From assembly GCF_900215515.1 (NCBI RefSeq), contig NZ_OBEI01000003.1:62001-126000 (forward strand): DNA of 64,000 nucleotides, given 5' to 3'. The stretch's first letter is position 1, and each line of letters starts with the position of its first letter. Shown here one piece after another: positions 1-64,000 of this stretch. The notes beneath the pieces were generated by a model, which saw only the letters and a program-made list of their open reading frames with translations, was not told where the DNA came from and ran no database searches. Source of the DNA: Persephonella hydrogeniphila (GTDB taxonomy: Bacteria; Aquificota; Aquificia; Aquificales; Hydrogenothermaceae). A program made the position numbers and the translations under genes.

Positions 1-2
1 AA

Positions 3-1532
3 GAATACTACGACTACAGTCAGATAATGATTCTTGTAAGAACAAATAATCTCCTCCAGAAGATAGTAAAATCACTTCAGGAAAATAACATCCCTGTTAA
101 AACTTCCGGTTCAGGGAATATCTTTGAAACGGAAGAAATAAAAACCGTACTGAACTTTCTCCGATTTATAGAAAATCCAGAAAAATCTGTAAATGTTATT
201 AAAGTTCTAAAATCTCCTGTAGTAATGATTGATGATTCAGAGATATACAGGAAAAAGCACAATTTAAGCAAATACAACCATCCTGTAGTAAATCTTCTTC
301 TTACCTTATCCCAAAAGAAGTTCTCAATTTCCCCTTACGATATAGTTAATGAGATTTACAGAAAGACGGATATACTACCTGTTTTTTCTTCATTTGAGGA
401 TGGAAATGTAAAGGTAAAAAACCTGAACAGATTTATAGAGATAGTCCACAGACTTTCACAGGAAAACTATAATATCAGAGATATAATTCTGTACAGCGAA
501 ACCATCTCAGAGCCAGCCTTCGAAACAGAGGAAGAAAATGCTGTTGAAGTGCTTACAATACACAGGGCAAAAGGATTGGAAAAAGAGGTGGTTATCCTGC
601 CATTTATGGATAAAGACCCTTACAGAATAATGGAGAGAACGGTCTACTACAAAAATGGAAGTTTTATACTTAATCACCCAAGGGCAAAATCAGAAAATTA
701 CCACTGTATAAAAGAAGAGTTAGAAGAAGACGCTGTTAATGAGATGGAAAGGCTGCTGTATGTTGCTCTTACCCGTGCCAAAGAAAGAATATACATACTC
801 CGATCAGAAAAAAATCTTAGAAAAAACTCATTTTTAAAGATGATTGAAGGTTCAGTTAATCTGGCTGACTATACAGAAAAGGTAGAAAAAATCAGGAAAA
901 CCGAAAGGGAAGACATTCAAAAAATCCCAGAAATCCAGTTAAAAGAAGCAGAAGAAACAGAAAAGTTTCTAAAAAGAGAAAAAGAGATATCAGATGACAC
1001 AGAGAGATTCACAACAGTATCAAGACTGATGGAAAAAGACAGAACAGATAGTCTCAAAAAGAGTTCCGAAATCTCCATATACACAGGTATAGTTGTCCAT
1101 TCTGTTCTTGAAAAAACAGATTTTAAAAACTTCTCCTATCAAAAAGCCCTTCAGGAAATAAAAAAAATACTCGAGAGCATTCCTCCAAATCTCAGGAAAG
1201 AGGTAGAAAAAAGATCTGCAGATATTATGAGAATATTTGAAAGTTCAGAGATCTTAGATGAGCTCAGAAAAAGCCGCATCCTTTTCAGGGAAGTACCTTT
1301 TGTTATAAAGGAAGGAAACAGTTTTATCGAAGGGAGAATAGATGTTGTTTACCAGAAGGATGGAAAGATTTATGTGATGGATTATAAAACTACAGCTTAC
1401 AGCTCTGAAGAAGAGATAAAAAACAGGTATAAAACTCAGGAAAAGTACTATCTTAAAGCTATAAGCAGAATATTCCCCCAAAAAAATGTTCATTTCAAGA
1501 TAGGTATGCTTTTGACAGGGAAGATTGTATAA
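3..1532 (+). CDS. UvrD/Rep-family helicase-nuclease, C-terminal part (AddA/RecB-like)
   Basis: The frame is open to the left edge, so this is the 3' part of a longer gene; the first ATG at 27 is internal. It shows the C-terminal half of a superfamily 1 helicase: LTIHRAKGLE (motif V region) and ERLLYVALTRAKERIY (motif VI). A RecB-type nuclease domain follows near the end, with the expected E...GRIDVVY...YVMDYKTT pattern (GRID and DYK metal and catalytic residues). That combination fits the AddA or RecB class, which unwinds and resects double-strand breaks before recombination. The Walker A half lies outside the window, so AddA cannot be told from another helicase-nuclease. The end of the gene contains a promoter for the downstream block. 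Confidence 0.85.
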   Translation, partial: EYYDYSQIMILVRTNNLLQKIVKSLQENNIPVKTSGSGNIFETEEIKTVLNFLRFIENPEKSVNVIKVLKSPVVMIDDSEIYRKKHNLSKYNHPVVNLLLTLSQKKFSISPYDIVNEIYRKTDILPVFSSFEDGNVKVKNLNRFIEIVHRLSQENYNIRDIILYSETISEPAFETEEENAVEVLTIHRAKGLEKEVVILPFMDKDPYRIMERTVYYKNGSFILNHPRAKSENYHCIKEELEEDAVNEMERLLYVALTRAKERIYILRSEKNLRKNSFLKMIEGSVNLADYTEKVEKIRKTEREDIQKIPEIQLKEAEETEKFLKREKEISDDTERFTTVSRLMEKDRTDSLKKSSEISIYTGIVVHSVLEKTDFKNFSYQKALQEIKKILESIPPNLRKEVEKRSADIMRIFESSEILDELRKSRILFREVPFVIKEGNSFIEGRIDVVYQKDGKIYVMDYKTTAYSSEEEIKNRYKTQEKYYLKAISRIFPQKNVHFKIGMLLTGKIV

Positions 1533-1540
1533 GTTATTAT
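1512..1540 (+). promoter_or_regulatory. sigma70-type promoter of the receptor/c-di-GMP block
   Basis: TTGACA (1512-1517) is separated by 17 bases from TATTAT (1535-1540): a perfect -35 and 5 of 6 at -10. It overlaps the last codons of the helicase gene and lies about 35 bases upstream of the TTG start at 1575, which has AAAGAGG as a ribosome binding site. It is the best sigma70 match I found in the window. Confidence 0.65.
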
Positions 1541-1574
1541 TATATAAGCATTCTTAATAAGAAAGAGGTTTTTT

Positions 1575-3485
1575 TTGTTAAAAAACAAGATACCAAAACT
1601 GATATATATCCTGTTTTTTTTCATAGCGCTTAAAACTCAGGGAGAAGAAAACATCCTCTCCCTTATGAAAAAGTACGAAAAGGAATCAGACCTTTCCAAA
1701 AAAACAAAGAAAGAATCACTGGGACATCTGTACATCATCACAAGAAAACAGCTTGAAATAATGCAGATACACACACTGTCCCAGCTTCTGAAAGCCATAC
1801 CTATGTTTAATTTTTTCCCAAACAGATTTGGTATATATACATTAAGTAACCCTGGAGAGGTGGCAGGAATAGATATTAAATACAGACTTTATATAGATGA
1901 TCATGAGGTCAGTTCTATACATATCCTCAATCCATTCCTCATATACGATCATTATCCACTTGACCATATAAATCATATTGAGATTTACTACTCGATGGGA
2001 GCTATAGCTGTATCAAATGAACCTGCCCAGATGATCATAAAACTGTACACAAAAAAACCAGAGAGAGAAAACTCTTCAAAAATAAGGTTAACAAAAGACC
2101 TGAGGAACGGTTATGGAGGAAATATTCTAATAGCAAAAAAAATAAACAGTAATGAATCTTTCCTGTTTATGATGAATAAAAGTTTCTTCGATTACAGTTC
2201 CGTAGATGAACCTGATGGAAGGATATACAGAGATACAGCTCTTCAATCGATATTTTTCAAATATGATTACTACAACTATACATTTGAAACAGCCTATAAC
2301 TCTGTACATAGAGATCCTTTTACAGGATTCTCTATAGATGCAGTTCCTGATGACGGAAAGATTGACTCCCTCGATTTTTACCTCTATATCACAGCCTATT
2401 ACCTTTCAGACAAGTCCCTGAAAGTACATCTTTCTTACGACAATCAAAAAAGAGAGTATTTTGAAAAAAACAAAGAAGGGATATTTTATCCTTTAACTTT
2501 TTTCGATCCTTCTAACCCTTTTATCCTGTTTAATGAAAAAAGAACATTCGAAAAACATTCTGCATATGTAGAAAAAAAGTTCCAGAGCAGTAAAAATGAA
2601 ATTCTCACAGGCTTCTTTGTTAAATACTCAAAACAAAAAATCGAAAAGGAACTGCACAGAACATCAAGCGGAGATCTTACTGAAAAAGAAAAGTACATAA
2701 AAGATTTTAAGAATATCTCCCTTTACGCAGAAGATATATACTCTCTAAGGGAAAATGTATCTCTGATAGGAGGAGTTAGATTAGACAGGTATAAGTACTA
2801 CAGCATGAAACATAAGGATATTGTTCATCTCAGGGGAGGTATTTCTGGAATTTTTGATAGATTATCTATAAAAAGCTTCATTTCTTCTTCTTATCTTATA
2901 CCTTCAATGTACCTCCTTGAAAATGCAAAAGACAACAGATTAGACCCTATTCATGTTAAGGTTCTATCAGGAGAGCTTTCATACCAAATAAACAGTAAAA
3001 ATAATATATCTTTTACTGCTCAGTTTTTTACAGCAAAAAAGCATTTTTCATTTGATAAAAACAGTCTAAGATTTGTAAACGGTGCAGAAAAAGATTTTCA
3101 TGTATTTTCAGTTCTGTACAGATTTGAGCCAGACTTATTTAACAGCGTGGAACTAAACTACTGGTTTACAAATCAGGGAGATACAACTCTTTCTCCTTCT
3201 AACGGAGGATACATAAAGCTATTTTCGGAGTTCAAAAGATTACAGGTATACAATGAACTGGTGTACAGAGCATCCTACAGACCTCTTTTCTACGATTTTC
3301 CTTCATCCTTAAGCTACAGTTTTTCTGTAAAGTACAGATTACCTGAGGATTTTTCGATAAGTTTAAGAGGAGAAAATATCTTCGGAGGTACACCAAAGGC
3401 TGTAAGAGCTTTTCCGGTAGGATACCCAGTTTCTTACTCAGCTTACGATAGAAAGTACTACATTAGTATAAGCAAAATCTTTTAA
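1575..3485 (+). CDS. TonB-dependent-receptor-like outer-membrane protein, copy 1
   Basis: 636 residues from a TTG start behind AAAGAGG. A signal peptide (about residues 1-22) is followed by ENILSLMKKYEKESDLSKKT and then a plug domain (YIITRKQLEIM, LSQLLKAIP, YRLYIDDHEVSSIH, HIEIYYSMGAIAVSNEP). The remaining 450 or so residues are rich in alternating aromatic/polar strands, as in a beta-barrel, and the protein ends in ISKIF with the terminal Phe typical of outer-membrane proteins. Receptors of this class normally import siderophores or cobalamin using TonB. I see no clear TonB box, so transport and signalling remain equally possible. The next gene is a paralogue, and both sit upstream of a GGDEF-EAL protein. 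Confidence 0.75.
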   Translation: MLKNKIPKLIYILFFFIALKTQGEENILSLMKKYEKESDLSKKTKKESLGHLYIITRKQLEIMQIHTLSQLLKAIPMFNFFPNRFGIYTLSNPGEVAGIDIKYRLYIDDHEVSSIHILNPFLIYDHYPLDHINHIEIYYSMGAIAVSNEPAQMIIKLYTKKPERENSSKIRLTKDLRNGYGGNILIAKKINSNESFLFMMNKSFFDYSSVDEPDGRIYRDTALQSIFFKYDYYNYTFETAYNSVHRDPFTGFSIDAVPDDGKIDSLDFYLYITAYYLSDKSLKVHLSYDNQKREYFEKNKEGIFYPLTFFDPSNPFILFNEKRTFEKHSAYVEKKFQSSKNEILTGFFVKYSKQKIEKELHRTSSGDLTEKEKYIKDFKNISLYAEDIYSLRENVSLIGGVRLDRYKYYSMKHKDIVHLRGGISGIFDRLSIKSFISSSYLIPSMYLLENAKDNRLDPIHVKVLSGELSYQINSKNNISFTAQFFTAKKHFSFDKNSLRFVNGAEKDFHVFSVLYRFEPDLFNSVELNYWFTNQGDTTLSPSNGGYIKLFSEFKRLQVYNELVYRASYRPLFYDFPSSLSYSFSVKYRLPEDFSISLRGENIFGGTPKAVRAFPVGYPVSYSAYDRKYYISISKIF

Positions 3486-3524
3486 TAAATATTAAAATTG
3501 GTTAAGCAAAACAAGAGAAAAAAG

Positions 3525-5423
3525 ATGGGAAAACATAAAGTACTAAGCTGGATTACAGCAGTCTTATTGATAGTAGGAGTTGCAAAATCAGAAAACATAT
3601 TGTCACTGATGAAGAAGTATGAGGAGGAGTCTGACCTATCGAAAAAAACTAAGGTGGAAAGTCTCGGACATCTTGTCACATTTACACGAAAAGATCTGGA
3701 GCTGATGCATGCGTATACACTGGCAGATGTCCTGAAGCTTGTCCCTTTAAACAACTTTCTACCTAACAAATACGGAGTAGAATCTCTTATAAATCCCGGA
3801 AGCCCTCTATCTATATCCCTCGTGTACAGACTTTATATAGATGATCATGAAGTCAGTTCTATACATACATACAGCCCGTTTCTGACATACGACAGATACC
3901 CTCTGGATAATATCGACCATATAGAGATTTACTACTCTGCAGGTGCTATAGCCGTATCAAATGAACCTTCACAGATGATTATAAAGATGTACACCAAACT
4001 TCCCAGAAGGGAAAACGCTTCAAAAGTAAGGGTAAGCTTAGGTACAGATAAGTCTTACGGTCTGAACTTCTTCTCAGCAAAAAGGATCAACGATTACTCC
4101 TGTTATCTGATAAGTTTTTCAAAATCTTACTTTAGATTTCCAAAGCCTTATATAAATGGAAATCATATAAGCAGAAATCAGAGTAGAAAAGATCTTTTTA
4201 TAAAGTACAGATACTTTGATACCAGAGTAGAGTTTTCTGCTTCAGATGTAGATAGAGATGGTTTTGCAGGACGCTCATTAGACGAATCTCCTGAACATAT
4301 ATCTATAGATTCTCTGGACAGCTATATAGTTCTGACACAAAAATTCGATAACTCTGTTAAACTAACAGCTTCTTATGATTATCAGAATAGAAAATACGAC
4401 GAAGAAAATAAAGCCTCCGACGGAGGCACACTCGTTCCAGATAGATACGATCCTTTAAATCCTCCTGTATCCTTTACTGAAGATCTAAATTTTCACAAAT
4501 TTTCATTCTCGCTGGATAAAAAGATAAACAAAGAAAAAAACAGTTTGTTTATGGGAACTTTTTTGCGTTATTACATTCAGGACGTTACCGATAATAAGTA
4601 CAGGACTACAACAGGGGAATTCGATTTGAAAGGTGATATGTTTAGAGTTAAACATTTTTATATATGGTCATTTTATGCTGAAGACAGTTTCAATATAAAT
4701 GACAAAAACCTGATAATAGCAGGTCTCAGATACGATAAGTTCAAATTTTACGGTCAGAAATCTAAAAACAGACTTAACGGACGTGCAGGTCTGATATCTT
4801 TTGTTAACCGGAACTTTATGTTGAAAGGATTCTTATCACACTATCATGTACTACCTTCAATGATAATGATAGAAAGCTCAGTAAACAAAAGACTGAGCCC
4901 TATGCCTTCAACAGTTTTTACCGGAGAGGCAAAATACACCTTTGGGAAAAACTCAATAAGACTGTTTTACGAGTATTACAGAGTAAAAAATATAATCTCT
5001 TATGACCAGACAAAAGGGGGAATGGTAAATACAGGTAAATCAGGAAATTTCCATGGCTATGGATTTTTCTTTAGGAGGGAGATAGGAGATTACACAAATG
5101 TTGAGCTTAATTACTGGATAACAGATGTTGGAAAGGACAAATACTCTCCTGAAAGGGGAGGATACCTCAGGATTGGAGGAGATTTTGACAGATTTCAGAT
5201 CTATTCAGATATTGTATACAGGGGCTCTTATAAACCGTACGGTAGATATGTAAGGGAATCTTTTGATCTTAAAACAGCAGTTAGCGTCACCCTTCCAAGA
5301 GACTGGTATCTAAAGATAACAGGTGAAAATCTTCTGAATAAAGGAGAAAAAATAGCACTGAGAAATGGAGTGTTCAGTATTAATTATAGAAAAATTACCG
5401 TTACAGTAGAGAAGGTGTTTTGA
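3525..5423 (+). CDS. TonB-dependent-receptor-like outer-membrane protein, copy 2
   Basis: Paralogue of the preceding gene, 632 residues from ATG 3525. A TTG at 3498 would add nine residues, but ATG 3525 follows AGAGAAAAAAG and gives a clean signal peptide ending near VGVAKS. The mature N-terminus ENILSLMKKYEEESDLSKK and the plug blocks (TFTRKDLELMHAYTL, YRLYIDDHEVSSIHT, IYYSAGAIAVSNEPSQM) are nearly the same as in copy 1, whereas the barrel halves have diverged strongly. It ends in VEKVF (terminal Phe). The stop overlaps the next start as TTGA. The shared plug and different barrels suggest two ligands or partners feeding one function. Confidence 0.75.
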   Translation: MGKHKVLSWITAVLLIVGVAKSENILSLMKKYEEESDLSKKTKVESLGHLVTFTRKDLELMHAYTLADVLKLVPLNNFLPNKYGVESLINPGSPLSISLVYRLYIDDHEVSSIHTYSPFLTYDRYPLDNIDHIEIYYSAGAIAVSNEPSQMIIKMYTKLPRRENASKVRVSLGTDKSYGLNFFSAKRINDYSCYLISFSKSYFRFPKPYINGNHISRNQSRKDLFIKYRYFDTRVEFSASDVDRDGFAGRSLDESPEHISIDSLDSYIVLTQKFDNSVKLTASYDYQNRKYDEENKASDGGTLVPDRYDPLNPPVSFTEDLNFHKFSFSLDKKINKEKNSLFMGTFLRYYIQDVTDNKYRTTTGEFDLKGDMFRVKHFYIWSFYAEDSFNINDKNLIIAGLRYDKFKFYGQKSKNRLNGRAGLISFVNRNFMLKGFLSHYHVLPSMIMIESSVNKRLSPMPSTVFTGEAKYTFGKNSIRLFYEYYRVKNIISYDQTKGGMVNTGKSGNFHGYGFFFRREIGDYTNVELNYWITDVGKDKYSPERGGYLRIGGDFDRFQIYSDIVYRGSYKPYGRYVRESFDLKTAVSVTLPRDWYLKITGENLLNKGEKIALRNGVFSINYRKITVTVEKVF

Positions 5424-5881
5424 AAAGATTGATTGTAATTATTGCAGCTTTCGTATACTTTTTAGAGAGTTTTGCTCAGGAGATAGACAGGTCTATCAAG
5501 TACGAGATAAAAATACTTGAAAGGCTTGTTATAGATGTAACAAAAAAAAGACATCCCTCCGTTTATACAGATGGTTTAGATAACAGAAAAGTATACCTTT
5601 TACAGATGTACTCAAATCTGAGAATAGCCCCTAACATAACTGAAGCAGATTTTGTGTTTATAAAAAATAAAAAAGAGAAATACAACGCAATAAAACCAAC
5701 TCTTGCCCTTGATTTTACATCTATACGAAACTGTGATCTGTGCATAGGAGTTTTTTCCTGGAGGAATGGAAGGCCGATACTTATACTCTTTAAAGAGAAC
5801 CTTCAAAAGTATAATATAAAACTGCCGAAAGAGTATAGGTATTTTATCGAAAGTAAAAAATATATAATCGGTAAGAAATGA
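5420..5881 (+). CDS. Unrecognised small periplasmic protein in the receptor/c-di-GMP block
   Basis: 153 residues from a TTG start that overlaps the previous stop by 4 bases; it overlaps the next ATG in the same way, so the genes are translationally coupled. A signal peptide is clear (KRLIVIIAAFVYFLESFAQ). The mature part is basic, with a conserved-looking core TLALDFTSIRNCDLCIGVFSW and the two cysteines of CDLC, which could form a disulfide or bind a ligand. I do not recognise the family. Lying between outer-membrane receptors and an inner-membrane GGDEF-EAL protein with a periplasmic sensor domain, it could be the periplasmic messenger between them; that is inference. Confidence 0.7.
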   Translation: MKRLIVIIAAFVYFLESFAQEIDRSIKYEIKILERLVIDVTKKRHPSVYTDGLDNRKVYLLQMYSNLRIAPNITEADFVFIKNKKEKYNAIKPTLALDFTSIRNCDLCIGVFSWRNGRPILILFKENLQKYNIKLPKEYRYFIESKKYIIGKK

Positions 5882-7776
5882 ATCTGAGTAGCAGGAAAAG
5901 AAATTTTATCTACCTATTTTTAATCCTTATATTTTCGTTTCTAATTTTTATTTACATGTACTCTCTCATTCCTGTACTGGAAGAGCGTCTGGAAAGAAAG
6001 ATTATAGATATATCAACTAAAGATCTCATAGATGCCGTATACAGAGTAGTTGAGAGGAACTTACCTGAAAGAGATTTAATAATAACTGTCCTCTACAATC
6101 CAGATTACAGAAAAAAACTGAAAGACAATCTAAAAATATTCCTCTCTGAAAGGCTTAAATATATATTTCTTATATACAAAGATCCTTCAGGAAAGTACAG
6201 GTATCTGATAGATACAACAGCAAAGGATAACAGTGCCAATCTTCTTTTTATGCCTCTTAAAGAAGAGATAACGATATTAGATAAGGTACTAAAAACAAAA
6301 AAAGTACATTACAAGATACACAAGGAAGTATCAACAATAGGAATCACCTATTACCTCCCTGTAGTTCAGGGAAGAGAAGCAAAGGCTATTCTTGTGGCAG
6401 ATTTTTCTTTTGAGGTTCTTTAGGAGATTAAATCACTCATATCTCTGATACAGAGAGGAATTATAATCTCAATCAGTATTATCCTTTTAATACTGTTTGT
6501 TGCTCTGTACTACTTCTACAGAAATGTAATCTTAAAGCAGAGGGCTTATATAGACACGCTCACAGGTATATACAACAGAAATTACCTTGAGGATATAAGA
6601 GATGTTATAGACCTGAACAAATACACCGTTATGATGTTAGATATAGATTTCTTCAAAAATATAAACGATACATACGGACATCAGGTAGGGGACGAGATAC
6701 TGAAAGAGATAGCCAGACTACTTAAGGAGAATCTCAGAGAGGATGACATAATAATAAGATACGGGGGAGAAGAGTTTCTTATACTGCTTAAAAACTACAG
6801 AGAAGACCCAGAAGGCAAGTGGAGTCTTCAGGTTGCACAAAAACTACTCCAGAAAATAAGAGAATATAAATACAAAGGTATAAATCTAACAGCCTCTATA
6901 GGTCTTAATCTGGAAACCCACCGGGCAAGGAACCTTATGGAAGCTATAAAACAGGCAGATATAACTCTTTATAAAGCAAAAAGAGCAGGCAGAAACAGAA
7001 TTGAGATATATAAAGAGACAAAAGCTCCCAGAGAAATATCCCTTCCAGAGCTTAAGGACATAATTGAGACAAACCAAATTTCCTGTTTTTACCAGCCTGT
7101 TCTGAATATAAAAGACGGCTCTGTTTTATACTATGAAGCCCTTGCAAGAATACAGTACAGAAATGAGTATCTTTCCCCTGCAAGTTACATAGATATCATC
7201 AAAGGAACATTCCTGTACTTTAAGTTTACAAAGATTATAATAGAGTACAATCTGAATGTCCTCAGACAGAACAAAGATATGGTAATTAGTTTAAATATGT
7301 CCCCTTCTGATTTTCTAAATGAAGATATAATAAAAATCCTGAAATCTGTTGAAAAAGAAATAGTAAAAAGGATAAAACTCGAAGTTTTAGAAACAGAAGA
7401 TGTCCATAATTACAATACTCTAAGGGAAAATATTAACAGACTTAAAGAGTTTGGATACGACATAGTTTTAGATGATTTTGGTGCAGGTTATGTTGATTTT
7501 TACTACCTTACAGAGATAGAAGCAAAATTTATAAAAATTGACGGCTCTGTAATTAAAAAAATCCCCTACAATCAGCAATATTACAAACTTCTGAAACACC
7601 TTGTACAGTTCTGTAAAGATATAAATAAGATCCCTATTGCTGAGTTTGTCGAAAGTAAAGATATTTACGATATTTTGTTGGAGCTTGGGGTAGAGTACGG
7701 GCAGGGATACTATTTCTCAAAACCTATGCCCCTTGAACAGATAAAGAAAAAATTTCCTATTGAAAAGCAACTGTAA
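5878..7776 (+). pseudogene. Membrane GGDEF-EAL cyclic-di-GMP protein interrupted by an in-frame TAG
   Basis: One reading frame runs from 5878 to 7776 except for a TAG at 6421-6423 (codon 182). Residues 1-181 hold a membrane helix (about 11-30) and a sensor domain of about 150 residues. After the TAG the same frame encodes a second membrane helix, then GGDEF from DTLTGIYNRN (codon 226) with RYGGEEF (about codon 296) and an I-site RxxD five residues before it. An EAL domain follows (YEALARI at about codon 420, LNMSP, VLETED, LDDFGAGY, IKIDGS, EFVES, GQGYYFSKP). All catalytic motifs of both domains look intact. No ATG, GTG or TTG lies between the TAG and codon 252 to restart before the GGDEF core. 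The TAG may be a recent nonsense mutation, a read-through site or a sequence error. Confidence 0.8.
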
Positions 7777-7809
7777 TAAAATATATTGGATTTCTCAGAG
7801 GGAAAAGAG

Positions 7810-8433
7810 ATGAAGATATTAATGATAGATAACTACGACTCATTTACTTACAATATAGTGCAGTATCTTTATGAGTTAGGTGCAGATGTAATAGTAAAAA
7901 GAAACGACAGAATTTCCGTAGAAGATATAGACAGATTAGATATCGATGCGATTGTTATATCCCCAGGACCCTGCACTCCAAATGAAGCTGGAATATCTGT
8001 AAAGGTAATAAAAGAGTATGCCGGTAAGTATCCGATATTAGGCGTATGCCTTGGTCATCAGTCCATAGGTGCAGCATTTGGAGCAAAGATAATAAAGGCT
8101 AAATGTCTTATGCACGGGAAAACATCAGAGATTTACCACAACAGAAAAGGTATCTTCAAAGATATCCCCTCTCCTTTCAAAGCTGTAAGGTATCATTCTC
8201 TTGTTATAGACAGAAATACACTTCCTGAAGAGATTGAAGTTATCGCATGGACAAAAGAAGATAATGAGATAATGGGAATACAGCACAGACAGCTTCCTCT
8301 CTGGGGTGTTCAATTCCATCCAGAGTCTATACTGACAGAGTATGGTAAAAAGCTGCTTGAAAACTTTATGGATCTTTCAGAAGATTTTAATCAGAAATCA
8401 AAAGGAAAACTGAAAACAATATCAAACTCCTGA
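7810..8433 (+). CDS. trpG: Anthranilate/aminodeoxychorismate synthase glutamine amidotransferase (TrpG/PabA)
   Basis: Class I glutamine amidotransferase, 207 residues, supplying ammonia from glutamine to TrpE or PabB for tryptophan or p-aminobenzoate synthesis. The catalytic Cys is in GVCLGHQSIG and the His/Glu pair in QFHPES. The N-terminus MKILMIDNYDSFTYN is typical, so ATG 7810 (preceded by GAGGGAAAAGAG) is preferred to the upstream TTG at 7786. No partner gene is nearby. The C-terminus runs 43 bases into the 3' end of the convergent tamB gene. TrpG and PabA cannot be told apart, and many bacteria use one protein for both. Confidence 0.9.
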   Translation: MKILMIDNYDSFTYNIVQYLYELGADVIVKRNDRISVEDIDRLDIDAIVISPGPCTPNEAGISVKVIKEYAGKYPILGVCLGHQSIGAAFGAKIIKAKCLMHGKTSEIYHNRKGIFKDIPSPFKAVRYHSLVIDRNTLPEEIEVIAWTKEDNEIMGIQHRQLPLWGVQFHPESILTEYGKKLLENFMDLSEDFNQKSKGKLKTISNS

Positions 8434-11400
8434 TTTCCTGTCTCAAAGAATTTGTACTGGAATGAGCTTCTTTCCTTAAGCCTTAAACCTACACCATACC
8501 ACCCTCCTATCCTTTCCTCTTCAACCTGTCCTATAGGCTTTGACAGAGCAACAAATATCCTTCTGGTCAGGTTTCTCTTAGCATAAACAGATGCTGAAAT
8601 ACCTGCTGTTGGAGAGTACTGGGGAAGTATATTTATTTCAAAACCGGTATTAAACAGTCCCCTTTCCTCAGCAGGTTTAAAGGGTAAAACAGCGTACAGT
8701 ATTTTACCTACTGTTTTAAAAACAGGCATATTTTCAAGGGCTGAAGGTGTGTCTCTTAGAAGTAGGATAGAAAGAATCTCATCTCTTGATTTTGGAGGGC
8801 TTGAAGAAAAGTTTATCCTCGGTTCGTAAAGGGAGCCTGATAGATCGATAAATATAAAAGTATCAGCTATAGATGTTGATATCCGTGCAGATATATACGG
8901 TTCATTTTTTATAATCTTGATGTTTGCAAAATCTATGTTGTATCTGTTCTTCATAAAATAAATCTCACCGTATATTATGCTGATATCTCCGTCAACAACA
9001 GGAGATGAGGCTGTTCCTTTTACTTTCATGTTAAATTCGGCATAAGCCTTGCCCCATTTCCCGTATAGATACAGAGGTATATAGCTTTCTCCCTTTATAT
9101 CAAGTAAAACCCTTTCAAGATTTTCATTTTTATACCCTGAAGGGATATTGCTTCTTTTACTTTTTAGAAGCTGATTCATATCCTTCTCAAGTTTCACTTT
9201 TCCTGAAACAGATATATCTCCTTTGATCTGGGTATACAGAGATTCTTTTTTTTCGTATGTTTTTATTCTCAAATCAGAGTTAATATTGCCCTGAAATATG
9301 TTCATATACTTAACAGGAAAAAATCTGGTCTGTCCGTATACCGAGAGGAATCTCTTTCTTATATTTCCTGTACCGCTTATTTTTAAAACACTTTCACCAA
9401 GAATGATATCAGGAGATTTTCCATAAATATTTATATTTAAATCACCTTTATACATCTCAATTAGAAACTTTTTAATCTGTATTATTCCGATTGTAAAAGC
9501 TGTTTTCAGTCCTAACTCCTCAGAGCTTATAGTACACTCTATACCATCTGTAACGTTGTCTAATTTCCCGTTGTATCTCAGGTGGTAATTTAGATCTCCA
9601 GAACTATTTACATACTGTGTAATCATAGACAGAAAATTCCTATCTATCTGACCGTCAGATTGAAATCTCAGAGTGTTTTTAGACAGATCATACCTGAGAT
9701 TCTCTAACTTTCCTCTTATAATTCCTGTAAATTCTACTTTGTTTCCTGTCAAAACATTATCTTTCAATTTTAGATGCACAGGAGAGGAATCAAAAAAGTA
9801 GATATAGTTTTTAGAGACTGTAAATTTAGACAGTTTAAAAGAACCTTCTGTTTTACGGATGTTTTTGTAAGGTAGGTTCAGTTTTCCTGAAATGGAGTAG
9901 AAATGGAGATTGATATTCTCAGGTAAAGATACTTTCACAAGTTTACTGCTTAGAGAAAATACAGAACGATCATTTAAATTAGATATACTGTAATCTATAT
10001 CTGCCTGTACTACATTTTTATCTTTTACATACCCCCTTTCAGAAAGTTTACCTTTTATATTTTCAACCTTACCTGAAAAGTTAGACTTTAAATTATTATG
10101 AAAATCCTCCTTTTTGAAAAAAAGTTCAAGCTTTCCCTCTGTGTATTTTTTGTCCAACAGATACGTAAATCGGGAAGAGAGTTTAAAACTGTCAAATATG
10201 TTCAAACCATCTGCGTTTATAACAGAATCCAGTCTGTTTTTCTGAAGGTGGACTTTTCCATTTACATTTTTTATCAGGTAATCTCTGTATCTGAAGTTCT
10301 TTTTTCCAAAAGACAGGAAAAGATCTCTCTCAGAATTAGAAAAAAACCCCTTTAACTGCCCTTTTACAGTATCCTGCGCCATATCAATAGCCGCTTCAAA
10401 TTTGCTCAGGTTGAGTTTTAGATTCCATTTTTTCTTTTCTGCATGGAAATAGGCAAAACCTGTTGTTCTTAAAGGTGTTACATAGCTGAAAATATTAGGA
10501 ATAAAATCCTTCAAAAACTCTTTACCGAAAGATAAATCTGCATTTTTTGCATCAATATTAAGGTCTAATGAAAAAGGAGAAAAGAATACGCCGATATTAC
10601 CGGTTAATCTTTTTTCGGGACTTTTAAACCCAAGTTCCATCTTTTTTATATCACTGAAATATCCAAACTGGTAGTTGTAATTTTTAATCTGTATTTTTCT
10701 GTAGCGAAAACTGTTTGCAACTCCTGATACCTGTATTTTTATGTCTGGGAGGTATCCAGAGTAATAACCATTTCCATCGATAACTCCCCCAAATTTAAAT
10801 TTTTTACCGTAAATCAGACTGTTTAAATTGAGGTTATCAAAAGATACATCCCCCTCTATATAGTTCCTTTTAAAAGTCCCGTTTATAAATCCAAAACCAT
10901 CAGGATTCTTTAGATTTACAGTGTAAGAGCCTGAAATTTCCCTGTTGTCAATTTTTGAGAATATACTACCTTCCCTGTAGTTTATTCCGTACAGATTTAT
11001 ATTTGATAGCTTAAAATCCACAGTTGTTGTTTTATCTTCAAGGTTTACACTGACTGTTCCCTCCGCTGTACCGTCTATATTTTCTGCAAGTTTATTTTTT
11101 ATACCGGCTGTCTCTATCAGGTCTTTTATATAAAAGCTATCAGTTTTTACAGTAAGTTTTTTATTTTTCAGAATATAAGAGAGCCTTATAGATTTTGAGT
11201 AAGCATCTCCTTCTACTTCTATCCTTTTTTTGTGGTAAACCAACCTGTAATTAGAGTTTATCCCATTAACTGTAATCTTGAAAAGCTGCCATTTATCAAT
11301 TTTTCCTTTTCCATCAAACGCAAATCTTTTATCCTTTAAAGATAGATATACATCTCCTTTTGAAGCTATATTTTCGAATAAATTTTTTTTAACAGAAAGT

Positions 11401-12275
11401 TTAGATATAGAAAACTGACTGCTGCCTTTAAGGGTGTTTACTCCCTTAAGTACCACAACTCCTTGGATGTTCTCCCCTGCAGTATTCCTGTATGAAAAGC
11501 CTTTTATACTGTAACGTACTGAGGCAGAGTAAAAGTCTCTAAATCTGCTTATACTGGTTTCTATACGGAAATTTTTTGCATCAAACTCCATGTATTTAAA
11601 GTTTTTACCGTAAAAGCTACCGGAAAAAGCAAAATTACCCTGATAATCAAAGCTGCCTTTTATCTCAACAGGATTGTTATTCAGATATGTAAGGATTTCT
11701 TCAACAACTATCTCATCAGGAGCTATAGAACCTTTGAGTTTTTCGATTTTTGCATGAAGCCCATTAAAATTTATATAAAAAGGTTTTTTTGATCTAAAAA
11801 TATCAAAATTATTAATGAAAGAAAAATCTTTTATAAGAAGTTTTTTTCCATTGGGATAAATTATCTGGGCGTCAAATCTGTCAATGTCAGACTTTACAAA
11901 ATAAATTAAAAAGTAAGATAGATTTAACGGATTTTTTTCTCTCAGTTTGCGTTTTTTTTCTGAAAGTGTATATCTGAGGAATCCTTCTTTTAGTTGTAGA
12001 TTTATAAAAGGTTCATCTCTCTCAATAAAATTTTTTATATTAATGCCTATTTTTAGAGTTTTAAGATCAATAAACAGCCTTTCAGACTGTACTTTTACGT
12101 AACCGCAAACAAGAGAATCTTTCTCCAACCTGCAGTTATCTTCTAATTTTACTCCGAAATTTCTTGCGATTACACCTCTGTTTTCCCAGAGAAAAACAAC
12201 TGTCAGAAGCAGCAGCGAGGCAAACAGAATAAATATAGATAGGACAAAAGCAGTATTAATTATTATCTTTTTCAT
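8391..12275 (-). CDS. tamB: TamB-like translocation/assembly module protein
   Basis: 1294 residues with one N-terminal membrane anchor (residues about 5-27) followed by a very long periplasmic region of short beta-strands. The C-terminal 250 residues match the TamB/DUF490 domain: GTASSPVVDGDISIIYGEIY, then SRDEILSILLLRDT, and a closing barrel-like stretch ending FSFPFDF. TamB-type proteins bridge inner and outer membranes and act in outer-membrane protein assembly or bulk phospholipid transport, so a double membrane is implied. Length is normal for the family. It stands alone on its strand between trpG and a divergent TPR gene; no TamA partner is in the window. Confidence 0.85.
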   Translation of the reverse strand: MKKIIINTAFVLSIFILFASLLLLTVVFLWENRGVIARNFGVKLEDNCRLEKDSLVCGYVKVQSERLFIDLKTLKIGINIKNFIERDEPFINLQLKEGFLRYTLSEKKRKLREKNPLNLSYFLIYFVKSDIDRFDAQIIYPNGKKLLIKDFSFINNFDIFRSKKPFYINFNGLHAKIEKLKGSIAPDEIVVEEILTYLNNNPVEIKGSFDYQGNFAFSGSFYGKNFKYMEFDAKNFRIETSISRFRDFYSASVRYSIKGFSYRNTAGENIQGVVVLKGVNTLKGSSQFSISKLSVKKNLFENIASKGDVYLSLKDKRFAFDGKGKIDKWQLFKITVNGINSNYRLVYHKKRIEVEGDAYSKSIRLSYILKNKKLTVKTDSFYIKDLIETAGIKNKLAENIDGTAEGTVSVNLEDKTTTVDFKLSNINLYGINYREGSIFSKIDNREISGSYTVNLKNPDGFGFINGTFKRNYIEGDVSFDNLNLNSLIYGKKFKFGGVIDGNGYYSGYLPDIKIQVSGVANSFRYRKIQIKNYNYQFGYFSDIKKMELGFKSPEKRLTGNIGVFFSPFSLDLNIDAKNADLSFGKEFLKDFIPNIFSYVTPLRTTGFAYFHAEKKKWNLKLNLSKFEAAIDMAQDTVKGQLKGFFSNSERDLFLSFGKKNFRYRDYLIKNVNGKVHLQKNRLDSVINADGLNIFDSFKLSSRFTYLLDKKYTEGKLELFFKKEDFHNNLKSNFSGKVENIKGKLSERGYVKDKNVVQADIDYSISNLNDRSVFSLSSKLVKVSLPENINLHFYSISGKLNLPYKNIRKTEGSFKLSKFTVSKNYIYFFDSSPVHLKLKDNVLTGNKVEFTGIIRGKLENLRYDLSKNTLRFQSDGQIDRNFLSMITQYVNSSGDLNYHLRYNGKLDNVTDGIECTISSEELGLKTAFTIGIIQIKKFLIEMYKGDLNINIYGKSPDIILGESVLKISGTGNIRKRFLSVYGQTRFFPVKYMNIFQGNINSDLRIKTYEKKESLYTQIKGDISVSGKVKLEKDMNQLLKSKRSNIPSGYKNENLERVLLDIKGESYIPLYLYGKWGKAYAEFNMKVKGTASSPVVDGDISIIYGEIYFMKNRYNIDFANIKIIKNEPYISARISTSIADTFIFIDLSGSLYEPRINFSSSPPKSRDEILSILLLRDTPSALENMPVFKTVGKILYAVLPFKPAEERGLFNTGFEINILPQYSPTAGISASVYAKRNLTRRIFVALSKPIGQVEEERIGGWYGVGLRLKERSSFQYKFFETGNQEFDIVFSFPFDF

Positions 12276-12285
12276 ATTGTTAACT

Positions 12286-12314
12286 TTGAATTATATTAGT
12301 AGTAAAATTATAAC
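12286..12314 (+). promoter_or_regulatory. sigma70-type promoter of the TPR-serS-pgi operon
   Basis: TTGAAT (12286-12291), 17-base spacer, TATAAC (12309-12314), in the 69-base gap between divergent tamB and the TPR gene. The TPR start at 12345 has GGAGGGATTGAGAG upstream. This probably drives TPR, serS and pgi together. Confidence 0.55.
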
Positions 12315-12344
12315 AGCTTTTTGGAGAAATGGAGGGATTGAGAG

Positions 12345-14623
<2,279 letters not shown>

Positions 14624-14632
14624 AGGTTACCT

Positions 14633-15979
14633 ATGATAAAGATAGATTACACAAATGCAATGGCAGAGACCATCGGAGAAAGAGATGGAATATTAAGGGA
14701 GGAACTGCTTTCCTTTAGACATTTTGTTGTTGAGACCCATACATTAATCCAGAAAGAAAAAGAAAGGAAGTTTTATTTTTGCAAGCTTCCATATCAGGAT
14801 ACAACAGAAATAAAAGAGTTTGCAGAGCATATTAGGGAGAATTTTGAGTACTTTGTTGTTATAGGTATAGGAGGATCATCCCTTGGAGCAAAAATGCTTT
14901 TTGAGAGCCTGACAGATCTCAATTACAATATAGAAAAATCACCAAAGTTCTTTTTACTTGAGAATGTAGACCCTGAAAAATTTGATTCGATTCTGAGACA
15001 GATAGATATCAAAAAAACATGTTTTAACGTCGTAACAAAATCAGGTTCAACTGTAGAAACAATAGCAAACTTTTCCATTATACTTTCAATGCTGAAAAAA
15101 GAGCTTGGAGACAGGTACAGAGAACATCTTGTCTTTACTACAGATCCAGAAAAGGGTTTCCTCAGAAAGTTTGGAGCCTCTGAAGGAATAAAAATGTTCG
15201 GTATCCCTCCTAAAGTTGGAGGAAGATTCTCTGTTTTATCTCCTGTAGGTCTTTTACCAGCTGCTGTTTTAGGTATAGATATAGACCAGCTCCTTGCTGG
15301 AGCCAAAAAAATGGATCTTGTATGCTCCATAGAGGAACATGTTGAACATAACCCTGCATATCTGATAGCACTTATCCACTATATAACAAATATGAGGAGA
15401 GGAAAAACTATATCTGTTATGATGCCATATGCTGAAAAGTTAGCATCCTTTGTTGACTGGTACAGACAGCTATGGGCAGAAAGCCTCGGAAAAGATGGAC
15501 TTGGACAGACTCCTGTTAAAGCTATAGGGACGGTAGACCAGCACTCCCAGATTCAGCTTTACAGAGATGGTATAAGGGACAAAATTATAACCTTTATACA
15601 GGTTGATAAAATGAACACAGATTACAGCATACCTGACGAACTTCCTGAAGATATAGCGTATCTCACAGGACATTCATTACATGAGATACTGAATAAAGAA
15701 TTACTGGGAACAAAAGCAGCACTGATAAAAAGCAAAGTCCCCAACATAACAGTGATATTAGACGAGATCAACCCGTACAATATAGGAATGCTTATCTATA
15801 TGTATGAGCTTGCGACAGGTTTTTCAGGATATCTGTACAAGATAAACCCATTTGACCAGCCAGCTGTAGAAGAGGGCAAAAACTTTACGTATGCGCTGAT
15901 GGGAAGAAAGGGCTATGAAGAAAAGTTAGAAGAATTTAAAGAGCTTTACAGGGAAAAATACAGAATAGAAGTCCAGTAG
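14633..15979 (+). CDS. pgi: Glucose-6-phosphate isomerase
   Basis: 448 residues; interconverts glucose 6-phosphate and fructose 6-phosphate. Visible signatures are VIGIGGSSLGAKML, VTKSGSTVETIAN (SIS-type sugar phosphate binding), GGRFSVLSPVG and WYRQLWAESLGK. In an autotroph it would mainly run toward hexose for polysaccharide and LPS precursors. It is the last gene of the TPR-serS-pgi operon and ends 2 bases before the convergent feoB. Confidence 0.96.
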   Translation: MIKIDYTNAMAETIGERDGILREELLSFRHFVVETHTLIQKEKERKFYFCKLPYQDTTEIKEFAEHIRENFEYFVVIGIGGSSLGAKMLFESLTDLNYNIEKSPKFFLLENVDPEKFDSILRQIDIKKTCFNVVTKSGSTVETIANFSIILSMLKKELGDRYREHLVFTTDPEKGFLRKFGASEGIKMFGIPPKVGGRFSVLSPVGLLPAAVLGIDIDQLLAGAKKMDLVCSIEEHVEHNPAYLIALIHYITNMRRGKTISVMMPYAEKLASFVDWYRQLWAESLGKDGLGQTPVKAIGTVDQHSQIQLYRDGIRDKIITFIQVDKMNTDYSIPDELPEDIAYLTGHSLHEILNKELLGTKAALIKSKVPNITVILDEINPYNIGMLIYMYELATGFSGYLYKINPFDQPAVEEGKNFTYALMGRKGYEEKLEEFKELYREKYRIEVQ

Positions 15980-15981
15980 CA

Positions 15982-18141
15982 TCAAAAGAGCATCTTGCCG
16001 ATGTTATAAACAATAAACGTTACTATCCATGCAGATGTAAGATTCAGTCCTATAGATATACCTGTCCATTTCCAGCTATTTAACTCCTGCCGTATAGCGA
16101 AAACCGTAGCCATACATGGTGTGTAAAGGAGTAAAAAAACGAGGAAAGAGAACGCTGTCAGAGGAGTAAAGGCATTTCTTACAGCCTCTATAAGTGATTT
16201 ATCTGTTTCCTCCTCTTCTTCCTGCTGATTTGCAAGACCAAATATATCTAAAACTTTCTTTCCTGCCTCAATATTTGCGTTTAAAAATCCCTTTCCTATC
16301 TCTATAATACCTTCTTTTATATCTATTTTCTCCTCTTCTTCCTCAATCACTTCTCCTACATATATATTACCCATCGTAGATATAACCACCTCTTTAGCCA
16401 CAAAACCTGACATCAGCGCACCGGCAGCCTGCCAGTTCCCAAAACCAAGAGGTTCAAAAACGGGAGCAATAAATTTGCTTATATGCCCAAAAACAGAATC
16501 TTCTGTTTTTTTCACACCAATCGGGAAATGGAGTAGAAACCAGATAACAATTGATGTGGCAAGTATAAAAGTCCCTGCTTCATAAAGGAAAGCCCTTGTC
16601 TTTATCCATGCGTTTTTCATAACAAATCTAAATGTAGGAAGTCTGTATGGAGGAAGCTCGAGTATAAATGGATAAGATTCAGTTTTAAAAAACAGTTTCT
16701 GTAGTATAAACGCTATAATTACAGCAACTGTAACCCCAAGAAGGTAAAGGAACATAATAACGGCTGTTTTATGCTGTGTAAAAAATATAGTTACAAAAAA
16801 TGCATAAACTGTAAGCCTTGCTCCACAGGACATAAAGGGTATCATCAGTACTGTAAGTATTTTTTCTTTTGGATTTTCAAGAGTTCTTGTTGCATAGACA
16901 GCAGGGACATTACATCCAAATCCTATTATCATAGGAATAAACGACTTTCCGCTCAGTCCCAGAACAGACATAAAACGATCCATCAAAAATGCTGCCCTTG
17001 CCATATAACCGCTTCCTTCCAAAAAAGCCATAAATATGTACAGAAAGAATAAAACAGGTACAAAAACAAGGACAAAACCAACTCCCCCAATAACTCCTTC
17101 AGATACAAAAGATCTGAACCAGTCTGAAGCTCCAACAGAAGATAGCCACTGGGAGATAAGGGGAGCTACAAAGTTGCTTAATGTTTCATCTAACCAGTCG
17201 ACATACGGAGAAGAAAGCTCAAATGTAAACTCAAATAAAAGCCACATAAGAACAAAGAATATAGGAAGCCCGAAAACTTTATGGAGAAAAATTTTATCTA
17301 AAAGAAATGTGATATCTACTGTTTTTACAGGATGTTTTTTAACAACCTGCTCATATATACTGATTATTATCGAGTATCTTTCTTCAACTATCAGAGTTAC
17401 AGCATCTTTGTGGTACAGTTTCTGCATATTTTCTCTAAACTGCTGAATAATTCTGTTCAGTTCTTCAGTTATAGGAATATCTATAAAAGATGTATTTCCC
17501 TCTATTAAGGATAGAACAAGATATCTTTTTGGATATAAATCAAGAAGAACAGGCTGGATCTCTTCAATTTTCTTTATTATCTGTCTTATTTCTTCCTCTA
17601 ACTGATCCTCAAAATGGAGAACACATACAGGCTTTTCTTTTTTTTCATAGGTTTCTATCACCGCATCTAAAAGCTCTTTTACTCCCTCATTTTTTACAGC
17701 AGAGGTAGGAACAGCTTTAACACACAAAAGCCTTTCTAACTTCTGATAATCAATCTCTATACCCTTTGCTTTTGCTTCATCCCACATATTCAGTGCAACA
17801 ACAAGAGGAAGTTCCAGTTCAAGCAGTTGAACAGTAAGATAAAGATTTCTTTCAAGATTTGTAGAATCAACTACATCTATTACAACATCTGGTTTTTCTT
17901 TTATAAGAAAATCAACAGCTATTTTCTCTTCAGCTGTATCATTGCTAAGGCTGTAAGTACCTGGAAGGTCTACAAGATGTATTTCATATCCTCTGTACTT
18001 AAATCTTGCTTCTTTTTTCTCGATGGTAACACCAGGCCAGTTACCAACATGCAGATTTGTACCTGCTATAGCATTTATAAGCGTTGTTTTTCCAGTATTA
18101 GGATTTCCTGCAACAGCTACTTTTATTACTTTACTCTCCAT
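15982..18141 (-). CDS. feoB: Ferrous iron transporter FeoB
   Basis: About 719 residues. An N-terminal G domain (VAVAGNPNTGKTTLIN, DLPGTYSLS, ALNMWD, PTSAVKNEG) precedes an inner-membrane permease with two Gate regions (GFGCNVPAVYATR; YTPCMATVFAI) and about ten membrane helices. It imports Fe(II). ATG 18141 is preferred to the TTG at 18153, which lies only a base or two from the GAGG. A Glu-rich insertion (EEEEE ... EEEEE, about residues 590-645) sits between two late helices and is longer than I expect. The gene overlaps feoA by 11 bases. Confidence 0.96.
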   Translation of the reverse strand: MESKVIKVAVAGNPNTGKTTLINAIAGTNLHVGNWPGVTIEKKEARFKYRGYEIHLVDLPGTYSLSNDTAEEKIAVDFLIKEKPDVVIDVVDSTNLERNLYLTVQLLELELPLVVALNMWDEAKAKGIEIDYQKLERLLCVKAVPTSAVKNEGVKELLDAVIETYEKKEKPVCVLHFEDQLEEEIRQIIKKIEEIQPVLLDLYPKRYLVLSLIEGNTSFIDIPITEELNRIIQQFRENMQKLYHKDAVTLIVEERYSIIISIYEQVVKKHPVKTVDITFLLDKIFLHKVFGLPIFFVLMWLLFEFTFELSSPYVDWLDETLSNFVAPLISQWLSSVGASDWFRSFVSEGVIGGVGFVLVFVPVLFFLYIFMAFLEGSGYMARAAFLMDRFMSVLGLSGKSFIPMIIGFGCNVPAVYATRTLENPKEKILTVLMIPFMSCGARLTVYAFFVTIFFTQHKTAVIMFLYLLGVTVAVIIAFILQKLFFKTESYPFILELPPYRLPTFRFVMKNAWIKTRAFLYEAGTFILATSIVIWFLLHFPIGVKKTEDSVFGHISKFIAPVFEPLGFGNWQAAGALMSGFVAKEVVISTMGNIYVGEVIEEEEEKIDIKEGIIEIGKGFLNANIEAGKKVLDIFGLANQQEEEEETDKSLIEAVRNAFTPLTAFSFLVFLLLYTPCMATVFAIRQELNSWKWTGISIGLNLTSAWIVTFIVYNIGKMLF

Positions 18142-18364
18142 TACACTCTTCAACCTCTATATTCTCCGCTTCTGACTTTCTAAGGGCAAAGCAGTAATCT
18201 TTTACTTTTATTTTTACAGGACCTCCGAAAGGAGCATCCTGTACTACCTCTATAATCTGTCCGGGAAATAGGCCTAACTCTAATAGTTTTCTTTTCATCT
18301 CTGGAGGAAAATTAAGCCCTTTTATTTTGCATTTTTTCCCTTTTTCAAGCTCTGATAATTTCAT
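18131..18364 (-). CDS. feoA: FeoA, small partner of FeoB
   Basis: 77 residues with the SH3-like FeoA fold pattern: KLSELEKGKKCKIKGLNFP, then LLELGLFPGQIIEVVQDAPF and GGPVKIKVKDYCFALRKSEA. FeoA is a cytoplasmic accessory protein needed for FeoB-mediated ferrous uptake. It overlaps feoB, so the two are coupled. A TATAAT-like -10 lies on this strand at 18409-18414 but without a good -35, and I see no Fur-type box in the 115 bases upstream. Transcription from the M50 gene upstream on the same strand is also possible. Confidence 0.93.
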   Translation of the reverse strand: MKLSELEKGKKCKIKGLNFPPEMKRKLLELGLFPGQIIEVVQDAPFGGPVKIKVKDYCFALRKSEAENIEVEECNGE

Positions 18365-18479
18365 TTTCCATAACCGATTTTCCTAATTTTAATTTATATT
18401 CAATCTCAATTATAACCTATAAATAAACAAAAACTATGACAATTCTCCCTAAATATCATCTCTCACACAATGACACAAA

Positions 18480-19160
18480 TCAATAGCCCAGTAAAATAGA
18501 AGTAAAAAATAGATAAGGAGGAAGAACCACATACTTAAAAAGTCCGGCTATCATAAGAAGAATAACTATAAAAAAGCCCCACTGCTCAAGGGGTTCAAGT
18601 TTCTGTTCCATCTGGGGAGGCAGAATACTCATTAAAATTCTACCACCATCTAAAGGAGGTATAGGAAGAAGATTAAATATAGCAAGTATTATATTTATGC
18701 TTACAGAGTACTTAAGGAAAATGAGAATAGGAGTAAGAACAGAATCTATAAAACCCCTTCCAACAGTTTCATTTAGTGTAATTAACAACTGTGGAGAAGA
18801 AAGAATCTGATAAAGAATGCCAAATAAAACAGCTGCAACAAAGTTTACACCGGGTCCTGCAAATGCTGTAACAGCCATACCTTTTCTATATCCTAATTTT
18901 TTAAAGTTCCATGCATTAACAGGTATAGGCCTTGCCCATCCAAAGATAAAGGGAAACTTTAGAAGAACCATTAATGCAGGAAGTATTATAGAACCAAGAG
19001 GATCTATATGGGGTATAGGGTTAAAAGTCAGTCTCCCAGCAAGTTTTGGAGTAGGATCTCCAAGTCTATAGGCAACAATTCCATGTCCAAGCTCGTGTAT
19101 TATTACAGCAAATAAAAGGGCCGGCACCATAAAAATAAGGTTCATTATATTAAGTTCCAT
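18480..19160 (-). CDS. Site-2-protease-type M50 membrane metallopeptidase
   Basis: 226 residues, five or six membrane segments. The zinc motif HELGHGIVAYRLGD (HExxH) is in the first helix and the third ligand in NLLPIPPLDGGRIL (LDGG), as in the short, PDZ-less M50 group. Substrate is unknown; family members cut membrane-bound regulators or clear signal remnants. It is 115 bases upstream of feoA on the same strand and divergent from murF. No anti-sigma partner is visible. Confidence 0.88.
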   Translation of the reverse strand: MELNIMNLIFMVPALLFAVIIHELGHGIVAYRLGDPTPKLAGRLTFNPIPHIDPLGSIILPALMVLLKFPFIFGWARPIPVNAWNFKKLGYRKGMAVTAFAGPGVNFVAAVLFGILYQILSSPQLLITLNETVGRGFIDSVLTPILIFLKYSVSINIILAIFNLLPIPPLDGGRILMSILPPQMEQKLEPLEQWGFFIVILLMIAGLFKYVVLPPYLFFTSILLGY

Positions 19161-19219
19161 TTTTTCTCCTGCTGTCGGTACTTTTGAAATTTAGCTGAAT
19201 AATTATAAAATACAATGTT

Positions 19220-20518
19220 ATGGAAATTAAAGAATTATTCAATATTTTTGGTTTAAAAACAGACAGAAAAGAAAAAATAAAGAAATTCAGGATTGACAGC
19301 AGAAAAATACAGAGAGGAGATTTTTTTGTCCCTGTAAAAGGTTCAAAAACAGATGGACATCTATTTATTCAAGACGCTCTAAGAAGAGGTGCCTCAGGAT
19401 TTTTTTCCCAGAAAAAATATGAGCATCCTTCAGTCATACATGTAAAAAGTACCATTGAGGCTTTAATAAAAGTAGGAAAGTATAAAAGGAAAAAACTCTC
19501 TGTATGCATTGGTATAACGGGAACAAGTGGGAAAACGACAACAAAAGAACTTTTAAACTTTGTTCTATCAGACTTTTTCAACACATACTCAACAGAAGGA
19601 AATCTAAATAACGAAATCGGGCATCCTCTGACACTGGCAAACATAACAGAAGATGCTGAAGTAGGGATATTCGAATTAGGAGCAGGAAAAATAGGAGATA
19701 TCAGATACCTCGCCTCCATCTCAAACCCTGAAATCAGAGTTCTTACATCTGTAGGCCACGGCCATACAGAAAAATTCGGTTCTTTTGAGAACGTTATAAA
19801 AGGGAAAGGGGAGATTTTTGAAGGAGGAGAGGTAGGAATACTACCCGTTAATCTAAAAAAATATTACGGTATTCACAAAAAAATTACATTCGGATTTTCA
19901 GAAGAGGCAGACATAAAAATATCAGATACAAAAATTACCGAAACAGGTACGTCTGGCATTATAACGGTAAAAGGAAAAAATTACCCCGTAAATGTTCCTG
20001 TTTATAATCTATCTGTACTTTACAATCTGGGGGCTGTTTTTGGAGTACTGGATTACCTTGGGATAAATCCTGAAAAAGTGGTAGACCGTCTAAAAGAATT
20101 TTCTCTGCCGGAAGGAAGAGGCAAAATCATAAAACATAAAAATCTTACGATTGTAGACGATACATACAATGCTAATCCCCTCTCGGTAGAAAACGCTGTC
20201 AGAACTGTTTCACAGTTAAAAGGCAAAAAGATCATCGTCTTAGGAGATATGTTAGAGTTAGGGAAGTTTTCAGAAAAGCTCCATAGGGAAACAGGAAAAC
20301 TAATAGCCAATTCAGATATAGATATAGCAATATTCTACGGAAAGTATATGAGGTACGCCTACGAAGAAACAAAGAAATTCAAGGAGTCATACTACTATGA
20401 GAACAAAGAAAAAATCGCTGATTTTCTGCTATCCCAGAGAGAAAAGATAACAGTTCTGATCAAAGGCTCAAGGGGTATGAAGATGGAAGATATCGTACAC
20501 ATAGTTGTTGGAGATTGA
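19220..20518 (+). CDS. murF: UDP-N-acetylmuramoyl-tripeptide--D-alanyl-D-alanine ligase
   Basis: 432 residues. Adds D-Ala-D-Ala to the UDP-MurNAc tripeptide in the cytoplasm, the last step of peptidoglycan monomer synthesis. ATP site GITGTSGKTTTKELL, then the Mur ligase segments EGNLNNEIGHPLTLANI, VDDTYNANPLSVENAV and VLGDMLELG, which favour MurF over MurE. It is alone here, not in a dcw cluster. The start has only a weak ribosome site (AATACAATGTT). Confidence 0.93.
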   Translation: MEIKELFNIFGLKTDRKEKIKKFRIDSRKIQRGDFFVPVKGSKTDGHLFIQDALRRGASGFFSQKKYEHPSVIHVKSTIEALIKVGKYKRKKLSVCIGITGTSGKTTTKELLNFVLSDFFNTYSTEGNLNNEIGHPLTLANITEDAEVGIFELGAGKIGDIRYLASISNPEIRVLTSVGHGHTEKFGSFENVIKGKGEIFEGGEVGILPVNLKKYYGIHKKITFGFSEEADIKISDTKITETGTSGIITVKGKNYPVNVPVYNLSVLYNLGAVFGVLDYLGINPEKVVDRLKEFSLPEGRGKIIKHKNLTIVDDTYNANPLSVENAVRTVSQLKGKKIIVLGDMLELGKFSEKLHRETGKLIANSDIDIAIFYGKYMRYAYEETKKFKESYYYENKEKIADFLLSQREKITVLIKGSRGMKMEDIVHIVVGD

Positions 20519-20571
20519 GGTTCATATTTACTGTCTGATACGTTCTTTAAATGTTAAAATATAGTTCTTAA

Positions 20572-21615
<1,044 letters not shown>

Positions 21616-21620
21616 AACAC

Positions 21621-21639
21621 AGGGGCTTTTGCCCCTTTA
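21621..21639. terminator. Hairpin terminator between gap and trpS
   Basis: AGGGGC (21621-21626), TTTT loop, GCCCCT (21631-21636), then TTAA. It lies between the convergent ends of gap and trpS, whose stop is at 21637. The T-run is short, but a GC-rich stem at this position suggests a shared bidirectional terminator. Confidence 0.6.
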
Positions 21640-22890
21640 AAACTCCCACAATTTCATAGCTTTCCTTACTTCTCTCATCGTTTCTGACGCCTCTTTTCTT
21701 GCTTTTTCAGTGCCTTCAAAAAACATCTTTTCATATTTAGGAAGATCTTTTTCTATCTCTTTTCTTCTTTCCCTTATAGGATCTAAAAATCTGTTAAGAT
21801 TTTTCGATAGGATCTTTTTACACTCAACACAGCCTATCTCTGCTTTCCTACATTTTTTATCTATATCCTCTACAGTCTCTTTGTCTGTAAAAATTCTGTG
21901 ATAATCAAATACAATACACACTTCCGGATTTCCTGGATCTGTTTTTCTGACTCTTTGAGGGTCAGTCTTCATCTGAAGGACTTTTTTATCTACTTCCTCT
22001 TTAGAATCTGAAAGGTAAATCGCATTATTGTAAGATTTTGACATTTTCCTGCCATCTATACCCGGAAGTTTTGAAGCTTCTGTAAGCATAGCTTCAGGCT
22101 CAGGAAATATCTCTTTATATAAATTATTGAATCTCCTCGCTATCTCCCTTGTTAGCTCTATATGGGGAAGCTGGTCTTCACCTACAGGAACAGCATCTGC
22201 TTTGTATATAAGAATATCAGCAGCCTGAAGAACAGGGTATGCCAGAAAACCAAGGGTATCTATATCCTTACCTACATCTCCTTCCTCAAGATTCCTGACT
22301 ACTTCCTCCACAATTTTTTTCTGTATACCAAACTTTATCAACATCTCTTTCAAACCCTTAAAATCTATCCCCTTCTGGTTATAAAAAGCTCTGTGGAAAG
22401 CTTCCCTCAGATACTCCTCAAATATTTTATTTTTTTGTTTTCCGGTTGCCTTTTTGAGAGCTTCATCAAAACTCTCAGAAGGTGGGGTCTGTATGATTTT
22501 AATCTGTTTTCCAGCAAGAAAATCCCTCAGATACTGGTAGTAAAGATTAAACTTCAGGTCTTTGTAAGAGGGATTAAGCTCAAGCCAGCTTTTGGGAGTT
22601 ATCATAGAAAACAAAAGCGCCAGCTCGGCATGTTCTTTCACTCCAGATTGTATAAAAAGAGTCGCTTTTTCTGGATTTATACCACAGGAGAGCCAGTCTA
22701 TTATCATCTGTCTTATGTTTTCTTTCAGCTCTGAAGTATCCTTATATTTATTTGTAAGGGCATGCCAGTCAGCTATAAAAAACTTACAGTCGTATTTTTC
22801 CTGAAGTTCCAACCAGTTTTTGATAACGCCAAGATAGTGACCCAGATGAAGTCTTCCTGTAGGTCTCATACCGCTGAGAACTTTTTTCAT
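21637..22890 (-). CDS. trpS: Tryptophanyl-tRNA synthetase with a long insertion
   Basis: 417 residues; the family is usually 320-350. Class I signatures are MRPTGRLHLGHYLG (HIGH-like) and GRKMSKSYNNAIYLSD (KMSKS), with YPVLQAADILIYKADAVPVG as the usual tryptophan-site strand. It charges tRNA-Trp. Between LNPSYKDLKFN and DTLGFLAYPVLQ lies an extra charged, helical stretch of roughly 80 residues (about 110-195) that accounts for the length. It contains no zinc or iron-sulfur cysteine cluster. The gene is alone on its strand with its own promoter, divergent from trkA. Confidence 0.95.
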   Translation of the reverse strand: MKKVLSGMRPTGRLHLGHYLGVIKNWLELQEKYDCKFFIADWHALTNKYKDTSELKENIRQMIIDWLSCGINPEKATLFIQSGVKEHAELALLFSMITPKSWLELNPSYKDLKFNLYYQYLRDFLAGKQIKIIQTPPSESFDEALKKATGKQKNKIFEEYLREAFHRAFYNQKGIDFKGLKEMLIKFGIQKKIVEEVVRNLEEGDVGKDIDTLGFLAYPVLQAADILIYKADAVPVGEDQLPHIELTREIARRFNNLYKEIFPEPEAMLTEASKLPGIDGRKMSKSYNNAIYLSDSKEEVDKKVLQMKTDPQRVRKTDPGNPEVCIVFDYHRIFTDKETVEDIDKKCRKAEIGCVECKKILSKNLNRFLDPIRERRKEIEKDLPKYEKMFFEGTEKARKEASETMREVRKAMKLWEF

Positions 22891-22920
22891 CTTTGAACCT
22901 CCTCATTTTTAGAAAACAAA

Positions 22921-22948
22921 ATTATAATACACTTATATTCACTGCCAA
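22921..22948 (-). promoter_or_regulatory. trpS promoter
   Basis: On the minus strand TTGGCA (22948-22943) and TATAAT (22926-22921) are separated by 16 bases. It lies 31 bases upstream of the trpS ATG, which has GAGGAGG. Its -35 region overlaps that of the opposite trkA promoter. Confidence 0.55.
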
Positions 22949-22966
22949 CAACAATAGTCTTATAAT
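22938..22966 (+). promoter_or_regulatory. trkA-trkH promoter
   Basis: TTCACT (22938-22943), 17-base spacer, TATAAT (22961-22966), 27 bases before the trkA ATG. The -35 boxes of this and the trpS promoter overlap, so the two polymerases could exclude each other. Confidence 0.5.
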
Positions 22967-22993
22967 AAAATTACAAACTGTGCAGGTAATGAG

Positions 22994-24289
22994 ATGAAGA
23001 TTTGTATAGTAGGTGCCGGCGTCGTAGGAAGCTATCTTGCAAGAAAACTCTCTGGAGAAGGCTACGACATAGCAATAATAGACAAAGACAGTAAAAAAAT
23101 CGAAGATCTTCAGATGCATGCAGATATAGCAGCATACAACTGTGATGCATTTGATGAAAACTGTATAGGTCAGCTTAAAGATTATGACCTTTATATAGTT
23201 GCAACAAACAAGGACGAAATCAATCTTTCTGTTGCCCTTATGTTAAAAGCTGTATTTAACAAGGATAAAATATTTGTCAGGGTAGACAAAGATATTCTTT
23301 CAAAACAGGAGATAGAAAAGTTTCTTAAAGTAGAGATAGTAAATACATTCAAAGAGATATACAAAAATGTTGAGACTATAATCGATTACCCTTTTATCTC
23401 CTATTTTAATGAGTTAGAAGATGGAAAGTTTATCATTTTCAGCTACAGGGCAAAAAGACCTGATATATTTACAAACTCACAGATATCGGCTCTCAAAGAA
23501 CTAAGAGATCGTGTACCTTTTACACTTGTTTTAATAGAAAGAGATGGAAAATCTTTTATACCAAGGGGAGATAAAACGATCTTAGAGGATGACATCCTTT
23601 ATATACTACTTGAGAAGGAAAGATTAAAAGAGTTTGCCGAACTTTCCAAAATACAGTATAGCCCTGTAAAAAATGTTGTTTTCCTTGGAATGTCAAAGGT
23701 TGGATTTTCTATTTTGAGAAAAATAAATGAAGAAAAAAATTTAAAGATAAAGGTTGTAGAAGAAGATATAAAAATCTGTGAAGAGATTGCCTCTGAGTTT
23801 CCAGAGGTTATGGTTTTAAACGGGAAGATAACAGATCAGGAACTTCTTGAAAGTGAGGGAATAGGGAATACAGAGCTTGTCATAAGTGCAAGTTACAAAG
23901 AGGACAATATCCTTGCCTGTATCATTGCAAAAAAACTTGGAGCAAAAAAAGTCCTTGCAGTAATAGAGAAACCTGAGTATGAAGAGATAGCTCATTCACT
24001 TGGGATAGATATACCAATCGTTGCAAGGAAACTGATAGCAAGAAAAGTTTACAGAAGAATAAGACACAGGGGACTTAAAGATATTTTTGAGCTGAAGGAA
24101 AATCTTAAGGTTTATGAAAAAACTGTGGATAAAGAGCTATCTGGCAGAAGTATAAGTGAGATTTCTTTAAAAAATTCTATAGTCCTCAGTGTAGTTAGAG
24201 ACGGAAAGATGAATATCGTCCACGGGAATTTTGTACTAAGAACCGGAGATATACTTGTGATTTTAGAGAAGGAAGAAGAAAATGAATGA
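22994..24289 (+). CDS. trkA: Trk potassium uptake regulatory protein TrkA
   Basis: 431 residues, a tandem RCK (TrkA-N/TrkA-C) arrangement. The first Rossmann motif is CIVGAGVVGSYLARKL and the second is VVFLGMSKVGFSILRKI at about residue 225. Each half is followed by a TrkA-C type regulatory domain. TrkA binds nucleotides and gates the membrane channel TrkH, encoded next with an 8-base overlap. Length and order are standard. Confidence 0.95.
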   Translation: MKICIVGAGVVGSYLARKLSGEGYDIAIIDKDSKKIEDLQMHADIAAYNCDAFDENCIGQLKDYDLYIVATNKDEINLSVALMLKAVFNKDKIFVRVDKDILSKQEIEKFLKVEIVNTFKEIYKNVETIIDYPFISYFNELEDGKFIIFSYRAKRPDIFTNSQISALKELRDRVPFTLVLIERDGKSFIPRGDKTILEDDILYILLEKERLKEFAELSKIQYSPVKNVVFLGMSKVGFSILRKINEEKNLKIKVVEEDIKICEEIASEFPEVMVLNGKITDQELLESEGIGNTELVISASYKEDNILACIIAKKLGAKKVLAVIEKPEYEEIAHSLGIDIPIVARKLIARKVYRRIRHRGLKDIFELKENLKVYEKTVDKELSGRSISEISLKNSIVLSVVRDGKMNIVHGNFVLRTGDILVILEKEEENE

Positions 24290-25730
24290 CTTCCGGATTT
24301 TACCTGTCCTTAAAATCCTCAGTTTTATACTGTTTGTACTTTCTGTTATTACATTCACTGTTCCTCTTGTATATTCAGTTTATATGGAAGACGAAGAGAT
24401 CCTGTGTTATATACTTCCTATTTTTATATCCCTGTTTCTGTATTCTGTATTCATTCCGGTAAAATCTGTAAGGCTTTCAGAAAAAGAGGCACTTTTTATA
24501 GCTGTTTCTATCTGGTTTATATTTCCTCTTTTTACTACTCTCAGCTATGAACTGAGCGGTTATATACATGATCCTATAGATTCTTATTTTGAATCTGTTT
24601 CTGGATTTACAACAACAGGAGCCTCTGTTCTGACAGATATAGAAAAACTTCCAAAAAGTCTTCTGCTTCTGAGAAATATAACAAACTGGATAGGAGGCAT
24701 TGGTTTTGTTGTTCTGGCTGTTTCCTTTCTGTCAACAAGGATGCCAATAGGAAAAGCAATAGTGAAGTTTGAATCATCAAAAATAATTGAAGAAAGGATT
24801 GAACCCCGGGTTAAAGAGATTGCAAAGATAGTTATATCCGTCTACCTGATTTTAACAGTAACAGAAATAGTACTCCTCCTTGTTTCAGGTACAGATCTAT
24901 ACAATGCTGTTACATTTACATTCTCTACTGTAGCAACAGGAGGCTTCGCACCTTACAATGCAAGTGCTTCCGCTCTAAACAGTTTTTTTGGGGAGATGGT
25001 TATTACTCTTTTTATGTTCTTAGGGGCTGTAAATCTCCAGCTCTACTATATAGCTTTCAAAAGCCGATCCATAAAAAAGTTTTTCCTTGATCAGGAAGTT
25101 CTTGTTTATGCAGGAATAATACTCTTTTCCTCACTCCTAACAATCTTTCTCCTGTACGAAACAAATACTTACAGTAGTTTAACTGAAAGTTTCAGGTATG
25201 GGATCTTTCAGATAGTCTCTGCTGCAACAACGACCGGATTTTCAACAGCAGATTACTCAAACTGGCATCCTGCCATACTTTCTATCATAATGATAACAGC
25301 CCTGATAGGTGCTGTTGGAGGTTCTACAGGAGGAGGAATAAAGATATTCAGGCTTATATTTATATTTAAAATAGTTTCAGGTGAACTGAAAAGAATTGCC
25401 CACCCAAAAATTGTTTACAGACCATATCTGAAAGGTAAAAAACTTGACCCGTCAACTGTAAACTCATTCTGGGCTTTTTTGTCTCTGTACCTGTTCTCTC
25501 TACTGTTTTTCGGGTTTATGCTTACACTGGGAGGACATGACCTTATCACCTCATTCTCTGCATCTGTTGCATGCATTACCAGTTTAGGTCCCGGTTTAGG
25601 GGATGTAGGACCAGCCTCAAATTTCAGTCAGTTCTCCGATTTTGAAAAACTTATGCTTTCCTTTGAGATGATATTCGGTAGACTTGAGATAATACCTGTG
25701 ATATCTCTACTTTTCATCAGAAATCTGTAG
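24282..25730 (+). CDS. trkH: Trk potassium channel/transporter TrkH
   Basis: 482 residues with four pore-loop repeats typical of SKT proteins: TTTGASVLT, TVATGGFAP, TTTGFSTAD and SLGPGLGD, the glycines forming the K+ filter, separated by eight or more membrane helices. It takes up K+ across the inner membrane together with TrkA. It overlaps trkA by 8 bases. The stop codon lies inside a hairpin that may end the transcript. Confidence 0.95.
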   Translation: MNDFRILPVLKILSFILFVLSVITFTVPLVYSVYMEDEEILCYILPIFISLFLYSVFIPVKSVRLSEKEALFIAVSIWFIFPLFTTLSYELSGYIHDPIDSYFESVSGFTTTGASVLTDIEKLPKSLLLLRNITNWIGGIGFVVLAVSFLSTRMPIGKAIVKFESSKIIEERIEPRVKEIAKIVISVYLILTVTEIVLLLVSGTDLYNAVTFTFSTVATGGFAPYNASASALNSFFGEMVITLFMFLGAVNLQLYYIAFKSRSIKKFFLDQEVLVYAGIILFSSLLTIFLLYETNTYSSLTESFRYGIFQIVSAATTTGFSTADYSNWHPAILSIIMITALIGAVGGSTGGGIKIFRLIFIFKIVSGELKRIAHPKIVYRPYLKGKKLDPSTVNSFWAFLSLYLFSLLFFGFMLTLGGHDLITSFSASVACITSLGPGLGDVGPASNFSQFSDFEKLMLSFEMIFGRLEIIPVISLLFIRNL

Positions 25731-25745
25731 AATACAGATTATTTT
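25722..25745 (+). terminator. AT-rich hairpin at the trkH stop codon
   Basis: AATCTGTA (25722-25729), loop GAA, TACAGATT (25733-25740), then ATTTT: a perfect 8-bp stem with a short T-run, overlapping the TAG of trkH. It is a plausible intrinsic terminator, weak because of the AT-rich stem. Confidence 0.45.
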
Positions 25746-25792
25746 ATCTGATATTATATATACTCTGTAAAAAATTTCATAAAGAGGTAGAA

Positions 25793-26077
25793 ATGTTAGC
25801 AAATTTCTTGCTTAAGTACTGGAAGATATTCTTGGCAGTAGGGATACTACTTGCTGTTGGTGGTCTTTTTATACCAAATGTAATCGCATCAAAGGTTGTT
25901 GAGTTTACCGGTTTTGCTATTCTGGCTTTGACAGCCTATGTTTTAGGATATAAAACAGCAACAGATGAAGCAGAAAAATATATAAAAGCTGAGATGGAAA
26001 AGCTTGCAAAAAGAGATATAAGGTACAAAGTTGCAGGAGATAGAATGATAAAAAATCTTAAAGGTAAGATAGGGTAA
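25793..26077 (+). CDS. Unrecognised small membrane protein
   Basis: 94 residues. Two hydrophobic segments (about residues 12-28, ILLAVGGLFIPN nearby, and 38-50, FTGFAILALTAYVLGY) form a hairpin. A charged helical tail follows (EAEKYIKAEMEKLAKRD), ending in a basic stretch. AAGAGG precedes the ATG. I recognise no family. The ORF shares one base with the next start (GGGTAATG), so it is coupled to the 65-residue protein and the MFS transporter that follow. Confidence 0.7.
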   Translation: MLANFLLKYWKIFLAVGILLAVGGLFIPNVIASKVVEFTGFAILALTAYVLGYKTATDEAEKYIKAEMEKLAKRDIRYKVAGDRMIKNLKGKIG

Positions 26078-26274
26078 TGTCTGAACTTGCAAGAAAAAAC
26101 AAAACTGTAAAAGTACACCAGCTTAGAAAGTATCTTATAAAAAACTACCCTAACCGTAGCGTTGCACAGATATATCTTGAAGTCCTTGAGAATTTTGAGG
26201 AAGATGAGTTAGTACCTGACCTTATACTTGAAAATCTCCTACTTGATGAAGAAGATTTCAGGGTGGATGGATAA
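26077..26274 (+). CDS. Unrecognised small acidic protein
   Basis: 65 residues, soluble, with a basic N-terminal third (LARKNKTVKVHQLRKYLIK) and an acidic C-terminal third (FEEDELVPDLILENLLLDEED). It probably folds as two or three helices; no metal or nucleotide motif is visible. The start overlaps the previous stop by one base, and the transporter ATG follows immediately after its own stop. The position suggests a role with the small membrane protein or the transporter, but I cannot name one. Confidence 0.65.
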   Translation: MSELARKNKTVKVHQLRKYLIKNYPNRSVAQIYLEVLENFEEDELVPDLILENLLLDEEDFRVDG

Positions 26275-27537
26275 ATGAAAAAGCATTCCAAAACGTTATT
26301 TGCCGGAATGGTAGGTAATGTTCTGGAATGGTACGATTTTGTCGTTTATGGATTTTTGGCTGTCATAATCGGAGAACTGTTTTTCCCTTCAGATGACCCT
26401 ATGTTATCTCTCCTTAAGTCTTTAGGTGTTTTTGCTGTAGGTTTTGTAATGAGACCTGTTGGAGCAATATTATTCGGACATATCGGAGACAGATACGGCA
26501 GAAAAAAAGCCCTGACAATATCAATAGTAATGATGGCAGTATCAACAACAGCCATTGGTCTCCTACCTACTTATGCCCAGATAGGTATACTCGCCCCTAC
26601 ACTCCTTGTTATTTTAAAACTTTTTCAGGGACTATCTGTAGGAGGAGAGTATACAACATCTGTCTCTTTTATTGTTGAACATGCACCGGAAGGGAAAAGG
26701 GGATTATTCGGAAGTGTAGGTATATTGGGGGCTGTTGTAGGAATACTCCTTGGTTCTGCATCAGGAGCCGTTATAACAAAAGTTTTACCTGAAGATCAGT
26801 TATACGCATGGGGGTGGAGAGTTCTTTTCTTTACAGGTATACTTCTGGGATTGATCGGTTACTATGTAAGGAAAAACATAGACGAAACACCAAAATTTAT
26901 AGAACTTGAGTATGAAGAGCTTATAGACAAACAGCCTGTCTTTGACGTTTTTAGAAAAGCTTTCAAAGAGTTTCTAAAAACATTTTCTTTAAGCACATTC
27001 CAGGCGGTAGGTTTTTACACAATATTTGTTTATATAGCCAATCATCTAACTGTCTTTGTCAAGATGCCAAAATCCACAGCCCTGACAATAAACACTATTA
27101 GTATGGTTGTCCTTGCTGTTCTGATACCATTTTTCGGATGGTTATCAGATAAGATAGGAAGAAAACCTATAATACTTTTTTCTACAGGTTTTACCGTGCT
27201 TGCATCTTACCCTCTCTTCAGGTTTATATCTTCAGGCTCTGTAGAAAATGCACTGATAGGACAGATTATATTTGCTGTAGTCGTTGCTGGTTTTATGTCT
27301 ATTTTGCCGACAACCCTTGTTGAGATTTTCCCTACACAAATAAGAAACAGCGGGTACTCTATAGGATATAACCTTCCTTTCGCCATATTTGGTGGAACTG
27401 CTCCTTTAATAGCAACCTATCTCGTTAAAACAACAAATAACCCAGGTTCACCGGCGTTTTATCTTATCGCAGCTGCTGCTGTTGCATTTATAGCAGGGCT
27501 AACTTTAAAAGAAACAGCAAAAGAGCCTCTGAAGTAA
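26275..27537 (+). CDS. MFS transporter, metabolite:H+ symporter (MHS) type
   Basis: 420 residues, about 12 membrane helices. The N-terminal GNVLEWYDFVVYGFLA and the loop GHIGDRYGRKKAL are signatures of the MHS subfamily (ProP, KgtP, ShiA, citrate carriers); the second-half loop is GWLSDKIGRKP. Members import organic or compatible solutes with protons. The substrate cannot be told from sequence; a betaine/proline-like osmolyte would suit the neighbouring K+ uptake genes, and a carboxylate would suit the citrate synthase downstream. Confidence 0.85.
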   Translation: MKKHSKTLFAGMVGNVLEWYDFVVYGFLAVIIGELFFPSDDPMLSLLKSLGVFAVGFVMRPVGAILFGHIGDRYGRKKALTISIVMMAVSTTAIGLLPTYAQIGILAPTLLVILKLFQGLSVGGEYTTSVSFIVEHAPEGKRGLFGSVGILGAVVGILLGSASGAVITKVLPEDQLYAWGWRVLFFTGILLGLIGYYVRKNIDETPKFIELEYEELIDKQPVFDVFRKAFKEFLKTFSLSTFQAVGFYTIFVYIANHLTVFVKMPKSTALTINTISMVVLAVLIPFFGWLSDKIGRKPIILFSTGFTVLASYPLFRFISSGSVENALIGQIIFAVVVAGFMSILPTTLVEIFPTQIRNSGYSIGYNLPFAIFGGTAPLIATYLVKTTNNPGSPAFYLIAAAAVAFIAGLTLKETAKEPLK

Positions 27538-27887
27538 TGAACACACGAATATTTGTAGCGGAACTTCTTCAAGATTTACCATTATGGGTTGCTCTGGTAA
27601 TGAGTATTTATCCCGAGACACAGAATGAGAATATTTTTTATATATCTCTGGGTATTGGAACCGGAGCTACACTGTTTTTGCTGAAGGAGATGAAAAGAGG
27701 AGAGTACAGTTTTGAAACATTATTCAATAAACCTTCAGAAGCAGTACCTTTCCTTATCTATTCCTTTCTGCTTCTTATGATTTTGATAGTTCTTACATTT
27801 CAGGACAGGCTTTACATGGGTAGTCTATTGTGGATTTATATAGTTGCCGGCAGTATTGGAGAGATATTCTTAATGAAAAGAAAATAG
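27537..27887 (+). CDS. Unrecognised small integral membrane protein
   Basis: 116 residues with four hydrophobic stretches (about residues 10-27, 33-50, 66-87 and 93-112) and short charged loops; it ends in the basic tail MKRK. The ATG overlaps the MFS stop as TAATGA, so translation is coupled. No family is recognised. It could be an accessory to the transporter. Confidence 0.65.
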   Translation: MNTRIFVAELLQDLPLWVALVMSIYPETQNENIFYISLGIGTGATLFLLKEMKRGEYSFETLFNKPSEAVPFLIYSFLLLMILIVLTFQDRLYMGSLLWIYIVAGSIGEIFLMKRK

Positions 27888-27916
27888 TTGACTGGTCAGT
27901 TAACTCAAATTAGATT
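27888..27916 (+). promoter_or_regulatory. Citrate synthase promoter
   Basis: TTGACT (27888-27893), 17-base spacer, TAGATT (27911-27916), starting at the last base pair of the preceding gene. It explains why the TTG at 27888 should not be read as the start of gltA. Confidence 0.45.
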
Positions 27917-27944
27917 TAATCTCAAACTCTCAGGGGAATTAAAG

Positions 27945-29078
27945 ATGAAAGTATACGCCGGTCTTGCTGGAATACCAGTTGTTAAGTCTTCAATAAGCTA
28001 CATTGATGGACAGAAAGGTATATTAGAGTACAGAGGTATTCCTATATATGAACTTGTACAAAACTCAAACTTTCTTGAGGTTTCTTATCTGCTTGTTTTC
28101 GGTAAACTGCCTAAACAGACAGAGTATGACCAGTTTTTATGCGATGTAAAGAACAATCTTAATGTAGATAGCTCAATAATAAACTTTTTGAAAGATATTC
28201 CTAAAGATACACACCCTATGAAAGTCCTACAGTCTATAATCCCTATCCTATCAGCTTTTGATGAAAATAAAGATGTGTTGGATGAAAAACACCACTATTC
28301 TGCCCTTGTAAGACTCCTTGGACAGACACCTACCGTTCTCGCAGCATGGAAAAGAATATCTGAAGGTAAAGAGATTGTGGAACCTGATTTTAGACTATCC
28401 TATGGAGAAAATTTTCTGTATATGCTTAGGGGAGAAAAACCTGAAAAAGCAGAAGGTGAAATATTTGATAAATGTCTTATTCTCCATGCAGAGCACACTA
28501 TTAATGCATCTACATTTACAGCTATTGTTGTGGTCTCAACACTTGCAGATTTCTACTCTTGCGTTTCTTCTGCTGTAGGTTCCCTTTCAGGAAGACTCCA
28601 CGGAGGAGCCAATGAAAGAGTTTACCATATGCTTTCACATATAGAAAAAATAGAGGATATCCCAAAAATAATAGACGAAAAACTCAGCAGAAAAGAAAGA
28701 ATTATGGGATTTGGACATAGAGTTTATAAAACATACGATCCAAGGGCTTTAATAATCAAAGAACTGCTAGAAAAGCTGATCAAAATAAAAGGAGATAACA
28801 TCCCTCTTTACCAGAAAGCAAAAGAGTTTGAAAAGGTAGCACTTGAAAGGCTTAAAGAAAAAAAGATATATCCAAATATAGATTTTTACTCAGGAGTCCT
28901 TTACAGTCTGCTTGGAATACCACCTGAGTTTTATACACCGGTTTTTGCTATGGCAAGAATATCTGGATGGATCGCCCACTGTAAGGAGTATTTAAAGGAA
29001 AATAAACTGTTTAGACCTACCCAGATTTACGATGGAGGGCATAATATACATTACATACCTCCAGAAAAAAGAGAATAA
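27945..29078 (+). CDS. gltA: Citrate synthase
   Basis: 377 residues from ATG 27945 (CTCAGGGG upstream), the usual length of short type II synthases. N-terminus GLAGIPVVKSSISYIDGQKG, then the catalytic regions LHAEHTINAS, SGRLHGGANE and MGFGHRVYKTYDPRA, and the Asp of NIDFYSGVLY. It condenses oxaloacetate with acetyl-CoA. The full N-terminal domain argues against citryl-CoA lyase, the roughly 260-residue relative in some Aquificota. In an autotroph running the reductive TCA cycle a citrate synthase is notable; it may work in reverse or serve glutamate synthesis. Confidence 0.9.
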   Translation: MKVYAGLAGIPVVKSSISYIDGQKGILEYRGIPIYELVQNSNFLEVSYLLVFGKLPKQTEYDQFLCDVKNNLNVDSSIINFLKDIPKDTHPMKVLQSIIPILSAFDENKDVLDEKHHYSALVRLLGQTPTVLAAWKRISEGKEIVEPDFRLSYGENFLYMLRGEKPEKAEGEIFDKCLILHAEHTINASTFTAIVVVSTLADFYSCVSSAVGSLSGRLHGGANERVYHMLSHIEKIEDIPKIIDEKLSRKERIMGFGHRVYKTYDPRALIIKELLEKLIKIKGDNIPLYQKAKEFEKVALERLKEKKIYPNIDFYSGVLYSLLGIPPEFYTPVFAMARISGWIAHCKEYLKENKLFRPTQIYDGGHNIHYIPPEKRE

Positions 29079-29813
29079 TCAAGCTACAATACGGCAGAAT
29101 TTCTGGTAATCTTCTTCTGTATCGATACCAAGGCTGTCTTTTTTGGCTTTAATTACTTTTATTCTGTATCCATTTTCCAAAAGTCGCAGTTGTTCAAGTT
29201 TCTCTATCTCTTCATAGATAGAGGGTTTTAGTTTGTATGCAAAATCCATAAGAACTTCCTTTCTGTATCCGTACACACCGATATGTTTCATAACAGGATT
29301 TTCAAAACTGTTTAACATCTGAGTAAAATCTAAATCTCTGTAAAATGGTATAGGACTTCGGGAAAAGTACAGAGCGTAACCATTTTTGTCTGCAACTACT
29401 TTAACCACATTAGGATTTAGATAATCATCTTCCTCATAAATGGGATACGAAAGTGTTGTAACATCAGCCTCTTCAAGATTATCTATAACCTTATCTATAT
29501 CTTCTGGATCTAATAGAGGCTCGTCTCCCTGAACATTAATAATCTTATCTTCTTTTAGCTCTTTAGCTATATAGGCAACCCTATCGCTTCCACTTTTTAG
29601 ATCTGAAGGTGTTAAGACTGCTTCAATCTCTGAATTTTTGAAAATATCCAATATTTCATCTGCATCGGTTGCAACTATCACTCTGATTGCTTTTTTTACC
29701 TTTAAGCAGTTCTCTGCTGTCCACTGGATTAAAGGCTTCCCCTTCACAGGAAGGAGAAGCTTATTTTTTAACCTTTTTGAGTTTTTTCTGGCCGGTATTA
29801 CTATAACTGCCAA
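29079..29813 (-). CDS. kdsB: 3-deoxy-manno-octulosonate cytidylyltransferase
   Basis: 244 residues. It activates Kdo as CMP-Kdo for the inner core of lipopolysaccharide. Signatures are VIPARKNSKRLKNKLL (nucleotide binding), NVQGDEPLL and HIGVYGYRKEVL. The presence of kdsB supports a Gram-negative envelope with LPS. It follows thiG with a 1-base gap, probably in one transcript, although the pathways are unrelated, and is convergent with citrate synthase, adjoining it end to end. Confidence 0.93.
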   Translation of the reverse strand: MAVIVIPARKNSKRLKNKLLLPVKGKPLIQWTAENCLKVKKAIRVIVATDADEILDIFKNSEIEAVLTPSDLKSGSDRVAYIAKELKEDKIINVQGDEPLLDPEDIDKVIDNLEEADVTTLSYPIYEEDDYLNPNVVKVVADKNGYALYFSRSPIPFYRDLDFTQMLNSFENPVMKHIGVYGYRKEVLMDFAYKLKPSIYEEIEKLEQLRLLENGYRIKVIKAKKDSLGIDTEEDYQKFCRIVA

Positions 29814-29814
29814 T

Positions 29815-30615
29815 TTATCTTCCGATTATTCCTTCTACAGGAGAAGAAGCTGAAGCATACATCTTTTTAGGTATTCTACCTGCAAGGTATGCAAGCCTTC
29901 CTGCTATAACAGCGTGTTTCATAGCAACAGCCATCTTGATAGGATCTTTAGCTTGAGCTATAGCTGTGTTCATCAGAACACCATCAACTCCCAATTCCAT
30001 AACAACAGAAGCATCTGAAGCTGTACCAATACCTGCATCGACAATAACAGGAACAGAAACAGCCTCTTTGATAAACAGTATGTTGTAAGGGTTCTGAAGA
30101 CCAAGACCTGAGCCTATAGGAGCAGCAAGGGGCATAACTGCAGCACACCCTATATCCTCAAACTTTTTAGCCATTACAGGATCATCTGTTATGTACGGCA
30201 GAACTGTAAAACCTTCTTTTACAAGTATCTCTGCAGCTTTTAAAGTCTCTACCATATCGGGATAAAGCGTTTTCTGGTCTCCTATCACTTCAAGTTTAAC
30301 AAATCCATGCCCCAGAGCTTCCCTTGCAAGCTTAGCAGTCAGAACAGCCTCCTCTGCTGTATAACAGCCGGCTGTATTTGGAAGAATCATAACCTTTGAT
30401 GTATCTATATAATCAAGAAGATTTGGTTTATCAGGGTCTGTAATATTTACCCTTCTAACAGCAACTGTTATCATTTCAGCTCCAGAAGCTTCTGTAGCTT
30501 TCGCCGTCTCTTCAAAATCTTTATATTTTCCTGAGCCTACTATAAGCCTTGAGCTGAATTCTTTATCTCCAATTACAAGTTTATCGTCTTTTAAAAGTTG
30601 CTGTGCATCAATCAT
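29815..30615 (-). CDS. thiG: Thiazole synthase ThiG
   Basis: 266 residues, a TIM-barrel enzyme forming the thiazole phosphate of thiamine from deoxyxylulose phosphate, dehydroglycine and ThiS thiocarboxylate. The Lys that forms the imine lies in [19 protein letters not shown]; other signatures are [18 protein letters not shown]-like and [13 protein letters not shown]. No thiS or thiF is adjacent. A promoter is visible upstream, and GGAGG precedes the start; the 76-base leader is too short and lacks the folds of a TPP riboswitch. Confidence 0.95.
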
Positions 30616-30659
30616 TTACGGTACCTCCTGTTTTAGTCTGCTAAATAGTATATCAGAGA

Positions 30660-30687
30660 ATTATATTCAAATTTCTATGCTATTCAA
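30660..30687 (-). promoter_or_regulatory. thiG-kdsB promoter
   Basis: On the minus strand TTGAAT (30687-30682), 16-base spacer, TATAAT (30665-30660), about 45 bases before the thiG start. It lies just beyond the 3' end of the MBL gene on the same strand. Confidence 0.55.
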
Positions 30688-30691
30688 CATA

Positions 30692-32098
30692 TTAGACTAT
30701 GTAGATAGGTTCTCCCTTTTCTACTATATGAGCTTTTACCTTCAGTGTATTTTCTATCTTATCTTTGAATATTTCCATCACATCAGGCTCTCCGTGTACT
30801 ATGTATACATTCTCCTTATTTTCAAAACTACCAATCCAATCAAGTAATACAGGCTGATCAGCATGGGAAGAAAACCCATTAATGGTGTATATCTTTGCCT
30901 TAACTGCAATTTCTTCTCCGTAAATTTTAACAGTTTTAGCACCGTCTATAATCTGTCTGCCAAGTGTACCTTTTGCCTGATAACCTACAAAAATTACCGA
31001 AGATTCAGGTCTCCACAGGTTGTGCTTCAGATGGTGTTTTATTCTTCCTCCTGTACACATTCCACTTCCTGCAAGGATAATAGCACCTGAATCTATGGCA
31101 TTAATAGTTTTAGATTCTTCTACAGTGGTAGTGAAATGCACATAAGGGAATATAAATGGATTTTTTCCCTTCTCCACCATCTTTCTTGTTGCTTCATTAA
31201 AATACTCTGGAAACTGTAAAAATATTTTTGTAGCAGATATAGCCAGTGGACTATCTAAAAAAACTTTGCATTTAGGAAGTTCACCTCTGTCGTACATATG
31301 CCGTAAAACATACAGAATTTCCTGAGCTCTTTCCAGTGCAAAAGTAGGAATAACAATATTTCCTCCATTTTTAAAACTTTCCTCAATAGCCTGTCTAAAC
31401 TCTACAAGTGTTTCTTTAAGAGATTTATGCTTTCTATTTCCATAGGTAGATTCAGTGAATATGATCTGCCCGTCTTTTGAAAACTCTAAAGGTTTTATAA
31501 TAAGTTTTTCCTTCATACCGAGATCGCCAGAAAATATGACCTTTTTCCAGCTTCCATTGATCTTTATATCAAACTCAACCCATGCAGCACCAAGGATATG
31601 ACCTGCATTTTTGAAGGTTAATCTCAAGTTATCTGTAATTTCAAATGTCTGATGATAATCAAGGATTATTTTGAAATGCTCCATTGCGTCGTAAACATCA
31701 TCCTCATCGTACAGAGGAGGTCTTACATCCTCAGGATGTCCTCTCCTAAGAGCTTTTCTATAAAGAACCCTGTACTCTTCTTCCATTACTTTTGCTGCAT
31801 CTAACAGCATTATTCTTGTTATATTACGGGTTGGATGCGTTGATATTATTTTTCCTCTAAAACCCTTTTTCACAAGAAGAGGAATTCTCCCTATATGATC
31901 GATATGTGCATGTGTCACAACAAGATAATCTATCTGCCGTGGGTCAAAACCAAAATCTTCATAATTTTTTTTCTCGTCATGCCCCTGAAACATACCACAA
32001 TCCACGAGAATTTTTATCTTACCTACCTCCAAAAGATGGCAGGAACCTGTTACTGTCTTTGCAGCACCAAAGGATCTAACAACAACTTTATCAATCAT
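30692..32098 (-). CDS. Metallo-beta-lactamase/beta-CASP RNA nuclease
   Basis: 468 residues. The zinc site HAHIDHIGRIP (HxHxDH) and GHILGAAWVEF are followed by a beta-CASP domain and the C-terminal SSHADQPVLLDWI (RNA specificity domain). This is the COG1236 type, related to eukaryotic CPSF73 and to RNase J, expected to act on RNA in the cytoplasm as endo- or 5' exonuclease. It lies 10 bases behind the SafE-like gene on the same strand. True RNase J is longer and has a different C-terminus, so I prefer the CPSF-like assignment. Confidence 0.9.
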   Translation of the reverse strand: MIDKVVVRSFGAAKTVTGSCHLLEVGKIKILVDCGMFQGHDEKKNYEDFGFDPRQIDYLVVTHAHIDHIGRIPLLVKKGFRGKIISTHPTRNITRIMLLDAAKVMEEEYRVLYRKALRRGHPEDVRPPLYDEDDVYDAMEHFKIILDYHQTFEITDNLRLTFKNAGHILGAAWVEFDIKINGSWKKVIFSGDLGMKEKLIIKPLEFSKDGQIIFTESTYGNRKHKSLKETLVEFRQAIEESFKNGGNIVIPTFALERAQEILYVLRHMYDRGELPKCKVFLDSPLAISATKIFLQFPEYFNEATRKMVEKGKNPFIFPYVHFTTTVEESKTINAIDSGAIILAGSGMCTGGRIKHHLKHNLWRPESSVIFVGYQAKGTLGRQIIDGAKTVKIYGEEIAVKAKIYTINGFSSHADQPVLLDWIGSFENKENVYIVHGEPDVMEIFKDKIENTLKVKAHIVEKGEPIYIV

Positions 32099-32108
32099 AA
32101 TATCCTCC

Positions 32109-32741
32109 TTAATGGTGATGACCTATTCCAAAAGCTCTCAGTATTATCCATACACCCAGCAAAATAACAATCACTCCAGAAAAGGAAGCAAGCCTTTTCC
32201 TAAGCCTTGGAGAAATTATCTGGAATATCTTGCTGGCAAAAAGCATAGCAGGTACTGTACCTATACCAAAAGCAAACATCACAAGCATTCCTCTGATAGG
32301 AGACCCCTCAAAGATAGCCTGCATTAAAAAAGCATAGACGAGAGGACAGGGAAGGAAACCGTTAAACATTCCAAGGAAAAAGGGGTTCCTTCTGAATTTT
32401 GATAAAATTTCAGCAACAGTAGTAAATATCAGATCAAGACCGGGAACACCTTTCTCTTTGATATTTCCTGTTATCTGAAGCCCAAAGATTATCATCATGC
32501 TCCCGAGGAACACTGTGAGAAATTTCTGGAAGAACTGAAACTCAACCTTATGAAAAAACATACCGGCATATCCTGCAACAAATCCGAGGAAAGAGTAAGA
32601 GAAAATTCTTCCTGCAGAGTACAGAAGATTTCCTGCAAGCCAGTTTCGATACTGTATTAGAGGAGGGATAAAACCGCACATTCCTACACAGTGGTAGGAA
32701 CCAAGAAATCCTGCAAGGGTTATCATCAAGTATTTAAGCAA
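32109..32741 (-). CDS. TauE/SafE-family (urease-accessory-like) membrane protein
   Basis: About 210 residues with six membrane segments. The start is called at TTG 32741 because CCGGAGG lies 6 bases upstream; a TTG at 32765 would put that site inside the gene. The N-terminal GSYHCVGMCGF and GRIFSYSFLGFVAGYAG are hallmarks of the SafE-like group often found with cbb3 oxidase or copper genes, and FLPCPLVYAF repeats the Cys-Pro theme. The C-terminus is His-rich (GIGHHH). Metal (copper) handling or thiol transport is possible; the sulfite exporter name is only inherited. Confidence 0.8.
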   Translation of the reverse strand: MLKYLMITLAGFLGSYHCVGMCGFIPPLIQYRNWLAGNLLYSAGRIFSYSFLGFVAGYAGMFFHKVEFQFFQKFLTVFLGSMMIIFGLQITGNIKEKGVPGLDLIFTTVAEILSKFRRNPFFLGMFNGFLPCPLVYAFLMQAIFEGSPIRGMLVMFAFGIGTVPAMLFASKIFQIISPRLRKRLASFSGVIVILLGVWIILRAFGIGHHH

Positions 32742-32822
32742 CCATGACCTCCGGAGATTACTCAATTATAATCATATTACCAGTTAGAATGTATTACAAT
32801 AGTAGTAAAAAAGGAGATAGTC

Positions 32823-33758
32823 TTGAGAGTAGTATTTTGGGGAACTCCTGATTTTGCGGCAAAAAGCCTTGAAAAGCTAATAGAATCAAAACATCAGGTT
32901 ATTGCGGTTGTTACCCAGCCAGACAAACCTAAGGGAAGGGGAAAAAAACTTACCCCTCCTCCTGTAAAGGTTTTGGCTGAGAAACACGGCATACCTGTAT
33001 TACAACCAGAAAAAGTAAAAAACAACTCAGAACTGTACGAAACACTAAAAAAATTAAACCCAGACATATTTGTTGTTGTAGCTTACGGAAAAATTTTACC
33101 TGAAAAGATAATAAACCTACCAAAATACAGAACAATAAATGTCCATGCATCCCTATTGCCTGAGTACAGAGGAGCTGCCCCTATTCACAGAGCGATAATG
33201 GAAGGGAAAGATAAAACAGGTGTATGCATAATGGAAATAACAAAAGAGTTAGATGCCGGTGATATCTACAAATGTGTAGAAATCCCTATAACAGAAAAAG
33301 ACGATATAGTTTCTCTACATGATAAATTAGCAAAAGCAGGGGCAGAACTATTATTAGAGGTATTAGATGAGATAGAAAAAGGTAAAATAATCAAAAAACC
33401 ACAGGAACATACAAAAGCAACATACGCAAAACCTATAACAAAAGAAGAAGGAAAAATAAACTGGAACAAATCTGCAAGAGAGATATTTAACCAGATAAGA
33501 GCATTAAAAGTCTGGCCGAAAGCTTTCACAAACTTTAGAGATAAAGAGATCAAAATTCTTGATTCAGAAGTAATAGACGAAAATTCCAAAGGAAATGCAG
33601 GGAAGATTGTAGATATCATAAAGGGAAAAGGATTTGTAGTACAGACAGGTAAAGGTAAAATTCTGATAAAAAAAGTCCAGTTCCCAAACTCAAAACCCAT
33701 ATCTGCAGATGAAGCAGTAAGGGGATACCACATAGAAGTAGGGGAGAGGTTCGAATAG
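32823..33758 (+). CDS. fmt: Methionyl-tRNA formyltransferase
   Basis: 311 residues from a TTG start with AAGGAG 8 bases upstream. It formylates initiator Met-tRNA with 10-formyl-THF. The N-terminal [15 protein letters not shown] and the catalytic [16 protein letters not shown] (Asn-His and SLLP) are diagnostic; the C-terminal tRNA-binding domain follows at about residue 205. It is not beside def or rsmB, unlike in many genomes. Divergent from the SafE-like gene. Confidence 0.95.
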
Positions 33759-33792
33759 ATAACCTTTTGATTAAAATCAATGTAAAATTTAT

Positions 33793-33810
33793 TTAGAATA
33801 ATTATTCTAA
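33793..33810. promoter_or_regulatory. Perfect 18-bp palindrome upstream of rlmB
   Basis: TTAGAATAATTATTCTAA is a perfect inverted repeat ending 20 bases before the rlmB ATG and just upstream of a TATAAG (33816-33821) that could be a -10. It recalls PerR/Fur-type half-sites but has a 4-base rather than 1-base centre. An operator for a dimeric regulator is plausible; no T-run follows, so it is not a terminator. Confidence 0.4.
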
Positions 33811-33830
33811 TACTGTATAAGGATTTATAA

Positions 33831-34565
33831 ATGAATGACAAAAATTTTGTTATATGGGGCAGAAATCCCATTGTTGAAGCTTTAAAATCTGGGAGAACAT
33901 TAGAAAAAATACTTATTGCCCATGACTCACATCCTTCAAAAGAGCTTATTAAACTGGCAGAGAAAAACAGGGTCAAAATTCAAAGAGTTCCAAGAAAAAA
34001 AGTTGAAGAAATCGCAGGTACCAAAAAAACCCAGGGTGTTGTCGCTATCATCAGCCCAGTCAGGTACTGGAATGAGAATGAGCTTATCGATGAAATTATT
34101 AGCAGGGAAGGGGTTTTACTGGTAATGGATCATATTACAGACCCCCAGAATGTAGGAAATATGATAAGAACTGCAGAGGTTTTAGGGGTTGATGGTATTT
34201 TAATTCCAAGAGAAAGAAGCTCTCCTATCAACGAGGTAGTAGTTAAAGCCTCAACCGGCGCAGTTTTTCATATTCCTATAGCAAAAGTAGGAAGTCTCAG
34301 ACAGATTTTAGATAAGTTCAAGAAAAAAGGAGGCTGGGTAGTTTCTGTAGAAAAAGGAGGGAAGCCTATCCATAAAATCAGTTTTCCATTTCCACTTGCT
34401 GTAGTTTTGGGATCGGAAGGAAAAGGAGTATCAAAAACCCTTTTGGAAACTTCAGACCTTGTAGCAACAATACCCATGAAAGGCAAAATAACCTCTCTCA
34501 ATGTATCCTCTGCTACAGCTATAGCTTTATGGGAAGTTGCAAAACAAAAATGGGTGGAAAATTGA
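33831..34565 (+). CDS. rlmB: 23S rRNA (guanosine-2'-O-)-methyltransferase RlmB
   Basis: 244 residues, SpoU/TrmH family SPOUT methyltransferase. An N-terminal substrate-binding domain (FVIWGRNPIVEALKSGR) precedes the catalytic domain: DHITDPQNVGNMIRTAEVLG (motif 1), VLGSEGKGVSK (motif 2) and NVSSATAIALWE (motif 3), forming the SAM-binding knot. RlmB methylates G2251 in the P loop of 23S rRNA. It is a single gene between fmt and petA, preceded by an unusual palindrome. Confidence 0.9.
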   Translation: MNDKNFVIWGRNPIVEALKSGRTLEKILIAHDSHPSKELIKLAEKNRVKIQRVPRKKVEEIAGTKKTQGVVAIISPVRYWNENELIDEIISREGVLLVMDHITDPQNVGNMIRTAEVLGVDGILIPRERSSPINEVVVKASTGAVFHIPIAKVGSLRQILDKFKKKGGWVVSVEKGGKPIHKISFPFPLAVVLGSEGKGVSKTLLETSDLVATIPMKGKITSLNVSSATAIALWEVAKQKWVEN

Positions 34566-34597
34566 TGATAAATCTCATAAAGTTTTTGATTTTGTGT

Positions 34598-34626
34598 TTG
34601 ATCTATTGCAAAATAGATAAGATAAG
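34598..34626 (+). promoter_or_regulatory. petABC promoter with embedded inverted repeat
   Basis: TTGATC (34598-34603) and GATAAG (34621-34626), 17 bases apart, form a modest sigma70 promoter. An 18-base inverted repeat ATCTATT-GCAA-AATAGAT (34601-34618) begins in the -35 box and fills most of the spacer, where a bound repressor would block polymerase. The petA start is 46 bases downstream, with GAAAGGAGG. Confidence 0.45.
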
Positions 34627-34671
34627 TAAGAATTCACTAACGTAAATATACAGAGAGAAAGGAGGTTCAAA

Positions 34672-35166
34672 ATGGCAGAAGAAAAAGTTAGCAGGCGGGA
34701 TTTCCTCCTTTACGCTATGGGAGGATGGGCTGCTGTTGGTTTAGGCGGAGTTTTGTACGCCATGTATAAAACATGGGAACCGCTTCCTGAAGTAAAGGCT
34801 GCCGGAACTGTGAGATTTGATCTGTCAAAGGTAAATCCGGGAGAACTGAAGGTTGTTCAATGGAGGGGTAAGCCTGTTTTCGTTCTAAGAAGAACACCAG
34901 ACATGGACAAATGCGAAAACAGATCTATCAAAGACGAATACACCGTAGTAATCGGTATCTGTACGCATCTTGGTTGTATTCCTAACTGGGAACCAGACAA
35001 GAAAATTTTCAAATGTCCTTGCCACGGTGGAGAGTTTAACGCATGTGGTGTCAACATTTTCGGTCCTCCTCCAAGACCTTTAGACATACCGCCATTTAAA
35101 ATTGAAGGGACTACAATAGTATTGGGAGAAACAGGTCCCGAATACGAAAAAATGATGAAAGGTTAG
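34672..35166 (+). CDS. petA: Rieske iron-sulfur subunit of the bc1 complex
   Basis: 164 residues. An N-terminal Tat-type region (SRRDFLLYAMGGWAAVG) doubles as membrane anchor. The Rieske [2Fe-2S] motifs are CTHLGC and CPCHGG, followed by GPPPRPLDIPP. It takes electrons from quinol and passes them to the cytochrome c subunit on the periplasmic side. It is first in a three-gene operon with cytochrome b and di-heme cytochrome c, the normal order. Confidence 0.96.
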   Translation: MAEEKVSRRDFLLYAMGGWAAVGLGGVLYAMYKTWEPLPEVKAAGTVRFDLSKVNPGELKVVQWRGKPVFVLRRTPDMDKCENRSIKDEYTVVIGICTHLGCIPNWEPDKKIFKCPCHGGEFNACGVNIFGPPPRPLDIPPFKIEGTTIVLGETGPEYEKMMKG

Positions 35167-35177
35167 GAGGAATGGAG

Positions 35178-36383
35178 ATGGAGAAAAAAGGTGGATTTAT
35201 GGAATGGCTTGATAAAAGGCTTGCAATAAACGCCTTGTGGCGTGTTTTAATGTCAGAGTACTACCTACCTAAAAATATAAACTGGCTGTGGAGTTCAGGA
35301 GTACTAACAATTCTTGTATTTGTAATACTTGTTGTTTCCGGAATTTTCGTTCTCATGTACTACAAACCTGATGCTAAACTCGCTTTTGATAGCGTAAATA
35401 AAACCATAATGATGGATGTAGCTTACGGTTGGGTTTTCAGACATACTCATGCTGTAGCAGCATCTATAATGTTCCTTGTTTTATTTGTCCATATGGGTAG
35501 AGGGATATATTACGGCTCTTATAAAGCGCCAAGAGAAGTCCTGTGGGTAACAGGATTTATTCTGTTTGTTTTAATGGCAGCTACAGCTTTCACAGGTTAT
35601 CTTCTTCCATGGGGACAGATGTCATACTGGGCTGCACAAACAATTACAACACTTTTCTCAAAAATACCTTTCATTGGACCTGACCTTGTTATATGGATCA
35701 GAGGTAACTACATCGTTGAAGATGCTACACTAACAAGATTTTTTGCACTTCATGTAACACTCCTTCCGGCACTTATTCTTGTATTTACAGCTGTTCATCT
35801 ATATGCTCTTAGAATAGTAGGTTCAAATAATGAAGACGGAATACCAATGACAAAAGAAGAGAAGAAAGAAAAAGGAATTCCTTTCTGGCCTGTATTTATG
35901 TCTAAAGAGTATTTTGTTATGTCTTTATTCTTACTTTTCTTCTTCTATCTTGTATTCTTTAATTACAACTTTGCTATGGATCCAATTAACTTCCAACCTG
36001 CAGATTACTTACAAACACCACCACACATTTACCCAGAATGGTATTTTCTTGCATTTTATGAGGTACTGAGAGGATTCTTCTTTAGTCAGAACTTGGGTCT
36101 TATAGCATTCGTTCTCTCAATGTTTATACCTTTATTCCTACCATGGCTTGACAGATCACCATATCCATATGTAAGTGGTAAACACAGACCTATGTTTAAA
36201 GTACTGTGGTGGATATTTGTTGCTGACTTTATCGCTCTTACAGTTCTGGGTAAACTACCACCTACAGGTTTATTTGCATGGATGGGATTCGTTACATCAA
36301 TCATTTACTTTATATTTTTCTTAGCACTCCCAATAATTTCTGCCATAGAGAAAAAGAAGGCAGTTAGTGGAGGTGGGCAATAA
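35178..36383 (+). CDS. petB: Cytochrome b subunit of the bc1 complex
   Basis: About 401 residues, eight or nine membrane helices. Heme-ligating His pairs are in FRHTHAVAASI and VHMGRG (helix B) and in ALHVTLLPALI and AVHLYALR (helix D), and the quinol-site motif appears as PEWYF (HIYPEWYFLAFYEVLRG). It oxidises quinol and recycles electrons across the inner membrane. The second ATG (35178) lies seven bases after AGGAGG, whereas ATG 35172 is only one base from it, so 35178 is preferred. It overlaps petC by one base. Confidence 0.96.
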   Translation: MEKKGGFMEWLDKRLAINALWRVLMSEYYLPKNINWLWSSGVLTILVFVILVVSGIFVLMYYKPDAKLAFDSVNKTIMMDVAYGWVFRHTHAVAASIMFLVLFVHMGRGIYYGSYKAPREVLWVTGFILFVLMAATAFTGYLLPWGQMSYWAAQTITTLFSKIPFIGPDLVIWIRGNYIVEDATLTRFFALHVTLLPALILVFTAVHLYALRIVGSNNEDGIPMTKEEKKEKGIPFWPVFMSKEYFVMSLFLLFFFYLVFFNYNFAMDPINFQPADYLQTPPHIYPEWYFLAFYEVLRGFFFSQNLGLIAFVLSMFIPLFLPWLDRSPYPYVSGKHRPMFKVLWWIFVADFIALTVLGKLPPTGLFAWMGFVTSIIYFIFFLALPIISAIEKKKAVSGGGQ

Positions 36384-37234
36384 TGAAAGAGTTTAAGATA
36401 TTTTTAGTCATAGCAGTGATAGTTGGAATTACCTACTGGGGGATAGAACCTCTTGCTCATAGTATAATGCACAAGCATATAGAGGAAGCTATTCATAAAT
36501 ATAATCTTCCTGATTATGAATTTTCTGATCTTGGTGGAACTCCTCCATTAGACGGTGATGCAGCAAAAGGTAAAGAAGCATTCAAGATGTTCTGTACATC
36601 ATGTCATGGTCTAAAGGCAGATGGAATCAATCCTCCTATGGATCCAAAAACAGCAGCAGCATCCTTTGGAGTTGTTCCTCCAGATCTTTCAAATGTTGCT
36701 TCTTACACCAGTGAAAAATTCCTGTACCACTTTATAAAAGATCCAGCAAAAGCTTCAGAATTTAAAAAGATAGCTATGCCTCCTATGGGTTTAAACGATG
36801 AACAGATAGCTGATATAATCGCATATCTCAAATCAACAGCAAAAAAAGTAGAAGGTGCTGAACTTCTTAAAGAAGCATGTGGAAGATGTCACGGGGCAAA
36901 ATACCAGAAAATATATGCACAGACACCTCCTGAAAACCTGAAAAAATACCTCGGTAAAGTTCCTCCAGATCTTTCTATTATAATGAAGGCAAAAGGTGAA
37001 CATTACCTCGTTGCATTTATAAACAGACCTCAGGCTCTCCTTCCGGGGACATCTATGCCAAGAGTAGGTCTTAACAAAGAGGCAACAGAGGAATTGATGA
37101 AATACCTCGATGAAATATCAGATCCTCACAAAGAACAAAGGCAGAAAGTTGGAATCATCGTACTCGCATACATGCTGGTTATGGTTGGACTGACTTACGC
37201 ATGGAAGAAAAAAATCTGGAAAAATATTCATTAA
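36383..37234 (+). CDS. petC: Di-heme cytochrome c subunit of the bc1 complex
   Basis: 283 residues. An N-terminal membrane helix (residues about 5-22) is followed by two cytochrome c domains with CTSCHG (Cys71, Cys74, His75) and CGRCHG (Cys166, Cys169, His170); candidate sixth-ligand methionines occur in IAMPPMGLND and TSMPRVGLN. A second membrane helix lies near the C-terminus (IIVLAYMLVMVGLTYAW). A di-heme subunit of this form is known from Campylobacterota and Aquificota complexes rather than the mono-heme c1 of mitochondria. Last gene of the operon, followed by a strong terminator. Confidence 0.94.
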   Translation: MKEFKIFLVIAVIVGITYWGIEPLAHSIMHKHIEEAIHKYNLPDYEFSDLGGTPPLDGDAAKGKEAFKMFCTSCHGLKADGINPPMDPKTAAASFGVVPPDLSNVASYTSEKFLYHFIKDPAKASEFKKIAMPPMGLNDEQIADIIAYLKSTAKKVEGAELLKEACGRCHGAKYQKIYAQTPPENLKKYLGKVPPDLSIIMKAKGEHYLVAFINRPQALLPGTSMPRVGLNKEATEELMKYLDEISDPHKEQRQKVGIIVLAYMLVMVGLTYAWKKKIWKNIH

Positions 37235-37238
37235 TCTA

Positions 37239-37266
37239 AAAGGGGCTTAAAGCCCCTTTCTTTATT
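37239..37266. terminator. petABC intrinsic terminator
   Basis: AAAGGGGC (37239-37246), loop TTAAA, GCCCCTTT (37252-37259), then CTTTATT. It starts 5 bases after the petC stop. The stem is flanked by A-runs and T-runs, so it could end transcripts from either strand. Confidence 0.8.
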
Positions 37267-37462
37267 GAATAATTATCTTTCTTCCTCTTTAGCCATTTTG
37301 TCTGGTTTTACGCAGTGAGCATCAAGCTATTATACTGTGTTCAGAAAATAAGCAGACAACTTCTGTTATTCTGAAAAGCCACAATGAAATCCAAATAAAG
37401 TACAGGATGTAGGAACCAAAAATAGCTACGAGGCAGAGATCAAATTTATTGGTATTGGATTA
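37267..37462. other. Intergenic stretch between petC and secF
   Basis: About 196 bases without a credible gene. On the minus strand there is a TATAAT (37334-37329) with a loosely spaced TTGTCT upstream (37359-37354). It is followed by two tiny frames (MLTA and MAKEEER) and then by the hairpin at 37239-37259. A small transcript is possible. On the plus strand nothing is seen. Confidence 0.4.
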
Positions 37463-38395
37463 TCATGTAGCCTTTGCTGTTTTTTCCCCCGATGTTTTCT
37501 TTCCTCTTATGTATCTTTCCAAATCTACAACAAGAGGAGAAGCTACATATATAGAAGAGTATGTCCCGAAAATGATACCTATAAGTAAAGCAAGAGAAAA
37601 TCCTTTTAGAGACTCTCCTCCAAACAGATAAAGAGCCAGAACAGAAAAAAGTGTAGTTCCAGAAGTTATAATTGTTCTTGAGAGGTTTTCATTTATACTC
37701 TGGTTCACAAGCTGTAAAAGATTTTTCTTTCCTCTGAGCTTTATATTTTCTCTTATTCTATCAAATATAATAATAGTATCGTTTAGTGAGTATCCCAAAA
37801 CAGTTAGTATAGCAGCTATTACGGAAAGATTTACCTCTTCTCCAATAAGAGAAAAAATCCCAAGTGTTATAATCGCATCGTGAAATAACGGGATAACAGC
37901 CCCTATCGCAAAAACAGGCTCAAATCTATAGCCTACATAAAGTAAAATAGCTATCAAAACAGCAACAATAGAGTATACACTTGCCTTCCTTAACTCCTCT
38001 CCTACAACTGCACCTATATAATCTATTTTCCTTATCTCAAACTTATCTCCAAATTTTTCTTTTAGGGCTTTCTTTACTTTCTGGACTATCTCTGAAGATT
38101 TTCCCTTTTTCAGAGAAACTCTTATCTCATACTCTACACCCTCTGTGCCTATAGCTTGGATTAGAGAGTCTTCAAGTTTAACAGTTCTCAAAGCGGCTCT
38201 CAGCTCAGCTATATCTACCTTATCAATAAACCTGATCTGAATAGATGTCCCACCGGTAAAATCAAGTCCCAGATTAAATCCTTTTGTAAATATGATAATT
38301 AAACTTGCTATCACTAATACTGTAGATAGTATATATCCCTGTTTTTTTATTCTTAAAAAATCTATATTAGGTGGAGTTTCAAGAAAATTTCTCAT
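37463..38395 (-). CDS. secF: Protein translocase subunit SecF
   Basis: 310 residues with six membrane helices and one periplasmic domain. Signatures are GLDFTGGTSIQIRF, GAVVGEELRKASVYSI, GYSLNDTIIIFDRIREN and SRTIITSGTTLFSVLALY. SecF works with SecD, using the proton gradient to complete protein export through SecYEG. It follows secD with a 10-base gap. The C-terminus (RGKKTSGEKTAKAT) is basic. Confidence 0.96.
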   Translation of the reverse strand: MRNFLETPPNIDFLRIKKQGYILSTVLVIASLIIIFTKGFNLGLDFTGGTSIQIRFIDKVDIAELRAALRTVKLEDSLIQAIGTEGVEYEIRVSLKKGKSSEIVQKVKKALKEKFGDKFEIRKIDYIGAVVGEELRKASVYSIVAVLIAILLYVGYRFEPVFAIGAVIPLFHDAIITLGIFSLIGEEVNLSVIAAILTVLGYSLNDTIIIFDRIRENIKLRGKKNLLQLVNQSINENLSRTIITSGTTLFSVLALYLFGGESLKGFSLALLIGIIFGTYSSIYVASPLVVDLERYIRGKKTSGEKTAKAT

Positions 38396-38405
38396 CTAAT
38401 TCCCC

Positions 38406-39941
38406 TCAAAAAGCATATTTAAGTGATTTTTTACCGCCTAAAACAATATCCAAGAAAACTTTTGTCACAAATAACGCTGTAAATATAGATGTTACAGTAC
38501 CGATAGAAAGTGTAGCAGCAAAACCTTTAAGGGGTCCAGTACCAAACTGGAAAAGAACAAATGCAGCAATCAGAGTTGTTATCTGTGCATCTAAAATCGC
38601 ATCCCATGCCCTCTTAAACCCTTCCTCAAGGGCAACTCTAAGAGTTCTTCCCCTTTTAAGCTCTTCTTTAATTCTCTCAAATATGATCACATTTGCATCG
38701 ACAGCCATACCGATATTAAGAATAATACCGGCAATACCGGGAAGTGTAAGAGTTACATCTAAGAACACCATGGCTGCCCACAGAAGCAGTCCGTTAAATA
38801 AAAGAGCTATAACAGATATAAAACCAGATATAGCATATCTCCATATCATAAAAAGTCCAACTAAAATGAGGGCAAATATACCTGCCTTAAGGGTTTTTTC
38901 TATAGAGTCCTTACCGAGAGTAGGACCTATTACTCTTTCTTCTAATATCTTTACAGGGGCAGGTAAAGCTCCGGCTCTGAGAACAACTGCAAGATCTGCA
39001 GCTTCTTCAGGGGTAAAATCTCCAGTTATCTGTCCTGATTTTGATATTCTTGATCTTACAACTGGAGCAGAAACTACTTTGTTATCTAAAACTATTGCTA
39101 TTCTTTTTCCTATCATTTTTGCCGTTGCTTCACCAAATTTCTCAGCACCTTCATCAGTTAGCTCAAAGTTTACAGCTGGTTTTCCCCTTGAATCTACAGA
39201 AGCCCTTGCATCCTTAAGTTCAGAACCGGTTACTATAGGTGTATCTTTCACTAAAAACCACTCTTTAACTGTCTGACCGTTTATCTTCTCGGGAACACCT
39301 TCTATTATCCTCGTTCCCGGAGGGATTTCCGGATATCTCTTTAAAAGCTCTTCCTTAGAAAATGCAGAATCTACAACCTCAAGAAGTTCAAGCTGTGCCG
39401 TCCTACCGATAATAGCCTTTGCCCTTTCAGGATCAACAACCCCCGGTATCTCAACCAAAATTCTCCTTTCTCCCAGCTTTGAAACATTGGCATTCAGTTT
39501 ACCGAACTCATCTATCCTGTTTCTTATAGTTTCAACAGCCTGCTGTACTGTTAATTTTTTTATTCTGTTTAACTCCCACTGAGAAAAAGAAACCTTTATC
39601 ATTCCATCTGATGTATCAATATCTACCTGAGGGAAACTATCTTTTATTATTTTGTAGGCTTTGTCTATATGTGTAGGATCTAAAAGAGATATGAGAATCT
39701 TATCCTGATCTACCTTTACACTGAGAACATCTATATGATTTTCTTTTAACTTTTTCTTTATGTCCTGTGCAAGCTGTTTATACTGGGTTTTAATTACGTG
39801 TTCTACATCTACTTCAAGGATAATACTCATTCCTCCTTGAAGGTCAAGTCCCAATTTAACAGGTTTAGAGAGAACTATGTAAATGGCAGCTACAGTAATG
39901 GCAAAGATTACTATCAGTTTCCATTTCAGGTCGTTTTTCAA
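38406..39941 (-). CDS. secD: Protein translocase subunit SecD
   Basis: 511 residues. One N-terminal helix, a large periplasmic part beginning with KLGLDLQGGMSIILEVD, and five C-terminal helices with GMAVDANVIIFERIKEEL and DAQITTLIAAFVLFQFG. It partners SecF in driving protein export. Length is typical of thermophile SecD. A TATAAT lies upstream on this strand (39981-39976) without a good -35. yajC is not adjacent. Confidence 0.96.
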   Translation of the reverse strand: MKNDLKWKLIVIFAITVAAIYIVLSKPVKLGLDLQGGMSIILEVDVEHVIKTQYKQLAQDIKKKLKENHIDVLSVKVDQDKILISLLDPTHIDKAYKIIKDSFPQVDIDTSDGMIKVSFSQWELNRIKKLTVQQAVETIRNRIDEFGKLNANVSKLGERRILVEIPGVVDPERAKAIIGRTAQLELLEVVDSAFSKEELLKRYPEIPPGTRIIEGVPEKINGQTVKEWFLVKDTPIVTGSELKDARASVDSRGKPAVNFELTDEGAEKFGEATAKMIGKRIAIVLDNKVVSAPVVRSRISKSGQITGDFTPEEAADLAVVLRAGALPAPVKILEERVIGPTLGKDSIEKTLKAGIFALILVGLFMIWRYAISGFISVIALLFNGLLLWAAMVFLDVTLTLPGIAGIILNIGMAVDANVIIFERIKEELKRGRTLRVALEEGFKRAWDAILDAQITTLIAAFVLFQFGTGPLKGFAATLSIGTVTSIFTALFVTKVFLDIVLGGKKSLKYAF

Positions 39942-40035
39942 TACTTATTCCCCTTATCTGATCGTTTTTAGTGTTATTATACCTCAAATTTCGGTATAAA
40001 ATTTATCTAATAACAATTAAGCTGGAGGGTATATT

Positions 40036-41061
40036 ATGAAAGCAGCCTTTTATACAGAACATGGTAGTTATGAGAATATAAAAATAGGTATACTGCCTGA
40101 TCCTCAGATAGATGAGAATGAGGTTCTTGTCAGAGTTAAAGCATTTTCTCTAAACCATTTAGATATATGGGTTATGGAAGGGATGTATCCTGCAGAAATT
40201 CCTATGCCGCACATCTTTGGTTCTGATGCTGCCGGTGTGGTTGAAAAAGTGGGAAAATGTGTAAAACATGTTAAACCAGGAGATAAAGTAATAGTATATC
40301 CGGGAATATCCTGTGGGGTATGTGAAAAATGCCTTTCCGGTCAGGATAATCTGTGTAACCAGTATTTCTTACTTGGTGTTCTGAATAACGGAGTTTCTGC
40401 TGAGTACGTTAAAGTTCCCGGGATAAATGTTTTTAAAATTCCTGATGACCTATCATTTGAAGAAGCTGCAAGCATAGGGATAACTTATACAACCATGTGG
40501 CATTCACTTGTTACCAGAAGCAATGTAAAGGCAGGAGATGTTGTTCTGATACACGGAGGTGGAAGTGGTGTAGGAACAGCAGGAATACAGATAGCAAAGA
40601 TGTTCGGAGCAACAGTCATTACAACAGTAGGTGATGACTGGAAAGTTGAAAAAGCAAGGCAGATAGGTGCAGATTACATTGTCAATTACAAAAATCTTGA
40701 TTTTGTGGATGCTGTAAAACAGATAACCGAAGGAAAAATGTGTGATATCGTTATAGACCATATAGGAAAGGAAACATTTCAAGGTTCCATTGAGTGTGCA
40801 AAAAGAGGAGGGTCTGTTGTTACATTTGGAGCAACCACAGGGGGAGAAGCAACTATTATTTTGAGGAAGATATTCGGTAAAAATCTGAGAATACACGGCG
40901 TATATATGGGAACAAAAGGAGAAGTAGCCCATTACTTACAATTTTTCCCTAATCCTTTAAAACCTGTAATTGATTCTGTTTTTGAGTTAGATAATGTTCA
41001 AGAAGCTTACAAAAAACTGTTAAGCAGACAGTTCTTTGGTAAAATTGTGGTTAAAATATGA
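40036..41061 (+). CDS. Zinc-type medium-chain alcohol dehydrogenase/quinone reductase family protein
   Basis: 341 residues, MDR superfamily. N-terminal GroES-like domain with FGSDAAGVVEKVG and a four-Cys structural zinc lobe (CGVCEKCLSGQDNLC); the Rossmann domain follows with GGGSGVGTAGIQIAKMFG. The usual GHE catalytic-zinc motif is replaced by FGSDAAG, so it may be a zinc-lobe quinone oxidoreductase-like reductase rather than a classical alcohol dehydrogenase. Substrate unknown. The stop overlaps the next ATG by 4 bases, tying it to the metal ABC transporter. Confidence 0.8.
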   Translation: MKAAFYTEHGSYENIKIGILPDPQIDENEVLVRVKAFSLNHLDIWVMEGMYPAEIPMPHIFGSDAAGVVEKVGKCVKHVKPGDKVIVYPGISCGVCEKCLSGQDNLCNQYFLLGVLNNGVSAEYVKVPGINVFKIPDDLSFEEAASIGITYTTMWHSLVTRSNVKAGDVVLIHGGGSGVGTAGIQIAKMFGATVITTVGDDWKVEKARQIGADYIVNYKNLDFVDAVKQITEGKMCDIVIDHIGKETFQGSIECAKRGGSVVTFGATTGGEATIILRKIFGKNLRIHGVYMGTKGEVAHYLQFFPNPLKPVIDSVFELDNVQEAYKKLLSRQFFGKIVVKI

Positions 41062-41837
41062 ATGAAATACTTAAGATTCAAGATCTTACTGTAAAGTTAA
41101 ACGGAAGAGTTATCTTAGAAAATATTAATCTCAGCATAAGAAGGAAAGAAATTGTTGCCATTGTTGGTCCAAATGGAGGTGGAAAAACAACACTGATAAA
41201 GACAGCCTTAGGTCTGATAAAACCTACAGCCGGATATGTTGAGATACTGGGAACAACACCAGAGAAAGCTGTTAAAACAGGAAAGATAGGATACCTTCCC
41301 CAGAAAACTGACATTCCAAGGAACTTTCCTTTTTCAGTATTAGATATTGTGATGCTGGGTCTGGTAAATAAAAAACTCAGCAGAAGAGAAAAAGTAGAGC
41401 TGGCAGAAAAGTATATACAGTACGTTGGTATGAAAGGATATGAGAATCACCCTTTCAGCAAACTTTCAGGAGGACAACAGCAGAGAATATCGATTGCAAG
41501 GGTTCTTGTTTCTGACCCTGAGATAATCTTTTTAGATGAGCCATCAACTGGAGTAGATGTAGTTGCTCAGGAAAGCTTTTACGACTTTTTACAGAAGATA
41601 AGAGAAGAGAAAGGAATAACTGCTGTTATGGTTTCCCACGATATAGGTGTGGTCGGCAAGTTTGTAGATAAAGTTGCCGGGTTAAACAGATATTTGCATT
41701 ACTACGGACACCCAAAGGACTTTTTCCAGAAACATATCCTTGAAAAGCTATACGGAACAGATGTAGAGCTAGTTGTCCATTCTCCCGAGTGTGTAGCCTG
41801 TGAACATTTTCATACAGAGTTTAAGGGAAAAAGATGA
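41058..41837 (+). CDS. Metal ABC transporter ATP-binding protein (ZnuC/MntB type)
   Basis: 259 residues. Walker A GPNGGGKTTLIKT, Q-loop LPQKTDI, signature LSGGQQQRISIARV, Walker B IIFLDEPSTGVD and switch His SHDIGVV: a complete ABC ATPase of the zinc/manganese import class. The C-terminal tail carries SPECVACEHFHTEF, a CxxC plus two His that could bind a metal. It overlaps the permease by 4 bases. No substrate-binding protein gene follows, so that part must be elsewhere. Confidence 0.88.
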   Translation: MNEILKIQDLTVKLNGRVILENINLSIRRKEIVAIVGPNGGGKTTLIKTALGLIKPTAGYVEILGTTPEKAVKTGKIGYLPQKTDIPRNFPFSVLDIVMLGLVNKKLSRREKVELAEKYIQYVGMKGYENHPFSKLSGGQQQRISIARVLVSDPEIIFLDEPSTGVDVVAQESFYDFLQKIREEKGITAVMVSHDIGVVGKFVDKVAGLNRYLHYYGHPKDFFQKHILEKLYGTDVELVVHSPECVACEHFHTEFKGKR

Positions 41838-42643
41838 TAGAACTACTTAGCATACCATTTATACAGAATGCTTTATTGGGAGGTATTATTCTTGCTGTTT
41901 TGCTTTCTGTACTGTCGCTATTTATATACCTGAAAAACTGGTCTTTTATAAATGTAGGGATATCACATGCTACATTTGGAGGGTTAGCTGTAGGATTTTA
42001 TCTAGGTATCTCTCCAACACTGTTTGGAACTATTTTTGCCGTTATTACAGGCTTACTGATAGGATACATAAGCAGAAAAGGAGATATACATGAAGATATT
42101 TCCATAGGTATACTTTTTTCCATGTCTATGGCATTTGGTGTTATTGTTATCACCCTTTCTCCAAACTACAATGCAGACTTATTTACATTTTTGTTTGGTA
42201 ATATACTTACTATCGGGAAAGAAGATATATATGTATTAATAGGTTTCACAATTTTATCCCTCGGATTTATAAAGCTCTTTTTCCACAAAATAATGTACTG
42301 CTGTTACAATGAAGAGGTAGCCTATACAAGTGGAATAAACACCTCTTTTTACTACTACTCTCTGATATTGATTATATCTGTAGCAACAGTTTTATCTGTT
42401 AAACTCGTAGGAGTCATATTGGCTTCTGCAATGATGATACTTCCTGCTGCATTTTCAAATCAGATATTCTGGCATTACAGAAAAATACTTATTTTTTCTA
42501 TCATCTCGAGTATTTTTATGGTTGTAGCAGGCATATTTCTTTCTTTTTACTACGATCTGCCTTCAGGAGCTACCATTGTTCTCCTCTACTCTGTTTTATT
42601 TGGTATATTGGTTCTTGCAAAAAAATTTTCAGGTAGAAAATAA
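41834..42643 (+). CDS. Metal ABC transporter permease (ZnuB/MntC type)
   Basis: 269 residues with eight or so membrane helices, ABC-3 family. Signatures are LKNWSFINVGISHATFGGLAVGF near the N-terminus (given in pieces: LKNWSF, GISHATFGG), VKLVGVILASAMMILPAAF and a C-terminal SFYYDLPSGATIVLLY. Such permeases import Zn, Mn or Fe. It overlaps the ATPase by 4 bases and is followed without gap by rsmE. The ion cannot be chosen from sequence; the Cys/His tail of the ATPase favours zinc slightly. Confidence 0.88.
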   Translation: MIELLSIPFIQNALLGGIILAVLLSVLSLFIYLKNWSFINVGISHATFGGLAVGFYLGISPTLFGTIFAVITGLLIGYISRKGDIHEDISIGILFSMSMAFGVIVITLSPNYNADLFTFLFGNILTIGKEDIYVLIGFTILSLGFIKLFFHKIMYCCYNEEVAYTSGINTSFYYYSLILIISVATVLSVKLVGVILASAMMILPAAFSNQIFWHYRKILIFSIISSIFMVVAGIFLSFYYDLPSGATIVLLYSVLFGILVLAKKFSGRK

Positions 42644-43348
42644 ATGGGAATTGACAGATTTCTAGGAAAGGTTGATGGAGAACGTTTCATCCTTTCTGAC
42701 GAAGAGTTTCACCATGCAAAAGTAAAAAGAGTAAAAAAAAACCAGCATATTGAGATAAACGATCTGAAAGGAAATATATACCTTGGGATCGTAGAAGATA
42801 TAGGAAAAAAGTACATAAAAGGTAGAATATTAGAAAAACTATCGGCAGAGGAAGACGAGTTTTATCTTGAGCTTTTTCTGGGAATGCCAAACAGACTATC
42901 AAAAGTAGACGAGCTTATCGAACCGATCTCACAGTTAGGAGTCTCCTGTTTTATTCCTGTTATCACAAAAAATACAGCAGTAAAAGGAAAAGACATACTG
43001 AAAAAAATTCCTAAGTGGGAAAAAATCGCCCTTAACTCTATAAAACAGTGTAAAAGGCTTTTCCCTATAGAAATAAAAAAACCTGTTCATATCAAAGATA
43101 TAAAAACAGACTCAGAAAAAAGAATCGTTTTTTATGAAAGAGAAAAAGAGTTCTCTCTAAAAAAAGAAAAAATATCAAAGATAAAAACTGTTTCTATTTT
43201 TATAGGAGCAGAAGGAGGAATAACAGAAGACGAAATCAGATTACTGAAAGAAAAAGGTTTTAAATCTGCCTCCCTTGGCAGATATACACTAAAAATGGAA
43301 ATTGCTGTGATAACAGGAATTTGTCAGGTAAATTTTGTTTACAGATAG
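42644..43348 (+). CDS. rsmE: 16S rRNA (uracil-1498-N3)-methyltransferase
   Basis: 234 residues, SPOUT fold. N-terminal PUA-like part (EFHHAKVKRVKKNQHIEI) and C-terminal knot with FIGAEGGITEDEI and ASLGRYTLKMEIAVITG. It methylates U1498 of 16S rRNA using SAM. The ATG directly follows the permease stop, suggesting co-transcription with the metal transporter, a positional rather than functional link. Confidence 0.92.
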   Translation: MGIDRFLGKVDGERFILSDEEFHHAKVKRVKKNQHIEINDLKGNIYLGIVEDIGKKYIKGRILEKLSAEEDEFYLELFLGMPNRLSKVDELIEPISQLGVSCFIPVITKNTAVKGKDILKKIPKWEKIALNSIKQCKRLFPIEIKKPVHIKDIKTDSEKRIVFYEREKEFSLKKEKISKIKTVSIFIGAEGGITEDEIRLLKEKGFKSASLGRYTLKMEIAVITGICQVNFVYR

Positions 43349-43385
43349 TATAATTTATTAACTAAATTAAGTTTAGGGGTGAGGT

Positions 43386-44366
43386 ATGGCTTATCCAGTT
43401 CACAGACTTAGAAGATTAAGGAAAAACGAAAATATAAGAAGACTCGTAAGGGAAAACTCTGTATCTGTTGATGACCTTATATATCCTATTTTTATTGAGG
43501 AAGGAGAAAATATAAAAAAAGAGATTCCTTCCATGCCGGGAATACACAGGTGGTCACTTGACAGAATAAATGAGGAGCTTGATGAGGTATCAAAATTAGG
43601 TATACCTGCTGTTCTCCTTTTTGGAATACCTGCTCACAAAGATCAGGTAGGAAGCGAAACATGGAATGAAGAAGGTATAATACAGAGAGCCATAAGACAT
43701 ATAAAAAAGAACTACCCTGAGCTTTATGTCATTACAGATGTGTGTTTTTGCGAGTATACAGAACACGGACACTGTGGAGTCCTTCACGGTCATGATGTAG
43801 CAAACGAACCGACATTAGAAAATACAAGGAAACAGGTAGTATCCCATGCGCAGGCAGGTGCCGATATGGTTGCACCTTCAGGAATGATGGATGGAGTTGT
43901 TAAAACAATCAGAGAAGCATTAGATGAAGCAGGCTATACAGATATACCGATAATGGCTTACTCTGCTAAATATGCTTCTTCTTATTACGGTCCCTTCAGG
44001 GATGCTGCCGATTCTGCTCCTGCTTTTGGAGACAGAAGAACATACCAGATGGATCCTGCAAACAGAAGAGAAGCTCTTAGAGAGGTTTCATTTGACATAG
44101 AAGAAGGGGCAGACATAGTAATGGTTAAACCTGCCCTTGCCTACCTTGATATAATTAGTGATATAAAAAATGAGTTTAAACTTCCTGTTGCTGCGTATAA
44201 CGTCAGTGGTGAGTATTCAATGGTAAAAGCTGCTGGAAAATTAGGATGGATTGACGAAAATAAAGTTATGATGGAAACTGTTCTCTCTATGAAAAGGGCA
44301 GGAGCAGATATAATAATAACTTACCATGCCAAAGAGATAGCAAAAATACTGAAAGGATTACAATGA
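43386..44366 (+). CDS. hemB: Delta-aminolevulinic acid dehydratase (porphobilinogen synthase)
   Basis: 326 residues. It joins two ALA to porphobilinogen in heme and siroheme synthesis. The metal site [14 protein letters not shown] has all three Cys of the zinc-dependent class. Schiff-base lysines are in [14 protein letters not shown] and [19 protein letters not shown] precedes the start. The stop overlaps the next gene by 4 bases. hemC, the next enzyme, lies at 59315-60241 and is not linked. Confidence 0.97.
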
Positions 44367-45163
44367 GAAAATCAAATCTGATGAAGTACTACATAATAGG
44401 TCTTACATTAATATCATTTACAGCCCTTTTTCTATCCCTTAATTCCTCAGGGGATGTAAAACAGTTAAAACAAAAACTTTCCCAGAAAGATGAAATTATC
44501 ACACAGCTAAAAAAACAGATCCAAGAAAAAGATAAGAAGATACAGGAACTTTCACAGGAAAAAGAAGCACTTGTGGAAAAACTGAAAATAATAGAAGAAA
44601 AGATAAAAAAGGCAAACAAAACACTCAAAAGAAAAGGTATAAGAATAAGGCTTCCTCAGGGTGGTAGATTTATTCCTGCTGAGGAAGGGAAAAAACTACA
44701 GCTTTATGCAGACAGCCTCGACAAAAATATAGATAAGCTCCTCAAAGTAATGGCAGATGTTCCTATAGGAGTTCCTTTATACGGCAGAATAACATCAAGA
44801 TTTGGATACAGAAGAGATCCATTTAATGGTAGGAGAGCTTTTCACTCAGGTATAGACCTTAGAGCCAGATACAAACAGCCTGTTTTTGCCACAGCGAATG
44901 GGTATGTGGAATTTGCAGGCTGGTCTTCTGGCTATGGGAAGCTTGTTATTATAAGACACAAATATGGTTACAAAACGTACTACGGACATCTTGCCAAAAT
45001 CAGAGTAAAAAAGGGGAGATGGGTGAAAGCAGGTACTGTCATAGGATATGCAGGAAGTACAGGAAGATCCACAGGAGTACATCTACACTATGAAATAAGA
45101 AGGTACGGTAAACTGGTAAACCCACTGAGACTTTTATATCTGAACAGGACAAACTCATTCTGA
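44363..45163 (+). CDS. M23-family (LytM) peptidase with coiled coil
   Basis: 266 residues. An N-terminal membrane anchor (about residues 9-26), a coiled coil of about 55 residues ([16 protein letters not shown] onward), then a LytM/M23 domain with zinc ligands in HSGIDLRA (HxxxD) and HLHYEIR (HxH), the latter after STGRSTGV. It should cut peptidoglycan cross-links in the periplasm, or regulate amidases as EnvC/NlpD do if inactive; here the zinc residues look complete. The amidase at 49923-51041 is a possible partner. Confidence 0.88.
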
Positions 45164-46059
45164 TGGAAAAAAAGAAAAAAATTATCTTAATAGATGGTTC
45201 TTCTTATCTATATAGAGCATTTTATGCTCTTCCCCCGCTGAAAAGTCCCAAAGGAGAACCAACAGGGGCGATTTACGGTTTTATAAGGATGCTTTCTAAA
45301 CTTATGAATGAGTTCAACCCAAAATACATTGCTGTTGCATTTGATCTTCCAGGAAAAACATTCAGACACGAAGAGTATAAAGAGTACAAAGCAACAAGAA
45401 AAGAAACTCCAGATGAACTGAAACTACAGATACCTAAACTGAAGGAAATCTTAAGATTATGGGGTATCAAACTCATAGAAATTCCCGGATATGAGGCAGA
45501 TGACATTATCGCAACACTGGCAAAAAAAGGAAAAGAAAAAGACTTTGAGGTCATAATAGTCACACCTGACAAAGATATGATGCAGCTTGTTGAAGAAGGT
45601 ATATACATCTTCAATCCTGTAACCGAAGAGATTTTTGATAGAGAAAAAGTAAAGAAAAAATACGGAATATATCCGGATCAGTTTGTTGATTTCCTCGCAA
45701 TGGTAGGAGATACTGTTGATAACATATTAGGGGTAAAAGGTGTGGGACCCAAAACAGCCCAGAAATTACTTGAACAGTTCGGAAATATAGATGAAATATT
45801 GAAAAATATAGATAAGCTTAAACCTAAACTTCAGGATGCTTTTGAAGAAGCAAAGGATAGACTTGAACAGAACAGATTTTTAGTTAAATTAAGATCTGAT
45901 ATTGATATTGGTATTGAACCTGAAGATTTGCATAAAGAAAAGGCTGATCTTATTGCTTTGAAAAAAAAGTTTGAAGAGTTAGGGTTTAAATCACTGCTGA
46001 AAGAAATTGGAAAGGTGAAGAGCATTGAAAAAAAAGGGGAACAAAAAAGCCTCTTCTAA
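45163..46059 (+). CDS. Stand-alone 5'-3' exonuclease (PolA N-terminal-domain type)
   Basis: 298 residues matching only the exonuclease domain of DNA polymerase I. Acidic metal ligands are visible in IDGSSYLYRAFYALPP, AFDLPGKTFRHEEYKEYK, GYEADDIIATLAKKG, VTPDKDMMQLV and AMVGDTVDNILGVKGVGPKTA (given in part: GDTVDN), with the helix-hairpin-helix GVGPKTAQKLL. It removes RNA primers and flaps. The polymerase part is missing and must be encoded elsewhere if present. It shares one base with the peptidase stop and overlaps nth by 35 bases. Confidence 0.9.
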   Translation: MEKKKKIILIDGSSYLYRAFYALPPLKSPKGEPTGAIYGFIRMLSKLMNEFNPKYIAVAFDLPGKTFRHEEYKEYKATRKETPDELKLQIPKLKEILRLWGIKLIEIPGYEADDIIATLAKKGKEKDFEVIIVTPDKDMMQLVEEGIYIFNPVTEEIFDREKVKKKYGIYPDQFVDFLAMVGDTVDNILGVKGVGPKTAQKLLEQFGNIDEILKNIDKLKPKLQDAFEEAKDRLEQNRFLVKLRSDIDIGIEPEDLHKEKADLIALKKKFEELGFKSLLKEIGKVKSIEKKGEQKSLF

Positions 46060-46696
46060 GATAACTGTAAAATTTACAGAAGAGGAACTGATAAAAAGGC
46101 TGAAAAAACATTTTCCAGAGCCATGGATAGATCTTAATTTTGAAACACCATTTCAGCTACTGGTAGCAACAATACTTGCTGCCCAGACTACAGACAAAAA
46201 AGTAAACGAGATAACCCCCGTTTTCTTCAAAAAATTCCCAGACCCTTTTGCAGTGGCAAAAGCTCCTTTGAAAGAGATAGAAGAAACAATAAAATCTATA
46301 AATTACTACAGAAGAAAGGCAAAATTGATAAAAGAGTGCTGCAAGGTTCTTGTAGAGGAGTTTGACGGCATAGTACCAGATAATATAGATGACCTTGTTA
46401 AGCTTCCGGGAGTAGGAAGGAAAACAGCAAGCGTTATTCTGGTTAATGCCTTCAACAAGCCTGCAATAGTAGTTGATACCCATGTAAAAAGAGTCAGTAA
46501 AAGGCTAGGTCTTACAGTTTCTGATAATCCAGATAAGATAGAAAAAGATCTCGCAAACTTTTTTTCAAAAGAAAACTGGGTGTATATATCTAAAGCTCTT
46601 GTTTTGTTTGGCAGATATATATGTAAATCAAAAAATCCTTTGTGCAAAGAATGTCATCTGTCAGATATATGCCCTTACGAAAACAAAAACCTCTGA
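46025..46696 (+). CDS. nth: Endonuclease III (DNA glycosylase/AP lyase)
   Basis: 223 residues from a TTG start inside the 3' end of the exonuclease gene (35-base overlap). It removes oxidised pyrimidines from DNA. The catalytic Lys is in AAQTTDKKVNEI-like context of the HhH LPGVGRKTASVIL and the Asp in VVDTHVKRVS. The [4Fe-4S] loop CKSKNPLCKECHLSDIC has the exact C-x6-C-x2-C-x5-C spacing. Grouping with a flap exonuclease gives a small base-excision repair unit. The start is uncertain; no ATG is available nearby. Confidence 0.93.
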   Translation: MKKKGNKKASSKITVKFTEEELIKRLKKHFPEPWIDLNFETPFQLLVATILAAQTTDKKVNEITPVFFKKFPDPFAVAKAPLKEIEETIKSINYYRRKAKLIKECCKVLVEEFDGIVPDNIDDLVKLPGVGRKTASVILVNAFNKPAIVVDTHVKRVSKRLGLTVSDNPDKIEKDLANFFSKENWVYISKALVLFGRYICKSKNPLCKECHLSDICPYENKNL

Positions 46697-46706
46697 GGTG
46701 GGAAAG

Positions 46707-47690
46707 ATGGAGTCTGTTATTCCTGCAGTTGAAAGATTAAAAAGAGAAGAAGGGGATATTCTTCTGGTAACTCACCACAACCCTGATGGAGATGGTATAG
46801 GAAGTATGCTTGCCCTGTATAGATTTCTAAAGAAAAAGGGCAAAAATGTAAGAATGGCAATGAAAGATGACTCTCCTCATATATATGATTTTCTTCCAGA
46901 TATAGAAAAAATAGAAAAACTACCTATTCAGCATAAATTTAATCTCGCTGTCATATTAGATGCAGCAGGGATGTACAGGGCAGATGCTCCAGTAGATGCA
47001 AAAGAGTATATGAGAATAGATCACCATATAGGTGGAGTTTTTGAAAGCATTAATGATTATGTAGATCCTTATGCCTCTTCAACTACTGTTGTTGTTGGTA
47101 GAATTTTGAGGGAATGGGACGAATCATGCATAGACAAAGAAATCGCCACATGCCTGTACACAGGTCTTCTTACAGATACAGGCTCTTTTAAACATAACAA
47201 TGTAAATGAAGAATCTTTTGAGTTTGCAAAGTATCTTGTTTCAAAAGGGGTTGATCCCTCAAAAATAGCCTCCCTTGTTTTTGAAAGAAATAAACCTGCT
47301 GTTATACATCTTCTCCATCGTGTCCTTTCTACATTAGAGATGGACTACGGTGGTAAAATCGCTTCCCTTGTGGTAAGAAGAGACTTTATAGAATCTACAG
47401 GGGCTGAAGAGGAAGACACAGAAGGTTTTGTAAATTTTGCAAGAAGCATAGATGGTGTTGAAGTAGCTTTTATTATGATACAGAAACCTGATAGAGAAAC
47501 ATGGAGGGTTTCCATAAGAGGTAAAGGAAAGATAAATGTCCAGAAAATAGCAAAAAGATTTGGCGGTGGAGGACATAGAGATGCAGCAGGCTGCAGGATT
47601 AAAGGAGAAGAAAAAGAGGTAAAAGACAGGCTTATTCAGGCTATAAAAGAAGAGATGAATTTACAGACTGAAGAGAAAATAAAAGTTTAA
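46707..47690 (+). CDS. DHH-family phosphoesterase (NrnA-like)
   Basis: 327 residues from ATG 46707, which follows GAGGTGGGAAAG; a longer frame from 46599 would overlap nth and is rejected. DHH motifs are LVTHHNPDGDGIGSML, AVILDAAG, RIDHHIGG and LLTDTGSF, and the DHHA1 domain ends with FGGGGHRDAAGC. NrnA-type enzymes degrade short oligoribonucleotides and pAp; in cyclic-di-GMP users they can also clear pGpG. It ends 4 bases into the convergent AtpZ-like gene. Confidence 0.9.
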   Translation: MESVIPAVERLKREEGDILLVTHHNPDGDGIGSMLALYRFLKKKGKNVRMAMKDDSPHIYDFLPDIEKIEKLPIQHKFNLAVILDAAGMYRADAPVDAKEYMRIDHHIGGVFESINDYVDPYASSTTVVVGRILREWDESCIDKEIATCLYTGLLTDTGSFKHNNVNEESFEFAKYLVSKGVDPSKIASLVFERNKPAVIHLLHRVLSTLEMDYGGKIASLVVRRDFIESTGAEEEDTEGFVNFARSIDGVEVAFIMIQKPDRETWRVSIRGKGKINVQKIAKRFGGGGHRDAAGCRIKGEEKEVKDRLIQAIKEEMNLQTEEKIKV

Positions 47691-47920
47691 TCTTTATTAT
47701 TTTTTTCTTCAGATATTATATACTTCTGGACATCTTTATACATATTTCTAAAACCGGCAGCTATACCGAGGAAGAAAAATATTATAGTAAGCCACGGAGA
47801 AGTTCCAAAGTATTTATCAAGAAAATAACCTAATAAAACCCCTACAATAACCCCTGATACCAGATGAAGACCTATTGTTCCTATAGAAAAATACTGGATT
47901 ATACCTTTTTTTTTACTCAT
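47687..47920 (-). CDS. AtpZ/AtpI-family small membrane protein
   Basis: 77 residues with two membrane helices (HLVSGVIVGVLLGYFLDKYFG and WLTIIFFFLGIAAGFRNMY, each shown in part: GVIVGVLLGYFLDKYFG, LGIAAGFRNMY). The pattern GYFLDKYFGTSPW is typical of AtpZ/AtpI, which help assemble the F-ATPase c-ring or carry ions for it. Here it is separate from atp genes and overlaps dapB by 4 bases as last gene of the 49099-47687 unit. Confidence 0.85.
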   Translation of the reverse strand: MSKKKGIIQYFSIGTIGLHLVSGVIVGVLLGYFLDKYFGTSPWLTIIFFFLGIAAGFRNMYKDVQKYIISEEKNNKD

Positions 47921-48723
47921 TTAAGTCCGAGAACATCCATCATATCGTAAAGACCTGCAGGTTTATCCTTGACCCACTTAGCTGCTTCTACAGCACCTTT
48001 GGCAAAAATATCCCTCGAACCTGCTTTATGTGTCAGCTCTATTCTCTCTCCCATTCCTGCAAATATAACAGTGTGCTCTCCAACTACATCGCCACCTCTG
48101 AGGGCAAAAACTCCTATCTCATCTGAAGGTCTTCCGTTTTCATATATACCCTCCCTTCCGTAAACAACTTTTTTAATACCTGTTTCTTCTTTCAGAATAT
48201 CAACAATTTTAACAGCTGTTCCTGAAGGTGCATCTTTCTTAAACCTGTGGTGCATCTCGATAACTTCTATATCATACCCTTTACCTTTTAAAGCTTTAGC
48301 TGCTTCCTGAACAAGCTTAAACAGAAGATTTACACCTATACTCATATTAGGCGCAAGAACTACAGGAACTTCTGTAGAGAGTTCCTTAATCTCTTTTATC
48401 TGGTCTTCAGTAAATCCTGTTGTTCCGATAACCATTGCTTTTTTATTCTTATCTGCAGCTAACAGTCTCAGATGCCCTAAAACAGCTTCTGTATTACCGG
48501 CAAAATCTATTACCACATCTCCTCTATCTATTATTTTTGCAAGATCTGACACTACAGGAGCATCTATTTTTTCTCCTATAATCTCCCCAACATTCTCATG
48601 GAAATGAACACAGTCAGGTCTTTCTACACCTCCTCCTATCTCAACATCAGGATCCTGATAAGCTATCTCTGCAATTTTCTTTCCCATTCTCCCCATTATT
48701 CCAGAGATTATCACTTTAACCAT
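47917..48723 (-). CDS. dapB: 4-hydroxy-tetrahydrodipicolinate reductase
   Basis: 268 residues. NAD(P) motif VIISGIMGRMGKKIAEI, catalytic segment EMHHRFKKDAPSGTAVKI (His-His and Lys) and GDVVGEHTVIFAGMGERIE. It reduces the dapA product on the path to diaminopimelate and lysine. It overlaps the upstream 85-residue protein by one base and the AtpZ-like gene by four, a tight unit of otherwise unrelated genes. Confidence 0.95.
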   Translation of the reverse strand: MVKVIISGIMGRMGKKIAEIAYQDPDVEIGGGVERPDCVHFHENVGEIIGEKIDAPVVSDLAKIIDRGDVVIDFAGNTEAVLGHLRLLAADKNKKAMVIGTTGFTEDQIKEIKELSTEVPVVLAPNMSIGVNLLFKLVQEAAKALKGKGYDIEVIEMHHRFKKDAPSGTAVKIVDILKEETGIKKVVYGREGIYENGRPSDEIGVFALRGGDVVGEHTVIFAGMGERIELTHKAGSRDIFAKGAVEAAKWVKDKPAGLYDMMDVLGLK

Positions 48724-48980
48724 CAGTTGTCTTTACCCTCCTCTGGTGTAAAAACTACCTCAGCCAGCTGCTGGAGCGCATCATTAACCTGATCTGGTGG
48801 AACAACAAAGGGTGCGATGGCAACATCGACACCCTCAGCAAAAATAAGTTTTTTCAACAGTTCCCTTATCTGTTCTAATTCTTCAGGGGTAACATCTGTT
48901 CTGAACGCTTCATTTATATTTTTTTCTGTTACAAAAAAACCCACAAGGGCAAATGGGTACGCTTTTTTCTCTTCAGACAT
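48723..48980 (-). CDS. Unrecognised small soluble protein upstream of dapB
   Basis: 85 residues, acidic, no membrane segment. Sequence features are YPFALVGFFVTEKNINEAF, a helical middle (TPEELEQIRELLKKLIFAEG) and AIAPFVVPPDQVNDALQQLAE; it looks like a compact alpha/beta fold. No family is recognised. Its ATG shares a base with the stop of the 39-residue membrane peptide (TAATG) and its own stop shares one with dapB. The coupling suggests these two small proteins work together. Confidence 0.75.
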   Translation of the reverse strand: MSEEKKAYPFALVGFFVTEKNINEAFRTDVTPEELEQIRELLKKLIFAEGVDVAIAPFVVPPDQVNDALQQLAEVVFTPEEGKDN

Positions 48981-49099
48981 TACTTCTCCTTAGTTCCCAT
49001 CTTATACATAACAGTACCCCACAGGACGAGAAGCATAGCAAGCATTAAAATAAAAAGTATAACTTCTGCCGGTGGGATTCCTCCGTATGTTGCCTCCAT
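48980..49099 (-). CDS. 39-residue single-span membrane peptide
   Basis: ATG 49099 has AGGAGG ten bases upstream, and the frame gives 39 residues: MEATYGGIPPAEV, a hydrophobic helix (ILFILMLAMLLVLWGTVMY) and a basic tail KMGTKEK. The ribosome site and the exact TAATG coupling to the next gene make it a real gene. A TATAAT lies upstream on this strand (49133-49128). Size and shape recall single-helix subunits of respiratory oxidases (for example the IIa subunit of ba3 oxidase), but this is only resemblance; no oxidase gene is near. Confidence 0.7.
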   Translation of the reverse strand: MEATYGGIPPAEVILFILMLAMLLVLWGTVMYKMGTKEK

Positions 49100-49160
49100 G
49101 CCACTTAACCTCCTGATTTTGTTAATAATTATACTAAATGTATTTTCTCTAAAAAGCAAC

Positions 49161-49919
49161 TTACCTGTTTTCTGTGTATATCATATATATACTTTCCATC
49201 GTAAGAAATCTATCGTATACGAAATCTATTTCCAATCCCTTTGAAATGAGTTCACCATTTCCTCCAGTAATCACTACTTTATGCTTATATCCTGCCTGCC
49301 TGTTTATTTTTTCTATCATTCCTTCAACAAGGGAAATATACCCAAAGTATATACCTGAAAGGATACTGTCTACAGTAGTCCTGCCTATAACACCAGAAAC
49401 ATTTTTTAGATTTACAGATGGAAGTTTTGCCGTTTTGGTAAAAAGAGATTCTACACTTGCATCTATCCCAGGAAAAATAGCTCCTCCTGTATACTCCCCC
49501 CTTTCATTTATCACATCAAAGGTTATAGCCGTTCCAAAATCTACAGCAACTGCCGGATATCCATATTTTTTAACAACTCCAAAGGCATTAACAAGTCTGT
49601 CTGTTCCTACTTCTTCTGGATTTTTATACATATTAGGAATTGGTATATTTAGATCTTTCCCTATTATTAAAGGTTTTTTCCCCGAGATCTTCTCTACAGC
49701 AGAACATACTTTCTCATCAACAACCGGAACAACAGAAGATATCACAAAATCCTCTATATAAATATCTCCTTCAATCTGGACGATCTGATGGATGTTTAGA
49801 TACCAGTCATCAACAGTTTTTGCTCTGTCTGTTCTCAGTTTATAGCTTTTTATCAGTGTTTTGGATTGGAGGAAACCAATCTCTATCGTAGTGTTTCCTA
49901 TATCAATGCCGACTATCAT
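49161..49919 (-). CDS. coaX: Type III pantothenate kinase
   Basis: 252 residues, ASKHA fold. Phosphate-binding motifs VGIDIGNTTIEIGF, GTDRLVNAFGV, AVDFGTAITFDVI and TGGAIFPGID are all present. It phosphorylates pantothenate, the first step of CoA synthesis, and unlike CoaA is not inhibited by CoA. It lies 3 bases behind the amidase gene on the same strand. Confidence 0.95.
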   Translation of the reverse strand: MIVGIDIGNTTIEIGFLQSKTLIKSYKLRTDRAKTVDDWYLNIHQIVQIEGDIYIEDFVISSVVPVVDEKVCSAVEKISGKKPLIIGKDLNIPIPNMYKNPEEVGTDRLVNAFGVVKKYGYPAVAVDFGTAITFDVINERGEYTGGAIFPGIDASVESLFTKTAKLPSVNLKNVSGVIGRTTVDSILSGIYFGYISLVEGMIEKINRQAGYKHKVVITGGNGELISKGLEIDFVYDRFLTMESIYMIYTENR

Positions 49920-49922
49920 ATA

Positions 49923-51041
49923 TTATTCCCTATAAAAGTAATCTACGATAGCATTATAAACACCGTAGCTGAAATTTTCTATAAACCTGTCATTTTTTAA
50001 AAGCTGGGCATCAGCAGGATCTGTAAGGTAAAGAACTTCTATCAGAACTGAAGGTATTCCCGGGGTTTTCAGTACAGCAAAATTGGCACTGTCTATATCT
50101 TTAAACTCTGTTATATTTTTGAGATATTTTTTCAGGTAATAGGCAAAATTTCTTCCTTCTGTCATTGTTGTGCTTATTGCAAGGTCTGCTACAATTCTGT
50201 TAACTAATGGATTTGTACTGACTTTTACATAGTTTATAACAGCTTTATTCTCCCTCTGTTCAACAAGTCTTGCAAGTTTAGATCTTGCACCTCTAAGATT
50301 AAGGGTGTATACATATGTCCCTGATTCTGTTCTTGAAGGAGAGGAGTTACAATGAATACTGATAAACAGGTCTGCCTTCCTTTTAATAGCATATACAGTT
50401 CTGTCGTATAATCTTACAAACTTATCACGATTTCTCGTAAGATACACCTTAAACCTACTATCCTTTTCTAAAATCTCTTTTAATTTCTTTGCTATTTTCA
50501 GGTTTACATCTTTTTCCCTGAGACCATTGGCTATTGCCCCCGGGTCTTTACCTCCATGCCCTGGATCTATAACAATAACCTTTTTTTCCTTTACAGGAAG
50601 ATCGTACTTTCTTTTTTCCTTTAGATCGTACTGGACTATTATGTTATATATGGGGTCTTCTTCATGTTTTACAGTCCTTTTTTCTGGATTTTTCTTTATA
50701 AAATCTATAACAATTCTGTACGGATTTTTCAGAGTATAGATTTTGTAACCTGATATCTTTTTTGATATCTCAAAAACGAATTTTGTTGTTTCCCCATTAT
50801 AGATAATATCAAGGCTTTTTATATATTTTCTTTTCAGAAACTGTTTGTTTATCTTTTTTGATGAACTGTTTATACTGAGAACAAAAATTTTTGAATCTAA
50901 GAAGGGTATCTCTTCAAATTTAACAGGTTTTTCTGTCTGAAAAACTACTCTATAATAGCCAGAATGATCTGCATGTTTTATTTTTATTGCAAAAGCGGTA
51001 TTTACAGCAAGCAGTATTAAGATTAAAATTTTTCTAATCAT
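49923..51041 (-). CDS. N-acetylmuramoyl-L-alanine amidase (AmiC type)
   Basis: 372 residues. Signal peptide (KILILILLAVNTAFA), an AMIN-like beta domain (about 20-130) for envelope targeting, then an Amidase_3 catalytic domain: VIDPGHGGKDPGAIANG and REKDVNLKIAKKL (zinc His and Glu), FISIHCNSSPS (His) and PSVLIEVLYLTDP (Glu). It cleaves the amide between MurNAc and stem peptide during cell separation. The M23 protein at 44363-45163 could be its activator. Its promoter region is shared with divergent pdxJ. Confidence 0.92.
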   Translation of the reverse strand: MIRKILILILLAVNTAFAIKIKHADHSGYYRVVFQTEKPVKFEEIPFLDSKIFVLSINSSSKKINKQFLKRKYIKSLDIIYNGETTKFVFEISKKISGYKIYTLKNPYRIVIDFIKKNPEKRTVKHEEDPIYNIIVQYDLKEKRKYDLPVKEKKVIVIDPGHGGKDPGAIANGLREKDVNLKIAKKLKEILEKDSRFKVYLTRNRDKFVRLYDRTVYAIKRKADLFISIHCNSSPSRTESGTYVYTLNLRGARSKLARLVEQRENKAVINYVKVSTNPLVNRIVADLAISTTMTEGRNFAYYLKKYLKNITEFKDIDSANFAVLKTPGIPSVLIEVLYLTDPADAQLLKNDRFIENFSYGVYNAIVDYFYRE

Positions 51042-51110
51042 TTCTGTCCTTGGATATTTTTTATAACTTTTATTTTCGACGAATTAAAATAAACCTTTAA
51101 GGAGTAAAAG

Positions 51111-51842
51111 GTGAGACTGGGAGTAAATATAGACCATATAGCAACTGTAAGGGAAGCCAGAAAAACCTATGAACCTGATCCTGTAAAAGGGGCTCTTATA
51201 GCTCAGGATGCAGGAGCAGACCAGATAACTTTTCATCTCAGAGAGGATAGAAGGCATATACAGGACGAAGATGTTTTAAGACTGAGATGCACAATAAAAA
51301 GGATACCACTTAATATGGAGATGGCTCCTACAGAAGAGATGAAAAAAATTGCAATAGATGTAAAACCTGAGAGGGTTACTCTTGTTCCAGAAAAAAGGGA
51401 AGAGGTCACAACAGAAGGTGGTCTTGATGTTGTCTCAATGAAGGATTATCTGGAAAAATATATAAAAGAGCTGAGAAAAAACAACATATCTGTAGCGCTT
51501 TTTATAGACCCAGAAGAAGATCAAATAGATGCCTCTCTGCAGGTAGGAGTAGATGCTGTGGAGCTCCACACAGGAGAGTATGCAAATGCATCAACAGATA
51601 TAAAAAGAAAAAAAGAGTTAGAAAGACTTAAAAAAGCGGCAAAGTATGCAAAAGAAAAAGGGTTAGATGTTTTTGCAGGGCATGGTCTCACATACACAAA
51701 TGTCCAGCCGGTTGCCTCAATTATGGAGATAGAAGAGCTTAATATAGGTCATTCCATAATAGCAAACTCTATCTTCTGGGGATTAGAGGAAGCTGTAAGA
51801 AAGATGAAAAAGCTGATTCTTGAGGCAAGGAGAGAGCTATAA
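51111..51842 (+). CDS. pdxJ: Pyridoxine 5'-phosphate synthase
   Basis: 243 residues from a GTG start with AAGGAG 6 bases upstream. It condenses 1-deoxyxylulose 5-phosphate with aminoacetone phosphate to form pyridoxine phosphate. Signatures are [46 protein letters not shown]-like [21 protein letters not shown] and [12 protein letters not shown]. Its end overlaps the malic enzyme gene by 6 bases. Confidence 0.96.
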
Positions 51843-53111
51843 ACTGCAGTAGGGAAAAATCTTGTTTATTCTCTCTAACCTTGTTTTAAGATTTTTCCTG
51901 TAAGTATCTACATCTATCTCCCTTTGTGAAACGCCTGTTTTCACAGCTATCTCAGCTACGGCAACAGGAACCTCAAGAAGAAGTCTTCTGTCGAAAGGTT
52001 TTGGAATTATATAATCTTTCCCAAAGGAAAACTCTTCATGGTATATATCTTTCAGGTAGTCTAAAACTTTCTTCCTTGCTATTTCTGCTATCTTTTCTGC
52101 TGCTGCTTTGAGCATATGGAAATTTATATCCTTTGCCCTTACGTCAAGGGCTCCTCTAAAGATGTAAGGAAAAGACAGAACATTGTTTATCTGGTTTTTA
52201 AAATCAGATCTCCCTGTTGCCAGTATACCGTCTTTTCTTATCTTTTCTGCAAGGTCTGGATAAATCTCTGGAATTGGGTTTGCAAGGGCAAAAACTATAG
52301 GGTTTTTTGACATTTTTAAAAGATGCTTTTTCTTCAATGTGTTTCCTACAGAAAGACCTATAAACACATCCGCATCTTCTATTACTTTGTCTAATGTGCA
52401 GACAGGCATATCAACGGCGAACTCCCTTTTGAACTCATTAAGATCTTCCCTCTCCCTTGAGAGAAGTCCCTTACTGTCAAGGATAAATATATTCTGTGCC
52501 CCTACTTCTTTAAGTAGTTTTGCAGTTGCAAGGGCTGATGAACCTGCTCCGTTAATAACAATTTTTACCCTGTTTAAATCTTTACCTGCAATATAAAGGG
52601 CATTGTAAAGCCCTGCAAGTATGACTGTTGCAGTTCCCCATTGGTCATCATGCATAACAGGAATTTCAACTTTCTTTTTTAGCTCTTTTTCAACAACAAA
52701 ACATTCAGGAGCTTTTATATCTTCAAGGTTTATACCACCAAATGTAGGGGATATAGATGATATTATCTCTGCTAATCTTTCAGGTGATTTTTCGTTTATC
52801 TCTATGTCAAAAACATCAATATCAGCAAATATCTTAAAAAGAACAGCTTTTCCTTCCATAACAGGTTTTGATGCGAAAACCCCTGCATCTCCAAGACCTA
52901 AAACTGCTGTCCCGTTCGTTATAACAGCCACCAGATTGCCTTTTGCTGTATAATCGTACACAAGTTCATTATTCTCTTTTATTTTTTCTGCCACACTTCC
53001 TACACCGGGTGTGTAAGATACACTGAGGTCTTCCACGCTTTTTACAGGCTTTGTTGGAACAACCTCTATTTTTCCTTCTCTGCACAATCTGTGGTAATCA
53101 AAAATACCCAT
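51837..53111 (-). CDS. Malic enzyme (malate dehydrogenase, decarboxylating)
   Basis: 424 residues, the short form without a phosphotransacetylase domain. N-terminal [12 protein letters not shown], the catalytic [12 protein letters not shown] and [20 protein letters not shown] (shown in part: EGKAVLFK), metal-site [14 protein letters not shown], then the cofactor fold [16 protein letters not shown]. It interconverts malate with pyruvate and CO2. In an autotroph it can feed anaplerosis or supply NAD(P)H. The start overlaps the PAP2 gene by 14 bases, so it is the last gene of that envelope cluster by position. Confidence 0.93.
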
Positions 53112-53661
53112 TTAAAATCTCCTTCACAATATCTGTAAGATAAGCTCCTGTTATACCGGAAAAAAGTCCTATTATACTTCCTACTATTACATCAATAGGA
53201 AAATGGGCACCCATGTATACCCGTCCATATCCGATAAGAAGAGCGTAAACCAAAAAAATGAGAACAACATACAGATTTCCATAAAAAATAATAACCCCCA
53301 AAAGGGTAAAAGCATAAGCTGCATCTGCTGAGGGGAAACTTTTTAATGTTACAGGTTCAAGGAGATAAACATTATCCATTAGTTTTGAAGGTCTCTGGTG
53401 TCTGAATGTATACTTTATTAAAGGCATAAGAACTCCTGTTATAAAAAGAGATATAAACAGGTGCAGAAATGACTTTAACCCTCCGGTGTAGTAAAAAAAC
53501 GGTAAAAAAATCGGAAGTGTATAGCTTTTCCCCAGCCGGAAGAAATATTTATAAAATCTGTCTAAAAGTTTGCTTCTTTTTGAGTTTATAAACCTGAAAA
53601 GCTTTACATTCCATTTTATTTTCAGTTCCCAGTCAGGAGGAATAATCCTTTTTTCAGACAT
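53098..53661 (-). CDS. PAP2-family membrane phosphatase
   Basis: 187 residues, five or six membrane helices. Motif 1 KYTFRHQRPSK (K-x6-RP) and motif 3 GRVYMGAHFPID (R-x5-H-x3-D) are intact; motif 2 reads FPSADAAYAF, with Asp in place of the usual His of PSGH. The family removes phosphate from lipid phosphates; next to msbA and ArnT-like genes, a lipid A phosphatase (LpxE/LpxF type) or undecaprenyl pyrophosphate phosphatase is plausible. It overlaps the PHP gene by 8 bases. Confidence 0.85.
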   Translation of the reverse strand: MSEKRIIPPDWELKIKWNVKLFRFINSKRSKLLDRFYKYFFRLGKSYTLPIFLPFFYYTGGLKSFLHLFISLFITGVLMPLIKYTFRHQRPSKLMDNVYLLEPVTLKSFPSADAAYAFTLLGVIIFYGNLYVVLIFLVYALLIGYGRVYMGAHFPIDVIVGSIIGLFSGITGAYLTDIVKEILNGYF

Positions 53662-54730
53662 TTTTCACCTCAAAAAGATTTGTTACAGCAAGAGGTCTAA
53701 ATCCTATATAAAGGTTTCCTACTTTTATATCGTATTCGTACACCTCAAAGTGATAAAAACCTTTTTCCTTTACATTAAAAGAAAAAGAGTCTTTTTGCGT
53801 AACGACAACAGGTTTATTTTCATGCTTTAGTATCTTTACAGTTTTTTCATAAGGAAAATGACAGAAAAGAAAAGAGCCTACAGGAACTGTATCCCCCGGA
53901 AAAAATATATCTCCTTCCTTTTCTCCCCAGAAATCTCCGTATCTCTGTTTTAGAGATATGTAAAGATTCCCTTTTCTTAAAACTTCAATAATATCTTTTT
54001 TTTCTTTTATCTCTTTCTTAGAATAAACTTTATTAACAAGCCATTTAAAACCTGATCTGTAAGAAGGAATGAGAACTCCGTGGGTATGCTCCTGATATAC
54101 CAATTTTATATGCAGATCTAAACCTCCTATTATTTTAAGACCTTTAGCCCTTGCATAATAAAGTCTTATCCATTTCTCAAGGGGTATCAGTGAGTTCCAT
54201 TTGTGAAGTACATCCCTTGTAAAAGGGAGTATAACTAAGTTTTTTATGAGGGAAATTACAGACAAAGTTTTATTCCACACAACGCCATCTTTTATATTTA
54301 TCAGTTCGTACAGATAATCTTTCCTAAAATCACCTTTCCATCTGTAATGCTCAAACTCAAAGTTGTTAGGGTGTGATATTACAGGAAGTTCATTTCCAAG
54401 AAGAAGTAGCCTCCCTTCCGGTGTATTCTTTTCTATACCTGCAAAAATTTTATTATCTTCAAAAAATCTGTAGTTATCATTATCATGATCTGTAACAAAA
54501 ACAAAATCTATACTGTTTTCCTCTGCTGCTTTTTTGATATCTGAAGGCTTCCCAAGAGAATCAAAAGAAAACTGGGTGTGTATATGGGCTATAACATTGT
54601 ATTTTTCTATATTTTCCGGAAATTTCTTTCCATCTTCTAAATATTTTTCGCTTTTTTTGATATACCTGAAAGGCCTGAACTCTAAATAAAGCAGCAAAAC
54701 TACAGCTGTAAATAAAAATATGTAAAACAA
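53654..54730 (-). CDS. Membrane-anchored PHP-domain protein
   Basis: 358 residues. One N-terminal helix (about 2-19), then a PHP metal-dependent phosphoesterase fold: VIAHIHTQFSFDSLG, FVTDHDNDNY, GNELPVISHP and, later, GGLDLHIK. The C-terminal third (about 260-358) is a beta-rich domain without a name I know. PHP enzymes cut phosphoester bonds, so it may act on a periplasmic or lipid-linked phosphate. It sits between PAP2 (8-base overlap) and msbA (42 bases upstream). Confidence 0.8.
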   Translation of the reverse strand: MFYIFLFTAVVLLLYLEFRPFRYIKKSEKYLEDGKKFPENIEKYNVIAHIHTQFSFDSLGKPSDIKKAAEENSIDFVFVTDHDNDNYRFFEDNKIFAGIEKNTPEGRLLLLGNELPVISHPNNFEFEHYRWKGDFRKDYLYELINIKDGVVWNKTLSVISLIKNLVILPFTRDVLHKWNSLIPLEKWIRLYYARAKGLKIIGGLDLHIKLVYQEHTHGVLIPSYRSGFKWLVNKVYSKKEIKEKKDIIEVLRKGNLYISLKQRYGDFWGEKEGDIFFPGDTVPVGSFLFCHFPYEKTVKILKHENKPVVVTQKDSFSFNVKEKGFYHFEVYEYDIKVGNLYIGFRPLAVTNLFEVKNV

Positions 54731-54772
54731 ATCTCCTCCTGATAGAAAAAATTTAGAACTAATATTCTACCA

Positions 54773-56479
54773 TCAGGTTGAGGAAAGTGTTAAAAACCTG
54801 TAGAAAATACCTTTTTTCTGCAGAAGCTCTTCTTTTGTACCTTCTTCTACAATCTGTCCATTTTCCATAACGACAACCCTATCCGATATCTCAAGAAGCT
54901 TCAGTCTGTGCGTTATCATAAGGACAGTTTTCTCTCTAAAATGTCTGCTTATCTCTTCCATTACATACTCTTCTGTTTCCACATCAAGAGCTGATGTGGC
55001 CTCGTCAATAATTACAATATCTGGATTTTTTAAGAATATCCTTGCTATAGATATTCTTTGTCTTTCACCACCGGAAAGCCTTGAACCTTTTTCTCCTAAA
55101 ACTGTATCCAATCCGTTTTCTAACTCAAAAACAAAATCAGCTTTTGCCTTTTTTAATGCTTCCAATATCTCTTCATCTGTTGCGTCAGGTTTTGCTATAA
55201 GCAGGTTGTTTTTCAGGGTGTCGTTAAATATAAAAACATCCTGAGAAACCATACCTATTTTTTCCCTCAGAGAGCTAACGGAATACTCTCTCAACTCTAT
55301 ACTGTCTAAAAGTACCTTCCCTTCGTAATCTGTTATAAGGGCAGGGAGAATTTTTACGAGTGTAGATTTTCCAGAGCCTGTAAGACCGACAATCCCTATT
55401 TTTTCTCCTTTTTTGATGCTTAGATTTACATTTTTCAGTATCTGCATTTCACCGATCTTCAGAGAAACATTTCTGTACTGTATGCTATTTTTCAGCCCTT
55501 TAAACTCCTGTCCTTTTTCTTCTTCCTGAGGAATATTCAAAACAAAGAGAATTCTATCAATAACAGGAGAAAGAGCCTTCAGATTGACGGCTCCCCTCTG
55601 AAGTACCTGAAGTGAGTTTACAAGTATCAGTATCCCTCCTAAAAAAGAGAAAAAATCTCCCGGCGTTATCTCCCCTTTAATTATCCTTGAGCCGCCATAA
55701 AATATTATCCCTGCAGTTGCTATATAGGCTATTACTTCCACCGAAGAAAGATAAACAGTTTCATACAAACGATTTTTTTTCTGCCTTATATAAAGATTTT
55801 CATTTATCCTGTGAAACAGTTCCAAAAATATCCTGTCCTTAAAAAGCTTTACAACCTCAATTCCTGATAATATCTGGTTTAGATGTTGTATATAGTGGGA
55901 GAAACTTTCCTGAAGTTTTTTTGAGTACTTTTTTCTTTTTTCTCCAAAGTAGTTTAAAGCAAGGGCAAGAAATGGAACAGCAAAAAGAAATATCAGAAAC
56001 ATCTTCCAGTCCCTGTAAATTAAAACAGCAACAATCCCTATGACAGTAAAGGTTTCTGTAATCACATTAGTTCCTATAGTGGCAGAAATCTCCCCAAACC
56101 TCTCTGTATCTGTTGTAGCTCTGCTTATTAAATCTCCCGGCTGAACCTTTCTAAAAAATGAAGGTCTGGCATGGAGAATTCTTTTGTATACCTTTTCCCT
56201 TAAAACCCTTAAAGCCTTGTAGATAACAAGAGGATAAACAAAATCTTTTAAAAAGAATCCTACCTGTTTAGCAACAGCAAGGCCTATAAGAACAGATATT
56301 ATAAAAACAAGCTTTTCATAGCTTTTTGCCACAAAAACATCATCAACTACATTTTTTATTATATATGCAAGACCTGCAAGGGCACCTGATTCAAGAATAG
56401 AGCCAAATACAGCAACAAGTATCAGATGCCAGTAAGGTTTATAAGTTTTAAACAGAAATTTTATATCTCTTCCCATCAA
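54773..56479 (-). CDS. msbA: Lipid A flippase-like ABC exporter (MsbA type)
   Basis: 568 residues: six membrane helices fused to an ATPase with Walker A GLTGSGKSTLVKIL, Q-loop VSQDVFIFNDTL, signature LSGGERQRISIARI, Walker B IVIIDEATSALD and ITHRLKLL. This half-transporter layout fits MsbA, which flips core-lipid A to the periplasmic face. The neighbouring ArnT-like, PAP2 and Kdo genes support that substrate. The start overlaps the upstream glycosyltransferase by 4 bases. Confidence 0.9.
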   Translation of the reverse strand: MMGRDIKFLFKTYKPYWHLILVAVFGSILESGALAGLAYIIKNVVDDVFVAKSYEKLVFIISVLIGLAVAKQVGFFLKDFVYPLVIYKALRVLREKVYKRILHARPSFFRKVQPGDLISRATTDTERFGEISATIGTNVITETFTVIGIVAVLIYRDWKMFLIFLFAVPFLALALNYFGEKRKKYSKKLQESFSHYIQHLNQILSGIEVVKLFKDRIFLELFHRINENLYIRQKKNRLYETVYLSSVEVIAYIATAGIIFYGGSRIIKGEITPGDFFSFLGGILILVNSLQVLQRGAVNLKALSPVIDRILFVLNIPQEEEKGQEFKGLKNSIQYRNVSLKIGEMQILKNVNLSIKKGEKIGIVGLTGSGKSTLVKILPALITDYEGKVLLDSIELREYSVSSLREKIGMVSQDVFIFNDTLKNNLLIAKPDATDEEILEALKKAKADFVFELENGLDTVLGEKGSRLSGGERQRISIARIFLKNPDIVIIDEATSALDVETEEYVMEEISRHFREKTVLMITHRLKLLEISDRVVVMENGQIVEEGTKEELLQKKGIFYRFLTLSST

Positions 56480-57954
56480 TAGCTTCTAAACCTGTCCTGC
56501 TTAAGTTTTATAAGATCTTCCAATACATAAATATTAATAGTTCTGTATTTCCAGCCACGATAAATAATATCATATCTGTAATGGGCTTTTACTTTCCTGA
56601 AAGAATCTCTTATTTTTTTAGGTAAACCCCACCTTGATACATATATACCTGTATACCCCTTTCCTTCAAACTGCTCTATACCTGGCCACAGATCAAACTG
56701 ATTCATCCTTCTGTTTATAACAACACAGTAAGTTCTCGGATTTCCTTCCATATAAAACCACAGTTCAGATGCTATATGGTAGCTTTCAGAAAAGACAAAA
56801 TACTTATCTGTTTTAAGATCCTTTACTACTTCTGATACTTTTTTTCCTAAACCTTCCCAGCCTACAAGTCTGTGCAGAGGATCTACTTTAGGGGGATATA
56901 TCTTTCCCAGACCGATTTTATCCAAATAAAATGGATAAAAAAGAGTGAATATACTCCAGATAGACAGAACGAAGGCAAATATAAATCCTTTAAACCATTT
57001 TTTCATATATATGTAATATGCAGTAAGAATATAAAGAGTTGCATACCCAAAAGCCGGCCAGTTTGCCTCTACATTTTTCTTCCTTGCTATATAAAGAAAA
57101 ACAAGAAAAATAAAAACTGGAAAAATCCACAGGTAAAATATTCTGAAATTTTTTCTTTCTTTAAATCCTCTGTAAACTGCATAAAAGAAAAATGGGAATA
57201 AAAATACAGAGTTTAAACCAATCTGGGAAGCAATGTAGTTTCCAATATACTCAGCAGATTTACTTAAGGAAATCTCTTTTTTCGCTTCTCCTAAATTAAA
57301 AACATGCTTAAATGTAACAAAATCATGCTGAAAGTTCCAGATTATAACAGGCACAGTAAACAAAGATGCAATCAGAACAGAAAAATAAAACCATCTTTCT
57401 CTGAATATCTCCCTTTTAAAAAGATAAAGGAATAAAAGAGCCGGTGGAAGAAATAAAACTATCAGAAACTTAGACAGAAAGCCCAAACCTGCAGATACTC
57501 CAGTCAGTACCCACAAAACAGGTTTTTTCTCATTTACAGCCCTGTAGAACAGATAAATCGTTAAAATCCAGAAAAAGGCAAGTGGAGAGTCTGTTAAAAA
57601 TATATAGCTTCCTACCTGAAAAGCAGGTACAGCTGTGATCAACACAGATGAAAAAAAAGCAAGCTTTTCGTCTTTAAATATCTCCCTGACAAAAACAAAA
57701 ACAAGAATTCCGATAGCAAACCCTATAAAAATAGCATTTATCCTGACTCCCAACTCTGTATCACCAAAAATGGAGGTAGAGATGAAGTTCATATAGGCTA
57801 TAAGAGGAGGTTTAGAGTAATATCCTATATCCAAATTTTTAGACCAGACCCAGTACTGGGCTTCTTCTGTCGATAGATCTGTGATATTTAACAGGGTGTA
57901 TACGATTTTTAAGACAGCTAAAATTCCGTGGACTATAAAAACCCTGTAAATCAT
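56476..57954 (-). CDS. GT39/ArnT-like membrane glycosyltransferase 1
   Basis: 492 residues with about ten membrane helices. The first loop has STEEAQYWVWSKNLDIGYYS and KPPLIAYM, the acidic catalytic loop of the PMT/ArnT superfamily, and FLTDSPLAFFW is a second typical segment. These enzymes use undecaprenyl-phosphate sugars to decorate lipid A or proteins on the periplasmic side. It overlaps msbA and the second transferase by 4 bases each. The sugar and acceptor are unknown. Confidence 0.88.
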   Translation of the reverse strand: MIYRVFIVHGILAVLKIVYTLLNITDLSTEEAQYWVWSKNLDIGYYSKPPLIAYMNFISTSIFGDTELGVRINAIFIGFAIGILVFVFVREIFKDEKLAFFSSVLITAVPAFQVGSYIFLTDSPLAFFWILTIYLFYRAVNEKKPVLWVLTGVSAGLGFLSKFLIVLFLPPALLFLYLFKREIFRERWFYFSVLIASLFTVPVIIWNFQHDFVTFKHVFNLGEAKKEISLSKSAEYIGNYIASQIGLNSVFLFPFFFYAVYRGFKERKNFRIFYLWIFPVFIFLVFLYIARKKNVEANWPAFGYATLYILTAYYIYMKKWFKGFIFAFVLSIWSIFTLFYPFYLDKIGLGKIYPPKVDPLHRLVGWEGLGKKVSEVVKDLKTDKYFVFSESYHIASELWFYMEGNPRTYCVVINRRMNQFDLWPGIEQFEGKGYTGIYVSRWGLPKKIRDSFRKVKAHYRYDIIYRGWKYRTINIYVLEDLIKLKQDRFRSY

Positions 57955-59318
57955 TTTACTCTTTTATAAACCTTCAAGATTTTTCCCCTTAAGTCATAAG
58001 ACAGTATTTCTTTTCCCTTTGATTTATCTGAGCAATCTATCAGATAATCCCAGTTTGGAGTATGCCGTGAAGTTTTGACAGCTTTTCCTTTTAGGAAATC
58101 TATGTACAGACAGACTGTTTTCTCGCTTTTACAATCACAGGCAATGTTACTGTTAAGATCTATCTTTTTGGCAATATCATAAGCAGCTCTTTTCCTTGAA
58201 GCTTTTTTTTCCATAAAAATTGGAAATCCAACAAAACCCAAGATAAATCTTGCCATAATCAAAACTACAGCAGTATAAATCGCAATCCTGATCCATTTTT
58301 CCCTGCCGATATTATGGATAATATAACCGGAAACAACCATAATAATAGGAAAAAGAGGAATTACATATCTACCTCTACTATGTACAGCAAGTAGATATGG
58401 AAGGTAGTTAACAAAAGCAACAAAAAGAAAAAGCTTTATTTCTGAAGGCAGTTGTACTTTTGCTCTGTTTCTGTATGCAAAAAATAAGATAACAGCTACT
58501 AAAACACTGGCAGGAATTAACTGCTTTATATTAAGCAGTGGATACGTAATAAAATGTACAAGAAGTTTTGTGATATCAGAACTCCCTTCAGCCCTTATCA
58601 CACTTTCTATAAAGAGTCTTTTTATGTACATTTCTGGATTTGAAGTACTGAATATCCATACTGTTGGAATAGTAATAGCCAGAATTCCAGATAGCCACAA
58701 GAAAGGATTTAAAAGGTATCTAAAGTCTCTTCTGTAAAGAACAAAGCAGATATATGTAACTCCAAAGAATAAAAAGGCAGGAAAACCTTTAAGCAAAAAT
58801 GTTATACATGCAGTTATGCCTGAAAGCAGCACAAAGTAGTTGTTACGCTCAAAATAACCTTTATACTGGATGTAAAACATAAGGAACACAAAAAAAGCAA
58901 GAGTTACATCAATCTCAGCAAGATAACCATACCAGAAAAGTATATCAACAGAAATCAGATAAAGAAGTCCTGATAATAAAGCAAGTTCTGTATTTTTAAA
59001 AAGTTTGTAGGAAAATCTGTATATCAGAAAAACCGTTAAAAAAACAAACAAAATAGAAACTATTCTGGCTGTTAACTCGCTCCAGGGTATTAATTTAGAT
59101 GATAGCACTATAAACCAGTTAAACAAAGGAGGTTTATTGAAATATAGATCTCCCAAAAATGTAGGCTGTAAGTAATTATGAGAATCAGCCATCTCAAAAG
59201 CAACAATTGTTCTGAGGGATTCTTCACCTCTAAACTCGTAAAGGTTAATATTTGGAAATAAAGACAGAATACCTAAAGCTATCAACAGGAATATTTTGCG
59301 GGATTCTGACAACCTCAA
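57951..59318 (-). CDS. GT39/ArnT-like membrane glycosyltransferase 2
   Basis: 455 residues, about ten membrane helices, same superfamily as its neighbour but not a close copy. The first loop reads YEFRGEESLRTIVAFEMA with FLGDLYFNKPPLFNW, closely resembling ArnT, which adds 4-amino-arabinose to lipid A phosphates. GYLAEIDVTLAF is the second acidic loop. The C-terminal soluble part has CDCKSEKTVCLYID, an unusual Cys-rich stretch. It overlaps hemC and the other transferase by 4 bases each. Confidence 0.88.
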   Translation of the reverse strand: MRLSESRKIFLLIALGILSLFPNINLYEFRGEESLRTIVAFEMADSHNYLQPTFLGDLYFNKPPLFNWFIVLSSKLIPWSELTARIVSILFVFLTVFLIYRFSYKLFKNTELALLSGLLYLISVDILFWYGYLAEIDVTLAFFVFLMFYIQYKGYFERNNYFVLLSGITACITFLLKGFPAFLFFGVTYICFVLYRRDFRYLLNPFLWLSGILAITIPTVWIFSTSNPEMYIKRLFIESVIRAEGSSDITKLLVHFITYPLLNIKQLIPASVLVAVILFFAYRNRAKVQLPSEIKLFLFVAFVNYLPYLLAVHSRGRYVIPLFPIIMVVSGYIIHNIGREKWIRIAIYTAVVLIMARFILGFVGFPIFMEKKASRKRAAYDIAKKIDLNSNIACDCKSEKTVCLYIDFLKGKAVKTSRHTPNWDYLIDCSDKSKGKEILSYDLRGKILKVYKRVK

Positions 59319-60241
59319 TTTTCCCCTTTATAAATTTCCTCTAACACCTCCCTTGCTCCCATATCAAGAAGTTTTTGTGCCAGTTTTTCTCCTAACTCTT
59401 CAGGTTTATCTGGAGTTCCTTCCATTGAGTCTTTGAAAAATCTTTTCCCTTCAAGATCAGAAACAAAACCAGTTATTCTCAGTTTTCCATCTACAATCTC
59501 AGAGTACCCTGCAAGGGGAACCTGACACCCTCCTTCGAGGGTTTTTAAGAATGCCCTTTCTGCCTTTGCTCTTATCTCGCTCTCTTTATGATTAAGAACA
59601 GAAACTATCTCCTTTGTTTTCTCATCATCAAGCCTTGCCTCAATCCCTAAAAAACCCTGAGCAACAGCAGGAATCATATAATCAGGTTCAAAAATCTGTT
59701 TTACTCTATCTTGAAATCCCAATCTTTTCAGTCCTGCATAAGCAAGTATGATACCGTCATACTGACCTTCCTCAAGTTTTCTTATTCTTGTATCAACATT
59801 TCCCCTTAAATCTTCTATAACAAGATTTTTTCTTTTCATCATTATCTGAGCTTTTCTTCTGAGTGAGCTTGTCCCGAGAACTGCTCCTTCTGGCATATCA
59901 TCTATCGATGAGTATCTGACAGATAAAAATGCATCTCTCGGGTCTTCTCTCTCAGTAATAGCAACAAGACCCAAACCTTCAGGAAAGTACGTAGGAACAT
60001 CCTTCAGAGAGTGGACTGCAATATCTATCTCTTTCCTGAGCATAGCTTCTTCTATCTCTTTTACAAAAAGTCCCTTTCCTCCAACTTTTGCGAGGGGAAC
60101 ATCAAGAATCTTATCTCCCTTTGTCACAATCTTTACAAGCTCTATCTCTATATCTGGAAAATGTTTCTTTAGTTGCTCAGCGATAAAATTTGCCTGCCAC
60201 AGGGCGAGTTTACTTTTTCTTGTGCCTATTCTTATTCTCAA
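59315..60241 (-). CDS. hemC: Porphobilinogen deaminase (hydroxymethylbilane synthase)
   Basis: 308 residues from a TTG start behind CAGGAGA. It polymerises four porphobilinogens to hydroxymethylbilane on a dipyrromethane cofactor bound to the Cys of EGGCQVPLAGY. Other signatures are RIGTRKSKLALWQA, HSLKDVPTYFPEG and DLRGNVDTRI. It is the first gene of a unit with the ArnT-like transferases and msbA by 4-base overlaps. A promoter and a Fur-like site lie upstream. Confidence 0.96.
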   Translation of the reverse strand: MRIRIGTRKSKLALWQANFIAEQLKKHFPDIEIELVKIVTKGDKILDVPLAKVGGKGLFVKEIEEAMLRKEIDIAVHSLKDVPTYFPEGLGLVAITEREDPRDAFLSVRYSSIDDMPEGAVLGTSSLRRKAQIMMKRKNLVIEDLRGNVDTRIRKLEEGQYDGIILAYAGLKRLGFQDRVKQIFEPDYMIPAVAQGFLGIEARLDDEKTKEIVSVLNHKESEIRAKAERAFLKTLEGGCQVPLAGYSEIVDGKLRITGFVSDLEGKRFFKDSMEGTPDKPEELGEKLAQKLLDMGAREVLEEIYKGEN

Positions 60242-60272
60242 CTATATCTCTCCTGAGTTATTTATCCAATAG

Positions 60273-60302
60273 ATTATAAACTCTAAGGTATGTTTCTATC
60301 AA
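60273..60302 (-). promoter_or_regulatory. hemC promoter
   Basis: On the minus strand TTGATA (60302-60297) and TATAAT (60278-60273) are 18 bases apart, about 32 bases before the hemC start. It would serve hemC, both glycosyltransferases and msbA. Confidence 0.5.
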
Positions 60303-60312
60303 ATATTTAGGT

Positions 60313-60331
60313 GAAAAAAATAATCATTATC
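60313..60331. promoter_or_regulatory. Fur-box-like site upstream of hemC
   Basis: Aligned with the classical 19-base Fur consensus (GATAATGATAATCATTATC), the bases here match at 16 of 19 positions by my count. The right half AATCATTATC is exact; the left half is an A-run. It lies 11 bases upstream of the hemC -35 box. The A-run makes chance similarity possible. Confidence 0.35.
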
Positions 60332-60347
60332 ATCAATTTTTGAAAAG
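60329..60347 (+). repeat. 19-bp direct repeat, left copy
   Basis: ATCATCAATTTTTGAAAAG, identical to 60698-60716. The two copies bound a 350-base stretch that holds the zinc-ribbon transposase remnant. Its first bases overlap the end of the Fur-like site. Confidence 0.75.
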
Positions 60348-60440
60348 TATTTTCTAATAACAAATTATTAATGTAAACTATTTGCAAAAATATATAAAAA
60401 CAGAAGCAGGCCTGGACACAGAAACGGGGGAGACAAGAAT

Positions 60441-60697
60441 ATGTTAAACCACAACGTAATTTGCCCGAACTGCGGGGCCTCAAGATGCATAAAGAACGGA
60501 AGGGTTAACGGTAAACAGACGTATCTGTGTAAAGAATGTTTCTCAAGATTCTCCACAGACAGAGTAAGAAGAAGATACTCTAAAGAGACAAAAAACAGGC
60601 TGTTTTGATGTATAAGGAGGGGTTTACCCTTACAGAAATATCCAAAAAACTGAACATCAAAGTCCAGACAATACACTACTGGATAAAAAACAGATAG
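60441..60697 (+). mobile_element. IS1-type zinc-ribbon/HTH transposase remnant in two frames
   Basis: Frame 1 (60441-60608, 55 residues) starts after GGGGGAGACAAGAAT and has a zinc ribbon (CPNC, then YLCKEC) and a basic tail. Frame 2 begins at the overlapping TGATG (ATG 60608) and gives 29 residues forming a helix-turn-helix (FTLTEISKKLNIKVQTIHYW). Zinc ribbon plus HTH is the layout of InsA-type N-terminal parts of IS1-like transposases; the DDE catalytic part is absent. It looks more GC-rich than its surroundings, which suggests transfer. No clear terminal inverted repeats were found. It may be a dead fragment or a small DNA-binding protein split by a frameshift. Confidence 0.6.
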
Positions 60698-60716
60698 ATC
60701 ATCAATTTTTGAAAAG
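60698..60716 (+). repeat. 19-bp direct repeat, right copy
   Basis: Second copy of ATCATCAATTTTTGAAAAG, starting on the base after the remnant's stop codon and ending 3 bases before the -35 box of the pilin promoter. It may be a target-site duplication or a regulator site carried with the promoter. Confidence 0.75.
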
Positions 60717-60719
60717 ATA

Positions 60720-60748
60720 TTGAAACAGATGAGACAGAGACTTAATAT
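60720..60748 (+). promoter_or_regulatory. Pilus operon promoter
   Basis: TTGAAA (60720-60725), 17-base spacer, TAATAT (60743-60748). A TATAAT at 60746-60751 is an alternative -10 with 20-base spacing. It leaves a leader of about 75 bases before the first pilin gene. Confidence 0.5.
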
Positions 60749-60783
60749 AATAATTGATTAATAATTAATAAGGAATTATTAAT

Positions 60784-60798
60784 CCTCCTTTAGGGAGG
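60784..60798 (+). promoter_or_regulatory. Hairpin in the pilin mRNA leader
   Basis: CCTCC (60784-60788), loop TTTAG, GGAGG (60794-60798). It lies upstream of the true ribosome site TTTTAGGAGG near 60820 and could protect the 5' end of the mRNA or compete for that site. The stem is short. Confidence 0.35.
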
Positions 60799-60832
60799 GG
60801 AAATTTAATAAAACTTTTAGGAGGTTAAAGCC

Positions 60833-61261
60833 ATGAGAAAACTTTTAGCAGCAGCAGTTATCGCAGCAGCACCATTTGCAGCATTTGCAGGAACAGCTTC
60901 AGATGATTTTACAATCACAGCAACAGTAGACCCTTACTGTGAGATTGAAAACGGAGCATCTGATATCTCAGTTTCTTACAACCCATTTGATACTTCTGAC
61001 GTAACGGCCTCTACAACAACAGAGTTTAACTGTGTAAAGAACACAGGCTACACAATTAGTGTAAACGCTCCATCTGCTTTAACAGGAAGCACTTACGGTG
61101 AATCATTAAACGTTTCAGTATCTCCAACTTCTGGTTCTGGAACTGATACAGATGGTCTTGGAGGAACAGAACAGTTTACAATGAATATTACTATACCTGC
61201 AGGACAGGATGTGGCTACAGACACTTACTCAGGAACAGTTACTGTAGATATAAACTACTAA
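60833..61261 (+). CDS. Spore-coat-U (SCPU) domain pilin, copy 1
   Basis: 142 residues. Signal peptide MRKLLAAAVIAAAPFAAFA, then DDFTITATVDPYCEIE and EFNCVKNTGYTISV: the two Cys and flanking strands of the SCPU fold. The C-terminal DTYSGTVTVDINY is the alternating strand with final Tyr seen in chaperone-assembled subunits. Such proteins form the shaft of archaic (sigma-type) chaperone-usher pili. Strong AGGAGG; followed by a terminator-like hairpin, so it is probably the most abundant subunit. The mature protein is rich in Ser and Thr and poor in charge. Confidence 0.85.
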   Translation: MRKLLAAAVIAAAPFAAFAGTASDDFTITATVDPYCEIENGASDISVSYNPFDTSDVTASTTTEFNCVKNTGYTISVNAPSALTGSTYGESLNVSVSPTSGSGTDTDGLGGTEQFTMNITIPAGQDVATDTYSGTVTVDINY

Positions 61262-61269
61262 TAATTGTC

Positions 61270-61300
61270 AGGGAGGGTATCCTCCCTTATTTTTATTTTG
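61270..61300 (+). terminator. Terminator/attenuator between the two pilin genes
   Basis: AGGGAGG (61270-61276), loop GTAT, CCTCCCT (61281-61287), then TATTTTTATTTTG: a GC-rich stem with a T-rich tail. Because pilus genes continue on the same strand, it probably works as a partial terminator giving more pilin 1 mRNA, or as a 3' stabiliser. Confidence 0.7.
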
Positions 61301-61316
61301 TATGAGGTGAGAAAAG

Positions 61317-61805
61317 ATGAAAATACTAAAAGGGGTTTTGGGTGCTGTACTGGTAGGTGCTGTTATTGCAACTTCAGCGACAGCTTCATCAGCTACCGAT
61401 GACTATGATATCAATGTTACTGTCGACCCTTACTGTGAAATATACTCACTTACAGATATTACACTGAGTTACAATCCTTTTAATCCTGCAGTTTCAAATA
61501 CATTTGCCAACTTTTCCTTTGCATGTGTTAAAGGAACGACCTTTACAATCTCTGCTACAAGTGCCAACGGAGGAGAGCTTGTGTCAGATACAACTTCTGA
61601 CACTTTACCTTACACGCTTGCAGCATCGGTAGTTTATCCTTCTGTATCTGCTTCTGAAGGAAATATATTAAACAACTCACTTACCATGACAGCACCTACA
61701 AAAAATCCACCTACAGCAGCAATAAGAATAGTTAATATACCGTTTAACCAGAATATAGCGCCTGGAACTTACACAGATACAGTAACGCTGAATATAACCT
61801 ATTAA
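61317..61805 (+). CDS. Spore-coat-U (SCPU) domain pilin, copy 2
   Basis: 162 residues, paralogue of the previous gene. Signal peptide to about residue 22 (ATSATASS), then DDYDINVTVDPYCEIY and FACVKGTTFTISA with the same two Cys, and the C-terminal strand GTYTDTVTLNITY. The middle carries a longer variable loop. It may be a minor or tip subunit. ATGAGGTGAGAAAAG precedes the ATG. Confidence 0.85.
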   Translation: MKILKGVLGAVLVGAVIATSATASSATDDYDINVTVDPYCEIYSLTDITLSYNPFNPAVSNTFANFSFACVKGTTFTISATSANGGELVSDTTSDTLPYTLAASVVYPSVSASEGNILNNSLTMTAPTKNPPTAAIRIVNIPFNQNIAPGTYTDTVTLNITY

Positions 61806-61832
61806 AACTGAAGGGAGGAGAGAAAAAAAGAA

Positions 61833-62594
61833 ATGAAAAACAGATTATACGGCCTGTTAATACTTTTCTCTCTCCTCTCTTTTTATTCGGTATCTTTTTC
61901 TGTTGATTTTTCCATACAGCCTATAAGACTGTATGTATCTCCGAAGAAAAACACTGCAGTTTTTGAGATAACGAATCTTACAGATAAGAAGACGATACGC
62001 GTAGAAACAGAAATAAAAAAATGGGATCAGGATGAAAACGGCAAATTTATATTAGAAGACACGGAAGATGCCATTGTAGTTCCTCCATATATAGAACTTG
62101 CACCAAAACAAAGACAGCTTATAAAGCTGGCATACTTAGGCTCCTTTGATGGCAACGTCCAGAAAGCATACAGACTGTTTGTAAAACAAATTCCTGACGA
62201 GATAGAGGTAGAGAAAAATCCAAAAAAGATCAAAACAGCTATACAGATTGTTATAAATATAAGTGTACCTGTTTTTGTTAACCCTCCAAACACAGAACTA
62301 AAATACAATTTATCTTTTATCCCTTTAGAAGTAAGTAAAGAAAAGATAGTTCTGCAGGTAAAAAATAGCGGAAATGCATTTGCCAGAATCATTAGAGCTA
62401 CCCTTTACAAAGGAGATAAAAAAATCTACAGTAACGATTATGCCTTCTACATCCTCCCTGAAAAGAATGTAAAGTTTGTAATAAAAAATATGCAACAGGA
62501 AGATAAAAAGATAAAAGTTTCTACATTTAATGAACTACCTGACAAAATTGTGATTACATTAGAAGATGGCAAAGAATATACTGTTAATCTTTAG
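61833..62594 (+). CDS. PapD-like pilus chaperone
   Basis: 253 residues with a signal peptide (LLILFSLLSFYSVSFS). The N-terminal immunoglobulin-like domain is typical: IQPIRLYVSPKKNTAVFEI, then YIELAPKQRQLIKLAYLG and YRLFVKQIP, which bind the subunit's open groove. The second domain follows from about residue 155. It holds pilins in the periplasm and delivers them to the usher. The preceding gap has GGGAGGAGAG. It overlaps the usher start by 29 bases. Confidence 0.9.
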   Translation: MKNRLYGLLILFSLLSFYSVSFSVDFSIQPIRLYVSPKKNTAVFEITNLTDKKTIRVETEIKKWDQDENGKFILEDTEDAIVVPPYIELAPKQRQLIKLAYLGSFDGNVQKAYRLFVKQIPDEIEVEKNPKKIKTAIQIVINISVPVFVNPPNTELKYNLSFIPLEVSKEKIVLQVKNSGNAFARIIRATLYKGDKKIYSNDYAFYILPEKNVKFVIKNMQQEDKKIKVSTFNELPDKIVITLEDGKEYTVNL

Positions 62595-64000
62595 CTTACT
62601 GCTTTTAATAGGAAATTCCTTTGGATATACACCAAAGAATAAAAAGGATAATTACAGACTCTTTATTTTAGGAATTTATATTAATAATATATACATAGGA
62701 GACAGCATAGTTTACCTCAAAAAAAAAATCTTTATATCAAAAAATCTGAGTTAGATAGAGTCGGTATTAAAAAAATTCCTGAAGAATTTGAAAAACTGAT
62801 AAAAAATCAGGTTTATGTCTGTGTATCCTGCATAAAAGGAATAAAAACAGACATTAACTACAGTCTGCTAACAGCTAATATCACCGTTCCTCCCGAATAT
62901 TTTGTTGAAAAAAAGATAGAGATGAAAAGAGAAAAGACTAAACCTGTAGAAAGTAAAGGCTGGTTTGTAGGTTATGACACACTTTATTCTAAATACTCAG
63001 AAAACCAGCAGATAAGAACATACATTGATTTTAATTACTTTTTTTCAAATAAAGTTCTTTTTACAGATTTTTTACATTACTACTCAGATGAAGAAAATAG
63101 ACTAATCAGATCAAACACAACTCTCCGTATCGATGATATTGAAAATATAAGAAAAATAGAGATTGGAGATATATACTCACAGAACTCTATATGGAACTAT
63201 TATCTAAGAGTAGGTGGAATAAGAGTAGGAACAGATTATAATCTGCGACCTGACATAATAACCTATCCTCTTCCTGATTTCGCTGGAAAAGTGGCAGCTC
63301 CATCTTCGGTAGATATCTTTGTAAATAATGCGAAGGTGTTCTCACAGGATTTAAAACCGGGACCATTTGAGATAAGAGATATCCCTGTAGTAACTCCTGA
63401 GGGTAATGTTAAGGTTATTATAAAGGATGTTTTAGGAAGGGAAAAGGTAATTGAAATTCCTTATTTCACAAGTAAAAATCTTTTGAAGGAGGGATTATCT
63501 GAATATTCGGTGACTACAGGTTTTCTGAGAAAAAATTATCTTAAAAAGGATTTTGATTACTCAAAATTTGTGACCTCCGGTAGCTATAGAAAAGGTATAA
63601 CAAACCGTTTAACTGTAGGATTTGATTCATATCTACAGGGAATGGATGGTTTAAATGCAGGAGTTACTATTAATTATTTATTAAACAGATTTGGTTTGTT
63701 TTCACCTACTCTCTCTTTATCAAGAAGTCAGAACGGCACAGGTTTCCAGTATGGTCTTGAATACTCAAAAAATTTCACATTTCTCAGGGTCAGACTTGCA
63801 GGAATAAAAAGCTCAGACAAATTTTTTCAGCCAAATTCAGTTTTTGGTTCTCCAAAAGATTACTACAACGCTTTAATTGGTTTAAATCTCTCAAAATTTG
63901 GCTTCATAAACTTCTCTTATATCAAGAGAACATACTTTGATAGTCCAGAATCAACAAATATAAACCTATCTTACACAAAAAATCTGTTTAACAGAATAAA
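62566..64000 (+). CDS. Outer-membrane pilus usher, frame-broken at poly-A and cut by the window end
   Basis: From ATG 62566 a signal peptide (ILLIFSLLLLIGNSFG) and the start of the usher N-terminal domain (YRLFILGIYINNIYIGD) are read, and the frame then stops at 62754. The rest continues in the -1 frame from the ten-A run at 62719-62728: LYIKKSELDRVGIKKIPEEF, then usher hallmarks PAPSSVDIFVNN-like APSSVDIFVNNAKVF, KPGPFEIRDIPVV, VIEIPYF and LLKEGLSEYSVTTGFLR, open to base 64000. One extra A would restore the frame. Ushers form the pore that secretes and assembles pilins. The break may be phase variation, transcription slippage or a sequencing indel. Confidence 0.8.

Follow-up and report, generated by a model that had tools for sequence, protein, structure and literature searches.

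To our knowledge, it is poorly known how c-di-GMP enzymes learn of ligands beyond the outer membrane, and a locus of Persephonella hydrogeniphila raises the question whether a surface receptor can be connected to such an enzyme through the periplasm. In the window, by which we mean the whole stretch of 64,000 nucleotides that was analysed (G000:C3:62001-126000 of a 2.0 Mb genome), the list of open reading frames contains a row of two TonB-dependent-receptor-like genes, a gene for an exported protein of 153 residues and a gene for a membrane sensor-GGDEF-EAL protein. The first three reading frames lie at 1575-3485, 3498-5423 and 5420-5881, all on the + strand, and the block is flanked by a UvrD-like helicase gene upstream and a GATase gene (pabA-like) downstream. 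The first-pass annotation had described it as four genes joined by 4-base overlaps behind one strong promoter, encoding proteins of all envelope layers. The receptors, the exported protein and the GGDEF and EAL domains were indeed found, but the fourth gene is split by a TAG codon at 6421-6423, and the overlaps exist only at the last two junctions, whereas 12 bases separate the two receptor genes. A sigma-70-like promoter match, TTGACA-17-TATTAT, is present at 1512-1540 (+ strand), overlapping the 3' end of the helicase gene. Among the 22 sites found in 9 kb it ranks first, but shuffled sequences yield 32 +/- 5 sites, and neither of the two relatives used for comparison, L033 and L035, keeps the match in the equivalent place. 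Receptor 1 starts with TTG directly at a run of eight T (1569-1576), which could vary in length and thereby switch the frame of this receptor.

The small periplasmic protein (5420-5881, + strand) starts with a signal-peptide-like segment, has no match in Pfam or NCBIfam, and no PDB relative of it was found by sequence. However, its AlphaFold2 model (pLDDT 94, pTM 0.87) has a predicted YfiR-like fold, as YfiR makes up most of the 18 best PDB matches in Foldseek (probability 1.00, TM ~0.6, E 2e-3 to 1e-2, ~7% identity). YfiR is the periplasmic repressor of the diguanylate cyclase YfiN, for which the mechanism has been described (PMC3375315, PMC4655355). The DUF4154 HMM of YfiR (PF13689) does not match the small protein at E<=1, and the same search is empty in all 136 genomes of the window's phylum, with a positive E. 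coli control. When the small family was compared with 28 DUF4154 proteins using hhalign, the full length was aligned in the expected register, with 94% if the signal peptides were included and 14% without them; the negative control with the sensor domain gave 0.2%. Taken from the model, the YfiR fold of the small protein is well supported, and common descent with YfiR is likely, if unproven. The invariant core of the family is A...W-x-[K/N]-G-R-P, represented in the window by the nearly invariant motif W-R-N-G-R-P at 5759-5776 (+ strand). The CxxC emphasised in the first-pass annotation is present at 5732-5743 (+ strand), but alignment and co-occurrence confine it to one clade, so that it is no feature of the family: the cysteines come in alternative pairs, the CxxC being that of the clade to which the window belongs, whereas other members, many of them with a different pair, may also have none. 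Disulfide bonds of YfiR and HmsC are important both for the stability of these proteins and for their binding to the cyclase (PMC4655355, PMC5550408).

The locus searches took only the small protein as bait, which keeps gene context from being built into the counts. A single small-protein sequence recovered no related loci, whereas an alignment-based query did, and no relatives were found on the plasmids searched. The small protein is present in 30 of 41 genomes of the window's family, where the order receptor, small protein, sensor, GGDEF-EAL is kept at nearly every locus, and 43 of 136 genomes of the phylum were positive in a profile search. When named genomes were scanned, matches also appeared in Aquificaceae and in Campylobacterota (Sulfurimonas, Sulfuricurvum, Nitratiruptor and an Arcobacter MAG), and a survey of the latter phylum detected it in 87 of 397 genomes, with the context of the matches read at 60 loci. 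Pooled and made non-redundant, this gives 137 small-protein loci in Aquificota and Campylobacterota. A receptor gene lies directly upstream at 129 of them, and the gene downstream encodes a GGDEF-EAL protein (107 loci), a GGDEF protein without EAL (12, some of which may be truncated copies), a GGDEF protein cut by the end of the stretch (3), a histidine kinase (5) or something else, nothing or an edge (10). Histidine-kinase versions include those at L209, L238 and L243. Conservation thus covers the front end, while the outputs behind it are exchanged. At 122 of the 137 loci the next gene is a GGDEF gene, so the relatives of the small protein do not mostly occur away from such genes. Where they were examined, the genes outside the cassette are unrelated between lineages, so that the cassette behaves as a unit, and the gene order asked for in other genomes recurs across two phyla, by which chance adjacency is rejected. 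A few small genes, at L049, L235, L234 and L241, are found without a receptor or an output. The one at L235 (4588-5007) adjoins neither a receptor nor a GGDEF gene and is followed by a gene of the MotA/ExbB family.

True YfiR proteins occur in a parallel arrangement. DUF4154 matches are present in 33 of 397 Campylobacterota genomes, and at about 20 of the 30 loci read a TonB-dependent receptor adjoins the DUF4154 gene. At L283 the order is receptor, DUF4154, CHASE8-HAMP-GGDEF (YfiN-type), and at L282 it is the same, with PAS and EAL in addition. These operons share with the cassette the three-part layout with a small gene between receptor and output, but differ in their recognisable YfiR and YfiN-type domains and in receptors with clear Plug matches. 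At two further loci, a DUF4154-GGDEF fusion of ~500 aa is encoded directly behind a TonB-dependent receptor gene (L300, 5270-6796; L301, 5065-6567). Judging from the parallel operons with true DUF4154, the small protein of the window takes the position of YfiR in an operon of equivalent layout. In a literature search of partial coverage, no paper describing operons of the L282/L283 type was found. Instead of passing a signal, the genes might be kept together by descent and co-expression while their functions are separate, since tightly overlapping, co-directional genes can persist for the sake of expression alone, and at a few loci one component is missing. We consider this very improbable, because the order holds in unrelated neighbourhoods of two phyla, one front end is combined with different outputs, and the equivalent cassette contains fusions of DUF4154 to GGDEF.

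The two receptors of the window are not equivalent. Receptor 2 (641 aa; 3498-5423, + strand) is the one that is conserved across relatives, with orthologues directly upstream of the small gene, and it alone exceeds the Pfam cut-off for the barrel (PF00593, E 3.3e-10). Receptor 1 (636 aa; 1575-3485, + strand) is an extra tandem copy and remains below the cut-off (PF00593, E 3.6e-5). Neither gives a Plug match, whereas the receptor of the second cassette of this genome (C2:207227) has a Plug domain over the cut-off. Most relatives carry one receptor, and a single receptor is also found at most loci of the genus. At L051 (3603-5411), L053 (2380-4209) and L058 (3230-5041), the cassette is closely preceded by another receptor gene of this kind in divergent orientation, which again makes two receptors per relay. 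Receptors 1 and 2 share 64% identity in the N-terminus and plug and 34% in the barrel, a contrast that is only a hint, as the control is weak and consists of one informative pair (plug 50%, barrel 40%). Among 126 cassette receptors, conservation peaks in the mature N-terminus and the start of the plug (alignment columns 41-80), which is the expected place of the TonB box. In the window this segment lies at 1653-1793 in receptor 1, recognised from the family consensus, and at 3597-3737 in receptor 2 (LSLMKKYEEESDLSKKTKVESLGH...), both on the + strand, and it is the most conserved stretch of the 126 receptors. By eye, none of these aligned receptors has a canonical TonB box when judged against the conventional receptors of the genome, of which there are three beside two TonB proteins; at least one of them shows a TonB box (KTQITATR). 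Conventional uptake receptors for siderophores, haem or cobalamin resemble the cassette receptors in overall fold as far as the Pfam barrel match indicates, but the block lacks both the canonical TonB box and recognised uptake genes, and the plugs of the window are too divergent for Pfam. Neither a normal TonB box nor adjoining siderophore genes, either of which would have pointed to ordinary uptake, were thus found at the cassettes examined. It is rather unlikely, but conceivable, that the cassette receptors form a class of pure signal receptors that has lost TonB coupling, in which the conserved N-terminus LxxLL-Y-S-LSxKTKxESxG in the position of the TonB box docks the YfiR-fold messenger, so that the ligand alone would control c-di-GMP or a histidine kinase. 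The barrels would then diversify, with two receptors for one relay in the window, while the relay face is kept.

A combination of uptake and sensing was also considered, with the receptor as importer of a nutrient, the small protein as the periplasmic binding protein that carries it, and the GGDEF-EAL protein as the reader of its loaded state. The transporter fold kept by the receptors and the TonB proteins of the genome fit this, as does the similarity of the small fold to lobes of substrate-binding proteins in Foldseek (3lkv, 3lft and Rhodothermus marinus entries). However, most of the top structure matches are YfiR itself, none of the cassettes examined has a recognised transporter gene beside it, and the canonical TonB box is missing, for which reason we regard the combination as unlikely. 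Uptake of siderophores or nutrients alone was rejected as the main reading: no uptake genes were recognised next to the cassettes that were examined, no canonical TonB box was seen by eye, and the signalling outputs are swapped.

The output proteins point to signalling as well. The periplasmic sensor domain was modelled from an alignment of 23 sequences (AlphaFold2, pLDDT 93.8), and in Foldseek the model resembles Cache/PAS-type domains such as those of WalK, formate chemoreceptors and CitA; CHASE8 (PF17152) matches none of the 23 cassette sensors. The GGDEF-type and EAL motifs are both intact in the relatives, so that either or both activities are possible and the predicted sign of the output may be either way. 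In three of the five histidine-kinase outputs the sensor domain is shared with the GGDEF proteins, so that the front end is linked to signalling rather than to a single enzyme. The swap between c-di-GMP and histidine-kinase outputs behind one front end argues for signalling and against uptake alone, in agreement with what the first-pass annotation had proposed. After removal of the catalytic-domain signal, the pairwise distances correlate, as descriptive values, with 0.33 for small protein and sensor, 0.18 for small protein and plug and 0.09 for small protein and barrel.

In the window itself, the output gene does not encode one continuous protein. Its first half (5878-6423, + strand) comprises TM1 and the periplasmic Cache/PAS-like sensor domain and ends at the in-frame amber codon (6421-6423, + strand). 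The second half continues in the same frame (6424-7776, + strand) with TM2, GGDEF (~6544-6999; E 1.6e-40) and EAL (~7051-7725; E 9.7e-52), both with intact motifs. Unless there is an assembly error or read-through, the TAG thus separates sensor and TM1 (5878-6420) from TM2-GGDEF-EAL (6424-7773), and the first cassette copy of this genome is probably cut off from its output. The second cassette, at ~205 kb of another contig (G000:C2, L032), has an open frame, and the GGDEF-EAL frame is intact in 71 relatives. For the window copy, there is about an even chance that the amber codon reflects a genuine nonsense mutation, by which receptors and small protein no longer reach c-di-GMP and the cassette is decaying or a decoy, the alternatives being an assembly error or read-through. 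All five nearest relatives have CAG (Gln) at this position, from which the TAG differs by a single C-to-T change; no ATG, GTG or TTG restart occurs between the TAG and 6631, which is already inside GGDEF; and another cassette, L069, is clearly broken. On the other hand, the amber codon was seen in one genome only, and the downstream half retains its motifs and 78-80% identity to the nearest relatives, so that any decay must be recent. At L069 (G029:C21) the frames of receptor, small protein and output are all interrupted, which may stem from sequence quality, as this assembly is only 55% complete. A nonsense mutation in the window copy can be reconciled with a relay function of the family.

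Among the known systems, YfiBNR of Pseudomonas aeruginosa and HmsCDE of Yersinia come closest. They share with the cassette the three compartments, with an outer-membrane partner, a periplasmic protein of YfiR fold and an inner-membrane GGDEF protein with a periplasmic PAS-like domain, the latter being present in the window with its halves parted by the TAG. The modular outputs (GGDEF, GGDEF-EAL, histidine kinase) are shared too: YfiR-YfiN[PAS] has been described as a widespread modular core with swapped outputs such as GGDEF-EAL and histidine kinases (Malone et al., 2012; PMC3375315), in a paper whose main text does not contain the word TonB. The differences are that the outer-membrane partner there is the OmpA-like lipoprotein YfiB and here a protein of TonB-dependent-receptor fold, and that the small protein of the cassette fails the DUF4154 HMM and its sensor has no CHASE8 match. 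FecA-FecR-FecI is similar in that a TonB-dependent receptor hands a surface signal to an inner-membrane protein, but the block receptors have no STN domain, the block has no gene for FecR or an ECF sigma factor, and a soluble periplasmic protein takes the middle place. As Pfam gave no STN, FecR or sigma match in the block genes and the two flanking genes, a FecIR-type system was rejected as the main reading. The first-pass annotation had stated that no described system has exactly this make-up. This agrees with our literature search of partial coverage, in which no account of the layout was found under YfiR/TonB, DUF4154/TonB or receptor/cyclase operons, but the annotation had left its closest counterpart, YfiBNR/HmsCDE, unnamed.

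It is most likely that the cassette encodes a YfiBNR-like transenvelope relay, in which a receptor without canonical TonB box takes the place of YfiB. We consider it probable that receptor, small protein, sensor and output work together as such a system, with the genes, their order and its conservation in two phyla, the swapped outputs, the predicted folds and the parallel YfiR/YfiN-type cassette as its basis; physical contacts, direction of regulation, control by a ligand and independence from TonB are what we infer. The outer-membrane receptor would bind a surface ligand, and its conserved plug and N-terminal segment would change the amount of free YfiR-fold protein in the periplasm. This protein would bind the Cache-type sensor domain of the inner-membrane enzyme and thereby set the GGDEF-EAL output, or elsewhere a GGDEF-only or histidine-kinase output. 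The analogy with YfiR suggests that the small protein might keep the output fixed in one state for as long as it is not drawn off by the loaded receptor. Speaking against the relay are the failed DUF4154 HMM, the drop of the profile match from 94% to 14% without signal peptides, the stop codon in the output gene of the window and the small genes that have no receptor or output.

YfiB is thought to sense the state of the envelope and not a diffusible ligand. The row of genes kept together across two phyla suggests a built-in route by which a surface ligand acts on a second messenger. The cassette would broaden the modular YfiR-YfiN concept by adding a new input at the outer membrane. Furthermore, an unannotated protein family is defined, with a predicted fold and likely partners. 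For the deep-branching, largely chemolithotrophic lineages in which it occurs, the cassette offers a testable connection between a surface receptor that diversifies and either c-di-GMP or a histidine kinase.
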